From: a virus
Virus record (IMG/VR): IMGVR_UViG_3300036853_000375
Location: 1-44,695 of that record
Length of the DNA: 44,695 nt
Direction: 5' to 3' (one strand)
The notes under the pieces are model-generated. The model was given only the letters and a program-made list of their open reading frames with translations, ran no database searches and had not been told where the DNA came from. This document shows positions 1 to 44,695 of the stretch, one piece after another (the first letter of the stretch is position 1; each line of letters begins with the position of its first letter). The position numbers and the translations under genes were made by a program.

Positions 1-127
1 AACCTGATCCGGCAGCCGTTCGGGGCTGAGGCGCAGAGTGAGGTGAAGGTGCCGCAGCCGAGTACGGCGAGTGCCATCCTCGGCGCCGGTCTGAGTATTC
101 CGGCTTTGTTGCAGATCATCGAGCAGA
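1..127. repeat. Terminal direct repeat, left copy (circular assembly overlap)
   Basis: These 127 bases are identical to the last 127 bases of the window (44569-44695), and the reading frame continues through the join. The exact length of 127 and the open frame fit an assembly k-mer overlap on a circular or circularly permuted genome better than a biological terminal repeat. The non-redundant genome is 44,568 bp. Confidence 0.95.
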
Positions 128-246
128 TGCGTAAGCAGGGAACCACCGCCGGGACGCCGCCGATTGTGGCGCCGGGGGGCACCACGGTAGGCACGCCCAC
201 CACCACGCAGCCGCTGATGCCGGGTGCCGCTTTCTGGGGAGGATAA
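1..246 (+). CDS. 3' end of junction-spanning virion protein (continues from 43891)
   Basis: This is the C-terminal part of a 307-residue protein that starts at 43891, runs to 44568 and resumes at base 1. It stays in frame across the join and ends at TAA 244-246. The segment has a short hydrophobic Ala/Leu/Ile stretch near residues 245-265 and a Gly/Pro/Thr-rich tail. The next gene follows after 10 bases. Its place between a GNAT-like protein and large Pro-rich virion proteins suggests a tail or internal virion component, but the family is not recognised. Confidence 0.85.
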   Translation, partial: NLIRQPFGAEAQSEVKVPQPSTASAILGAGLSIPALLQIIEQMRKQGTTAGTPPIVAPGGTTVGTPTTTQPLMPGAAFWGG

Positions 247-256
247 GGAGACTGAT

Positions 257-1165
257 ATGGAATACATTGGCAATCAACCGCCGCCGCCGAATCCCTACCA
301 GTACGACGACAACTACTGGTGGAACTACAATCCTTACGGAAATATTGGCGGTTATGACCCGTATAGCGCTCCGGTCACCTCGTGGCAGGATCAGATAGCG
401 CAATCGGGTGGTACGGCTCCGCCGCAGAATCCGGATGTCGATGCGAACGGCAATCCGATTTTCAGGACTGACGTTGTAGGCAACGCTCCTCCCGTCGAAA
501 CCACCGGATCTGACATCGGCCAGCTCGACCCCAACCTTGCCAACTACCTCGCGTCATTGTCGGGCGGCGGCACACCGGGAAGCACGGGTGCGAATTTCAG
601 CACTACCGGCTGGGATGTCGCCGATTGGGGAGGTGGTGAAACAGGCGGCGATCCGACCAAGACGAGACCACCCATAAATGGGCCGTCGATCACGACACCG
701 CCCAACGAGGACGGCGGAGAGCGCGGCAACACTTACACCTACTTCTCCGATCCGAGTTTCGGCGATCCTACTAGGGGTAATACCTACACTTACTTCACTG
801 ATCCGAGTGCCAAGGATTACCACACCTATTTCGCTCCGGTTCCGACCACTCCACCCTCGACGAAACCGCCCATAGTTCCACCCTGGATCGGCGGTCCCCT
901 TGACACTCCCAAGCCGCCACCGCCACCTCCTCAGCAGACTGGCGGGGGACAGCAGCCGGGAGGAGGACAGCAGCAACAGAAACCGGGAGTAGGCGGCCTG
1001 CTAGCGGCGCTGCCCATGCTCGCCGCGTTCCAGGGCGGCACCACCACCACGCCCGCGCCCTACGCGCACCTCGGCCCGCACACCCCCGTCGCCCCCGTGT
1101 TCAAGCCGCAAGGCCGCAGCAACCCCATTCCCTCGATCGGTCAGCTTCTCGCAGGAGTTAGATAA
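257..1165 (+). CDS. Pro/Gly/Tyr-rich structural protein, unknown function
   Basis: A 302-residue protein of strongly biased composition. The N-terminus is rich in Pro, Asn and Tyr. The middle carries two copies of a GNTYTYF-DPS motif near residues 160-190, and a Pro-rich then Gln/Gly-rich linker lies around 210-255. ATG 257 is chosen because AAGGAG sits at 246-250; the frame is open further upstream but has no ribosome site. The gene overlaps the next by one base (TAATG). No catalytic motif is visible. Its place in the late operon points to a virion protein, possibly part of the ejection apparatus. Confidence 0.8.
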   Translation: MEYIGNQPPPPNPYQYDDNYWWNYNPYGNIGGYDPYSAPVTSWQDQIAQSGGTAPPQNPDVDANGNPIFRTDVVGNAPPVETTGSDIGQLDPNLANYLASLSGGGTPGSTGANFSTTGWDVADWGGGETGGDPTKTRPPINGPSITTPPNEDGGERGNTYTYFSDPSFGDPTRGNTYTYFTDPSAKDYHTYFAPVPTTPPSTKPPIVPPWIGGPLDTPKPPPPPPQQTGGGQQPGGGQQQQKPGVGGLLAALPMLAAFQGGTTTTPAPYAHLGPHTPVAPVFKPQGRSNPIPSIGQLLAGVR

Positions 1166-2628
1166 TGCCCGGAGTTCCCCCCATTAATCCGCAATTGCTG
1201 ATGGCTCTCGCGCAGAAGTTCGGAGGCATTGCTCCCGTGGTCAACCCCGGGTTCGGCACGCCGGGAATCAACCCCAATGCCCGCACTCCTCCTGGGTACG
1301 GAGGCGGCGGCATGGCCCAACGTGGCGAGGTACTCGGCAGACCCACCATGCCTACTCCGGGTGCGCCGCGCACGATGCCGCCATCGCTCGGTGAGACTCT
1401 TGGGACTGTTACTCCAAAACCGGCAGCGAAGAGAGGCGCTAAAACGACTTACGATCCGGACGGAGGTTATACAGAGGAAGATAACGATGGGACTAAGCGC
1501 GTCTTCGACAAAGACAACAAGTTGATTGATACGATTATTCCTCCTGGAAGTCCCGGTGCGGGCACATGGCAGCCGCCTGCTGAGGCTAAGAAACCCGGTA
1601 TCTGGGATAGGTTGACTGACCCAAGCTTAGCCGGTATTGCGCTCGCCGCAGGGCAGCAGATGACTCGCGCCAGATACCCAGGCGAGAGCGGCATTGGTAA
1701 CGCCGTTAACGCAGTAACTGCCGGGTATAACCAACTCGCTCAACAAAGGGCTATGCAGGTTGCCCGAGAGGAAGCTCGTCGCAAGGCTGATCTTGAGGAG
1801 CGCGAACAGAAGCGGAAGGAACAAGACACCACTTCGCAGGCAGGGCAGAGAACTGCACAGGGTAAGCGCTGGGAGGACATGAGCGCGGACGAGAGACGGA
1901 AAGCCAGAGCCGATGCTGCCAAGCAAGTATTAGACCAAGCCGAAAGGGATAGAGCAGCAGGATACAAAGGGAGAGAAGTCACCGTCGCTGAGAAGAATGC
2001 CGAGTCACTCAAGGCAGATCGGGAAGCGCGGGCCAGGACTGATGAGCAACGGGTCGCCGCTCTTGAGACGCAAGTTGATATCGCCAAGCAAGAACTCGCA
2101 GCACGCATAAAGGAAAACGCTACGGATAACGAACGCTTGGCCGCCGAGCTTAAAGTACACCAAGGCCAATTGGATTTGGGATGGGCGAGGAATCAGAGGG
2201 AAGCCAACAAAGAGGGCAATGAGAAGTTCCTGCCCTTCCTCAAAGAAGCAGGCGACGAGATATACGGTCAGGAGCGGAATGAACTCCAGGCCGCCTATAA
2301 CTCAGGCAAGCCCTATCAACCACCCGATTCGGCGGAACACGACAAGAAAGTAAATGCCTTGGCGATGAAACGCTATCGGGAGGCCCAAAGGATGCAAGGC
2401 AAGAAGGGATTCGAAGAGCCTCCGAATCCGCTTGGTCCTGACATCATACCTCCACCTCCAGGGCCTGCTGTGCGGGGGCCTGCCGCTCAACCCTGGCAAG
2501 GCGTCGGTCCTCCTGCTCCCGCCGCCGCTGCGCCGCCACGGGGAACGCCTAACATCATGGTCAACCCGAAAACCGGTCAGCGCATCATGCTCGATGAGAG
2601 AACCAACCAATGGGTACCCGCGCCATAA
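1165..2628 (+). CDS. Coiled-coil virion protein, probable ejection-complex component
   Basis: A 487-residue protein with a Pro/Gly-rich N-terminus and an acidic YDPDGGYTEED segment near residue 95. A long highly charged Glu/Lys/Arg/Ala helical region from about 190 to 360 should form a coiled coil, and the C-terminus is Pro-rich. The start codon overlaps the previous stop, and the end overlaps the next gene by 19 bases, so the three genes are probably translated together. Tailed phages without a tape measure often place helical internal proteins next to their largest virion protein, as here. The role is inferred from context; no family was recognised. Confidence 0.8.
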   Translation: MPGVPPINPQLLMALAQKFGGIAPVVNPGFGTPGINPNARTPPGYGGGGMAQRGEVLGRPTMPTPGAPRTMPPSLGETLGTVTPKPAAKRGAKTTYDPDGGYTEEDNDGTKRVFDKDNKLIDTIIPPGSPGAGTWQPPAEAKKPGIWDRLTDPSLAGIALAAGQQMTRARYPGESGIGNAVNAVTAGYNQLAQQRAMQVAREEARRKADLEEREQKRKEQDTTSQAGQRTAQGKRWEDMSADERRKARADAAKQVLDQAERDRAAGYKGREVTVAEKNAESLKADREARARTDEQRVAALETQVDIAKQELAARIKENATDNERLAAELKVHQGQLDLGWARNQREANKEGNEKFLPFLKEAGDEIYGQERNELQAAYNSGKPYQPPDSAEHDKKVNALAMKRYREAQRMQGKKGFEEPPNPLGPDIIPPPPGPAVRGPAAQPWQGVGPPAPAAAAPPRGTPNIMVNPKTGQRIMLDERTNQWVPAP

Positions 2629-5600
2629 TCCCTCCGCCGCCACCGGGGTTTGTCCCTGAGAGCAGTGTGACGGTGAGGGGACTCCCGGCTGGTGCGCCGC
2701 CGCCGCCGCCGGGATTCGTGCCCGTGTCGGTAGCTCCACCTCCGCCTCCTCCGGGATTCGTGCCGGAAGCTCCGCCGGCTGCTCCGCCCAGTGCCACCGG
2801 GGGGCTTCCGCAGCAGGCTCAGGTTGCGCCCGTCTTTGGTGCGCCTGCGCCTCGCTTCAACGGCGTGCCTCAACTCACCGTGGCGCCGCCTCCTGCCGCG
2901 CCTGAACCTGCTCCTTCACCCAACTGGGTGGAGAGGGCGCTCGGTGTCGGCGGGATTCCCACGGCTGCACTGGGAAACATGGGCACCGTCTACGAAAACG
3001 CGGTGGGCACCGCTCAAGCCTTAGCCCAGTTGAAGGCAAACATCGACGAACCCTTCATCCGCTTCGGCGAGCGGATGCGCGGCGCTAAACCTGCCGACCT
3101 CAACGTCATTCCGAAGGCTCTCGGCAAAGCCAAAGAATGGAGTCCTTTACAGTACGAAAAGGGAACCGTTACTTACGATCCTGAGTGGGGTCAAGTTACA
3201 AAGAAACCCATCACCGAAGCCTTCGAGAAGTTCAAGCAGGGGCCTTCGCTCAAGGACGTGACGGGCGACATCACCAAGGCACCGCAATGGCTCGCGCAGG
3301 GCGTGGGAAAAATGGGTCCGCAGTTTGCCGCTGCGGGTGCGGCCACCGCGCTTACCGGTCCTTTCGGCGGCATCCTGATGAACGCCGTCAACAATATCGG
3401 GGAGCGCTATAACACGGCTCTCAAGGAGAAAGTCAATGCTCCGGCGGCGGGCATATTCACCGGCTTACTCATCAGCGCTTTCGACACCCTCGGCCCGTGG
3501 CTGCAACTGAGAGGCGTCACCAAGGGATTACTTTCAACGGCTGGTGTCGGCGGTGGCACTGAGTTAGTGCAGGAAATCATGGCTATCCTGCACGAGAAGT
3601 TCTTAGGCATCCCGGTGAAAGACCCGTTCTGGCGGCTGATGGAGAACTTCCTCCTCGGCATGTTCATCGAAGGCGGGACGCATGCGGCTGCCCGTCCATC
3701 GAAGGCAGCGGCGCAGCCTCAAGTCAGCACCGGTCCCCCGCCTCCGCCTCCCGGTGGACCGCCACCTCCTCCTCCCGGTGCGCCTCCCGCAGCACCGCCG
3801 ACGACTCCCGCTCCTCATTTCGGCGAGCCGGGGTATGCGGAGTGGGCCGCTCAGAATGGCTTCACTTTGGACGACAAGGGCAGGATCGACTTGACGGTCG
3901 AGCAAAGGGCTCCTGCTCCTGCTGCTCCTGCTCCCGCTGCTCAGCCGAGCGTCGAGATCCAGCCTCCCCAGCCAGCGGCTCCTGCGTCTCCGGTTGATGC
4001 CGAGAGTGAGCGCATCTCTCAGTCCCTCTTCGGCAGGCCCTATGCAGACCTCGATCCGGAGACGGCGCGCCTTGTCAGGCTGGATGCAATTGAGAACTTG
4101 GCTCCTACCACCACGGTGCCTCCTGATGCCGACATGGTGGTCGAGGGTCCGAACGGCCCGCAAGCCGTGGACAGTGCGGACGTGTTCGTCGACCGCATTC
4201 TCCAGGCCGCAGGGATCGAGGAGCCGAAGCCCACAGCTTGGGAAGCGCGGGTGGCAGCAGCGAAGGAGCGGCAAGCCAAGAGCGGCGGTGCGCTCTATTC
4301 CAACCCCTTCGCCAATCCTCAGTGGGTCAGCGACATGGTGGTGATTATCGCCGACGACATTCGCCACGGAGTGGTCACCGCGAAGAAGGCCATCGAGAGG
4401 CTTGTGGCCAAATACGGCGAGCAGTACCGGCCGCAGGCGCTGGACGTGGTCCGCCAGGCGCAGGTGCTCTCGAAGGAGCCGCCTGCCCCAGGAATGCCCG
4501 CTGCTGCGCCGCAAACGGCCCCAGGAGCGTCCGCTGCCACTCCGCCGTCCCTGACAGCCACCCCGCCCACCGGCTCGCCACAGGGCCAGCCAGCGCAAAT
4601 TCCGGTTCCGCCCGTCGAGCCGCCTCTGCCTCCCAATCCGGCGGACTGGCCCGATCCCGACCCGAGCGGTCCTCTCCGCAATCTCCTCCGGCTGCCCCTG
4701 AAAGCCTTCCGCTGGAGTAAGGAGGTGGGCCTCCAGCTTTACCAGATGGCCCAGCAGTACCCGGACTTCCCGCCCATCCAGAACCAGATCAAAGCGCAGG
4801 CCCGCTGGGATGCCCACGAGCACCAATGGGTGAGCTACAACGGCCAGGTCTACCAGGCCGTCGTTGGCCTCGGCAAGAAGAGGCTGAAGCAGCTCTCCGA
4901 CTTGACCTTCGATGTCAGGCTGCGGGAAATCAAAGCCAACGCCCGCCTCACCGACGAGGCAGTCGCCAGGATCGCCGACGGCTATGGAATCAAAGACACG
5001 GACAAGACCTTCCAGGTTTACCAGCAGATGCAGCGGTACTTCCTCGACTCCTGGGAAGCCATGCGGCAGGCCCAGATCCAGTATCTTCAGGCCACCGTGC
5101 CCGATCCGGTGGAGCTGGCCAAGGCCATCAAGACGACCAATGAACAGTTCGCCGAGCAGGCCAAGTTCCACTACGTCCCGCTCATGCGCTTCGGCGAGTT
5201 CATGGTCTCGGCGTACATCCCGACCACCGATCCCAAGTACAAGAGCGGCACGAGGATCGACCAGCAGGCGCACTTTGCCAGCCATGCGGCCGCGCTCGAA
5301 GCCGCCGCCGAGATGAGGAAGCAGTACCGGGAAGACGGTCAGGTCGTCGATAACATCTACGTCAGCCCCAAGCCCATGAGTCCGGCCATGCAGAACCTCG
5401 CCAGCCTCCCGCCCGACATGGCTTCCCGCCTCGTCGATAAGCTCGGCCTCACTCCGGACCAGCGCGCCGAATTGAGCAGGATGGTGGGGGACAGGATCAC
5501 CGACAACTCCTACTTCCAGCGCCTGAAGAATGCCAAGGGCATCGCCGGGTACAGCACCGATCTCCCGCGCGCTCTCGCCGCTTACGGCGCTTCGCACTCG

Positions 5601-7433
5601 AAGCAGATAGCGGATACCCTGGAGCGCCACCATCTCGAGCAAGCCGTGAAGGACGCAGCCGAAGAGATCAGAAACAGGGGGCGCGGCAGCGGAGGGATCA
5701 CTGACGTCACCGAGATGATGGGAGTTCTTGAGGTCATGAAGGACGCCAACATCTCCATCCTCAACCCCAAGGTGCGCGGCTACTCCGCCGCCGGGGCCAT
5801 GGCCGCGTGGCACTTCGGCTTGAGTCCCAAGCAGGCCCTGATCAACCTCACCCAGTCGATGATGACGCCCGCGATCCTGAGTCAGCAGGAAATTACCACC
5901 ACAGTGGACACCCCGGCCGGCAGGAAAACAGTCACGAAAGAAGTGGGGTATGCCCGGGCGCACTGGGAAACCGCCAAGGCGATGGCGCAGGTGCTCGACT
6001 TCTACACCAGGCGGAACTACCACAAGGTCAAGGGCAAAGTCACGGGCGCGCCGGATCAGTACGTGTACGACGGCTTGATGAGCCAGCGTGCGGTGGAAGC
6101 CATGCAGAAGGCCACCGATGCAGGCGTCATCCCCGATACCCAGGCCAAGAACGTGGCCTCGCACAGCCACGGCAATCTCATGGAGTGGATGCTCGGCGAG
6201 GCAATGGGCCTCAAGGGGGAGAAGATCGGGCGGAGCATCGGCGAATTCTCCACCTGGCTGCCCCAGCAGACTCTCAAGCTGATGAGTGGGAGCGAGGTGT
6301 GGAACCGGCAGGTGGCCTTCGTCGCCTCTTTCAATGCTCTGGAGAAAGCAGGTCATCCCGATCCCTACCAGGGGGCCGTCAAGGTGGTCAAGTTATCGCA
6401 GGGCTACAACGCCACCTCGAACAAATCCTGGCTGCAAAGAACCTTCCCGAACAACATGCTCTTCAAGAGCTACACGCAGAACAACGTGTATCTGCAGACG
6501 ATGAGCAAGTATGCCTTCCGGCTGTGGGTGGCGCAGTGGGTGCTGTCGGGTATCGAAGGAGGGCTGGGCTTAGAGCACATCTTCAAGTTCCTCGACTCGC
6601 TCGGCTCCTGGTTCAAGAAGCGGGCGGGCTACAAGAATCCGCACGTCGACATCAAGCACGACATCCGCGAGTGGTTGACCGCGCAGATCGGTCAGATCCC
6701 CACCGAGCTGCTGATGCGCGGGGTGTCGGGCGGCAACCCGTGGGTCGACGTGGGCGGATCGACCGGCCAGGGCCGCGTCCTGCCTCTCGTCGATATATTC
6801 TTTGACCTGACCCATGGCGTGACTGACTACAAGACTGCCGTCGAACGAGGGGTGCAGGACATCGGCGGCGTGGCGTTAGGGACGGGCATGAACTTCATGA
6901 AGTCGCTCGTCGATGAGAGTCCCGACTCCTACCGGTTCTGGAAAGGGGTGCTGCCGAAGCTGGCCGGCCAGTTCGCCGAAGCGGGCAGCGCCTACGAGGA
7001 GGGCGGCGTCAAGGACGCGGCGGGCAACATGCTCATGAGGCTCGACACCACCAATCCGAACGACCTCGCCAAGATCTTCGGCATAGCATTCGGCGTTCCT
7101 CCGGCGGAACTCACGGCGGCCAAGCGGTCCGCCTGGGTGGCGCGTGAGCACTTGATCTACTTCACCCATCTCCGCGACAACATCCAGAAAGACTACAACA
7201 GGGCGCTCGATAGCCAGGACCAGGACAAGATCAGAAAGGTCCACGAGGATATCGAGGAATTCAACCGGAAGATTCTGCCCGAGGGTATTCACTACTACCT
7301 GCCGTACTTCCACCGGAATTACATGAGCCGGGGGAGGAAGCAGAACAAGGTGGAGCAGGATCCGAGCAATGCCTTCCCGCAGCAGTGGCGGAATGAGATG
7401 CAGAACCGCGGCGCACCCTACGCTCCGCAGTAG
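2610..7433 (+). CDS. Large polyvalent ejection-type protein (LPD38-like region)
   Basis: At 1607 residues this is the largest protein of the genome. Residues 8-57 hold three copies of PPPPPGFVP. Residues 230-370 contain a glycine-zipper-like hydrophobic region, typical of virion proteins that insert into membranes. Pro-rich linkers near 375-400 and 600-690 separate further segments. The C-terminal third, with its QGYNATSNKSW and amphipathic helix pairs, resembles the large polyvalent protein associated domain 38 seen in phage ejection proteins. It is the last gene of the rightward arm, and its TAG abuts the opposing arm's stop. I could not identify a definite peptidase or transglycosylase motif. 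Confidence 0.85.
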   Translation: MGTRAIIPPPPPGFVPESSVTVRGLPAGAPPPPPGFVPVSVAPPPPPPGFVPEAPPAAPPSATGGLPQQAQVAPVFGAPAPRFNGVPQLTVAPPPAAPEPAPSPNWVERALGVGGIPTAALGNMGTVYENAVGTAQALAQLKANIDEPFIRFGERMRGAKPADLNVIPKALGKAKEWSPLQYEKGTVTYDPEWGQVTKKPITEAFEKFKQGPSLKDVTGDITKAPQWLAQGVGKMGPQFAAAGAATALTGPFGGILMNAVNNIGERYNTALKEKVNAPAAGIFTGLLISAFDTLGPWLQLRGVTKGLLSTAGVGGGTELVQEIMAILHEKFLGIPVKDPFWRLMENFLLGMFIEGGTHAAARPSKAAAQPQVSTGPPPPPPGGPPPPPPGAPPAAPPTTPAPHFGEPGYAEWAAQNGFTLDDKGRIDLTVEQRAPAPAAPAPAAQPSVEIQPPQPAAPASPVDAESERISQSLFGRPYADLDPETARLVRLDAIENLAPTTTVPPDADMVVEGPNGPQAVDSADVFVDRILQAAGIEEPKPTAWEARVAAAKERQAKSGGALYSNPFANPQWVSDMVVIIADDIRHGVVTAKKAIERLVAKYGEQYRPQALDVVRQAQVLSKEPPAPGMPAAAPQTAPGASAATPPSLTATPPTGSPQGQPAQIPVPPVEPPLPPNPADWPDPDPSGPLRNLLRLPLKAFRWSKEVGLQLYQMAQQYPDFPPIQNQIKAQARWDAHEHQWVSYNGQVYQAVVGLGKKRLKQLSDLTFDVRLREIKANARLTDEAVARIADGYGIKDTDKTFQVYQQMQRYFLDSWEAMRQAQIQYLQATVPDPVELAKAIKTTNEQFAEQAKFHYVPLMRFGEFMVSAYIPTTDPKYKSGTRIDQQAHFASHAAALEAAAEMRKQYREDGQVVDNIYVSPKPMSPAMQNLASLPPDMASRLVDKLGLTPDQRAELSRMVGDRITDNSYFQRLKNAKGIAGYSTDLPRALAAYGASHSKQIADTLERHHLEQAVKDAAEEIRNRGRGSGGITDVTEMMGVLEVMKDANISILNPKVRGYSAAGAMAAWHFGLSPKQALINLTQSMMTPAILSQQEITTTVDTPAGRKTVTKEVGYARAHWETAKAMAQVLDFYTRRNYHKVKGKVTGAPDQYVYDGLMSQRAVEAMQKATDAGVIPDTQAKNVASHSHGNLMEWMLGEAMGLKGEKIGRSIGEFSTWLPQQTLKLMSGSEVWNRQVAFVASFNALEKAGHPDPYQGAVKVVKLSQGYNATSNKSWLQRTFPNNMLFKSYTQNNVYLQTMSKYAFRLWVAQWVLSGIEGGLGLEHIFKFLDSLGSWFKKRAGYKNPHVDIKHDIREWLTAQIGQIPTELLMRGVSGGNPWVDVGGSTGQGRVLPLVDIFFDLTHGVTDYKTAVERGVQDIGGVALGTGMNFMKSLVDESPDSYRFWKGVLPKLAGQFAEAGSAYEEGGVKDAAGNMLMRLDTTNPNDLAKIFGIAFGVPPAELTAAKRSAWVAREHLIYFTHLRDNIQKDYNRALDSQDQDKIRKVHEDIEEFNRKILPEGIHYYLPYFHRNYMSRGRKQNKVEQDPSNAFPQQWRNEMQNRGAPYAPQ

Positions 7434-8654
7434 CTACGATGGCTTGCTCTCCGGCGTGGCTCCTAACCAACGCACAGCCTTCCCATGTTGGGTCGTTACT
7501 TCCGCAGTCAGCCCTGCGTCCTCAAGTTGGTGCAGGATTTGGCAAAAAGTTCGCCAGTCCATCTTGCCCCGAAATCTCTGGAAGAGTTCGACCGTCGGCA
7601 CCGTTTCATAGCGGCGTAAAGTTTCCTCGATCCTGAGCTGCGGCTTAAGCTCATCGTGCATGCCGGAGATCGCCGCGGGCATGGCCTTCTCCGTGGCCGA
7701 GAGAATCGTGATGGCCTCCTCGAGGTGCCGGCCTTCGACGATCATCGAATCCGAGTGCGCGGCCGAGATCACCATCGCCACCTTGTGCGCGTGCGCTTGG
7801 CGCCGGTTGAGGTAGCCGCCGAAGTCATCGGGTGACAGACCCACGGGCGGCTGCCTGGAGAACTGCTCGTACCAGGTGGTGCCCATGCGGTAGGCATCCT
7901 CGCTGAGGGTGAACTCGCCCTGCAACTTCGCGATCTTGGCGAGATCCTCGGTGAGCTTCGACGCCATGTCCCGCGCATCGCTGCCTCCCTGCTCGGCCAT
8001 GCGCCGCGGGTAGGCGATCGTCGCCTTCTTCTCGGCGCCGTAGACCAAGATGCATCTCGAGGTGAAGCCGGTGCCAATGAGGGACGGAGGCAGGTTGTCG
8101 GTGATCCACGCCGGTGTCGCGCCGGCTAGGAGATTCATCCACGGTTTCTCGATCGAGCGGCCGCCGCGCCCGACCGTGCGCCGCTTGAAGTCGTCCCCTC
8201 CGTCTCCGCCCCAAATGTGGGTCAAGGTCGACATGAGCTTCTTGTCCCGCGGGTCGAGGAACGTGCCGAGTTCGCCGAGCGCATACGTCACGCTCGAGTG
8301 CTTGCGCATGCCGCCGCGCGAGCGGATGCCGGTGCCGCCGGCGGATGCCTCGATGAACTCGTCTACAAGGCTTTGCCACGTCAGGCTATCGCTGCCGATG
8401 CGCACGCCCTTCACGTTCTTCAAGAGCTTCATGCCGCAGTTGATGGCGGTGGACTTGCCGCTGCCGGCGGGTCCGATGAGCAGGATGTAAAAGTTGGGCG
8501 ACCACTCGAAGTGGCCCATGTCGTACCAGCACTTGCCTTGGAGGGCACCGGCGATGGTCGACACTGCAGTCCAGTAGTTCCACACCTCGGGCGGCTCGAT
8601 GAATTGGGTGTACTCGAGATAACCGCGGATCCAGTTGTCGAAGTTACGAGGCAT
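7434..8654 (-). CDS. DUF3987-like P-loop ATPase/helicase of the replication operon
   Basis: A 406-residue protein beginning MPRNFDNWIRGYL. Residues 61-69 are a Walker A motif, GPAGSGKST. The layout is that of DUF3987-like phage ATPases: an N-terminal segment about residence on a target, the P-loop ATPase core, a helical region with a YAEQ-type regulatory segment, and a C-terminal winged-helix-like tail ending near WRTFCQILHQLEDAGL. ATG 8654 is preferred because the preceding gene ends 11 bases inside it; a longer frame to 8744 overlaps that gene heavily. It is the last gene of the leftward arm, and probably acts in DNA replication or strand processing. Confidence 0.8.
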   Translation of the reverse strand: MPRNFDNWIRGYLEYTQFIEPPEVWNYWTAVSTIAGALQGKCWYDMGHFEWSPNFYILLIGPAGSGKSTAINCGMKLLKNVKGVRIGSDSLTWQSLVDEFIEASAGGTGIRSRGGMRKHSSVTYALGELGTFLDPRDKKLMSTLTHIWGGDGGDDFKRRTVGRGGRSIEKPWMNLLAGATPAWITDNLPPSLIGTGFTSRCILVYGAEKKATIAYPRRMAEQGGSDARDMASKLTEDLAKIAKLQGEFTLSEDAYRMGTTWYEQFSRQPPVGLSPDDFGGYLNRRQAHAHKVAMVISAAHSDSMIVEGRHLEEAITILSATEKAMPAAISGMHDELKPQLRIEETLRRYETVPTVELFQRFRGKMDWRTFCQILHQLEDAGLTAEVTTQHGKAVRWLGATPESKPS

Positions 8655-8913
8655 CGATCTCCTCCACCAGCAGGACTTGAGAGAGCGGCACGAACCGGCC
8701 GTCGGCGGACAGGTAGATGCCGCCCTGCCTGACGATGCGCTCAAGCGTGGAGGGGAACGGGCCGCGCACGGTCACCTCGATCAGGTTGATCTTGAGCTTA
8801 GTGTGCTCGTCGTCAATGTCGAAGTAGTGGCAGGTGACTTTGATCTTGATCATGGGCGGCGGGAAGATCTCCCACCACAGGCGCTGGAACCACGGGTCCA
8901 CGCTAGGCCGCAC
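8644..8913 (-). CDS. Small conserved-context protein of the replication operon
   Basis: An 89-residue protein, probably starting at GTG 8913, with a second possible GTG at 8901. It contains alternating beta-type segments, for example MIKIKVTCHYFDID and KINLIEVTVRGPFP. It ends with an acidic LLVEEIDAS that overlaps the start of the ATPase gene by 11 bases. No family is recognised. The overlaps on both sides fix its place in the operon and make it very likely to be translated. Confidence 0.7.
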   Translation of the reverse strand: MRPSVDPWFQRLWWEIFPPPMIKIKVTCHYFDIDDEHTKLKINLIEVTVRGPFPSTLERIVRQGGIYLSADGRFVPLSQVLLVEEIDAS

Positions 8914-9100
8914 TCTTAGCCTTCCCTTTCACGACGGGCGCGAGCTGGACGGCAGCGGTGTGGTGAGAGCAGGTGTCGATAGCGAACTGGGCGGGGTATT
9001 CCCAGGAGCCAGTCCAGACCCGCGGGTTGAGGGTGCAAATTCCGACTTCGCTGTTTCTCTCCTGCCAGTGCTGGCATTTGCCGCAGGTCTTGTCGGCCAT
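8903..9100 (-). CDS. Small Cys-rich zinc-binding-type protein
   Basis: A 65-residue protein. It starts CGKC (residues 6-9), has a further Cys near 22 and another with CSHH near 44-47, a pattern that could bind one zinc ion. ATG 9100 overlaps the TGA of the upstream gene (TGATG), which supports this start over GTG 9103. The C-terminus is basic. It belongs to a group of small Cys-rich proteins spread through this phage's early genes; its partner or target is unknown. Confidence 0.75.
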   Translation of the reverse strand: MADKTCGKCQHWQERNSEVGICTLNPRVWTGSWEYPAQFAIDTCSHHTAAVQLAPVVKGKAKSAA

Positions 9101-9324
9101 CACTCAGCCTTTCCGCGGGCGGCGATGCGGCTCATGATCGCTTGCTCGGAGTCGCCGCAGGCGCGCCAGAAATTCTCCTCCTCGTCGCTCACTGGCAGGT
9201 AAGGGAAGGTGTGGGCGTCGGCGAAACCCCAGTCATGACGGTGGCCGCAGACAAGGCATCTCGACACATATTTGGGTTTCTCTTTTTCCGAATTTTCCGG
9301 GGATTTCAGGGTCTCTTCTTGCAT
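9100..9324 (-). CDS. Small protein with CxxC-His motif
   Basis: A 74-residue protein with a charged Glu/Lys/Ser N-terminus and a CLVCGHRHDWG segment near residues 23-33. A further Cys lies near residue 56. It could hold a single metal ion, though a full four-ligand ribbon is not clear. ATG 9324 overlaps the primase-helicase stop codon by one base (TGATG), so the two are translationally coupled. Function unknown. Confidence 0.75.
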   Translation of the reverse strand: MQEETLKSPENSEKEKPKYVSRCLVCGHRHDWGFADAHTFPYLPVSDEEENFWRACGDSEQAIMSRIAARGKAE

Positions 9325-11090
9325 CAGATGTCCTCTCCTATCAGCTTCTGTTCCTCGAAAAGATCCTCGAATTTAGTAATCCTTCCGAGCCATTTTAACT
9401 TCACTTTTCCGGTCGGACCAGACCGGTTCTTGGCAACAATCACTTCGGCTTTGCCGCGCACGGATTGATCGTCCCGGTTGTAATACTCTTCCCGGTAGAC
9501 GAACCAAACCTTGTCGGCATCCAACTCTATCGACCCGCTCTCTCTGAGGTCACCGAGCTGCGGTACTTTGCCGCTGCCCGATACCCTGGTTTCAGTGGAC
9601 CGGTTGACCTGCGCCACCAGGATCACGGGGATTTTCAAGTCCTTCGCCAGTGCCTTCAAACCTGCGGTAATGGCTCCGATCTGTTGCACCCGATTCTCCG
9701 CTTTGTGCGCCGCCATCAGCCCCACGTAGTCTATGATGACGAGGCCCGGCCGGAACTTCTCCACCTGCCCTCGGATGTACTTCAACGAAGCGCCGGACTG
9801 GTCGTCGATCCTGATTGGGAACTGCGAGATCAAGTTGAGCGCACCGGCGAACCTGCGTATTTCTTCCTGGGTAACATACTCCTGCTCGAAGTCATGGGCG
9901 CTCACATTCGAATCGCTGCACACTACCCGTGTGAGCAACTCGTCGCTCGACATCTCCAGCGAAAAGTAAATCACTGGGATCTTGTTCTTCACCACGTTGA
10001 TGGCGATATTCATGGCGAGGGCGGTCTTGCCCATGCCGGGGCGACCAGCGATCACGATCAACTGGCCCGGACCCATACCCCGGTTCATCTGGTCGAGCGT
10101 CAGGAACCCGGTGGGGATTCCCTTGACCCGTTTCCTCGGATCTACGAACGCGGTGTACCCTCCCTCGTACCGCTCGATGATCTCGGCGGGGGTGAGCGGA
10201 CCCACCAGCCGGTCACGGGCGGCCGCGCCTCGGGCCTTCTCAATCGCCTCGATGACTTCGGCCTGACCCGCTGCCTCAACCCAATCGGTGATGTCCTTGC
10301 CCACCTTCGAGGGGAACAGGACCACGGTCGCCTTGCCCCGAAGTGCGTTGGCAATCTGTTTCCCGCGTTTCTCCCCGGCCTCGTCGTTGTCCGGCATGAG
10401 GAACACGGTCTTGCCGGCGAGTGCATCTGCCATCGCCGAGGTGAAGGCGGCGTTGGAACCAGCGGGTGGCGTGGTACCCACGTAGCCTAGCCGCTCGACC
10501 GTCTCGGCGTCCTTCTCGCCTTCGACCAGGAACACCTCGTCTGCCGAGGCGACGGAGGGCAGCCGGTATAGGACCGGCTTTGGATAGCCCTTCCAGATCA
10601 TCTCGCCCGCCGCATCCCGGTAGCCCTGGAGGAAGTCCTTCCTGCGCCCGTTCTTCCCCGGCTCCAGCCGCCAGACCTCGTAGAGGTATTCACCGGCGGC
10701 GTTGGTGTAGGTGTAGGTCGCCACATGCTGGGGACGGATAGGCTCCAGCTCCTGCGATGGCTCGGGCTGAGCCTCCGGAGGGGCTACAAGGCGTCGCTGC
10801 GGCTTGGAGGCCCCGGACATCCCGGAGAATCCGGCGACGTCTTCGAGCGCCTCCTGGAACGGGAGACCGAGTTTGAGTTTGGCGAACTCGATCACGTCCC
10901 CGCCGGCTCCGCAGCCGAAGCACTTGAAGTAGCGCTCGGTGGGGTGGACCTTGAAGCTCGGCGTCTTCTCGGTGTGGAACGGGCAGAGACCCACGAGATC
11001 TTTGCCGTCGCGCTTCAGCTTCACGTACTGGCTGATGTAGCGCTCGATTCTGGTGGCAGCCACTACGGCTTCGGCTTCAAGGCGGCTCAT
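9324..11090 (-). CDS. Primase-helicase (CHC2 zinc finger, TOPRIM, DnaB-like ATPase)
   Basis: A 588-residue bifunctional replication protein that should prime and unwind phage DNA at the fork. A CHC2 zinc finger uses C36, H39, C57 and C60 around CPFHTEKTPSF and FKCFGCGAGGD. A TOPRIM-type primase core follows, with VEGEKD at 189-194 and PDND at 233-236. The DnaB/RecA-type helicase has Walker A GRPGMGKT at 349-356 and Walker B VIIDY at 451-455. ATG 11090 is chosen because it overlaps the upstream TGA in an ATGA coupling; the frame extends to a GTG at 11126. The domain order matches T7 gp4-type proteins. Confidence 0.95.
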   Translation of the reverse strand: MSRLEAEAVVAATRIERYISQYVKLKRDGKDLVGLCPFHTEKTPSFKVHPTERYFKCFGCGAGGDVIEFAKLKLGLPFQEALEDVAGFSGMSGASKPQRRLVAPPEAQPEPSQELEPIRPQHVATYTYTNAAGEYLYEVWRLEPGKNGRRKDFLQGYRDAAGEMIWKGYPKPVLYRLPSVASADEVFLVEGEKDAETVERLGYVGTTPPAGSNAAFTSAMADALAGKTVFLMPDNDEAGEKRGKQIANALRGKATVVLFPSKVGKDITDWVEAAGQAEVIEAIEKARGAAARDRLVGPLTPAEIIERYEGGYTAFVDPRKRVKGIPTGFLTLDQMNRGMGPGQLIVIAGRPGMGKTALAMNIAINVVKNKIPVIYFSLEMSSDELLTRVVCSDSNVSAHDFEQEYVTQEEIRRFAGALNLISQFPIRIDDQSGASLKYIRGQVEKFRPGLVIIDYVGLMAAHKAENRVQQIGAITAGLKALAKDLKIPVILVAQVNRSTETRVSGSGKVPQLGDLRESGSIELDADKVWFVYREEYYNRDDQSVRGKAEVIVAKNRSGPTGKVKLKWLGRITKFEDLFEEQKLIGEDI

Positions 11091-11887
11091 TTCTTGAAGT
11101 TCTTCCAGTGCTCGGGAGGTACCCACTCGGCATAGGGGTCGACGCCATCCGAGGAGGGCGGGTGTTCGGTGCTAGGTACCTGCGGCGGGTGTTCCTTCCA
11201 CAGCCGGCCGCCGTGTTTGTCGTTGCCGGTTAGGAACGTGGCGGGAGCGGGTATCCACTGGCCGTCGTCCTTCGTCCACTCCTTCGAGGTGCGCCAGCGC
11301 TCGGTTCCGGCGACCACGTCCGGCACGCTCTCGATCCGGATCTCCCCTGAGTCGACGAGTCTGCGCCATGCCTCACGGGCTGTCGTCTCCCTCACGGGGT
11401 TCGGGTAGGTGGCGAACCATCCGTGGAAAGCGGCGAGAGCCGCGTCGCGTTCTGGATTTCCACTTCCATGAGAAGAGGAGAACAAGAGAGAGGGAAACAA
11501 GAGAGAGGCCCGGCTAGAACTGTTCTTGTCTGGTGCTAGCACTGTGCTAGCACTGTTCTTGTCCGGTGCTGGTATGGTGCTGGGTGTTTCCTTGATGTGC
11601 GGATTCTGGTGCTTGCTCCACGTAGGGATGGCGATAAACCTATTCTCTTCCACGGTATAGCGGATGATGAACCCTGCCGCAGCAAGGGAATCCAGCAACT
11701 GATCCACTGGCTGATCAGGGAAGTAAGGGAAGATCTCCGCCCTGATTCTCAGGGGCCGGTCCTCCAGTCGACCTTCCCGGTCGGCTATAGTCCAGAGTCC
11801 CTCGAAGAGAATCATTGCGGGCATACCAAGTGCGGCGAGATTCTCGTTCTTGAAGAAGCCGGGCTTCAGGTTGCGGGTACGTGCCAT
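11087..11887 (-). CDS. Winged-helix replication initiation protein
   Basis: A 266-residue protein starting MARTRNLKPGFFKNENLA. It carries GLWTIADREGRLEDRP, an aromatic FPYFPDQPVD segment and IPTWSKHQNPH. This is the signature of a common phage replication-initiator family with an N-terminal winged-helix domain. A Ser/Asp-rich linker near 125-160 leads to a C-terminal helical domain that probably contacts the helicase or loader. ATG 11887 lies one base from the upstream stop, and the 3' end overlaps the primase-helicase by four bases. It probably binds the phage origin and recruits the primase-helicase. Confidence 0.85.
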   Translation of the reverse strand: MARTRNLKPGFFKNENLAALGMPAMILFEGLWTIADREGRLEDRPLRIRAEIFPYFPDQPVDQLLDSLAAAGFIIRYTVEENRFIAIPTWSKHQNPHIKETPSTIPAPDKNSASTVLAPDKNSSSRASLLFPSLLFSSSHGSGNPERDAALAAFHGWFATYPNPVRETTAREAWRRLVDSGEIRIESVPDVVAGTERWRTSKEWTKDDGQWIPAPATFLTGNDKHGGRLWKEHPPQVPSTEHPPSSDGVDPYAEWVPPEHWKNFKK

Positions 11888-11888
11888 G

Positions 11889-12419
11889 CTAGTACCCCTC
11901 CTCGAAAGAACAGGTACGGACCCAGATGACAGCTTGCCGGTACTTGGAGGAGAAGCCGGTTTCTTCGCCGAACTCCCCTTGGCAGCAGCACCAGAATCTC
12001 TTCTCATCCTCGTAATACCTCCGCTTGTGGTAGTCGATGTCGAGTAGGTAGCTATGGATCTCAGTCTCCACTCCGTCGTCCAGGAATACAGGGTGGATGG
12101 TTGGATAGCACCGCAGTTCCGGCCGCCCAACGAACAAGATCACCGGGCGTTTGCTAACGATGGCAAGAGCCTTAGCTAGCTGCATCTCGATCTCGCTGAA
12201 CTCCCTAGGCTTTACTTCCAAGAACATGCGAACTTGCGGCAAGTAGAAGTCCGGCAGGTAGCCCACGCCGTTCAGGATGAAGCCGTCCGGTTCATAGTCT
12301 GCTTGGATTCCGATGGTGTGGAACAGCATGGCGACGCGAGCCTCCAGGCGGCTGCGGTACCAGATGCCGTTAACTTTAGTGGGAATAGCCGGGATGCCCG
12401 GCCGGTTCGGTTCTTTCAT
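11889..12419 (-). CDS. PD-(D/E)XK-like nuclease of the replication operon
   Basis: A 176-residue protein. It shows a restriction-endonuclease-like pattern: an acidic helix YRSRLEARVAMLF, then GYLPDFYLP with a conserved Asp, then FLEVKP, giving the E...D...ExK signature. The C-terminus has a CCC cluster. ATG 12419 is preferred because AAGGGG precedes it; the frame extends to GTG 12494. Recombination or repair nucleases often accompany a RecT-like annealing protein, and this could be the exonuclease partner of the protein at 15203-16102. That pairing is inference. Confidence 0.65.
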   Translation of the reverse strand: MKEPNRPGIPAIPTKVNGIWYRSRLEARVAMLFHTIGIQADYEPDGFILNGVGYLPDFYLPQVRMFLEVKPREFSEIEMQLAKALAIVSKRPVILFVGRPELRCYPTIHPVFLDDGVETEIHSYLLDIDYHKRRYYEDEKRFWCCCQGEFGEETGFSSKYRQAVIWVRTCSFEEGY

Positions 12420-12542
12420 GTGCCCCCTTATAGGCTCACCGGGGGTGGGCTGATAAGGGACAGCCCACCGTGGTCCCGGATATTCCATCGGCACGGTGAG
12501 GGAGCTACCCTTACCGCTTAGCGCCGACGGACAAGTCTAACT
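12420..12542 (-). promoter_or_regulatory. Leader with 9-bp hairpin ahead of the nuclease gene
   Basis: This 123-base gap contains a perfect inverted repeat. Arms 12444-12452 and 12461-12469 (GGTGGGCTG and CAGCCCACC) flank an 8-base loop. On the leftward transcript it would sit just upstream of the AAGGGG ribosome site of the nuclease gene. No T-run follows, so it does not look like an intrinsic terminator. It may affect translation of the downstream gene, or it may lie inside the reading frame if the longer start at 12494 is used. Confidence 0.45.
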
Positions 12543-12755
12543 CTAGATGTCATTCGTGGCAATGGTTTTACGATGAAGCACACAACTCTTCAGGCGCAGG
12601 CCGAGTGCGGTGCGGACCAGCACTTGCAACTTGAGGTTCTCGGGGGCAAGGCGCACCCGGCTGCCGAGGGTGGTGACCACCACCGAGCCATCCGGATCGG
12701 CATGCGAGGCGAGCGCCGGCATGCGGGTCAGCTCGAGGCAGGCGAGGATGATCAT
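12543..12755 (-). CDS. Small hypothetical protein
   Basis: A 70-residue protein beginning MIILACLELTRMP and ending in a basic tail. AGGAAG precedes ATG 12755, and its ATG overlaps the previous TGA (ATGA). A central segment LGSRVRLAPENLKLQVLV could form a small beta structure. No family is recognised. It closes the run of short coupled genes before the leader at 12420-12542. Confidence 0.65.
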   Translation of the reverse strand: MIILACLELTRMPALASHADPDGSVVVTTLGSRVRLAPENLKLQVLVRTALGLRLKSCVLHRKTIATNDI

Positions 12756-12961
12756 CGTTTCTTCCTGCACAACTGTGCAGTAACGTAGTAGAAGGAGAAC
12801 AGCACCAGAAAGGCGGCGCACAGAAGCAGCCAAAGGACTTGCTCCCACCACGCCAGCTTCAGCGGGCGGAAGGGCAGGCTGAAATCCAAAGCCGGTTCCG
12901 CCGCGCGACCGGGGAATTCGAGCTCCTCGTAGTCCTGCTGCGAGAGTCCGAGTGGTCTCAC
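12752..12961 (-). CDS. Small single-pass membrane protein
   Basis: A 69-residue protein with a hydrophilic N-terminus and one strong membrane segment near residues 40-60 (WEQVLWLLLCAAFLVLFSFYY). It ends with a basic CRKKR tail. The GTG start at 12961 overlaps the upstream TGA (GTGA), which decides the start over a much longer frame covering the neighbouring nuclease. The positive C-terminus would favour an N-out, C-in orientation. Holin or superinfection-related roles are possible, but nothing specific shows. Confidence 0.7.
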   Translation of the reverse strand: MRPLGLSQQDYEELEFPGRAAEPALDFSLPFRPLKLAWWEQVLWLLLCAAFLVLFSFYYVTAQLCRKKR

Positions 12962-13305
12962 AGGCTGCGCCCCAGCTCGAGAATGATGCGGTTGAGGAGG
13001 GTAGGCTGGATCATATCGGGAGTAAGGCGGAGGATGCGCCAGCCCATGAGCGCGGCATTGGCCATCTTCTCGGCGTCCTTCTCGTAGCCGCCCTGCCTCA
13101 TATGGCGGCCGCGCCCGGCTCCCTCGTGGATTCCGCCGTCGATCTCCACCGCAATCTTGGCTTCCGGCCACGCGAAATCGAAGCGCCACAGGCGTGGAAA
13201 TGCAAACTTGAACTCGCGTGTATAGGGTGGGCCCTCGAGCACCTTCCACGCCAAGGCAAACGCTTCCTCTGGGGCGCTCTTAGCCTTTGGGATCTTGCTT
13301 GCCAT
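12958..13305 (-). CDS. DUF559/Vsr-like endonuclease
   Basis: A 115-residue protein. A WRFDFAWPEAKIAVEIDGG segment carries the acidic D...ExD core of very-short-patch-repair-like nucleases. It is followed by a basic helix and the hallmark ALMGWRILRLTPDMI strand-helix. This matches the DUF559-type endonuclease fold within the PD-(D/E)XK superfamily. ATG 13305 is used; the frame runs on to 13356 inside the neighbour. It overlaps the upstream small gene by 26 bases and the downstream membrane gene by four. It probably cuts DNA in recombination, repair or host takeover. Confidence 0.75.
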   Translation of the reverse strand: MASKIPKAKSAPEEAFALAWKVLEGPPYTREFKFAFPRLWRFDFAWPEAKIAVEIDGGIHEGAGRGRHMRQGGYEKDAEKMANAALMGWRILRLTPDMIQPTLLNRIILELGRSL

Positions 13306-13447
13306 GCCATTTCTCGCGCAGGTGGTAGATCTCGGCGGCCATCCAGCCCACCGCATAGGCGCCGTAGTAGGCTACCCTCTCCCCCCATGTGAGGGGGCGG
13401 ACAGTAACCTCTTCGCCATCGACAGTCAGCACTCGTACTGGTTTCAT
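13280..13447 (-). CDS. Small protein, 55 residues
   Basis: A 55-residue protein starting MKPVRVLTVDGEEVTVRPL. The first half looks like a small beta hairpin and the second half, WGERVAYYGAYAVGWMAAEIY, is an aromatic/Ala-rich helix that could be amphipathic or membrane-associated. ATG 13447 overlaps the upstream TGA (ATGA). The 3' end overlaps the nuclease gene by 26 bases. The tight coupling on both sides supports it as a real gene despite its length. Confidence 0.65.
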   Translation of the reverse strand: MKPVRVLTVDGEEVTVRPLTWGERVAYYGAYAVGWMAAEIYHLREKWHGKQDPKG

Positions 13448-13653
13448 ATTCCCCTCGTGAACAGGCGTTTGGCATTCTCTTCGGCCTCAAGCCGGACCTG
13501 GATCTCTTCCCTCACCTCGACCAGCCCGTCGGCGGCATCCTGCAACTCGGTGTGGAGCAGGCGGTCGCCCCGCTCGACGATGGGCAGGCGGTTGGCAGCC
13601 CGGTCGAGGGCGATGATGGCGGCGCGCACTTTGTTCAGGTGGTCCTTCGTCAT
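13444..13653 (-). CDS. Small helical protein
   Basis: A 69-residue, highly charged, almost wholly helical protein starting MTKDHLNKVRAAIIALDRAAN. It has heptad-like spacing of Leu, Ile and Val that suggests a short coiled coil. Its ATG overlaps the upstream TGA and its own stop overlaps the next ATG, both as ATGA. No catalytic motif is present, so it may be a small adaptor. Confidence 0.7.
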   Translation of the reverse strand: MTKDHLNKVRAAIIALDRAANRLPIVERGDRLLHTELQDAADGLVEVREEIQVRLEAEENAKRLFTRGI

Positions 13654-14006
13654 TTACTTTCTTTCCTTCCGGGGAAGCGGTACTGGTAGCGGAGCTTGGC
13701 ATTGATGCGGCGCCGCTCGATCCTCTCCGGGGTCATCTGGCGCGGCGGCTTCTTCGGCTTGGTGGGCGCGGCGAAGGGATTCTCTTCATTGGCAGGGCGG
13801 CGCCGCGGCACCGGCAGCCCTTCTTCGACGGCGATCATCACCTCGTCGGGGATCTTGTCTTGCGGTACTTCGCCCCAACCTGCCAGCAATAACCGATCCA
13901 ACCGGTCAAAGACTTTCCGGTCGCGGATGGCAAGCGGCTGCACCGGTTGAGGGGGGGCTACCCCCGCGCCGGTGAGGCCGAACTTGCGAAGGATCGAGGG
14001 CAACAA
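13650..14006 (-). CDS. Basic hypothetical protein with TTG start
   Basis: A 118-residue protein with a central acidic segment, VPQDKIPDEVMIAVEEGLP, and a very basic C-terminus rich in Lys/Arg/Pro (KPKKPPRQMTPERIERRR). The start is unusual: TTG 14006, with a near-perfect AGGAGGTGA ribosome site ending about seven bases upstream. A second TTG follows directly. No family recognised; the basic tail suggests nucleic-acid contact. Confidence 0.7.
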   Translation of the reverse strand: MLPSILRKFGLTGAGVAPPQPVQPLAIRDRKVFDRLDRLLLAGWGEVPQDKIPDEVMIAVEEGLPVPRRRPANEENPFAAPTKPKKPPRQMTPERIERRRINAKLRYQYRFPGRKESK

Positions 14007-14017
14007 CGGGTCACCTC

Positions 14018-14593
14018 CTAACGTACATTGAGGCGGTTTTTGCCCCAGCGCAAGTCCGCTCCAGGGATTTCCCTGCCTGCTTTGATCGCCTCTTTGATGG
14101 CGGACTTGGAAGGGTTGAAGGTGGCATCGAGGCCATCGAGTTCGATGCCGAGCTCGCGATACACCTTGGCCGGCATCTTCACCGTGACCGTAACGAACTC
14201 ATCGGGTATGAGCGTGGCGTCGGTGATCTCGACGGACTCGGGATTGGCCTGGATGGCGAGGCTGCCGTTGTCGGCCTCGACTTTCTTCTGACCCGACAGT
14301 TCGATGCACCGCACCAGATAATCCTTGAAGCGGGCAAGGCCGGACTCGAGGCTGCCGCGCCATGCCGCGATGCGGTTCTCCTCGGAGCGGGCGCCGGCAA
14401 TCTGGGCCTCGATGTGCTGAATCGCTTTCACACATTGCGTGCGCTTGATTCGGGCTTGCTCGGTCTTGGCAATGAACAACTCCTGAAACTCTTGAAGCTG
14501 GTCCTGAGGGACGAGAGCCTCGGTATCGAGCATTATCTGAAGTTCTTCCTCTATGTGATAGAGGGTCATAGACTTGTTGGTGTTGTTCTTCAT
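14018..14593 (-). CDS. Gp157-like coiled-coil protein
   Basis: A 191-residue protein beginning MKNNTNKSMTLYHIEEEL. The N-terminal half is a long charged coiled coil (QLQEFQELFIAKTEQARIKR to RFKDYLVRCIE). It leads into a lysine-rich hinge and a C-terminal half ending KEAIKAGREIPGADLRWGKN. This layout is typical of the Siphovirus Gp157 family. The family usually sits in recombination/replication clusters, as here, next to a RecT-like protein. ATG 14593 overlaps the upstream TGA (ATGA). Confidence 0.8.
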   Translation of the reverse strand: MKNNTNKSMTLYHIEEELQIMLDTEALVPQDQLQEFQELFIAKTEQARIKRTQCVKAIQHIEAQIAGARSEENRIAAWRGSLESGLARFKDYLVRCIELSGQKKVEADNGSLAIQANPESVEITDATLIPDEFVTVTVKMPAKVYRELGIELDGLDATFNPSKSAIKEAIKAGREIPGADLRWGKNRLNVR

Positions 14594-15210
14594 CGGTATC
14601 CTAAGGCCATCTCGTCGGACCATCCCCGCTCCAGCCGTTTCCACAGGGTCGCTCGGTTGAGGCCGAGTTCGGAGCACCACTCGCCCATGGTCTTGGTTTC
14701 TCCGCAAAACTCCAGGAACCGGGAGCGGCGGGTATTGTCGGCTTGCTCTTTCCTGGTAGCCCATCGGCAGTTCGCTGCCTCGTAGCCGCGCTCGTTATCG
14801 ATTCGATCCAGAGTATGCTTGCTCGTCGGGCGCAGCCCCATATCGTGGAAGAACGCCGCGAAGGAGGCATCCCATGCTGGGCAGACCTTGATTCCCCGGG
14901 CGCCGTAGTTTTTGTAGGCCGGGGAGTGGGGTTGGTTGCACCTGTACTTCAAGCCGCACCAAATGCGGTACTCCGCACTGCGTTTCCCGCCGTGCGTGGT
15001 GTGGATTGAGGAGTTGATCTCCGTGTGCAGGCACCCGCAGGAGCGGGTACTTTGGTTATAGAGGTTTGCAGAGTGGACGGTCTTTTCTTTGCCGCACTCG
15101 CACCGGCACAGGAACAGGTAGCAGCGGCCCTTGACCTGTTCTAGCCGCTCGATCACAGTCAGGCGTCCGAAGACTCTACCTACGGTGCGGGAGAGCTTCC
15201 CATCAGACAT
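14590..15210 (-). CDS. HNH/AP2-type homing endonuclease, early operon
   Basis: A 206-residue protein. The N-terminus has GRVFGRLTVIERL and CRCECGKEKTV...SCGCL, the zinc-binding and DNA-contact module common in phage HNH proteins. The middle has YGARGIKVCPAW, then a nuclease-like TLDRIDNERGYEAANCRWATRKEQADN. The C-terminus adds a helix-turn-helix-like segment (ETKTMGEWCSELGLNRATLWKRL). It is coupled at both ends to Gp157-like and RecT-like genes, on the same strand as its neighbours, unlike the four antisense HNH genes. It probably spreads by cutting relatives that lack it. Confidence 0.85.
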   Translation of the reverse strand: MSDGKLSRTVGRVFGRLTVIERLEQVKGRCYLFLCRCECGKEKTVHSANLYNQSTRSCGCLHTEINSSIHTTHGGKRSAEYRIWCGLKYRCNQPHSPAYKNYGARGIKVCPAWDASFAAFFHDMGLRPTSKHTLDRIDNERGYEAANCRWATRKEQADNTRRSRFLEFCGETKTMGEWCSELGLNRATLWKRLERGWSDEMALGYR

Positions 15211-16102
15211 GGGAATCCTCTGCTAAGGCAGCCCAAGCAGGGTCTTCCTCGGCTGGAACTTCTGCGGGAGTGGCGGCAACCTGTGTGCAATAGTTGAACA
15301 AATCCTTAATCAACTTTTTGATCTGGCCTTTCGTGCGGCCGTGAAGCTCATTTCCGTGAGCCATGCCGTGCTCGCCGATGATGCGGTAGTACTCGTGCTC
15401 GGAGCCGGTGAGTTCATTGATGATGGGCTTGAAGCCGGTGATGACGGCCACGGTCCCGGCAAAGCTGGTCGTCTGCGCGTACAGTTCGGCGAGGCGCGGC
15501 TCGACCGTCTCCGACGGCTTGTGCTCAGGCGGTGGGGGAGCAATCGTCCTGGCGGGCACCGGGGCGGGCGCCGGCCCTGCCTCAGCGGGATCGACCGCTT
15601 CGCCCGAGTCATCGGGGCCGCCGAGTTCGCCTTGGCCATAGACGGGCACGCCGCTGAACACCTCGGGGCAGAACCACTTGGCTCCGTTCGACATCGCCCT
15701 CGAGAAGTACATGTTGCGCGGGAACTTGCGGTACATGTCCGAGCCGATCTGGGCGGCCTTGGCATCGGCCTCGGTGAAGCTGGACTTGCCGAGCTGCTTC
15801 TTCTCTTTCGAGAGGAAGACAATGACGCAGCCGGTATTATCGTGGCGCTCGATCACGTAATCGTAGCCGTGGCGGCGGACGAGCGAGGCGATGAGGTTGG
15901 CGGAGAGTTCCACCTTGCCCTTGATGACATGGATGCCCATCATGGAGGCAATCGGGGGCAACCCCAACTCTTGCCCTGCCAACACTTTGACACACGCCTG
16001 CGCTGCGTCCTTGGCATCGGCGAAGTAGCCGGACTTGGCGAGGAGGGCGCCGAGGGTTTGCACCTCGGCTAACCCCATCCTGGCGGGCAGGTTATCGGAC
16101 AT
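15203..16102 (-). CDS. recT: RecT-like single-strand annealing protein
   Basis: A 299-residue protein. It contains the RecT-family run MGIHVIKGKVELSANLIASLV, then SFTEADAKAAQIGSDMYRKFPRNMYFSRAMSNGAKW and a short CPEVFSGVPVY. These features match phage RecT-like annealases that load on single-stranded DNA and promote recombination. A Pro-rich linker near 180-215 leads to a C-terminal domain with PAEE and an acidic end. ATG 16102 is chosen; the frame extends to 16168 inside the preceding gene. It overlaps that gene by 11 bases and the HNH gene by eight. Confidence 0.85.
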   Translation of the reverse strand: MSDNLPARMGLAEVQTLGALLAKSGYFADAKDAAQACVKVLAGQELGLPPIASMMGIHVIKGKVELSANLIASLVRRHGYDYVIERHDNTGCVIVFLSKEKKQLGKSSFTEADAKAAQIGSDMYRKFPRNMYFSRAMSNGAKWFCPEVFSGVPVYGQGELGGPDDSGEAVDPAEAGPAPAPVPARTIAPPPPEHKPSETVEPRLAELYAQTTSFAGTVAVITGFKPIINELTGSEHEYYRIIGEHGMAHGNELHGRTKGQIKKLIKDLFNYCTQVAATPAEVPAEEDPAWAALAEDSHV

Positions 16103-16364
16103 CGACGAGCACCCCGTCCTGTTCGGACACGCCCGCGGGGGCGAGTTCTGAGTCGGAGTCGCGGTCAAGGTGGGCGGCGATGGTTTCCAGTTCGCCGAGA
16201 AGCTTCTCGACCTGGCCCATGACGTGGGCGATGGCGGCCGGGCGGAAGAACACCGTCATCTGGTTGCCCTCGCCGTCGTAGATCGAGAACCAGGCGGCGT
16301 CGTCGCGGCGCGTGGCCTCGATGGTGACCGGGCTGGTCTCGGTGCTGTGAATAGTGGCGTTCAT
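16092..16364 (-). CDS. First gene after promoter A; small hypothetical protein
   Basis: A 90-residue protein starting MNATIHSTETSPVTIEATRR, with a beta-rich N-terminal half and a helical, acidic C-terminal half. It follows the leftward promoter at 16389-16418. The leader carries AAAGGATCACACACACATG, which is shared with other early genes and includes the ribosome site. The 3' end overlaps the RecT-like gene by 11 bases. It is the first gene of the replication/recombination transcript, but its family is not recognised. Confidence 0.75.
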   Translation of the reverse strand: MNATIHSTETSPVTIEATRRDDAAWFSIYDGEGNQMTVFFRPAAIAHVMGQVEKLLGELETIAAHLDRDSDSELAPAGVSEQDGVLVDVR

Positions 16365-16381
16365 GTGTGTGTGATCCTTTC

Positions 16382-16433
16382 TGTTCTGATAGTAACCCGA
16401 TGCTAGGTAGACTTGCAATAGTACATAGGTACT
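16382..16433 (-). promoter_or_regulatory. Early promoter A with AGTACCTATGTACT operator
   Basis: On the minus strand, -35 TTGCAA (16418-16413) and -10 TACTAT (16394-16389) are 18 bases apart. A palindrome AGTACCTATGTACT (16433-16420) lies one base upstream of the -35. TGCTAGGTAGA occurs twice, at 16400-16410 and 16439-16449. The same arrangement recurs at 20462-20505. Predicted start is about 16382, giving a leader of roughly 18 bases with an AAAGGA ribosome site. Confidence 0.7.
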
Positions 16434-16452
16434 TATTTGTGCTAGGTAGAAT

Positions 16453-16638
16453 CTATTCGAGATCCTGCGGCTGGTAGACGTAGGGATCGGCGGAGCGGAC
16501 GCGCTCGAGGCCGGCCAGCCGCGCCTCCAGGTCGAGGATGCGCCGGTCCGTTTTGCCGCTAGCCCATGAGGCCACAAGGGCATTGCCGAGCGTGACGAGG
16601 CACGCCAGCAGCGCGGCCGTGAAAGCAAACCAGTCCAT
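16453..16638 (-). CDS. Small membrane-anchored coiled-coil protein
   Basis: A 61-residue protein. Residues 3-24 (WFAFTAALLACLVTLGNALVA) form one membrane segment, followed by a charged coiled coil RRILDLEARLAGLERV. GGAGGA stands before ATG 16638, which overlaps the upstream TGA. The layout fits small phage membrane adaptors, including some spanin-like or DUF2730-like proteins, but there is no lipobox or diagnostic motif. Confidence 0.7.
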   Translation of the reverse strand: MDWFAFTAALLACLVTLGNALVASWASGKTDRRILDLEARLAGLERVRSADPYVYQPQDLE

Positions 16639-16802
16639 CACGATTCCTCCTCGAGAATTCTTTTGTCGCACTCGCAGTAGAGCAGCGGCATGCCGCACTC
16701 GACGCACCGCACCGGCTCCGCCTCCGGCTCCTCGCAGGCGCACTCGATCAAGGGGAGCTTGCACCAGGGGCACAGCGTGTCTTCGGCCTCTCGAGTGGTC
16801 AC
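16638..16802 (-). CDS. Double zinc-ribbon microprotein
   Basis: A 54-residue protein. It has two near-repeats: CPWCKLPLIECAC (residues 11-23) and CVECGMPLLYCEC (residues 34-46). Eight cysteines suggest two zinc sites or one paired ribbon. The start is GTG 16802, which overlaps the upstream TGA (GTGA); its own TGA overlaps the next ATG. An acidic C-terminus follows. It is probably an adaptor for protein or nucleic acid. Confidence 0.7.
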   Translation of the reverse strand: MTTREAEDTLCPWCKLPLIECACEEPEAEPVRCVECGMPLLYCECDKRILEEES

Positions 16803-17389
16803 GGGTTCACCCCTAACTGCGGCAGCGCCTGCGATAGCGCCTGCATCTCCCTCATCGAGCGGATGCTATAGAAAATCACCTTGCCATTGGACTTGGGATG
16901 GCCGCGGTGGCCGAGGTGGCGCACGATTACGCCCTTGTCATCCAGCACCGGGTCAAGGTATACCTTGATGTCCTGCAAATGATTATCGGCGGCAAAGTCG
17001 GGGCCGAGCTCCCGGATGGTGGCCTGGCGCCACGAGTAGAAGTTGACGCGCAGTTTCATGGCGGTGCGTTCTTCGCCGGCATCGACGGTGATGGTTTTCT
17101 TCGCAGTGGGGTCCGAGCCGATCTGCTGGCAGATCATCAGGTAAATCTCATGGCCGGGGATCAGGTCACGGCGCTTCACCGAATGCTTCGGCGGCTCCTT
17201 CTTCCTGGCGTTGCTCTTAACCCGGATGTTCTTGCGGTACTCGCCTTCGGCGGCGGGCAGGCGCGGGGCATTGCCCAGCTCATTCACGTCGATGGCAAGC
17301 GGCGTCGACTCAGCGAATACCTTGGGCATGACGTCCTGGTCGGGCCGCAGCAGGCGCGGGGCCGGGATGATGGGACGGGGCAGACTCAT
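16799..17389 (-). CDS. Hypothetical early protein, 196 residues
   Basis: A 196-residue protein with a Pro/Arg-rich start, a basic hinge (KSNARKKEPPKHSVKRR) near residues 58-75, and a mixed alpha/beta C-terminal region. ATG 17389 abuts the upstream stop. No family is recognised and no catalytic signature stands out. It is coupled to the zinc-ribbon microprotein downstream and to a single CxxC-type protein upstream, so it belongs to the same early transcript. Confidence 0.75.
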   Translation of the reverse strand: MSLPRPIIPAPRLLRPDQDVMPKVFAESTPLAIDVNELGNAPRLPAAEGEYRKNIRVKSNARKKEPPKHSVKRRDLIPGHEIYLMICQQIGSDPTAKKTITVDAGEERTAMKLRVNFYSWRQATIRELGPDFAADNHLQDIKVYLDPVLDDKGVIVRHLGHRGHPKSNGKVIFYSIRSMREMQALSQALPQLGVNP

Positions 17390-17611
17390 TCAAACCTCCA
17401 ACGGAATATTCCTCAACTCACGGCACGGCGGGCACACCCGCGCCCGCACCAGGCCGAGCCTCAACCGCTCACCAGCGGCCGGCTCCAGGCAGAAATGGCA
17501 GCGCACCACGCCGCGGTTGGCTCTCGACACAGAGATCTCGTTGTACTCGGTGGGCACCGCCTCGCCCGTGAGCCGGATCCCTTTGTGCGCGAACGCCGCG
17601 CGTCGAATCAT
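17390..17611 (-). CDS. Small zinc-ribbon-like protein
   Basis: A 73-residue basic protein. CHFC (residues 38-41) and CPPC (60-63) are spaced like a four-Cys zinc ribbon, with an Arg-rich region between them. The N-terminus begins MIRRAAFAHKG. ATG 17611 overlaps the upstream TGA (ATGA), and its stop abuts the next ATG. A nucleic-acid or host-protein binding role is likely but unproven. Confidence 0.7.
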   Translation of the reverse strand: MIRRAAFAHKGIRLTGEAVPTEYNEISVSRANRGVVRCHFCLEPAAGERLRLGLVRARVCPPCRELRNIPLEV

Positions 17612-17853
17612 GAGCGCCAGTATCCCTTCGCATCGAGCGCTTCCGGCTTCACCTTGACAAACCGCGGCTTGCGGTAGCAGGTGGGCAGCGTGACCAGTCG
17701 CTTAGCGTCATACGGGGGAGCCTGGTCGACATGGATCAGCAGATACTTTCCCTCGATAGCCTTGGCAAAACTCCAGCACTCGGCAATGCCATAAGGGTTC
17801 TGGCCGTTATAGAAGTCGTCGTCGCAGCCGATACACTGCTCTTTGGTGATCAT
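17608..17853 (-). CDS. Hypothetical early protein
   Basis: An 81-residue protein starting MITKEQCIGCDDDFYNGQN. It has a CxxC near the N-terminus, an aromatic central region and a C-terminal RFVKVKPEALDAKGYW. Two or three further cysteines leave metal binding possible. It is coupled to both neighbours through ATGA overlaps. Function unknown. Confidence 0.7.
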   Translation of the reverse strand: MITKEQCIGCDDDFYNGQNPYGIAECWSFAKAIEGKYLLIHVDQAPPYDAKRLVTLPTCYRKPRFVKVKPEALDAKGYWRS

Positions 17854-18173
17854 GGCTTTTCTTTCAAGGGCTTGGCTTGCCGATTAGGCTGCACATGCAG
17901 GTGCGGATAACGCACCCGCAAATCCTCGAGTACCTCCGCCGCCGCCAGCTTCGATGCCTGATCTCTCCGCCTCACCCTCACCCTGAAATCCTCACTGATC
18001 GCCTCGAAATACACGGCTAACCCGCTGAGCGCATCGTCACCGTAGTAGGAAAGCAAATAGGCTGCCTCCGTGAAGGCAGCCGAGCGGAGCAGGTCAGGAT
18101 GTGAGGAGCAAAGCCGATCGCGCGAGAGCTGAGCCAGCGGCTTACGAGGGATCGGCTTCACTTCCATAGCCAT
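17850..18173 (-). CDS. Hypothetical early protein
   Basis: A 107-residue protein starting MAMEVKPIPRKPLAQ, mostly helical. Its middle has FTEAAYLLSYYGDDALSGLAVYFEAISEDFRV. The C-terminus is basic and ends with a reading of the GGCTTGCCGATTA repeat (QPNRQAKP). ATG 18173 is chosen because the upstream gene ends 16 bases inside it. No family is recognised. Confidence 0.7.
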   Translation of the reverse strand: MAMEVKPIPRKPLAQLSRDRLCSSHPDLLRSAAFTEAAYLLSYYGDDALSGLAVYFEAISEDFRVRVRRRDQASKLAAAEVLEDLRVRYPHLHVQPNRQAKPLKEKP

Positions 18174-18337
18174 GCCATTCCCTCCGCCACCGCCCAAACC
18201 GGCATGAGGAGCAACGCCAGTACCATGGAGTAGACGAACAATCGGCCGAGCAGCCAGTACATAGCCATATACCCTACCGAAGCGTAGGCCGCCGCATAAA
18301 AGCCGAATTGTTTCACTCCCGGCATGGACATGGACAC
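18158..18337 (-). CDS. Small two-segment membrane protein
   Basis: A 59-residue protein rich in aromatic residues. Segment one (residues 11-30) and segment two (31-55) are both hydrophobic and separated by a single GR turn, so it could be a hairpin in the membrane. GTG 18337 has AGGAGG about seven bases upstream, which decides between it and ATGs at 18331 and 18325. It may be a holin or an inner-membrane adaptor. Confidence 0.7.
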   Translation of the reverse strand: MSMSMPGVKQFGFYAAAYASVGYMAMYWLLGRLFVYSMVLALLLMPVWAVAEGMAWLWK

Positions 18338-18447
18338 GTCCTCACCTCCTCTTCGACCGTTCGAACCACCGCGGCGGCGCCGTAAAAGGCACCCAACACC
18401 ACAGCCGTGCCGAGCACCTTCAGGAGGAATTCCTTCACTTCGCTCAT
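18313..18447 (-). CDS. Single-pass membrane microprotein with CPCPC tail
   Basis: A 44-residue protein. Residues 8-27 (LLKVLGTAVVLGAFYGAAAVV) are hydrophobic. An acidic bridge TVEEEV leads to a CPCPC end, unusual for its size. ATG 18447 overlaps the previous stop as TAATG. Its end lies inside the following gene by 25 bases. It is part of a run of three small membrane genes. The function is unknown. Confidence 0.6.
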   Translation of the reverse strand: MSEVKEFLLKVLGTAVVLGAFYGAAAVVRTVEEEVRTCPCPCRE

Positions 18448-18722
18448 TAGTCGGTGACCCAGCTCGCAAACCCGCAGAATCCCGCGAACAGGATGAATCC
18501 CACTACCGAGAACAGCAGCGTCTCAGCCGTCGACAGCGGTGAGTTTCCTCGAATGGCTACCACCACATACGCAAACGCCAACGTGAGCGGCCCCATCACT
18601 AGCACATACGCGATCGCCAGCACCTGGAGGAAAACGCACATCAACGCACAAAACGCCAGCAGGCACAACGTCCCGCTCACCGCGCCGTACACCCATTGAG
18701 CGGCCGCTTTCACTTCCCTCAT
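18447..18722 (-). CDS. Small multi-pass membrane protein
   Basis: A 91-residue protein with three predicted membrane segments near residues 12-35, 37-58 and 68-88, and a short Arg-containing loop between the second and third. ATG 18722 overlaps the previous TGA (ATGA). No family is recognised. With the two following genes it forms a small membrane-protein cluster in the early operon. Confidence 0.7.
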   Translation of the reverse strand: MREVKAAAQWVYGAVSGTLCLLAFCALMCVFLQVLAIAYVLVMGPLTLAFAYVVVAIRGNSPLSTAETLLFSVVGFILFAGFCGFASWVTD

Positions 18723-18898
18723 GGCGCGACCTTGCCTTTGTGATACCGCGCGACGGTCTTTTCGGTATCGATCGATTCGATGCGCGACCAGTACTGATTG
18801 CGATCAGTCTCGGATTGCCGCGCGGCTTCTTTCCGAGCATTGCGCAGCCAATGCCGCGTCGAGCCTTCCGGATAAATGACATACCCACTGTGCTTCAT
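18719..18898 (-). CDS. Small basic helical protein
   Basis: A 59-residue protein starting MKHSGYVIYPEGSTRHW. The rest is charged helix (RKEAARQSETDRNQYWSRI). It follows a leader with AAAGGATCACACACA before ATG 18898 and ends in an ATGA overlap with the membrane gene. No family is recognised. Confidence 0.65.
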   Translation of the reverse strand: MKHSGYVIYPEGSTRHWLRNARKEAARQSETDRNQYWSRIESIDTEKTVARYHKGKVAP

Positions 18899-18921
18899 TG
18901 TGTGTGATCCTTTTGTTCAAT

Positions 18922-18949
18922 CTTATACGATTTTGTCTGTCTTTGTACA
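18922..18949 (-). promoter_or_regulatory. Candidate early promoter before 18898
   Basis: On the minus strand, -10 TATAAG (18927-18922) is preceded by TGTACA (18949-18944) 16 bases away. Downstream comes AAAGGATCACACACA and ATG 18898. No AGTAC operator is present. The -35 is a weak match. Confidence 0.4.
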
Positions 18950-18958
18950 GTTATTTTG

Positions 18959-18980
18959 TCGAGCTAAGCTTGCCGATTAC
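18959..18980. repeat. 22-bp repeat, copy 1 (with GCTTGCCGATTA core)
   Basis: TCGAGCTAAGCTTGCCGATTAC differs at one base from the copy at 19171-19192. On the minus strand its TAA is the stop codon of the 18977-19141 gene. The 12-base core also occurs at 17875-17886 and 20818-20829, with a variant at 20264-20275. Confidence 0.7.
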
Positions 18981-19141
18981 GATCCGGGCGACGGGCCAAA
19001 CTTTTCGTCAAGTACGCAGAATTCTTCCCACTCAGCGTCATTCAACGGCCCGCGGCGGCCCTGCAAATCAGCCCACCGCCGCCAGTCCGCCGGCATCCGG
19101 TCCCATAGAGACGGCATCTTTCCTCGCACAGTCATGTTCAT
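18977..19141 (-). CDS. Small hypothetical protein, 54 residues
   Basis: A 54-residue protein beginning MNMTVRGKMPSLWDRMPADW, with a central WADLQGRRGPLNDAEW and an acidic C-terminal half. ATG 19141 is used; a second ATG lies six bases inside. A GGGGA run is present upstream. It stops in the repeated TAATCGGCAAGC element. The family is not recognised, but the Trp-rich, charged composition looks like a genuine folded microprotein. Confidence 0.6.
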   Translation of the reverse strand: MNMTVRGKMPSLWDRMPADWRRWADLQGRRGPLNDAEWEEFCVLDEKFGPSPGS

Positions 19142-19170
19142 ATGTTTCCCCACTTTCTGATGAATTCAAA

Positions 19171-19192
19171 TCGAGCTAGGCTTGCCGATTAC
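19171..19192. repeat. 22-bp repeat, copy 2
   Basis: TCGAGCTAGGCTTGCCGATTAC matches the copy at 18959-18980 except at one position. On the minus strand it contains TAA, which could stop a 26-codon reading frame starting at 19269. It lies in the 138-base gap between two early genes. Confidence 0.7.
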
Positions 19193-19269
19193 AAGCCCCA
19201 TATTTGCCCCACAAACGCGCGCGCCTGGCGGCCGCCCCGAAGTACCGGAACCACCCGCCGCAACGCCAC
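19189..19269 (-). CDS. Doubtful 26-residue reading frame
   Basis: GTG 19269 is preceded by AGGG at workable spacing. The frame encodes an Arg/Val-rich peptide that ends at the TAA of the repeated TAATCGGCAAGC element, as two other early genes do. Nothing else supports translation. It could be a relic or chance. Confidence 0.2.
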   Translation of the reverse strand: MALRRVVPVLRGGRQARAFVGQIWGL

Positions 19270-19279
19270 ACGCGCTACC

Positions 19280-19465
19280 CTACTGCGATTGCCAGGGATT
19301 CTCCTGGACTTCGACACTCTCGCCATTGAGCAGATGCGCCCATGCGATATCCTGCGCGTCTTCGCGCCTTATCCCGTGATACCGTGCTGCGCCGTTCACA
19401 TGTACGGTGTAAACCGTCTTGATCCCGCGCGCCATTCTCTCCGCTTCCATAAACGTCATTGTCAT
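19280..19465 (-). CDS. Small hypothetical early protein
   Basis: A 61-residue protein beginning MTMTFMEAERMARG. It has a short basic/hydrophobic helix, then a beta-rich TVYTVHVNGAARYHGI and a helical C-terminus. AAGGGATCACACATG gives both ribosome site and start at 19465. Family not recognised. It belongs to the set of genes carrying the shared GGATCACACA leader. Confidence 0.65.
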   Translation of the reverse strand: MTMTFMEAERMARGIKTVYTVHVNGAARYHGIRREDAQDIAWAHLLNGESVEVQENPWQSQ

Positions 19466-19495
19466 GTGTGATCCCTTCAAATCTGAACTTCGAAC

Positions 19496-20209
19496 TTAAG
19501 CGGCCGCGCCAATCTGAATCAGCGCCGCCCGCACTTTCTTCGCTCCACTCCCATGCGCCTCGAACGTGATGCAGCGCTTCGCCTCCAGCAACCACTCATC
19601 TCTCCAGCACAGCTTGCAGTCGATGCACTGCACATCGTCCTTCGTCTGCGCAGGACAAGGCACCATCACAATCTCGCCGACCTTATACGCGCGTCCATCT
19701 TCCGGATGCTTGTCCACCACCAAAGCAGCAGCGTAACCCTGCGACATCGCATCCACCACATGCGCTACCGTTTCGCACGATGCCAGTATGGAAACCTTCC
19801 CCCACGAACTGCGAGCCACTTTCCGCCACGCATGCGTATACGACCAGGCTTTCCGCCCAAACCGACCCATGAATCGCTCCGCCGCCGCCGCTACGATCGA
19901 TGCCGCGCTATTCGTGCGACAATCGCCCACCACATGCAACCGCATGTCCTTCTTGCCCGTCAGGCTGTCGATCGCCTTTGCCTCATCGCGTGCAATCTTC
20001 CTTGCGTCGATCGCTGCTTCCTTCCCGCCTACCATCTCATTCAACTGTCCCGTCCACATGCCCGACTTCCCGTACTCGGCATAACAGCCTTCCCCAAAGA
20101 ATGCGCATCCTTTCCAGCACGAAGCCTGCGTCACGTACGTAGTCGATACCGGTCCCGTCTTTTCGTTATCCGACTTCTCTACCGCCCGCGTGAAATTGAA
20201 CAATGCCAT
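19496..20209 (-). CDS. DUF7227-like Cys-rich phage protein
   Basis: A 237-residue protein. The N-terminal region EKTGPVSTTYVTQASCWKG and GEGCYAEYG matches a widespread phage/plasmid family of unknown function, often annotated as DUF7227, with C...C...GCYA. Further clusters lie near the C-terminus (CPAQTK, CIDCKLC). These could bind a metal or iron-sulphur centre, though no enzyme signature is seen. Its ATG follows AAGGGAACACACACACA. It is the second gene of the early transcript. Confidence 0.65.
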   Translation of the reverse strand: MALFNFTRAVEKSDNEKTGPVSTTYVTQASCWKGCAFFGEGCYAEYGKSGMWTGQLNEMVGGKEAAIDARKIARDEAKAIDSLTGKKDMRLHVVGDCRTNSAASIVAAAAERFMGRFGRKAWSYTHAWRKVARSSWGKVSILASCETVAHVVDAMSQGYAAALVVDKHPEDGRAYKVGEIVMVPCPAQTKDDVQCIDCKLCWRDEWLLEAKRCITFEAHGSGAKKVRAALIQIGAAA

Positions 20210-20272
20210 TGTGTGTGTGTTCCCTTTTACTCTCTTGTGTTTAGCGTGATCTTCATAACACGGGCTTGCAGA

Positions 20273-20455
20273 TTACCCCCGCACATCTCCACACTCCCAG
20301 CACGCGCCATCCACTTCAACCTCTCCACGACATACCCCACACTTGAACCCAACTACCTCTTCCGCCAACTCCAATCCCCGCGCGTCTAACATCTCCTGCA
20401 ACGGCAACTCCCGCTGAAACTCCTCTGCCTTCATCTCAGTCTGTGTGGTTTCCAT
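20273..20455 (-). CDS. First early gene: zinc-ribbon protein, probably leaderless
   Basis: A 60-residue protein. Its first 38 residues are acidic and helical; the end carries CGVCRGEVEVDGACWECG, a four-Cys zinc ribbon. ATG 20455 lies exactly where transcription from promoter B should begin, so the mRNA probably has no leader. A longer frame to 20560 crosses the promoter and is unlikely. It ends in TAATCTGCAAGC, a variant of the repeated terminal element. It may act as an early regulator or adaptor. Confidence 0.75.
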   Translation of the reverse strand: METTQTEMKAEEFQRELPLQEMLDARGLELAEEVVGFKCGVCRGEVEVDGACWECGDVRG

Positions 20456-20461
20456 ATTCAG

Positions 20462-20505
20462 ATAGTAACCTGAACCTCTACCTAGAACAAGAGTACTTAG
20501 GTACT
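20462..20505 (-). promoter_or_regulatory. Early promoter B with AGTACCTAAGTACT operator
   Basis: On the minus strand, -35 TTGTTC (20490-20485) and -10 TACTAT (20467-20462) are 17 bases apart, with GG before the -10. A palindrome AGTACCTAAGTACT (20505-20492) lies one base upstream of the -35, exactly as in promoter A. Predicted start coincides with ATG 20455. Confidence 0.75.
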
Positions 20506-20522
20506 GTTGTGTGAATATCACC

Positions 20523-20567
20523 GTAGGATTTGTCCTACATCCGCCACAGATGTAGGACACGTCCTAC
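20523..20567. promoter_or_regulatory. Pair of 16-bp operator-like palindromes
   Basis: GTAGGATTTGTCCTAC (20523-20538) and GTAGGACACGTCCTAC (20552-20567) are two 16-base dyads with the same GTAGGA...TCCTAC arms, 29 bases apart. They lie just upstream of promoter B on the divergent control region, a likely binding site pair for a dimeric repressor or activator. Confidence 0.65.
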
Positions 20568-20972
20568 ACCCAACTACTGGTTTCCCGTACCTCGCACACT
20601 TCGACCAGTCTGGACCTGCGCCTCCTCGCTCTTTCGCCGGGGATTTCGTCCAAGTGGGGGTAGAAACCCTCGAATGCGGGTACTATTGCCCGTCATCCAC
20701 GGGGCTTTTACCGCCACTGCCAGCTCAGAACCAGCTCCTTGCGTGGAAGGACGGTCGACGACCAGACGCTGCGCGTGCTGTCGACGACCTGCGTCTCACG
20801 ATGTGGGACGCGGCTGGGCTTGCCGATTAAGAGCACTCTGCTACACCAAGCGCTTCACACATAGGGCCGGGGCACCCCCAGGCCGGGGGGGCCGCCGCTT
20901 TCAGTTACCCCCTCGTCTAAGTGCGCAAGGAATTTCAGGTCTACTGGAATGAGAAGGGAGTACGATTGACGA
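20568..20972. other. Divergent control region, no convincing gene
   Basis: The 405 bases between the operators and the first rightward gene hold GC-rich dyads (GGGGCACCCC near 20872) and two copies of GTCGACGACC (20754-20763, 20780-20789). A GCTTGCCGATTA element sits at 20818-20829. Reading frames cross it in several directions without good starts. A tRNA-like run near 20826-20850 does not fold. It could contain the origin or rightward promoter. Confidence 0.4.
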
Positions 20973-21167
20973 ATGTATCTGATCAAGCGTGGGGAGAAGC
21001 CGAGGCCGATCTGCGCCGGATGCAGGAAAATCGGGGAAGCAGGGGTGGCAGTACCGCCGTGGGAAGCGTACATCTGCAGGGAGTGCCGTGCGGAGTTCGA
21101 AGCGAACCGCAAACGGCTCTACGCGATGTTGAAGCGGGAGAAGCTCGAGCGGAAGGAAGCAATATAG
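20973..21167 (+). CDS. Zinc-finger microprotein, first rightward gene
   Basis: A 64-residue protein. CAGC (residues 14-17) and CREC (35-38) form a four-Cys finger, followed by a long basic helix FEANRKRLYAMLKREKLERK. The frame competes with an overlapping open frame that lacks motifs, and the zinc-finger pattern favours this one. ATG 20973 has AAGGGAG 12 bases upstream, a loose spacing. Its TAG overlaps the GTG of the regulator gene. A DNA- or RNA-binding role is likely. Confidence 0.65.
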   Translation: MYLIKRGEKPRPICAGCRKIGEAGVAVPPWEAYICRECRAEFEANRKRLYAMLKREKLERKEAI

Positions 21168-21577
21168 TGTCTATACGTGATTCAGCTAGGGTGAATCAGA
21201 AGCGATTCAGCAAGGTGAATCACTATGCTCGAATACCTAGGGACGTTTTGATCGATCGGGAGATCGGGTCGGATGCCAAGCTGGTGTACGCGGTATTGGC
21301 AATGTCGGTGTTCCAGGGGAGCGTAGCGTGGGTAGGCCAGCGCTACATCGGGGAGACGTTGGGGCTGAGTCAGGCGACAGTGTGTCGGCGGCTGAAGGAG
21401 TTGGAAGGAGCGGGGCACATCCGGCGGAAGACGGGGGGAGTGGGAAAGCGCGCGCTCTGGGAGCTGATGTCGCCGGTATTCTCACAGAAGCAGGGGCAGG
21501 AGAGGGTGATTGTGTCGGCGCCGAGTGGGGCGAGGCGGATGGTGAGCGTGGACCTTGACAGGGAAAGGGTGGGATAA
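21167..21577 (+). CDS. Winged-helix DNA-binding regulator
   Basis: A 136-residue protein. Residues 28-95 form a helix-turn-helix/winged-helix domain ([45 protein letters not shown]). The C-terminus is a short beta-rich tail. GTG 21167 follows GGAAGGA and overlaps the previous stop (TAGTG); later GTGs at 21191 and 21215 are alternatives. Dyads at 21178-21223 lie at its start and could be its own operators. It is the best candidate for controlling the divergent arms. Confidence 0.75.
21178..21223. promoter_or_regulatory. Two dyads at the start of the regulator gene
   Basis: TGATTCA-7-TGAATCA (21178-21198) and GATTCA-6-TGAATC (21204-21221) are imperfect copies of one dyad, flanked by an outer GTGATTCA/TGAATCAC pair. 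They lie at the 5' end of the winged-helix gene and may be autoregulatory sites. Confidence 0.5.
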
Positions 21578-21578
21578 G

Positions 21579-21716
21579 ATGCCATTGAAGAAGGGGAAGA
21601 GCCAGGCCGCGGTTTCTGCGAACATTGCCAAGCTGCGCAAAGAGGGGTACAAGCCAGCCCAATCCGTGGCGATTGCGCTGTCGAAAGCAGGGAAAGCGAA
21701 GCCGAAGAAATCGTGA
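21579..21716 (+). CDS. Small basic protein (DUF6496-like)
   Basis: A 45-residue very basic protein starting [19 protein letters not shown] and including [18 protein letters not shown]. This pattern matches a common small phage protein family (DUF6496-like). It starts two bases after the regulator's stop. Nucleic-acid binding is likely from composition; the exact role is not known. Confidence 0.75.
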
Positions 21717-21941
21717 TAGGCTCAAGGCTCTAGCAGGCCATATGCGGGGATGCCCTGGCGGATCAGATACGCTGGGGCGTTTCCGTTTGAATCGGGGATT
21801 GTCCAGGTTCTGTGGCATAATCGACCCCAGGACAGTCTTTCATTCGTTGTCCGCATAGGGTTCACGGGTGAGGCGATTTCTCCCGATGCCGCCTCATCCG
21901 TGCCATAATCAGGAACGTCAGTCTTTAACTGTGTGTGAACG
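21717..21941 (+). ncRNA. Structured non-coding region with two extended -10 elements
   Basis: No convincing gene lies here. TGGCATAAT (21813-21821) and TGCCATAAT (21901-21909) look like extended -10 promoters, both followed by a CAGTCTTT run. Between them, arms 21863-21875 and 21890-21902 can pair over 13 positions with one G-T wobble and a 14-base loop. A small RNA or a leader is possible. Confidence 0.4.
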
Positions 21942-21977
21942 CGCCCCGGCAGATCCCACTCCGGGGCGTCCCTTTTT
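21942..21977 (+). terminator. Terminator-like hairpin directly before a gene
   Basis: CGCCCCGG (21942-21949) pairs with CCGGGGCG (21961-21968) over an 11-base loop, followed by TCCCTTTTT. The T-run ends immediately before ATG 21978, so it may end the regulator transcript or act as an attenuator for the next gene. Confidence 0.6.
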
Positions 21978-22184
21978 ATGCTCACCTCGTTGAAATGCCC
22001 GATGTGCCGCGAGGCCGCCGTGACGCTCATCGAGGCGACCGAGGAGTTTTGCTGCATGGAGTGCGGAGCCTCGGGGATCGCCAGCGCTCGCACCGGCCGG
22101 GTGATCCGGATCCGGGACCGGCACTGCGCCATGAAGAAGCCGCCGCGGATTGAAACGATCCCCTCCCCGCCGGCATCTTCGTAG
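21978..22184 (+). CDS. Zinc-ribbon microprotein behind an attenuator-like hairpin
   Basis: A 68-residue protein. KCPMC (residues 6-10) and CCMEC (24-28) form a four-Cys zinc ribbon with a beta turn between. A basic tail follows. ATG 21978 has no clear ribosome site and stands at the end of the terminator's T-run. A competing antisense frame covers the same region without recognisable motifs. If transcription passes the hairpin, the protein is probably a nucleic-acid-binding adaptor. Confidence 0.6.
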   Translation: MLTSLKCPMCREAAVTLIEATEEFCCMECGASGIASARTGRVIRIRDRHCAMKKPPRIETIPSPPASS

Positions 22185-22262
22185 GGTAAGGGCGCGAAGT
22201 TCTCCGCATCCGAGCAAAGGGTTGATTTGTTATCCATTCGCGGACCATCTCTTCGCGCCCGC

Positions 22263-22373
22263 ATGATAGATATCTTTGATATCATTTCCGGTAATGTACT
22301 GATTCCACTTTCACTTATGTGCTTTTGGATATAGAATAAACGAAGGCCCGCATCGTTCGAAGCGATGCAGGCC
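22263..22373 (+). promoter_or_regulatory. Late-arm promoter and hairpin leader
   Basis: Dyad ATGATA...TATCAT (22263-22285) precedes a candidate promoter TTTCAC (22309-22314), 17 bases, TAGAAT (22332-22337). Just downstream, GGCC and GCATCG (22345-22355) pair with CGATGC and GGCC (22363-22373) around a TTCGAA-containing loop. The ribosome site AAGGAG for the gene at 22401 follows. The -35 is a weak match. Confidence 0.4.
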
Positions 22374-22400
22374 GGCAGCAAAGAGTCGTAAGGAGACCCG

Positions 22401-23312
22401 ATGCCACCAAGTCAAATTGTATATCCTGGGTTCGCTCCCGAACCAAGAATCCAATCCTTTCAGCCGAAGGCTTCCGTCCGAAGGCTCCATGACGAAAATT
22501 TCGGGCCGAAGGCTCCAGAACGTAGAGCCTTGTATTCCATCATCCAGCGCTGTACCAATCCAAAAAACCCACGTTACCGGCGCTACGGCGGACGCGGCAT
22601 TACGGTTTGCCAGGAATGGCGAAATGATGCGCAGGTCTTTCTGGACTACATGGGACCGAAGCCATCGCCCAGGCATTCCATCGACCGGATCGACAACAAC
22701 GGAAACTACGAACCCGGCAACGTCAGATGGGCTACTCCGATGGAGCAAGCCAATAACACCAGGGCTTGCAAACGTCTACCTAATTCTGTACCATCTTATC
22801 TAGCAATGCCCGAAGAAAACAGTAATGGGGACGAATCCCCAAACTCCAAGACCCACAAGAGGGTAACTTCAGCCATTTCCTGGGACGCCACCACAGGGCT
22901 TCTGACCATCCAGTGGTGCGACCGGGAAGTCACCACGTACAACCTGGGCGATCTTCCTCAGGAGATCCAAAATGCGCTGATGTACCACGGGGCCCTGGCG
23001 CGCCTCCAGCAAAGCTACGTTTCCGCAGATGGTTCCCCCTCGGCGGCGAGAACCAAAGCTGACAAACTTTGGACGCAACTGCGTTCGAACGACTGGGGCC
23101 TTCGCCGTGGGGAGCAATCCAAATTCAGCATCACGGTGAAGGCTTTGGCCGTCCTACTCAAAACTTCCGAGGCCGAAGCCCAAGCACGCTTTGCCGCGCT
23201 CCCCGTCGACAAGAGGCGCGAAGTCTCGAGCCGGTCCGACGTGGTGGCGCAAGTCGCCAAGCTCAAAGCCAAGGCCAATCCCCTTCAAAGCCTCGATTCC
23301 ATTTTGAAATAG
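22401..23312 (+). CDS. HNH-type domain fused in frame to a conserved phage protein
   Basis: A 303-residue protein with an unusual make-up. Residues 43-122 are the nuclease half of an HNH/AP2-type homing protein (YGGRGITVCQEW, SIDRIDNNGNYEPGNVRWAT), close in pattern to the gene at 14590-15210. The rest, from about residue 150, is a phage-protein-like domain (TSAISWDATTGLLTIQW, EIQNALMYHGALARLQQ). Strong AAGGAG precedes ATG 22401, so the HNH part sits behind the gene's own ribosome site. The second part also has an internal ATG at 22807. It looks like an in-frame insertion. Confidence 0.8.
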   Translation: MPPSQIVYPGFAPEPRIQSFQPKASVRRLHDENFGPKAPERRALYSIIQRCTNPKNPRYRRYGGRGITVCQEWRNDAQVFLDYMGPKPSPRHSIDRIDNNGNYEPGNVRWATPMEQANNTRACKRLPNSVPSYLAMPEENSNGDESPNSKTHKRVTSAISWDATTGLLTIQWCDREVTTYNLGDLPQEIQNALMYHGALARLQQSYVSADGSPSAARTKADKLWTQLRSNDWGLRRGEQSKFSITVKALAVLLKTSEAEAQARFAALPVDKRREVSSRSDVVAQVAKLKAKANPLQSLDSILK

Positions 23313-23332
23313 TCCGTCCAGGAGAAACTAAC

Positions 23333-23923
23333 ATGGCCAAACAGAAAGCCGCCCCGCCGGTCCAGATTCCCCCGGTGCCGCCCGGAGTCGTCAATCCGGA
23401 CAATCTTTATAACGATGCGTATCAGGATCTCCCCGCCCTGCGCTGGGACTCGGTCGAGTTCCACGATAAGCTCGCCTGGCTCTGTGAAGAGCAGCCCCAC
23501 CAGATCGAGAAGTGGTATGCCACGCGCAACTCCTCGCCAGAGACTTCCTTCCTCAACCAGACCCAGTTCACTGCGGTGCTGCCCAACGGCGAGAAGTACG
23601 AGTGCGACGTCCGGAATGTCGAGATCTACCCGTCAGCGCTCCTCTATTCCCTGCAGTGCGTGGCCGGCACCGAAGGCGACACCGTGGCGCAGTATCCCGG
23701 CTACGATGCCCGCCACCCGAAAGGGGAAACCTCGCCGATCGGGCCGCCGCTTCAGAATCAGCCCTGGCCCGGCCGCACCCTCTACGCCGATTACGGCGGC
23801 CATCAGTACAGGGTGGGCGAGGAATTCAAGGATGAGACCGGCGACCGGTATACGAAGGTAGAATTCGTGATCCCGCCGCGGGCCACCGGCCTCGCCTGGG
23901 AACGCAGCTATGATGCCTCCTAG
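23333..23923 (+). CDS. Hypothetical late protein
   Basis: A 196-residue protein with a Pro/Val-rich N-terminus and a mixed alpha/beta core including SVEFHDKLAWLCEEQPHQIEKWY and an aromatic-rich C-terminal region. AGGAG lies upstream of ATG 23333. No family is recognised. An antisense HNH gene ends inside its stop codon (shared CTAG), so it marks an insertion boundary. Confidence 0.75.
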   Translation: MAKQKAAPPVQIPPVPPGVVNPDNLYNDAYQDLPALRWDSVEFHDKLAWLCEEQPHQIEKWYATRNSSPETSFLNQTQFTAVLPNGEKYECDVRNVEIYPSALLYSLQCVAGTEGDTVAQYPGYDARHPKGETSPIGPPLQNQPWPGRTLYADYGGHQYRVGEEFKDETGDRYTKVEFVIPPRATGLAWERSYDAS

Positions 23924-24438
23924 GGCACCTGTTTCCAGATTTTCCGCTGAATGATCAGACTGATATTCTCTGGTCTCACCCCGAACTTGGCGGCAAGTTC
24001 TCCGCGGGTACACTCGCCGGTGGCATGGAGAAGACGGATTGCTGCAATGTCACTCTCTTTGAGCTTGAACTTGCTTCCAGGATATCTTCGCCGATGGTGG
24101 TCATCTCCGTGTTTTACTCGCCCCTTGGCGGTGCAATCGCTCATGTTGTCTTTCTGCGTACCGCACCACAAATGCCGAGGGTTCACGCAGGCGGGTTGGT
24201 CACAGGAGTGACAGACGAACAGCGGGGTCGGGTCATAACCATTGGCAAGCCAGAAGGCCGTCCGGTGAGCGAGAACCCGTTGCCTTTTCCCAACCCGGAG
24301 CATCCCATATCCGGCATTGGTCCGATAACCGTTCCAAAGCCAGCATTCGTCAGGCCCGCCTTTCGGCACTTTTTCCCAATGGTGCTCGATATCATCGGCG
24401 GTCAATTCCGCCAGGGGTTTAGAATTCGTTTTAGCCAC
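23920..24438 (-). CDS. Free-standing HNH endonuclease, antisense cassette 1
   Basis: A 172-residue protein. It has the HNH_3-type pattern CWLWNG...GYG...LAHRTAFW...CHSCDQPACVNPRHLWCGTQKDN, with metal and active-site Cys/His positions kept. The C-terminal 45 residues form one helix-turn-helix (LKESDIAAIRLLHATGECTR). GTG 24438 follows GAAGGAGA. Its stop shares CTAG with the sense gene. It lies antisense to the late arm and probably cuts cassette-free relatives. Confidence 0.85.
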   Translation of the reverse strand: MAKTNSKPLAELTADDIEHHWEKVPKGGPDECWLWNGYRTNAGYGMLRVGKRQRVLAHRTAFWLANGYDPTPLFVCHSCDQPACVNPRHLWCGTQKDNMSDCTAKGRVKHGDDHHRRRYPGSKFKLKESDIAAIRLLHATGECTRGELAAKFGVRPENISLIIQRKIWKQVP

Positions 24439-24517
24439 TGTGTTCTCCTTCGCAGATCACTTTGGTCAGGGCCGGGTAGCGCTACGAACGCTGCCCGGTC
24501 CGCTCAATTATGCCATG
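24439..24517 (-). promoter_or_regulatory. HNH cassette 1 promoter and hairpin leader
   Basis: On the minus strand, CATGGCATAATTG (24517-24505) provides an extended -10 (TGGCATAAT). Then follow a hairpin (24498-24472), TGACC, GTGATCTG and AAGGAGA before the HNH start. The same order recurs at 30775-30852 and 32056-32136. Sequence upstream of CATGG belongs to the next sense gene. Confidence 0.65.
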
Positions 24518-24685
24518 GAAAACGGTCCCTCTCCCCTCTGGGTGATCGCTGCTCTGCGCGACGAGATTCGCTGCCTTCGCCAGTACATCAGCCTCCTCGA
24601 GTGGGAAAATCAATACCTCAAAGATCAGGTCCGGCAGTGCGATCTCGCCGTTGAAATATTTCATCCCACCCGTATTGATTCGTAA
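24515..24685 (+). CDS. Small coiled-coil protein
   Basis: A 56-residue protein starting at the ATG of the cassette boundary, MENGPSPLWVIAALRDEI. The middle (RDEIRCLRQYISLLEWENQYLKDQV) is a short coiled coil. No ribosome site is clear, perhaps because the HNH insertion separated it from the original one. A longer frame to 24440 reads antisense to the cassette leader. Family unknown. Confidence 0.55.
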   Translation: MENGPSPLWVIAALRDEIRCLRQYISLLEWENQYLKDQVRQCDLAVEIFHPTRIDS

Positions 24686-24711
24686 CGGTTCGATGATAAC
24701 CTTGATCCCAA

Positions 24712-24749
24712 TGCCTCGTTCGAAAGAGGCAATCCGGAAAGGTTAACCT
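24712..24749 (+). promoter_or_regulatory. Hairpin and palindrome before the PEP-CTERM gene
   Basis: TGCCTC (24712-24717) pairs with GAGGCA (24726-24731) around GTTCGAAA. A perfect AGGTTAACCT palindrome (24740-24749) overlaps the weak ribosome site. No T-run follows, so these are more likely control elements than terminators. Confidence 0.45.
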
Positions 24750-24751
24750 CC

Positions 24752-25447
24752 ATGAAATCGTTCGTCCTTGCGTCCCTGCTCGCCCTGTCGAGCATGACCC
24801 TTAACGCCACCCTCCTCAGCACCCTGTTGCTGCCGGGCGGCTCGCTCACCAACGGCAACCTCACCATCGATAACTTCGCCTTCACCCGCACCTGCGGCGG
24901 CATCGGAGTGTGCGCCCCTCTCGATGCGTCCGGCATCGACGTCACCCTCGTCAATAACCAGATCCGCTTCGCCGGCGGCTTCTCCGCACTCTCGAATGCG
25001 GGCTTTGCTTCGGCGGACTTCCTCATCGCCTATGATCTTCAGTCCACCCTCGCCATCGGCGGCGTGGGTCTGCTCTTCAACGGAGCCGTCGTCGGCGATC
25101 AGTCGTTCGCCCAAGTGGTGGAGTCGGTGCTCGGCACCGTGCCCTTCCTCCATGTCGCGGGGCAAGCGCAAGTCAATGCCCCCGGCGGCCCGCTCGCCGA
25201 TGTGGCCATCCTCGACGCCGCCTACCATAACCTGCGGATTGTTAAGGATATTTTCTTAGTCGGCTCCGATACCGAGGGCCTCGGCTACGCGACGATCTCT
25301 TTGATTGACCAGTTCTACGCCGGAGTTGGTGTAGACCCGTTCTGCGTCGAAGGCACCTGCGAGGTGGTTCCCGAGCCCGCCGCCTACGGTCTCATCGGCA
25401 GCGCATTGATGGGGCTTTACGCAGTGAGGCGCCGCAAGGTAAGCTAA
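24752..25447 (+). CDS. PEP-CTERM-type secreted/surface protein
   Basis: A 231-residue protein. Residues 1-19 form a Sec-type signal peptide (MKSFVLASLLALSSMTLNA). The mature part is rich in small and hydrophobic residues with Cys pairs near 48/53 and 197/202. It ends with a PEP-CTERM tail: VPEP at 206-209, a hydrophobic segment and RRRK. In bacteria such tails are sorted by an exosortase to the outer surface. A terminator follows directly. This is not a typical phage gene, and it may alter the host surface or was acquired from a host. Confidence 0.85.
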   Translation: MKSFVLASLLALSSMTLNATLLSTLLLPGGSLTNGNLTIDNFAFTRTCGGIGVCAPLDASGIDVTLVNNQIRFAGGFSALSNAGFASADFLIAYDLQSTLAIGGVGLLFNGAVVGDQSFAQVVESVLGTVPFLHVAGQAQVNAPGGPLADVAILDAAYHNLRIVKDIFLVGSDTEGLGYATISLIDQFYAGVGVDPFCVEGTCEVVPEPAAYGLIGSALMGLYAVRRRKVS

Positions 25448-25487
25448 GACTCCTCTAAGGGTTTTTCGCAACTACAACACCTAATCC

Positions 25488-25522
25488 AAGGGCAGCGGCA
25501 AGTCCGTTGCCCTTATTTTTTT
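25488..25522 (+). terminator. Intrinsic terminator after the PEP-CTERM gene
   Basis: AAGGGCAGCGG (25488-25498) pairs with CCGTTGCCCTT (25504-25514), 11 pairs with one G-T, loop CAAGT, followed by ATTTTTTT. This is the clearest intrinsic terminator in the genome. Confidence 0.9.
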
Positions 25523-25549
25523 GCCATATACGCCAACTGGTGCAATACT
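25521..25549 (+). promoter_or_regulatory. Promoter directly after the terminator
   Basis: TTGCCA (25521-25526), 17 bases, AATACT (25544-25549), with TG one base upstream of the -10. Predicted start is near 25556, the A of the next ATG, so this transcript is probably leaderless. Confidence 0.6.
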
Positions 25550-25555
25550 GCATCC

Positions 25556-25702
25556 ATGCCTGCCACCCGCAAGCCGCCTCCCGACGATGATCCGGATCCG
25601 GAGTTCTCCGAGCTCTTCGATCCCAACCCGCCGTACGATCCGGCCGGCGAGGAAGCCGACATTCCGGACGTCGATATGCCCGAAGAACTGGAGGTGCCGT
25701 AA
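25556..25702 (+). CDS. Small acidic Pro-rich protein, leaderless
   Basis: A 48-residue, very acidic, Pro-rich protein starting MPATRKPPPDDDPDPEF. It begins at the predicted transcription start and its TAA overlaps the next ATG (TAATG). Low-complexity composition makes the family hard to identify. Its place before a structural gene suggests an assembly or scaffold aid. Confidence 0.65.
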   Translation: MPATRKPPPDDDPDPEFSELFDPNPPYDPAGEEADIPDVDMPEELEVP

Positions 25703-26448
25703 TGGCCATAGGTACACGCATCGGCCCGGATGGAAGGCCCATCGAGGAGCCTTTCTTCGGCCTCGGTAATGCTCTCGCCTCGCTCCCCGGCACGCCCGTT
25801 CTCCCCGGAGCCACCACTCCTCCACCCGCCACCGGCGGCTACGAGCAGCCCGGTGTCCAAGGACCGCTAGCAGGAGGCTCCACTCCGCAAACCAATCCCG
25901 GCCTCCCGCCTCCGGCTTCCACCGCTGGCACCGGCGGCTTCTTCGGCGGCCAATCGCCATTTCAGCAGGGCGTGACGGGCACGCTGAACAACGAGACGGT
26001 GCCCTTCAACTCGAATCAGTATGTGACTCCGGAGGCGGCTCAGAGGCTCGGCTCCCTGCTCGGCGCGAATGTCGTCGAACAGAACACGCAGGGGATGGCA
26101 AGTCCGGGCAGTGGCGCACCTTCAGCGCCGCTCCTGGGACTCGACTTCGGGGGCCGGGGTGACGTGCAAGATGCTGCGATGGGTGCTACGCAACTGGCGC
26201 GTGGTGATCGTCCTGAAGATGTCGCTGCTCGCTACAAGGCAGGGCTCACAACGAAAGCGTGGGCAGGCGATAACCCCATCCCTCAGTTGGCCGAAGCATG
26301 GGATGCACCGTACTGGAACAGGGCAAATCCGGTTTCTACGAATACGCCCAACGCCGAGCAGGCTGGCTTCTTCGGTCCGCAGTCCGGCCAAGGAGACCAA
26401 ACCGCGTTCTTCAATTGGTTGCGAGGTCAACTTGGCGGTCAGAGCTAG
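25702..26448 (+). CDS. Gly/Pro-rich virion protein
   Basis: A 248-residue protein with Gly, Pro and Thr-rich N-terminal half and a less biased C-terminal part (DAAMGATQLARGDRPEDVAARY, GQGDQTAFFNWLRGQLGG). It starts on the previous stop. The end shares CTAG with an antisense relic frame. It resembles tail or head accessory proteins by composition only; no motif gives a specific role. Confidence 0.7.
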   Translation: MAIGTRIGPDGRPIEEPFFGLGNALASLPGTPVLPGATTPPPATGGYEQPGVQGPLAGGSTPQTNPGLPPPASTAGTGGFFGGQSPFQQGVTGTLNNETVPFNSNQYVTPEAAQRLGSLLGANVVEQNTQGMASPGSGAPSAPLLGLDFGGRGDVQDAAMGATQLARGDRPEDVAARYKAGLTTKAWAGDNPIPQLAEAWDAPYWNRANPVSTNTPNAEQAGFFGPQSGQGDQTAFFNWLRGQLGGQS

Positions 26449-26573
26449 CTAATTCGTTGACGCATCCCATTGAAGAGGCGTACCATTGCCACATCTAGGG
26501 CGGAAATCTCTTGCCGTCCTTTGACTGGAAATTGGGCATTTCGATTGTCACGTGGTTTCGGGCGGTTCCGCTT
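26445..26573 (-). pseudogene. Probable relic of an antisense HNH gene
   Basis: The frame ends at TAG 26445-26447, sharing CTAG with the sense stop exactly as the intact HNH at 23920 does. Its last residues, EISALDVAMVRLFNGM, match the first half of the HNH C-terminal HTH (DIAAIRLLHATG in the intact copy). The start lies after GGGATCACACA but is AAG, not ATG. A GTCCGG/CCGGAC dyad at 26604-26634 may be the leader remnant. Confidence 0.45.
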
Positions 26574-26658
26574 GTGTGATCCCTCGCCGCCCGTTAAAGC
26601 GGGGTCCGGACGGTAACTGACTAAGCGGCCGGACTCCGCATATTTGGAATTTGAAATA

Positions 26659-27150
26659 ATGCCAGTCACCGAACTGAAGCACCTCAGCCACCGCCACATT
26701 GCCCTGCTTCACTGGTGCATTGCCAATCCCCACAGGCAGTTACGCGAAGCCGCAGTGGAGTTGAACTTTGGGAGACAGTACGTATCGATTGTCGTCCACT
26801 CGGATATTTGGCAGGCTGCGTACAAAGAGCTTTGTGCCGAACAAGGGAAAGAGGCGGTATTTGTTGGTGCCCAAATAACTGACAAATTACATAACCTCGC
26901 GCACCGCGCGCTGGATGAAGTGGATCGGCGCTTGGAAGAGAACGAACTCGAGTCGCGCGAGCTGCTCACCGCCGCCAAGCTCTCGCTCACCGCTCTCGGC
27001 TACATCAACCCCAAGGGCTACTCGACCGACATGCACGTCCATTCGCACCTGCAGGTCGACGTGAACATTATTAATGAGGCGCGCGAGCGGGCGCTACAGC
27101 GCCGTGCCCCCCTCGTCATAGAAACCCAACTCGAAGAATCAGGAGAGTGA
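26659..27150 (+). CDS. Terminase small subunit-like protein
   Basis: A 163-residue protein starting MPVTELKHLSHRHIALLHW. A helix-turn-helix-like N-terminal half (NPHRQLREAAVELNFGRQYVSIVV) leads to an oligomerising helical region (AHRALDEVDRRLEENELESRELL) and a C-terminal tail. This order is that of phage TerS proteins, which recognise packaging sites. It lies upstream of TerL, separated by three small genes. A TTG at 26644 is an alternative start; ATG 26659 is preferred. Confidence 0.7.
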   Translation: MPVTELKHLSHRHIALLHWCIANPHRQLREAAVELNFGRQYVSIVVHSDIWQAAYKELCAEQGKEAVFVGAQITDKLHNLAHRALDEVDRRLEENELESRELLTAAKLSLTALGYINPKGYSTDMHVHSHLQVDVNIINEARERALQRRAPLVIETQLEESGE

Positions 27151-27151
27151 A

Positions 27152-27907
27152 ATGCAGAACACCACGGTGGAAGTATTGGCCGAGAGGCTCTACACGGCCA
27201 AAGCCGGGATGAGCAATTGGCAAAGCGTCGAGACGCTCCAACCCATCCCCGCCTGGTCCGACACCCCGCGGACCATGAAGAACCTCTGGTACGCCGTGGC
27301 GCAGGATTCGCTCAATGCCGCCCAAGCGCCGGCGGGCCAGAGCATTTACACTGCCTACGCGCGGGCTTCCGAGGGGAAGAGCATGGAGACGCAGGCTGAC
27401 ATGCCCAAATGGGGGGGCCTATCCCCCACTCTTCAGGCCGACTGGACCGCCGTGGCCGAATGCGCCACCGATGTCTCCGAGGATCTCCGCCATGACCCGA
27501 AGCCGTTGCCCGATCGCGCCAACCTGACCGAAGTACCGACGCTCCCCGCTCCGCCGCTGCCGGCGGTGGCCGAGGTCACCATTGATCCGCTGGAGCAGAA
27601 CTTCCCCGCTTCCGGCGGCGGCCCCGGCGGCAGCATGACCGCCTCGGTCATCGTCACCATGACCGGCGAAGGCATCGACAACACCTGGCGGGTGGACAAG
27701 CAGTCAGAAGCCACCTGGCTGACGATCGACTCTCCGCCCGAAGACACCCCGCAGTCGGCCAGTGGCCTCGTGAGCTATACCGTGGCGGCCAACACCTCGC
27801 TCGAGGAACTGCGCGGCGCGCTCTACATTAACGGCAAAACCCACACGGCCATCGTGGCGCCCGCCGCGGCCACTGCCACCGCCGCCCGGAAGGCCAATCA
27901 CAAGTAA
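27152..27907 (+). CDS. Paralogue 1 with BACON-like domain
   Basis: A 251-residue protein. Residues 8-55 carry a module LAERLYTAKAGMSNW...PAWSD...WYAVAQDSL shared with the next two proteins. Residues 145-235 look like a BACON/Ig-type beta-sandwich (ITIDPLEQNFPASGGG, ATWLTIDSP, VSYTVAANTSLEELRGALYING). Such domains often bind carbohydrate or decorate virions. It ends ANHK. SD AGGAG precedes ATG. Role as a head decoration or host-glycan binder is inference. Confidence 0.7.
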   Translation: MQNTTVEVLAERLYTAKAGMSNWQSVETLQPIPAWSDTPRTMKNLWYAVAQDSLNAAQAPAGQSIYTAYARASEGKSMETQADMPKWGGLSPTLQADWTAVAECATDVSEDLRHDPKPLPDRANLTEVPTLPAPPLPAVAEVTIDPLEQNFPASGGGPGGSMTASVIVTMTGEGIDNTWRVDKQSEATWLTIDSPPEDTPQSASGLVSYTVAANTSLEELRGALYINGKTHTAIVAPAAATATAARKANHK

Positions 27908-27921
27908 TAAGGAGAAATCAG

Positions 27922-28263
27922 ATGCAAGAGATGACGCAGGACCAGATCGCCGAGCGCATGTACATCGCCTTTTGCGCGGCCTCCCAGTGGCGGGATGCCG
28001 AGAACGGGAAGAAGCTCCCGCCCTACTCCGACGTGCAGAACACCGCCAAGTTCCCCTGGCGCGCCGCCGCCCAGGTCGCCATCGAGGTGCAGGACGACCT
28101 GCAGAGCCGCGGCAATCCCCGCCCCATCCCCATCGGCACCAAACAGCATGTCGGCGAGGTGCGCGACGTTCTCAAAGAGGAACCCGATCACCGGCACGAC
28201 AAAGCCAACGATGAGCCGGCCAACGCCCCCGTCACCGAATCCAAGAAGGCGAACCATAAATAA
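27922..28263 (+). CDS. Paralogue 2 of the head-side triplet
   Basis: A 113-residue protein. It has the same N-terminal module (IAERMYIAFCAASQW...LPPYSD...FPWRAAAQVAIE) and, like the first, ends ANHK. The beta-sandwich is missing. AAGGAG precedes ATG 27922. It is probably the product of a gene duplication. Confidence 0.7.
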   Translation: MQEMTQDQIAERMYIAFCAASQWRDAENGKKLPPYSDVQNTAKFPWRAAAQVAIEVQDDLQSRGNPRPIPIGTKQHVGEVRDVLKEEPDHRHDKANDEPANAPVTESKKANHK

Positions 28264-28277
28264 GGAGAATTCCCCAG

Positions 28278-28715
28278 ATGGCAGAAAAAGCAGAAAAAGA
28301 AACGACGAATCCCGTCAAGAACCCCGATCCGACGCAGCTCCCGGCGCATCAAGAGGACGGACTCGCCGAGAAACTCTACGAGGCGTACTGCAGTTCCGAG
28401 AAGCCCGACTACAAGTGTCCGGTCTGGAAGGACGGCGACTATACCCTGAAGGCCAAATGGCGCGCCGTCGCCAATCTGGCCAAGTCGCGCGGTCCTTTTG
28501 ACGATCCCGATGAACGCATCCGCATCGGTGAAGAGACCCGCTTCGCTTTCCAGCACGTCCGCGACATGGCCTTCGCCGACGCCCCCGGAGCGAAGCCGAA
28601 GGATGACAAGGCCAAGCAGGAGAAAGACAAGGAAGAGAAGGCCAAACAAGACAAGGAAGGGCATGAACACCACCCCGCCGTACCCGGCGTGGCTCCCATG
28701 CAAACCCATAAATAG
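28278..28715 (+). CDS. Paralogue 3 of the head-side triplet
   Basis: A 145-residue protein with a Lys/Glu-rich N-terminus, the shared module (LAEKLYEAYCSSEKP...CPVWKD...AKWRAVANLAK) and a Lys/Glu/Asp-rich tail ending QTHK. AAGGAG precedes the ATG. The stop overlaps the TerL GTG. Position between TerS and TerL fits a packaging or head accessory role. Confidence 0.7.
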   Translation: MAEKAEKETTNPVKNPDPTQLPAHQEDGLAEKLYEAYCSSEKPDYKCPVWKDGDYTLKAKWRAVANLAKSRGPFDDPDERIRIGEETRFAFQHVRDMAFADAPGAKPKDDKAKQEKDKEEKAKQDKEGHEHHPAVPGVAPMQTHK

Positions 28716-30226
28716 TGGCGATTCGAAAAGCTCCCCCTCAGGTCGACCTCAACGAATTAGTATCGTTGTGCGCCACCGACGGGGAGCTTTTCTGCCGCAC
28801 CTTCTTCCCCTCCGCCTTCCGCCAGTCGAGCCCCGAATTCCACCGCGAGATCTGGAAGGATTGGACCAATCCCGATGTCTCGCTCTCGGCCATCGCCGTC
28901 TTCCGCGGCGGCGCCAAGACCACCCTCCTCCGCGCCTACGTGGCGTGGAGTGTAGCGTATCGGGCATCCAGAACCATCGCCTACCTCGGGGCTTCAAGCG
29001 AGAAAGCGCAGGAATCGGGAGACTGGCTCCGGAGATTGATCGAAGGGAATAGTGAGGACGGCTTGGCCTTCGCCCAAGTCTACGGGCTGAGGCCGGGCAA
29101 CAAGTGGAATGCCGATAGACTCGACGTGCTCTGCCGGTTATCGCCGCAGAAACCGGAGACGACGATCAGTTTGGTGGCGCTCGGTATTACGAGCAGTGTG
29201 CGCGGTTTGAACATCGCAAATTATAGACCGGATCTGGTGTGTTTGGACGACGTGCAAACCGAAGAAAATGTTGGGAATGAGACGCAGAGGGCCAAGCTGA
29301 ATGAGTTAGTGTATGCCAGTATTTTGCACACAATGGCTCCGCGCTCGGAAGCACCGAATAGCAAACTGGTGCTCCTGCAGACGCCGATGAGGCCCCAGGA
29401 TTTGATCGCTCGCGCCGAGCACAACCCGGATTTCACGTTCAGGAAATTCGGAATACGCGGAGACGATGGCCAGAGCCGGTGGGAAGAGAGATTCCCCACG
29501 GCGGTGATCCAGAAGGAAGAGGAATCCGCACGCCGGGAGCATCAATGGGCGTACTTCGCGAGGGAGCGCCTTTGCTGGCTTGTCCCTGATGAAGGCCAGT
29601 ATTTTCGCGTTGAGGATTTGCGGTATTACGAGTCTGTCCCACCGAACCTTATCACTGCCTACGCGATAGATCCCGTTCCGGCTCCTACCGCAGCACAGGT
29701 GGCTGGATCAATGGCGAGCAAGGACTTTGAATGTCACGCGGTGGTGGGTATGACGCCTTCGCGTGACGTGTATATTTTGGAGATCGCTACTTCTCGCAAC
29801 CACCACCCCGACTACAGCACCAACAAATTCTTTGAGCTAGCCGGGAAGTGGAGACCCTTACGGGTAAGGGTCGAGGGCGTATCTTACCAGTCCACTTTGA
29901 AATGGATAATTGATGAAGAACAGAAGCGCCGTGGCCGCTTCCATGCCGTGGAGATCTGGAAGGATATGCGGGCGAAGCCGATTCGGATTCGTCAGACCCT
30001 CGCAGGTTTAGCCTCCAACGGAAAGCTCTATTGCAGGCGTGACCAACTCGACTTCCTGACCCAATGGCAGACGTATCCTTCCGTGGATCACGACGACGTC
30101 TTAGATGCCGTCAGCATGGCGGTCAGCCTAGTCCTGGAACTCTCAGATAGCGTCGGTGAGTTCGGCGATATGGCGATGGCGGGCGGACCCGCGCGGCTTG
30201 AAGCGGGGTGGCGTCAGTGCCCATAG
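28715..30226 (+). CDS. terL: Terminase large subunit
   Basis: A 503-residue packaging motor. Residues 64-70, RGGAKTT, are the Walker A; LVCLDD at 174-179 is the Walker B. The C-terminal nuclease has D319 (AIDP), a following Asp in the 330s and DHDD at 458-461. GTG 28715 overlaps the previous TAG. It should translocate DNA into the head and cut concatemers. An antisense HNH gene begins three bases after its stop. Confidence 0.95.
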   Translation: MAIRKAPPQVDLNELVSLCATDGELFCRTFFPSAFRQSSPEFHREIWKDWTNPDVSLSAIAVFRGGAKTTLLRAYVAWSVAYRASRTIAYLGASSEKAQESGDWLRRLIEGNSEDGLAFAQVYGLRPGNKWNADRLDVLCRLSPQKPETTISLVALGITSSVRGLNIANYRPDLVCLDDVQTEENVGNETQRAKLNELVYASILHTMAPRSEAPNSKLVLLQTPMRPQDLIARAEHNPDFTFRKFGIRGDDGQSRWEERFPTAVIQKEEESARREHQWAYFARERLCWLVPDEGQYFRVEDLRYYESVPPNLITAYAIDPVPAPTAAQVAGSMASKDFECHAVVGMTPSRDVYILEIATSRNHHPDYSTNKFFELAGKWRPLRVRVEGVSYQSTLKWIIDEEQKRRGRFHAVEIWKDMRAKPIRIRQTLAGLASNGKLYCRRDQLDFLTQWQTYPSVDHDDVLDAVSMAVSLVLELSDSVGEFGDMAMAGGPARLEAGWRQCP

Positions 30227-30228
30227 GT

Positions 30229-30774
30229 CTAAAGCACATGAGTCCACGTCTCCCGGCGAAGCACATGGCTGACGATGCTTTGACTGATTCCGAACTTGGC
30301 GGCGAGGTCGATCTGCTTAAACGATCCGGTCGCGTGAAGCGCTCGAATTTCGGCGACGAGACTCTCGGTCAACTTGGACATGCCGTGCCGTGTTCCGCGC
30401 AGCACAAGTTCGGGACGGATTCGCGAGTAGTGGTTGTCTCCGCTGCAAAGCAGCCCCTTGGCCTTGGCGTCACGCATGTTGTCGGTGGTGGTCCCGAGGA
30501 ACAGATGAGCGGGGTTACAGCAGATTTTAACGTCACAACGATGGAGCACGAAGAGCGTCCCAGGATTTTCCCCGTGCCCAAGAAAATAAGCGACCCTGTG
30601 TGCGCTGAGGGTATGCCTTCCTGGATTAAAACGGAAGTGCCCATAGCCTCTGGATCGGTTGCCCATCCACGGCCAGCAGGCATCCGGCCCACCACTTTTG
30701 TCCACTTTCGGCCAGAAACGCTCGGTGTTCTGAGCATCAAATTCAGGCACCGGTTTAGAATCGTTGCAAGCCAT
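30229..30774 (-). CDS. Free-standing HNH endonuclease, antisense cassette 2
   Basis: A 181-residue protein with CWPWMG...GYG, AHRVAYFLG, CDVKICCNPAHLFLGTTTDN and one C-terminal HTH (KLTESLVAEIRALHATG). One conserved Cys/His position (VLHRCD) differs slightly from cassette 1. It sits between TerL and a membrane gene. Its ATG 30774 follows AGGAGG and the shared cassette leader. Confidence 0.85.
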   Translation of the reverse strand: MACNDSKPVPEFDAQNTERFWPKVDKSGGPDACWPWMGNRSRGYGHFRFNPGRHTLSAHRVAYFLGHGENPGTLFVLHRCDVKICCNPAHLFLGTTTDNMRDAKAKGLLCSGDNHYSRIRPELVLRGTRHGMSKLTESLVAEIRALHATGSFKQIDLAAKFGISQSIVSHVLRRETWTHVL

Positions 30775-30852
30775 GCGGCCTCCTATTCAGGCTGTAAGGT
30801 CAGAGCCGAGCGGCGTGTCGCAGCGCCTCTTGGCTCGTTCAATTATGCCATG
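30775..30852 (-). promoter_or_regulatory. HNH cassette 2 promoter and hairpin leader
   Basis: On the minus strand, CATGGCATAATTG (30852-30840) is followed by a GAGCC...GGCTC hairpin (30836-30803), TGACC and AGGAGG. The hairpin sequence differs from the other copies while stem positions are largely kept. Confidence 0.6.
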
Positions 30853-30863
30853 AAGGAGACACC

Positions 30864-31067
30864 GTGATCGACCAATTAATCTACCTGATCATCGCGATCG
30901 TCATTTTTGCCATCGTGGCTTACGGACTCAATTGGATCATTGTCACCTATGCGCTCCCGGCCCCCGTGAAATGGATCGTGGGCGCCCTGCTGCTGATCAT
31001 CCTGCTCCTGTTCGTCAGCCATCAACTGGGGGTCGGCGGCGGCGGGAGAATCTTCCCTGCGCGGTAA
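30864..31067 (+). CDS. Holin-like membrane protein
   Basis: A 67-residue protein with two membrane segments, residues 4-28 and 35-54, a PAPVK turn between and a Gly/Arg tail. GTG 30864 has AAGGAG at good spacing. The layout fits a class II holin, but no endolysin is nearby, so the role is only suggested. Confidence 0.6.
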   Translation: MIDQLIYLIIAIVIFAIVAYGLNWIIVTYALPAPVKWIVGALLLIILLLFVSHQLGVGGGGRIFPAR

Positions 31068-31172
31068 CTATGCAAAAAACGAGCCAGCCTCCACGAATCT
31101 CGGCTACGATGGAATCTCTCTATGGGACTGCGTTCACCACTCAAAGGACTGGAATCGGGATGGAGGACGCCC

Positions 31173-31250
31173 ATGTCGTGGTACGAGATCGCCATCATCG
31201 CACTGGTGCTGCTCGGCATCGTCTATTTGTATCTGGAGTTGAAAAAGTGA
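31173..31250 (+). CDS. 25-residue membrane microprotein 1
   Basis: MSWYEIAIIALVLLGIVYLY forms one membrane helix, with a basic LELKK end. GGAGG precedes ATG 31173 at seven bases. Its TGA overlaps the next GTG. It could be a small holin or inner-membrane regulator; size alone limits certainty. Confidence 0.6.
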   Translation: MSWYEIAIIALVLLGIVYLYLELKK

Positions 31251-31324
31251 GTTGGATCGACGCGCTCCTGCTCGCTATCATGGCTCTGGCTTCGCTCACG
31301 TTCCTGCTGGGGGAAATGCCGTGA
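31247..31324 (+). CDS. 25-residue membrane microprotein 2
   Basis: VSWIDALLLAIMALASLTFL also forms one membrane helix and starts with the same S-W pair as its neighbour. The GTG overlaps the previous TGA. A longer frame exists upstream, but has no ribosome site. The pair are the same length and appear to be twins. Confidence 0.55.
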   Translation: MSWIDALLLAIMALASLTFLLGEMP

Positions 31325-31326
31325 GT

Positions 31327-32055
31327 CTATACCCAAACCTTGCGGTTCACGATGTTGCAGATATTGCTGCCAGTCGTTCCGAACTTCCTGCCGATTTCCT
31401 CTTGGGTAAAGTTACCGGTCGCCCACAGCGCTCTGATCTCGGCTACATCAGCCTCGGTCAATTTGGTGTTGCCGTGCCACTTCCGGAGCGGCGAAAGCTC
31501 GGAGACGATATGCTTCCAGGAAATCCCGTGGACGACATTCCGAACTGTCGTCATGCTAACCCCAAACTGCTCACCGAGGGATTGGTAAGTAAACTCTCCG
31601 GTGGCGTAAAGTCTGTTGATCTCGACAGCTTTAGCGTCGGTGAGTTTGGACACGCGGTTGTTCTCCCCACGCATGATCCACTCCGGGTGTCTTCGCGCCC
31701 AATGGACATTCCCGTTCGTGAACCGTCCCTTGGCCATGCAGTCATGGAGGTTCTGAATTTTCGTGCCGAGCCACAAATGCGCGGGGTTCTGACAAAGGGG
31801 ATTGTCACATCGATGGCACACGCACATCGAGCCGGGATCAATTCCGGTGCCCAGAAAGTAAGCGAGGCGATGGGCAAGGAAAATTCGGCGCGGTTTCCCC
31901 GGGCCGATACTGAATATCCCATACCCCTTGTTGTTGAGACTGCCTGTCCAAGGCCAGCAGGCATCCGGCCCTCCGCTCTGATCGGTCTTCGAATCCAATC
32001 TTCCGAGGTCGTAGGGGGGAAGCGTAGGCAATCGTTTAGTCTGAAGATCAGCCAT
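31327..32055 (-). CDS. HNH endonuclease with two C-terminal HTH modules, cassette 3
   Basis: A 242-residue protein with CWPWTG...GYG, AHRLAYFLG and CHRCDNPLCQNPAHLWLGT. It has two tandem C-terminal modules: KLTDAKAVEINRLYATGEFT and KLTEADVAEIRALWATGNFT, each followed by a short recognition-type helix. The others have one. It begins two bases after the sense TGA, antisense, with its ATG 32055 following AAGGAGA. Confidence 0.85.
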   Translation of the reverse strand: MADLQTKRLPTLPPYDLGRLDSKTDQSGGPDACWPWTGSLNNKGYGIFSIGPGKPRRIFLAHRLAYFLGTGIDPGSMCVCHRCDNPLCQNPAHLWLGTKIQNLHDCMAKGRFTNGNVHWARRHPEWIMRGENNRVSKLTDAKAVEINRLYATGEFTYQSLGEQFGVSMTTVRNVVHGISWKHIVSELSPLRKWHGNTKLTEADVAEIRALWATGNFTQEEIGRKFGTTGSNICNIVNRKVWV

Positions 32056-32136
32056 TGTGGTCTCCTTTACAGATCACGGTGGTCAAGGGCCGTTGCAGCG
32101 TTGGCGCGCTGCTTCGGCTCGCCCAATTATGCCATG
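32056..32136 (-). promoter_or_regulatory. HNH cassette 3 promoter and hairpin leader
   Basis: On the minus strand, CATGGCATAATTG (32136-32124) is followed by a strong hairpin (32118-32089): GCCG and GCAGCG arms pair around a short loop with an internal A-A mismatch. TGACC, GTGATCTG and AAGGAGA then match cassette 1 closely. Confidence 0.65.
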
Positions 32137-32147
32137 AGGCTCTCGCA

Positions 32148-34088
32148 ATGACCGGGAAATTCCACATCAAATTTGACAGCGAACTTCATCAAGATACGCT
32201 CTCCCGCGTCCTTCGAATGTTCCAGGCTTCCAGGGACAAGATGTCGTCTCGGCATGAGAAGTGGAAGACGGCCGAAACACTTTTTCGTGCGTACCTGCCT
32301 GAGAGTGAGGCATCCTCTAAAAAGCAAAGAGCGCGGGAGCAGGGCAGTGCCAGTCAGTTCAGCGAGGTGGTGCTGCCTTATAGCTACGCCTTAGCTCTAA
32401 CTAGCCATACTTACGCAACTAGCGTGTTTTTGGGACGTGACCCAGTCTGGCAAGTGAAAGGTAGACATGGAGAGACAGAGCAGAGTACGCAATGTTTAGA
32501 GGCGTTACTTAGCTACAACCAAGATATAGGCGATATGGCCGTACCTGAGTTTATCTGGCTACTAGATAGCATCAAGTATGGGTGCGGAGTTGTAGCTAGC
32601 GATTATGCAAAAGAATACCAGATATTCTCCGAGTACGTTCCCATCGCACCGACCTTGGGTGGTATCGACTTGGGCGCAGATCCGAAGTATGAGTTGGTTG
32701 AGGAGCGTGTGGAAGGCTATTGCGGCAACCGTATCCAAAATGTCAGGCCCTACGATCTGTATCCAGATCCATCTGTTCCCCTCGTCGCGTTTCAGGATGG
32801 GGATTTTTGCGGCCATACCCTGCTGATGTCGCTCGACCGTTTGCGCTCGATGCAGCAGGAATGGGATCTCTTCAACCTGGATCAAATCGAAGGCGGAAGC
32901 ACGGGCATGGGCGGCAACGCCATGGCTCCCTCCACGAGTGGAAGCCGCGACAATATGCTGGCGGCGGAAAAGGTGTGGGATCCGAAAGACCTGAAGGGTG
33001 GCAAGGTCGGTCTGTTCCGCATCGTGGTGAATCTCTTCCCGGCTGATTGGAAATTTCCTGGCAAATTCCTACAAAAATGGGAACTGATCATCGCCAACAA
33101 CAGCGTCATCATCAAAGCTTCGCCGCTCGGCCTCCGTCACTGCAAGTTCCCGTATGACGTGATTGCGTGGGAAACCGACGGCTACGACACCTCGACGCGC
33201 GGCATGATGGAAGTCACCAAGCCGCTCAACGACGTGATCAACTGGCTCTACAACACGCACATGTTCTCGGTGCGGCGTTCGCTCAACGGCAACCTGATCA
33301 TCGATCCCGACCGCATCAATGTGAAAGACTTGATCGACGGCGGACCCGGACGGATCGTCCGCATGCGCCCGGGCACAGGCTATGGCACCGACGTGCGCTC
33401 CGCCGTCGCTGAGTTGATGAACGTCGACCCGACGCGCGGGCATCTCTCCGACACGCAGTTCACCGAAGGGCTGATGCAGCAGATCACGGGGAGTAACGAC
33501 TCCCTCATGGGTTCGCTCGGGCGTGGGCGAAAAACGGCTACCGAAGTACGCACCGCCGCCGCGCAGGGGGCGAACCGCATGAAGACATTCTGCGACTTCG
33601 CCTCCGCCTTGGGATGGAGTCGCCTAAGCCGCAAGATGGTGGCGAACTTACAACAGTTCTACGACCAGGAGAAGATGTTCCGCATCGCCGGCGACCTGAT
33701 GCAGGGCACCAAGTTCGTCAACGTCGATAAGACCATGATCACCGGCGAATTCGATTACGTGCCGGTGGACGGCACGCTGCCCGTGGACCGGTTCGCGCAA
33801 GCGACTTTATGGAAGGAAATCTTCTCGGTGATCGGCAAGAACCCGCAGATCGCCCAGCAGTACGACATCTCGAGGATCTTCGGGCACATGGCTTCGCTGG
33901 CGGGACTCAAGAACATCACGCAGTTCCGGATCACGCCGGACGAGGCGGCGATGCAGCAGGCGCAGGCCGGAAATCTAGTCCCCGCGGGGCAGGCAATGGG
34001 AGGCGAAGGCGGTGGCGGATACCCCGGAACAAGTCCGACAGCAGCGATTGCAAGCATGGTCAACGGAGCTGGCGGAGCACCGCAATGA
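32148..34088 (+). CDS. Portal protein
   Basis: A 646-residue protein with an alpha-rich clip/stem/wing layout typical of podovirus-like portals. Features include VLPYSYALALTSHTYATSVFLG, the NVRPYDLYPDPSVP loop and the DVINWLYNTHMFSVRRSLNG helix. ATG 32148 follows GAGG at 8 bases and overlaps a five-codon reading that begins at the cassette boundary. The portal is the entry ring for DNA and docks TerL and the tail. Confidence 0.9.
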   Translation: MTGKFHIKFDSELHQDTLSRVLRMFQASRDKMSSRHEKWKTAETLFRAYLPESEASSKKQRAREQGSASQFSEVVLPYSYALALTSHTYATSVFLGRDPVWQVKGRHGETEQSTQCLEALLSYNQDIGDMAVPEFIWLLDSIKYGCGVVASDYAKEYQIFSEYVPIAPTLGGIDLGADPKYELVEERVEGYCGNRIQNVRPYDLYPDPSVPLVAFQDGDFCGHTLLMSLDRLRSMQQEWDLFNLDQIEGGSTGMGGNAMAPSTSGSRDNMLAAEKVWDPKDLKGGKVGLFRIVVNLFPADWKFPGKFLQKWELIIANNSVIIKASPLGLRHCKFPYDVIAWETDGYDTSTRGMMEVTKPLNDVINWLYNTHMFSVRRSLNGNLIIDPDRINVKDLIDGGPGRIVRMRPGTGYGTDVRSAVAELMNVDPTRGHLSDTQFTEGLMQQITGSNDSLMGSLGRGRKTATEVRTAAAQGANRMKTFCDFASALGWSRLSRKMVANLQQFYDQEKMFRIAGDLMQGTKFVNVDKTMITGEFDYVPVDGTLPVDRFAQATLWKEIFSVIGKNPQIAQQYDISRIFGHMASLAGLKNITQFRITPDEAAMQQAQAGNLVPAGQAMGGEGGGGYPGTSPTAAIASMVNGAGGAPQ

Positions 34089-34347
34089 CGTCACGCACCT
34101 TGAAAGTCTTGAGCAGCACCCAGGCTGGCGTATACTGCGCCGAGAGTTGGGAGCCATTCTTCGTTATAAGCGGGATGAGCTTGCGACTAAGCCCCTGGTG
34201 GGAGAGCAGCTCCAGCAATCCGCCATCTTACAGGGATATTGCGAGGGGCTTGACATGGCCCGGCAAGCTCCCGAGCGACTCTCTGAAAACTGGCGCAACG
34301 CCATCGAAGTACTGAAGCGAGAAATCGAAAATGTGGAAGAAGAGTAG
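34012..34347 (+). CDS. Small helical protein overlapping the portal gene
   Basis: A 111-residue helical protein, rich in Glu, Arg and Leu. GTG 34012 has GGAGG at about eight bases, which supports the unusual 77-base overlap with the portal gene. It overlaps the scaffold gene by 17 bases. Its position is that of a small head or scaffold-assisting protein. Confidence 0.7.
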   Translation: MADTPEQVRQQRLQAWSTELAEHRNDVTHLESLEQHPGWRILRRELGAILRYKRDELATKPLVGEQLQQSAILQGYCEGLDMARQAPERLSENWRNAIEVLKREIENVEEE

Positions 34348-35377
34348 ATTTGATGAAATGGAAATAGGGCTTCTCTCGGCCGAGGCCGAGGGGGGAGGGG
34401 CGGATCTTGGCGGCGGCGGTACCTCCGCTCCGCCGTCATCAGACAGTTCCGCCTCTTCATCTCCTTCAAGCGCGCCTGGCAAAGAAACCGCGGCCCGGCA
34501 GGAGTCGGTGCTCGCCGACATCATGGGCCACGCCCGCGGGCCGGCTGAAACCAAGCCTCCGCAGCCCGTGGTGCCCTCAATCGGAAAAGGTGCCCCCGTC
34601 AACGGTGCTCCTCCTCCCCCGCAATTCCAGCAGCAGCAGCGACCACCGCAGCCGGGTCAGCAGCAGGCGCAGCCGCAATATCAGCAGCAGGCTCCGCAGC
34701 AATACCAGCAACAAGCGCCGCCCATGACGCAGCAGCAGCAGGCGGCTCAACACGCGCAGGTGCGCGACACGGTGCGCCAACAGATTGCTTCTTCTTATCA
34801 ACTCACCCCCGATCGCGCGCTCATGATGGCGACCGAACCCGAGCGCGTGCTGCCTGATATGGCCGCCGACATTACGCTCAACGCCTACGAGGCGACCGTT
34901 GCCACGCTCCAGCAGCAGATGCCCCAGATCATCGCCGAGCATCCCCAGATCCGGCAGCAGATGGCGCATGTGGTTCAGTCGACCATCCAGCAGATGTTTG
35001 CTGTGCATCAGGCCGAGAACGATTTCTTCACCGTCAACCAGGACTTGCGGCAAGTGCCCAAGCACGAGATCGACAGAATTTCCGCCCTGTACATACAGGC
35101 CAACCGCGGTAATCCGGGACTCACCCGGGACATCGCCACCCGGGAGATCGGCATATTGGTACGCAATATGCTCGGCTTGTCTCCCTCCACCAATGCCCCA
35201 GCACCCAATGCTCCACAGCCTCCTGCGGCCCAGCCCCAATACCAAAACGGGTATCAAAACGGCAACTCGAATATCGTTGCCCGCACCCCGCTTGGACCCG
35301 GCAGCGTAGCCCCGTCACCATCCCCGCAACCCAACGTATTCGCGGATATGGTGAACTTCGCGCGCGGTGGCCGCTAG
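34331..35377 (+). CDS. Scaffolding protein
   Basis: A 348-residue protein with an acidic/Gly-rich start, a Gln/Pro-rich region from about 95 to 145 and a long helical C-terminal part (VRDTVRQQIASSYQLTP onwards). Such composition and position just upstream of the major capsid gene are typical of internal scaffolds. Confidence 0.75.
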   Translation: MWKKSRFDEMEIGLLSAEAEGGGADLGGGGTSAPPSSDSSASSSPSSAPGKETAARQESVLADIMGHARGPAETKPPQPVVPSIGKGAPVNGAPPPPQFQQQQRPPQPGQQQAQPQYQQQAPQQYQQQAPPMTQQQQAAQHAQVRDTVRQQIASSYQLTPDRALMMATEPERVLPDMAADITLNAYEATVATLQQQMPQIIAEHPQIRQQMAHVVQSTIQQMFAVHQAENDFFTVNQDLRQVPKHEIDRISALYIQANRGNPGLTRDIATREIGILVRNMLGLSPSTNAPAPNAPQPPAAQPQYQNGYQNGNSNIVARTPLGPGSVAPSPSPQPNVFADMVNFARGGR

Positions 35378-35401
35378 GGCTCTCGAACCAGGAGAACTTC
35401 A

Positions 35402-36616
35402 ATGGCATTTTTCGCAGGCGTTCGCGCCACTGATGACTGGGGCACCGACGAACGCCCTAAGTCTTTCCGGGAGACGATCCTCTTCCTCAACCCCAACGGC
35501 AAGTCGCCGCTGTTTGCCCTCACCGAGAAGCTCGGCAGCAGTGCGGTCACTGATCCGCAATTCTCGTGGTGGAACGAGCGCAACACCGTTATCCGCCTGA
35601 CGCTGACCGCTGCCTTTATCACCACCTCGCAAACGCTCACCGTGACCGGCGGCGCCCTCGCGCTCCGGCCGAACCAACTGATCAAGGTCGACTCGATCGG
35701 TACGACGGAACCCATTTCCTACGTCGCGGCCAACGTCGAAATCGCCCTCGTCTCGTCAGTCACCTCCGATACGACGGTTGTGCTCAAGCGCGGCCAGTTC
35801 GGTACCACGCCTGTGGCCCTCACCACCGGCTTCACCTTCCTGACCGCGCTCGGCACGGCCTTTGGAGAAGGTTCGACCCGCCCAGCAGCGGTGTCGAACA
35901 ACCCGACCAAGTACACCAACTACTGCCAGATCTTCCGCACGAATTGGGCCGTTACGGGCACCGCGGATAAGACCTTTGCCCGCACCGGCGATGCCTATAA
36001 GAACGACCGGGAGAGGGCTACTTTCGCTCACGGCCGCGACATTGAGATGCAGTTCCTTTACGGGCTCGCATCGGAAGTTGTCGATCCCTCGCCGCAAGCC
36101 ACCGGCAACCTGACGCGCACTACGGGCGGGTTGAGATCGTTCATCACTTCGAACGTCACCATCTTCCAATCGTCGACCGGCATCACGACGAGCACCTTCA
36201 TGGATGCGACGTATCCGATCTGGAACTGGGATACCCGCGCCGGCGATCAGAGAATCGCGTTCTGTGGCAATGGGTTTTTGAATTCGCTGAACAAGCTGGC
36301 CAAGACCGATTCGGTCATCAACCAGGACGGCGTAGTCAAGATGTTCGGCATGAACCTCAACGTTTGGACCCTGCCGCAGGGACAGATCGGGTTCAAGACC
36401 CACCCCTTGATGAACGTTCACGCGCAATATACGAACTCCGCCTTCATCATTGATCCGACGGTGCTGAAGTATCGCTTCCTCCGCGATACGAAGTTACTCG
36501 AGGATCAACAGGACAAGGGCACCGACTCGATTATCGACGGCTGGCTCACCGAGTGCGGACTCGAGGTGCTCGCCGAAGAGACCTGTGCCTACATCGGCAA
36601 CATGGTGGTCATCTAA
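35402..36616 (+). CDS. Major capsid protein, SU10/DUF5309-like
   Basis: A 404-residue HK97-type capsid protein. The LGSSAVTDPQFSWWNE and NYCQIFRTNWAVTGTA segments and the RDIEMQFLYG helix match SU10/DUF5309-like capsids. An AGGAG site precedes ATG 35402. It forms the shell around the scaffold. Confidence 0.9.
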   Translation: MAFFAGVRATDDWGTDERPKSFRETILFLNPNGKSPLFALTEKLGSSAVTDPQFSWWNERNTVIRLTLTAAFITTSQTLTVTGGALALRPNQLIKVDSIGTTEPISYVAANVEIALVSSVTSDTTVVLKRGQFGTTPVALTTGFTFLTALGTAFGEGSTRPAAVSNNPTKYTNYCQIFRTNWAVTGTADKTFARTGDAYKNDRERATFAHGRDIEMQFLYGLASEVVDPSPQATGNLTRTTGGLRSFITSNVTIFQSSTGITTSTFMDATYPIWNWDTRAGDQRIAFCGNGFLNSLNKLAKTDSVINQDGVVKMFGMNLNVWTLPQGQIGFKTHPLMNVHAQYTNSAFIIDPTVLKYRFLRDTKLLEDQQDKGTDSIIDGWLTECGLEVLAEETCAYIGNMVVI

Positions 36617-36639
36617 CTCGAAGCCGGGAGACAACTCGC

Positions 36640-37332
36640 GTGATCTCAGCCAAAGTGTTGGTCGGGTTTCCCACCACAGGCCACTGGTCGGATCAGTTCG
36701 GGATGGCCATGTGCAACATGCTCACCCAGACGATGCGCCACGAGCCTCAAATCGAGATGGCGGTCTTGAACCACAAGACGTCCATGCTGTGGGCGGCGCG
36801 CCAGCACTTCGGCGAGATGGCGTTGAAGTACTCGTTTACCCACTTACTGTTCATCGACACCGACCAATCGTTTCCCGCAAGCGTTGTGGCGCGGCTGCTC
36901 ACTCACCAGCGGGCAGTCGTCGCCTGTAACATCGCCACCAAGGTGGATCCGCCGATGGAGACCGCCTGCCAAGGGATCGATGAACAAGGCAAGCTCATCC
37001 CCTGCGAGCGCACGACCGGACTCGAGAAGGTCTGGCGCGTCGGCACTGGCGTGATGATGATCAAGGCCACGGTGTTTCACGATCTTAAAAAGCCGTGGTT
37101 CCCGGTGCGCTGGCTCGAGAATGAACAGCGATGGGTGGGTGAAGATTGGGGGTTCTGCGAGTTGCTCGAAAAAGCAGGCATCCCCATCTGGGTCGACCAC
37201 GACACGAGCGCACTGGTCGGCCACTGGGGCAACAAGATGTATTCGCTTCCTCGCTACGAGGAACATAGAGTGGACAATACCACAGTCATTTACGAAGGGC
37301 GCGCTGCGGAGGAGGTAACGCATGGGGCTTGA
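36640..37332 (+). CDS. GT-A-type glycosyltransferase in the head module
   Basis: A 230-residue protein with the sugar-nucleotide binding motif DTD at 73-75 (LLFIDTDQSF), VGTGVMMIK near 134-142, and GEDWGFC near 167-173, all typical of family-2-like GT-A enzymes. GTG 36640 follows GGGAG. Its place between capsid and fibre genes suggests glycosylation of a virion protein, or of host glycan during late infection. Confidence 0.8.
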   Translation: MISAKVLVGFPTTGHWSDQFGMAMCNMLTQTMRHEPQIEMAVLNHKTSMLWAARQHFGEMALKYSFTHLLFIDTDQSFPASVVARLLTHQRAVVACNIATKVDPPMETACQGIDEQGKLIPCERTTGLEKVWRVGTGVMMIKATVFHDLKKPWFPVRWLENEQRWVGEDWGFCELLEKAGIPIWVDHDTSALVGHWGNKMYSLPRYEEHRVDNTTVIYEGRAAEEVTHGA

Positions 37333-38044
37333 AACAGGCACGGGCATCGGGGATCTGGTCCCCACCAATCCGCTCTCCACCGACGCCGTCTCCTCGGGCG
37401 ACGACCACATCCGCCTGATCAAGACGGTGATGCAGAGCATTACCTTCATGAAGTCGATTCAGACTTTTACCGCTTCGGGAACATGGACCCGCCCGGCCAA
37501 CGTGAAGAAAGTCATCATCTACTGCCTCGGCGGGGGCGCGGGCGGCAGCGGCGGCCAGGCGGCCGGGTACTCGGGCGGCGGCGGCTCAGGCGGCGGTACC
37601 GGCATCAAGTGGCTCGATGTCTCCGCTATCTCGAGCGCCACAGTGACGATCGGCGGGGGAGGGGCAGCAGGAGCAGCGGCTGCGGCAGGCTCTGACGGCG
37701 GTGACACCAGCTTCGTGACCGCCGGTTCGGTCACCCAATGCCTCGGCATCAAGGGCTTGAGCGGCGGCTCGCCTCAATACTTCGGTGGAGTGGCTAGTCC
37801 GCTCACCAACAACGTAGGAGACATCAAGTTCGCCGGCGGAGACGGCCAGTCCGGCAGTCCCCCGGTCGTCGGTGCCACGCTCCTTGGGAGCCTCGGCGGC
37901 GGCAGCGGCGGTGCGCGCGGAGGGCAAGCCTCGCAGGCCAACTCGGGCGGCGGCGGCGGCGGCGGCAGTTGCGACGGCACCAACGGCAACCCCGGCGGCA
38001 CCGGCGGTTCGGGTTACTGCATCGTCCTGGAATTCGGGTGGTGA
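37322..38044 (+). CDS. Gly-rich tail fibre or adhesin
   Basis: A 240-residue protein. The N-terminus has TNPLSTDAVSSGDDHIRLIK, a common phage fibre/collar motif. An FTASGTWTRP beta strand follows. The C-terminal two-thirds are rich in Gly with GGGG runs, similar to polyglycine-helix adhesins. GGAGG precedes ATG 37322. It may form a tip that binds host receptors. Confidence 0.75.
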   Translation: MGLETGTGIGDLVPTNPLSTDAVSSGDDHIRLIKTVMQSITFMKSIQTFTASGTWTRPANVKKVIIYCLGGGAGGSGGQAAGYSGGGGSGGGTGIKWLDVSAISSATVTIGGGGAAGAAAAAGSDGGDTSFVTAGSVTQCLGIKGLSGGSPQYFGGVASPLTNNVGDIKFAGGDGQSGSPPVVGATLLGSLGGGSGGARGGQASQANSGGGGGGGSCDGTNGNPGGTGGSGYCIVLEFGW

Positions 38045-38048
38045 CGAT

Positions 38049-38741
38049 ATGACCCTCGATGATATGAAATCGCTGCTCGCCGGGCGCTTGGGCCAGCGCA
38101 CCGACATCGACAACATGATCTACTCGGAGATCCGACAGGCGCAGCGCGTCCTCGAGAAGACCCCGCCCTATCCCTGGTTCCTGCAAAGTCAATCGAATAC
38201 GGAAGCCTTGGCCGGGGAACAGTGGCTCCAGACGCCGGACAACTTCATTGAGATGGCCGATGACATTGTTTATATCGTGAAGGCGACCGCCGACGAAAAA
38301 TACTATGCGAATCCGGTGAAGGTGTACGGCGGCTACCAGGAACATATCCAGACGATGGGCCGGAGCGCGCGGGGCAGGCCCCGCAATTTCAATCTCCAAG
38401 GGACAAGTCAGGCGATGATCCAGTTCTACCCCACCCCGGATATCAGTTACACGGTTCAGTTCTTTTACTACCGGCGGGACACCGAACTCTCCGGTCCCAG
38501 CAGCACTAATATATGGAGCGTCAAGGGCGAGGACATACTCATCGCCGAGGCCGGGTGGCATGTGGCGCGTAACATCCGCGATGCCCAGCGGGCTTCCGAG
38601 TTCGGGCAGGACCGCGCTGAGGCCCGGCGCCGCATCGCCCAGGAAACCACCTCGCGCCTCGAATCCATGCGCCGCGTCGTCATCGGCTCCGGCGAGGACG
38701 CCCTACTGGGACAAGCCGCTCGGGAGGACGTCTTCTCGTGA
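38049..38741 (+). CDS. Head-tail adaptor protein
   Basis: A 230-residue protein starting MTLDDMKSLLAGRLGQRTD. The helical N-terminal region, the PWFLQS strand and TVQFFYYRRDTE resemble the P22 gp4/T7 gp11-type adaptor ring. The C-terminus is helical and basic. It overlaps the next tail gene by four bases. It should link portal and tail nozzle. Confidence 0.75.
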   Translation: MTLDDMKSLLAGRLGQRTDIDNMIYSEIRQAQRVLEKTPPYPWFLQSQSNTEALAGEQWLQTPDNFIEMADDIVYIVKATADEKYYANPVKVYGGYQEHIQTMGRSARGRPRNFNLQGTSQAMIQFYPTPDISYTVQFFYYRRDTELSGPSSTNIWSVKGEDILIAEAGWHVARNIRDAQRASEFGQDRAEARRRIAQETTSRLESMRRVVIGSGEDALLGQAAREDVFS

Positions 38742-40318
38742 TCGTCCCCGTCAATTTCGTCGGCAAGACCGGTCTCATCACCGACCAGCCCCCGTTCGAT
38801 CTGCCGCCTACCTTCTGGACGGATTGCCGCAACGTGCAGTTCGAACTGGGAGGCGTGCAGCGAGCGCCCTCCTGGCGTACCCTGATCAACTTCCCCGGCT
38901 CGCCCATTCCCTACGGCCTCTTCTTCGTCCACAGCCTCGTCGGCCGGTACTGGGTCTCGACGGGCCTGCAGCAGGTCATCTCTCTTACGGGCGATACCGT
39001 CGACGATATCACCCGCCTCTCCGGTCCCTACACCGGAACCACCCAGGACTTCTGGCAGGGCGGAATGTTCAACGATCACCTGATCCTGAACAACGGCGTC
39101 GACGTTCCGCAGAACTGGGATCTGCCGAATGCGGCTACCGATCTTATCGATCTCCCCAACTGGCCCGCCACGCACCGCGCCAAGGTGATCGTCCCCTTCA
39201 AGCAGTTCCTCGTGGCCCTCGACGTGACGATCTCAGGCGAGCGCGACGACCGGTTGATCATGTGGTCGCATCCCGCCGATCCGCTCGGCATCCCGCCCTC
39301 CTGGGACGTGGCCGACGAGACGCTCGACGCCGGGCAGGTCTCGCTCTCCGAGGGCGAGGACCGCATCATCGATGCCCTCCAGGTCGGCAACCAGCTCATG
39401 ATCATGACCGGCGTGCAGACGTGGGCGATGACCTTCATCGGCGGCCAGGACGTGATGGCCTTCCGGCGGGTCTTCAGCGAAGTAGGCGCTCTGGCGCAAG
39501 GCTGCGCCGTCACCTTCCTCAATAAAGTATTCCAGGTGACCGCCGACGACTTCGTCGTTCACGATCTCCAGAGCGTCACCAGCATAGGATACGACCGCAC
39601 TAAGCGCTGGTTCTTCTCGCAACTGACTGCCACTTCTTACGACAAAGTGCGTGTTGTCCGGAAGATGAATGCCAAGGAAGTCTGGATCTGTTTTCCCGCC
39701 GGCGGCTCGGTGGCCACTAACCTCGCGCTGGTCTGGAATTGGCAGTTCGACACCTGGGCGATCCGCGACCTCGAAGACAATAACCACGCCCTCGCTGCCG
39801 GTCCCAGCAAGTCCACGCCGAGCACCAACTCCTGGGTCGCGGCGATCGGTGACTGGCCCGCGCAGGATCCCACCACATGGGAATACAACGTCTACGAGCG
39901 GGCCTCCGAGGGCCTGGCGCTGGCGGCGACGGCCCTGCGCCTTCGAGTCAATGGGGAAACGGTGGACGTGGGGGATACTTCCGTCAACTACGTCGAGCGG
40001 ATCGGCGTGGCGGTGAAGGGAACGTCGCGCGGTGAGATCGTGATCGACCACGGGCGTCTGGCGGTGATGCGCGAGATCTGGCCCAAGTTCGTCTGCGACG
40101 ACAACATCACCTTCTCGATCAGCGTGGGCTTCTCGATGGGCCGCAAGGCACCGGTCTCGTGGCAGCCGGCGCAGACCTTCACGCAAGGGCAGACCGTGAA
40201 GCTCGGCTTCTTCGGCACCTTCCGCTATCTTTCCTATCGCGTGCAATGCTTCCATGTGGGCGTCAACTGGAAGCTCATCGGCTTTGACTTAGACCTCGAA
40301 CCGACAGCGAGCCTATGA
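38738..40318 (+). CDS. Tail nozzle/hub protein
   Basis: A 526-residue beta-rich protein with many repeated blade-like strands (VWNWQFDTWAIRDLEDNNHALAAG and similar). This fits P22 gp10/T7 gp12-type nozzle or stabilisation proteins. It is directly followed by the fibre gene. Role is inferred from order and fold type. Confidence 0.7.
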   Translation: MIVPVNFVGKTGLITDQPPFDLPPTFWTDCRNVQFELGGVQRAPSWRTLINFPGSPIPYGLFFVHSLVGRYWVSTGLQQVISLTGDTVDDITRLSGPYTGTTQDFWQGGMFNDHLILNNGVDVPQNWDLPNAATDLIDLPNWPATHRAKVIVPFKQFLVALDVTISGERDDRLIMWSHPADPLGIPPSWDVADETLDAGQVSLSEGEDRIIDALQVGNQLMIMTGVQTWAMTFIGGQDVMAFRRVFSEVGALAQGCAVTFLNKVFQVTADDFVVHDLQSVTSIGYDRTKRWFFSQLTATSYDKVRVVRKMNAKEVWICFPAGGSVATNLALVWNWQFDTWAIRDLEDNNHALAAGPSKSTPSTNSWVAAIGDWPAQDPTTWEYNVYERASEGLALAATALRLRVNGETVDVGDTSVNYVERIGVAVKGTSRGEIVIDHGRLAVMREIWPKFVCDDNITFSISVGFSMGRKAPVSWQPAQTFTQGQTVKLGFFGTFRYLSYRVQCFHVGVNWKLIGFDLDLEPTASL

Positions 40319-40319
40319 C

Positions 40320-42233
40320 ATGCCACTAGACCGGCCGCTCCCCGACGACACCCGCGAGGCGCTCAAGATGCTGTGGAGCGTCACCGAGGAGCAGCTGATC
40401 GACATCAACCGCCACCGCGATTCGCTTCACAAGATCTGGCATGTGCCGCCCGTGAAGCCGCGGGAGGGGCTGCTGGTCTACGCCGATGGCACCCACTGGA
40501 ATCCGGGGTCGGGTGCGGGCTACTACGTCTATTACGCCGGCGCATGGCATCCGATGAGCGGCGGTGGTGGTGGTGGCGGCGGGATCACCGTTGTCCAGGA
40601 CGAGGGCGTGGCGCTTCCGGTTCAGACCACGCTGAACTTTGTCGGCGCGGGCGTCACGGCCACCAATGATGCGGGCGGCAGCCGCACCACCGTTACCATC
40701 TCTGGCGGCGGAGCCGGTAGCGTGACGAGCGTCTTTACGCGCACAGGCGCGGTGGTCGCTGTTTCCGGTGACTACACCGCGGCTCAGGTGACCAATGCGG
40801 TGTCGGTCCTCGGCAGTTATGCCAACCCGGTCTGGATCACTTCGCTTGCTTATTCTAAGTTGACCGGCGTCCCCACTTCGTTCACTCCCGCGGCGCACGT
40901 CCACGCGGCAGCCGATACCACTTCCGGCATCTTTGCCGTGGCGCGGCTTGGGTCAGGTACACCGAGCGCGAGTAACTGGCTGAGAGGGGACGGCGCGTGG
41001 ACTGCCTTGCCGGCCTCGGCGGTTACAAGCGTATTCACCAGGACCGGAGCCGTTGTCGCAGCGAGCGGGGATTACACAGCCGCGCAAGTTACCAATGCGG
41101 TCTCAACCTTGGGCAGTTACGCTGATCCCGCCTGGATCACCAGCTTGGCCTATGCGAAGATCACCGGCGCTCCGGCGGCGGGTGTGCCCACTTCGAGGCA
41201 AGTGATCGCCGGGACCGGCATGTCAGGCGGCGGCGCGCTGACTGCTGACGTAACTCTGAACGCGCTGCCTATGATCGCCAGTGGCGCCAGCGGGCGCGGC
41301 GGCACCGTGCCTACTCCCGGCACCACTGCGGGAACCACTAAGTTCCTCCGCGAGGACGCCACCTGGGTGGTCCCGGCGACCGGCGGATCTCAGACTCCCT
41401 GGCTCACTGACATCGACGGCAATAACAAGACTCTCAAGAGCGTCCTCGCCATCGGTGTCGCGGTGGCAAGTCCTGGAGTCTCGCTCGACGTGGCCGGGCA
41501 GATCCGCTCCGTGGCCGGCGCCGTCGACATGCGGCTCGAGGCGCAGTCCGCGGTAGGCGTGGTGGGCACCATGAGCGCCCATCCTACCGGGATCTGGGCG
41601 GCTACCGCCGAGCGGGTGCGGATCACCACGGCGGGCCAGGTGGGCATCGGCACGACGAATCCGCAAGCATCGCTCTCCATCAACGACCTCTCGGCGTCCG
41701 ATACTCCGGGGAGCTCCCAGAAGATACAGTTTCTGTGGAACGAAGTGGCGGTTTATGGATGGCGGATCTCCGCTGACCTTGGGGCACTGGTCCTCGATTC
41801 GGTGGGGGCGGCGTGGCAACCATCGATCTCTGTGAGCCGGGCTGCAAACTATGTCGGCATCGGCCTGGCGGCCCCGACGCACAGCCTGCACGTTGCCACC
41901 GATGACGCAGCCAAGTTATCGACAGGCACTTGGACGGTGGTGTCAGACGCCCGCACCAAGAAGAATATCCGCGACCTCGAAGGGGGCCTCGATGTGATCT
42001 CGAGGTTGCGTCCTGTGGAGGCTGAATTCAACGGTCTCGCCGGTACGCCAGAGGGGCATAGAGTGGTGTCATTCCTCGCGGATGAGATCCGCGAAGTCCT
42101 CCCGCACACCGTGGGATCGCGCCCCGGCAAGATCGGGGAAGAGAAAACCGATGTACTAGACTTCAACATGCACGAAGTACTTATGCACCTTGTATTAGCC
42201 GTGAAACAGTTAGCCGCTGCGAGACCATCTTAA
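40320..42233 (+). CDS. Tail fibre with S74 intramolecular chaperone
   Basis: A 637-residue fibre. The N-terminal 80 residues attach to the tail. Two copies of a 50-residue unit, VTSVFTRTGAVVA...GDYTAAQVTNAV, lie at residues 134-183 and 234-283, exactly 100 apart. The C-terminus from about 540 is a peptidase S74 chaperone (SDARTKKN at 542-549; NMHEVLMHLVLA near the end), which should trimerise and cut itself off. It is the main receptor-binding candidate. Confidence 0.85.
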   Translation: MPLDRPLPDDTREALKMLWSVTEEQLIDINRHRDSLHKIWHVPPVKPREGLLVYADGTHWNPGSGAGYYVYYAGAWHPMSGGGGGGGGITVVQDEGVALPVQTTLNFVGAGVTATNDAGGSRTTVTISGGGAGSVTSVFTRTGAVVAVSGDYTAAQVTNAVSVLGSYANPVWITSLAYSKLTGVPTSFTPAAHVHAAADTTSGIFAVARLGSGTPSASNWLRGDGAWTALPASAVTSVFTRTGAVVAASGDYTAAQVTNAVSTLGSYADPAWITSLAYAKITGAPAAGVPTSRQVIAGTGMSGGGALTADVTLNALPMIASGASGRGGTVPTPGTTAGTTKFLREDATWVVPATGGSQTPWLTDIDGNNKTLKSVLAIGVAVASPGVSLDVAGQIRSVAGAVDMRLEAQSAVGVVGTMSAHPTGIWAATAERVRITTAGQVGIGTTNPQASLSINDLSASDTPGSSQKIQFLWNEVAVYGWRISADLGALVLDSVGAAWQPSISVSRAANYVGIGLAAPTHSLHVATDDAAKLSTGTWTVVSDARTKKNIRDLEGGLDVISRLRPVEAEFNGLAGTPEGHRVVSFLADEIREVLPHTVGSRPGKIGEEKTDVLDFNMHEVLMHLVLAVKQLAAARPS

Positions 42234-42246
42234 GAGATCAATGTTA

Positions 42247-42678
42247 TTAAACGGACAGCCTCATCCTCGCGCGAAAACGGCGCATATGTTCAGCCATGCA
42301 AGCGCGACAAATGCGATGTCCGTCAATGGCGTGAATATGCGTGTTTTCCGCAGTGTACTCATGGCCATTACAGCAGTGGGACCGTTCACGCCAGTGGTTC
42401 TTGCCACGGCGAAGATTCTCTGCGTGCGTGACGGGCTCCAAGTGTGCAGGGTTTACACAATGCCGTACTCGACACAAATGATCGAGTTGGAGTCCTTTCG
42501 GGACAGCGCCGACGAGGTGTTCGTACACCAGTCGGTGTACCCTGTAGGTCTTGTAACGCCAGCCACAAATGCCGTAACCCTTATGGTTGGTCATTCCAGT
42601 CCAGAGCCAACACTGGTCCGGCTCTCGATCTGGGAAGTACTTATCCAGCAGTTCAACGATAGACTTGGTTCGTGGCAT
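42247..42678 (-). CDS. HNH_3-type homing endonuclease without the shared cassette
   Basis: A 143-residue protein with QCWLWTG...KGYG, VHRLVYEHLVGAVPKGLQLDHLCRVRHCVNPAHLE and a second zinc-like CCNGHEYTAENT...RICRAC. It lacks the C-terminal HTH and the CATAATTG leader, so it is a separate lineage from cassettes 1-3. ATG 42678 is used; starts at 42729 and 42741 are possible. It lies antisense between fibre and the next gene. Confidence 0.8.
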   Translation of the reverse strand: MPRTKSIVELLDKYFPDREPDQCWLWTGMTNHKGYGICGWRYKTYRVHRLVYEHLVGAVPKGLQLDHLCRVRHCVNPAHLEPVTHAENLRRGKNHWRERSHCCNGHEYTAENTHIHAIDGHRICRACMAEHMRRFRARMRLSV

Positions 42679-42764
42679 TCGGGAAATCTCAACTTTCCTG
42701 ACTGTCGGGCGGGTGGGTGTTTCGCGCATCCATCCGCTCACTCATTTAACCATAGAGAGGCCCA

Positions 42765-43052
42765 ATGACGTACCTGGAAAGTTCGGAACTTATGGTTTCG
42801 ATGGAGTTTCGCGGCAGGGTCAAGGTGGCCGTATTAAAGTACGCCGACTCGATCATGATCGAAGCGTCAAGTGTCCCGGCGCATAACACGCGCGAGCGCT
42901 GGGCCGTGCAAGCGATGCAAAGCCCGGATATGGTGGCCGCACAGGTACAGCCGCCGACGGTAATGGACCCGGCGGTCCAACAAGATGGGGCGGCGGTCAC
43001 AGACGCCGCGCTCCAGGGCGCAGTGGAGGCGGTCGTCAACAAGACCATGTAG
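42765..43052 (+). CDS. Small hypothetical virion-side protein
   Basis: A 95-residue protein starting MTYLESSELMVSMEF, with a mixed helical core and an acidic/Ala-rich C-terminal part. GAGAGG precedes ATG 42765. No family is recognised. Confidence 0.65.
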   Translation: MTYLESSELMVSMEFRGRVKVAVLKYADSIMIEASSVPAHNTRERWAVQAMQSPDMVAAQVQPPTVMDPAVQQDGAAVTDAALQGAVEAVVNKTM

Positions 43053-43056
43053 CCCT

Positions 43057-43416
43057 ATGCAATCCCTTGATCTCAAGTTTTTCCAGCGCGTATATCTTTG
43101 GAATCTGATTGGGAGCCACACTGCCCCCAGTCTGAAGGAGGCGGCGGTGTTCCTCCGCATCATCGAGAAGATACGACTGACCGATGCTGAGCAGCGGGAG
43201 ACGGAATTCGGAGCCGTAAACGAGCGATACCTTTGGAAGTCCCCGTCCCCGGACTACGGCGGGAAGACGGTTGAATTCGAGGATGAGGAGGCCAAAGCTC
43301 TAGCCGCTGTGATTGAGGCGGCCCCGCTCAGAGTGAACGACGCGGTTTGGTTGGAGCCGCTCGTCAAGCAGATCACCGAGACCGCATCGCTGGAAAAGAT
43401 ATGGCAGAAGCCCTAA
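43057..43416 (+). CDS. Small conserved-context protein
   Basis: A 119-residue protein starting MQSLDLKFFQRVYLWNL with a helical, charged body. ATG 43057 is four bases after the previous stop. The 3' end overlaps the GNAT-like gene by 16 bases. No family is recognised. Confidence 0.65.
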   Translation: MQSLDLKFFQRVYLWNLIGSHTAPSLKEAAVFLRIIEKIRLTDAEQRETEFGAVNERYLWKSPSPDYGGKTVEFEDEEAKALAAVIEAAPLRVNDAVWLEPLVKQITETASLEKIWQKP

Positions 43417-43919
43417 TCGAAGAAACCCCGGTGGTAGCCGCGAAGCAACTCGCTCCGCGCAAGCTGCAAGTCGTACGGATTAGCTCAGATATGGCCATCG
43501 AGGGACCAGTCTGGGCTAGATTGGTTCCCTACTTTACGGAAGCCTTGAAGTGGTGCCATGGAGAGCTTTCCGAATCTTCGATAAAAGCACTGATTGCTGC
43601 TGACAGGGCGCAGGTTTGGGTCGCGTTGGCTGGGGAATCGGCGGAGTTGCTCGGCACGATTTTGACCGAGGTGACCGAGTATCCTTGTCTCCGCGTTCTT
43701 CGCGTCGTGCTCCTTCAGGGCGTCTCGTTTAAGGATTGGGGCGGCTATGCCCGCGTGGCGCTTGAGGCGTATGCCAGAGAGCATGGCTGCGAGCGATTGG
43801 AAGCTAGCGGCAGGAAAGGTCTCACCAGACTTTTGGCCCCTTTGGGTTTCGAACCTGCTTACGTAACCTTAATCATGGAAGTGAGGCAACATGGGAAAAT
43901 CCGCAGGCGGGAACGTTAG
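43401..43919 (+). CDS. GNAT-like acetyltransferase
   Basis: A 172-residue protein with the GNAT pattern: an aromatic N-terminal helix, the central beta strands, GGYARVALEAYAREHGCERLEASGRKG as the acetyl-CoA loop/helix and a late LLAPLGFEPAY. T7-type phages have a GNAT-like internal virion protein in this genome region. It overlaps the next gene by 29 bases. Confidence 0.65.
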   Translation: MAEALIEETPVVAAKQLAPRKLQVVRISSDMAIEGPVWARLVPYFTEALKWCHGELSESSIKALIAADRAQVWVALAGESAELLGTILTEVTEYPCLRVLRVVLLQGVSFKDWGGYARVALEAYAREHGCERLEASGRKGLTRLLAPLGFEPAYVTLIMEVRQHGKIRRRER

Positions 43920-44695
43920 TACTTCAACTAGCAGCTACCCACAATTCCAACAGCCCGCCGTCAAGCAATTCGTCGATGAAAGCACGCGATTGTATCAGCA
44001 GGGTGGACCCAAGCTGAGTCCCGAACCACGGGTTGCTGATTTCAACCAGGACGAGCTTGCCGCGCAGAAGCAGCTCGGTGCCGCAGTTACGCCCGCGCAG
44101 TATCTCGCCGAGCTCGGGACCAAGTCTGCGGAGTTCAACCTCGGGCCGGGGCGCGATCCGGCGACCAACCCGTACCTGAAGAATGCGATCTCGGCGGCCG
44201 TGGCACCCATCGGCGATCAGTTGCTGACGCGGGCGCTGCCGGCCATCCGGCACCAGGGGATTGCCAGCGGCGGCTATGGCGGCTCGAGGCAATCGATCGG
44301 GGAGGCGCAGGCGGTGCGCGATGCTGAGCGCGTGGCGGGGGAAGTGTCGTCCGGCCTCGCGAACCAGGGGTATCTGTCTGCTCAGCAGCAGGCGATGCAG
44401 ACGATGCAGAACATCCCGCAGTTGCAGGCGAACCTTACCGCTCCGGGGCAGATCACGGGTGCGGTGGGCGCGCAGATCCGGGCGCAGGAGGAAGCGCAGA
44501 GGAATGAGAATGCCAACCGGTACGAGTATGAGCAGCGGTTGCCGTATGAGAATTTGCTGAATTATGGCAACCTGATCCGGCAGCCGTTCGGGGCTGAGGC
44601 GCAGAGTGAGGTGAAGGTGCCGCAGCCGAGTACGGCGAGTGCCATCCTCGGCGCCGGTCTGAGTATTCCGGCTTTGTTGCAGATCATCGAGCAGA
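43891..44695 (+). CDS. 5' part of junction-spanning virion protein (ends at base 246)
   Basis: ATG 43891 opens a frame that runs uninterrupted to the window end and, through the circle, to TAA 244-246. The whole protein has 307 residues. The N-terminus is Ser/Gly/Gln-rich; the middle has a Gly/Ala-rich GYGGSRQSIGEAQA and long helical segments (AQQQAMQTMQ, QIRAQEEAQRNE). It belongs to the tail/ejection group; the family is not recognised. Confidence 0.85.
   Translation, partial: MGKSAGGNVSTSTSSYPQFQQPAVKQFVDESTRLYQQGGPKLSPEPRVADFNQDELAAQKQLGAAVTPAQYLAELGTKSAEFNLGPGRDPATNPYLKNAISAAVAPIGDQLLTRALPAIRHQGIASGGYGGSRQSIGEAQAVRDAERVAGEVSSGLANQGYLSAQQQAMQTMQNIPQLQANLTAPGQITGAVGAQIRAQEEAQRNENANRYEYEQRLPYENLLNYGNLIRQPFGAEAQSEVKVPQPSTASAILGAGLSIPALLQIIEQ
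44569..44695. repeat. Terminal direct repeat, right copy
   Basis: Identical to bases 1-127. Together they show that the window is a closed circle with 127 redundant bases. Confidence 0.95.

Follow-up and report, generated by a model that had tools for sequence, protein, structure and literature searches.

The HNH endonuclease genes of the analysed window appear to be controlled by SymR-like cis-antisense RNAs, which would repress translation of the homing endonucleases and are carried with them in mobile cassettes. A probability of about 0.85 is assigned to this reading. The window is the whole IMG/VR virus record IMGVR_UViG_3300036853_000375 (44,695 bases). Judged from the sequence, the recurrence of the cassette is confirmed, whereas its RNA was assigned to the wrong strand in the first-pass annotation.

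Organization of the cassettes

The sequence CATGGCATAATTG is present three times in the window, on the - strand only (24505-24517, 30840-30852 and 32124-32136). In a scan allowing two mismatches three or more matches were also obtained in 4 of 100 shuffled sequences; the three real copies are exact, and are found at equivalent positions. Each is followed by a hairpin, TGACC and a ribosome site, which agrees with the first-pass annotation, and in all three leaders a second hairpin, overlooked there, results from pairing around the HNH ribosome site. The HNH genes had been described as ending within three bases of sense stop codons, and this holds for all three: their stops are at most 3 bases from the preceding + strand stop. 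The HNH_3 proteins encoded downstream of the window leaders are 42-47% identical to the first. Run without filters, the covariance model R2 places a fourth, diverged copy of the element at 42677-42754, with 26.0 bits and, over 1401 bases, an E of 1.1e-5. Features of the four cassettes are listed in Table 1.

Table 1. Coordinates of HNH_3 genes, predicted antisense RNAs and predicted -10 boxes in the window
Feature	Position	Strand	Remarks
HNH_3 endonuclease gene 1	23920..24438	-	172 aa, GTG start; Pfam PF13392, E 2.4e-7; ORF list
Predicted -10 TAGAAT, antisense RNA 1	24420..24425	+	within HNH codons 5-7; codon-position conservation
Predicted antisense RNA 1	24433..24513 (3' end approximate)	+	P1 with CUCC loop, GGUCA, P2, T-rich tail; covariance model match 24437-24517 (+), 82.1 bits; fold -36.1 on + vs -30.3 on -
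Extended -10 TGGCATAAT, predicted HNH gene 1 promoter	24507..24515	-	alignment of 22 leaders
HNH_3 endonuclease gene 2	30229..30774	-	181 aa; Pfam E 1.6e-9; lies between the terminase and 67-aa genes; some relatives have this site (A) empty
Predicted -10 TAGAAT, antisense RNA 2	30756..30761	+	
Predicted antisense RNA 2	30769..30848 (3' end approximate)	+	covariance model match 30772-30852 (+), 74.7 bits; fold -39.2 on + vs -25.1 on -
Extended -10 TGGCATAAT, predicted HNH gene 2 promoter	30842..30850	-	alignment of 22 leaders
HNH_3 endonuclease gene 3	31327..32055	-	242 aa; Pfam E 2.9e-6; upstream of portal gene; site B, empty in relatives
Predicted -10 TAGTCT, antisense RNA 3	32037..32042	+	
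Predicted antisense RNA 3	32050..32132 (3' end approximate)	+	covariance model match 32054-32136 (+), 68.3 bits; fold -42.3 on + vs -27.1 on -
Extended -10 TGGCATAAT, predicted HNH gene 3 promoter	32126..32134	-	alignment of 22 leaders
HNH_3 endonuclease gene 4	42247..42678	-	143 aa from ATG at 42678; Pfam E 3e-13
Predicted -10 TAGACT, antisense RNA 4	42660..42665	+	
Predicted antisense RNA 4, diverged copy	42673..42752 (ends approximate)	+	model R2; fold -34.4 on + vs -16.8 on -
TGGTTAAAT, predicted extended -10 of HNH gene 4	42744..42752	-	sequence

Strand and structure of the predicted RNA

An alignment of 22 distinct leaders was built from their sequences only (MAFFT, no structure), and two hairpins were predicted by RNAalifold on either strand. 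Read on the HNH strand, the pair cells include 352 Watson-Crick, 56 A.C, 2 G.T and 8 other combinations, counts which are not independent events, because the 22 copies are related. The A.C misfits correspond to G.U pairs on the + strand, where 97.0% of the cells pair as standard. The consensus energy is -31.3 kcal/mol on the + strand, versus -10.7 kcal/mol on the HNH strand. Since 56 A.C combinations are found against 2 G.U on the HNH strand, the selected structure is that of the + strand. Both sides have changed in 14 of the 20 pairs on this strand, and the covariation score of 0.531 was reached by none of 500 shuffles (shuffle mean 0.274). The covariation of the hairpin arms, which had been proposed as a check, is thus confirmed. 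Eleven distant copies feature 28 G.U and 2 A.C on the + strand, in an alignment that was fitted to the model and leans to it. Single-sequence folds similarly favour the + strand in all 4 window copies and in 23 of 24 distant copies.

By this pairing pattern, the conserved structure belongs to an RNA of the + strand, which has its own -10 and T-rich tail, and not to the HNH mRNA leader in which it had been placed. Such an asymmetry would not be given by a cruciform or by a protein-binding palindrome. The elements follow one another on the + strand in the order -10, hairpin P1 with a CUCC (anti-ribosome-site) loop, GGUCA, the GC-rich hairpin P2 and a T-rich tail. A closing stem resulting from the pairing of the two -10 boxes was considered by eye in the 22 copies, and was discarded, as its variable positions show no covariation. 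The leaders illustrate in practice that G.U/A.C asymmetry can decide on which strand an RNA lies.

Two predicted facing promoters

In the 22 leaders a -10 box on the HNH strand, located at the edge of the insert, faces a -10 box on the + strand. Read by eye, the HNH box has invariant positions -11 and -7. TG at -15/-14 is accompanied by a base other than T at -12 in 15 copies, T at -12 is found without TG in 7, and the two are never combined. Candidate HNH -10 boxes were identified in 22 of 26 distant copies. On this conservation pattern the HNH-strand -10 is a real one. Its extended form, TGnnAnAAT, is also the conserved edge of the repeated unit. Homology had been said to stop at CATGG; relatives show CGTGG, AGTGG, GGTGG and other sequences at this place.

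The + strand box fits the consensus TANN[AC]T in the 22 copies, and falls within HNH codons 5-7. At coding positions 14, 18 and 19 all 22 copies have A, T and A, respectively. Position 18, the third base of codon 6, is always T though residue 6 varies, and position 19 is the first base of codon 7. A TANNNT motif ending 13-22 nt before the loop was found in 24 of 26 copies from other contigs, versus 11% of the 21-position control windows from the same antisense coding regions. In each of window copies 1-3 exactly 7 nt separate the box from a downstream AGCCAT or AGCCAC, which is complementary to the HNH start. No clear -35 was seen for the + strand promoter. The tail after P2 contains 4.5 T per 10 against a background of 2.0; in the window copies (CTCAATTATG) it overlaps the HNH -10 and is only weakly T-rich. 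At the sequence level the elements have the marks of a cis-encoded antisense RNA, that is, complementarity at the start, a promoter signal and an end signal (the putative terminator being weak in the window), and the predicted RNA covers, from the other strand, the start codon and the ribosome site of its client.

The cassette would be made of an element of about 80 bp set between two face-to-face promoters. The extended -10 at the insert edge would drive the HNH mRNA, and the -10 in HNH codons 5-7 an RNA of about 80 nt from the other strand. This antisense RNA would start at the HNH start codon, cross the HNH ribosome-binding site and end near the GC-rich hairpin with its T-rich tail. The CUCC of the first-hairpin loop would pair with the HNH ribosome site and block translation, perhaps with promoter interference besides. 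The cassette would thus bring its own silencer, in the layout of SymE-SymR, and a low, controlled dose of the DNA-cutting enzyme would be the outcome. In genomes that host multiple copies, arms and loops differ from copy to copy, and each RNA could thereby be restricted to the gene that it accompanies.

Empty and occupied sites in relatives

The relatives compared were 15 having terminases 76-81% identical, and two contigs with HNH copies. The comparison with close relatives lacking the insert, suggested at first pass, found the same junctions either empty or occupied. Site A, the junction between the terminase and the 67-aa gene, hosts an insert in the window and in L005, L015, L086, L087, L090 and L099; the insert is absent in L088, L089 and L091-L098. 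Empty sites read TGCCCATGAAGGAGAACAAATG, the stop lying beside the ribosome site. In occupied sites the stops of the HNH and terminase genes lie close together, and the next ribosome site is immediately preceded by the HNH -10. Site B, the junction before the portal gene, is likewise empty or filled. L005 and L015, which are 91-98% identical over their aligned blocks, have a common site A insert, and the site B insert is found in L015 only. Promoter, element and nuclease are therefore gained or lost together. The mobile unit described in the first-pass annotation stands as a promoter-bearing insert, on account of the empty and occupied junctions, the conservation of the HNH -10 and the covariation; the part assigned to an RNA leader of the HNH mRNA does not.

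HNH proteins are 52% alike at the same site and 51% across sites, and near-identical leaders are found at different sites (site B of L099 and site A of the window). As proteins are not sorted by site, and leaders are shared across sites, the sequences point to repeated replacement or module exchange of the cassettes. The HNH_3 domain, and the coexistence among relatives of empty and occupied versions of a site, are as in free-standing HNH homing endonucleases, and from family membership and site occupancy we infer homing.

Distribution and client genes

Searches were made with two home-made covariance models, R1 and R2, whose E-values are rough. The element adjoins HNH_3 genes in many unrelated contigs, and more than 20 copies were found in other phages. 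A model search over phages, as had been proposed, has thus enlarged the family, but has also brought clients beyond HNH_3. Further clients are a GIY-YIG gene in L068, a T5orf172/MUG113 protein in L066, a DUF968-like protein in L238 and the phrog_3377 HNH in L260. Seven more strong matches (E < 1e-5) were found in whole records beyond the copies by which the records had been chosen, six next to HNH genes and one next to an HNH-like DUF968 client. The client in L271 resembled TnpB by eye only, and the assignment was dropped, as Pfam and NCBIfam give no support. An exact DNA pattern scan of viral contigs retrieved two true relatives and, beyond these, a single chance match, and a protein scan of genome contigs (14 loci) yielded no RNA match.

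At least 10 of 289 genomes of the class of Skermanella (Alphaproteobacteria) have matches at E <= 0.001, where about 0.3 were expected. Bacterial clients are mostly small genes lacking a Pfam match, and most of them start with Met-Ala at the predicted RNA 5' end. In the copies collected the element is not confined to nucleases; in phages it is mostly associated with them, in a set that was picked via HNH genes and is biased in their favour. Leaders lacking an HNH gene, which had been named as evidence against the mobile unit, do occur in part, in that the element adjoins GIY-YIG, T5orf172 and small bacterial non-nuclease genes. Because of these neighbours the element is not an HNH-specific leader, and the hairpin is not likely to be an HNH recognition element, as had been suggested.

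The position of the nuclease relative to the operon is not fixed. In the isolated Rhizobium phage RHph_Y1_10 the element (45.1 bits) lies beside an HNH gene co-directional with its neighbours, and the predicted RNA points back at the end of the upstream gene; the antisense placing of the nuclease, described at first pass, is thus not general. The RNA match spans 31749-31827 of this phage, and the HNH gene 31826-32401. Orientation to the operon varies, that to the client gene never does.

Alternative explanations

It is quite improbable that the hairpin acts in the HNH mRNA, as a 5' stabiliser or a ribosome-site shield of the Aeh1 mobE and T4 segB kind. From the position of the HNH -10 the mRNA would begin where the hairpin stem does, the HNH strand folds too, though more weakly, and T4-type homing genes use such hairpins (PMC3014915). 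Nearly all misfits on the HNH strand are however A.C, the consensus energy there is three times weaker, the ribosome site is found in a loop and not in the core of a stem, and the + strand -10 is left unaccounted for; the reading was rejected on strand grounds. The + strand structure might in turn serve the adjoining phage gene, as a 5' leader or a processing site offsetting the polarity of the insertion. In the window family the next + strand gene begins shortly after it, and the + strand promoter would read toward that gene. But the RNA of RHph_Y1_10 is directed to the end of an upstream gene, the far-side neighbours of the L068 element are tRNAs on the other strand, and a constant relation is seen only to the client gene. 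As the element tracks the client, this reading was rejected, and is held very improbable.

Were the element a single-stranded DNA hairpin used in insertion or recognition, attC-like or REP-like, its travelling with mobile genes would be expected, and G.T pairs are tolerated in DNA hairpins also, so that the G.U asymmetry would by itself fit this as well. Such a hairpin, which is barely credible, explains neither a pair of -10 boxes with constant spacing, nor a CUCC loop placed over the ribosome site, nor the T-rich tail. Integron attC sites were rejected: a GTTAG resembling an R box is present in a few bacterial copies, but the fold consists of two separate hairpins. The chance that the + strand RNA is a guide of the TnpB or IscB kind, extending from the cassette to read the target, is negligible. 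The RNA does point outward, and HNH proteins are about as similar across sites as within them, as if the site were set otherwise; against this, the T-rich tail falls within the cassette, the same element accompanies GIY-YIG, T5orf172 and non-nuclease clients, and the small HNH_3 proteins bear their own DNA-binding helix-turn-helix. Tail and mixed clients led to its rejection.

Relation to SymR and other RNAs

The antisense RNA reading is best compared with SymR. A search of Rfam returned no family at its threshold. At a loose threshold the nearest family on the right strand is symR, with 36.7 bits and E 0.0015 at L268, followed by matches of 27.8 and 26.6 bits. The gathering score of RF01809 (61 bits) was reached by no copy, and no symR match was reported for the window copies. 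Model R2, by design free of enterobacterial sequence, was run on 8 kb of E. coli K-12, and its best match was SymR, in the right place and strand (17.4 bits, E 0.0061). The -10 of SymR is inside the symE ORF, and the RNA is abolished by a pair of silent changes in it; of the -10 boxes considered here, this one alone has experimental proof (PMC1891008). SymR and window copies 1 and 2 have in common TAGAAT, 7 nt and then A, SymR continuing as AGTCAT, and in both systems the predicted or known RNA starts 7 nt after a -10 that is part of the client ORF. SymR (Rfam RF01809) is also similar in length (about 77 nt), in its two hairpins, in the CUCC of the first loop and in starting over the client start codon. 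It differs in being chromosomal and LexA-controlled, and in having as client SymE, a protein of AbrB fold, whereas window elements have HNH_3 phage homing-endonuclease clients and a plain extended -10. The phage model matches SymR only modestly, and the resemblance could reflect convergence on a common antisense design.

A tentative proposal, to which somewhat less than even odds are given, places SymR in a large, portable superfamily of antisense RNAs with two hairpins, moving between phages and bacteria and swapping clients; mobile nucleases (HNH, GIY-YIG, T5orf172), like many small genes, would then each bring a silencer with them. On the main reading, free-standing homing endonucleases, which need to spread without killing cell or phage, would have a concrete control device, and an RNA type narrowly modelled in Rfam would be extended to many phages and Alphaproteobacteria. 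The data suggest an origin of SymR as a transferable module. The silencer may also serve as a handle for finding clients, small genes bearing one being good candidates for costly or toxic functions.

Other known RNAs are less close. Matches to the R1162-type plasmid antisense RNA (RF00043) score 24-33 bits, under the gathering score of 55, and are mostly on the client strand; identity with this RNA was rejected on both counts. FinP (RF00107, gathering score 45) gave a single match, at L266, of 30.1 bits. The sar RNA of phage P22 is a cis-antisense RNA located over the ribosome site of ant, and has one client, the antirepressor. The window elements would similarly be phage cis-antisense RNAs over a ribosome site (PMC2629481), and differ from it in the variety of clients. 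In the EcoRI and Eco29kI restriction-modification systems, nuclease genes are limited by reverse promoters within the gene (PMC3874152); these are not part of a mobile phage cassette, and have no known common structure. RNA structure holds down translation also in the T4-type homing endonuclease genes I-TevI, mobE and segB (PMC3014915), where the hairpin is in cis on the mRNA, and not in an antisense RNA. CfrI of cyanophage S-PM2 is a phage antisense RNA adjoining a homing endonuclease gene (PMC12197685), but is antisense to psbA, and is located between psbA and the F-CphI gene rather than at the nuclease start.

Client genes and insertion sites

The RNA element (a predicted SymR-like two-hairpin antisense RNA) also accompanies an HNH gene of L090, a contig from a relative. 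This is a decaying copy, with a fragmented reading frame and an RNA element that is still whole. In another contig, L068, a GIY-YIG gene and an HNH gene, each with its own element, lie within or adjoin a phage tRNA cluster. Weak matches were also detected opposite or over the starts of two other genes, one in L050 and one in a Mycobacterium phage.

Features in the window and in other sequences
Location	Strand	Feature
Window 24752-25447	+	gene for a protein with a PEP-CTERM sorting motif (PF07589, E 4.5e-5, over family cut-off)
Window 30864-31067 and 32148		start codons at occupied sites
L090:5932-6745	-	fragmented HNH gene; element, 75.7 bits
L068:949-1602 and 4019-4639		GIY-YIG and HNH genes
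L050:344-423	-	match, 17.1 bits, opposite start of SNF2-type helicase gene (465 aa)
NC_028796.1 31954-32028	-	Mycobacterium phage Phayonce; match, 20.3 bits, E 0.008, over start of gene 40 (hypothetical protein)

At the empty terminase/67-aa gene junction, the terminase stop overlaps the ribosome site of the next gene, whereas occupied sites have a stronger ribosome site (GAAGGAGG) and different start codons, as if to compensate for the loss of coupling.

Small alphaproteobacterial genes of 114-200 aa also bear the element (L267, L269, L272, L273, L274). Their proteins begin with MAE or MAD and had no match in a Pfam search; the L267 and L274 genes resemble one another. All five are candidate costly or toxic genes. 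The small bacterial genome G040 hosts the element twice (L275, L276), over nearly identical short ORFs (MANANVQY...).

The PEP-CTERM gene is conserved in the relatives L087 and L096 (75-80% identity); a phage gene is an unusual carrier of this exosortase-type surface signal.
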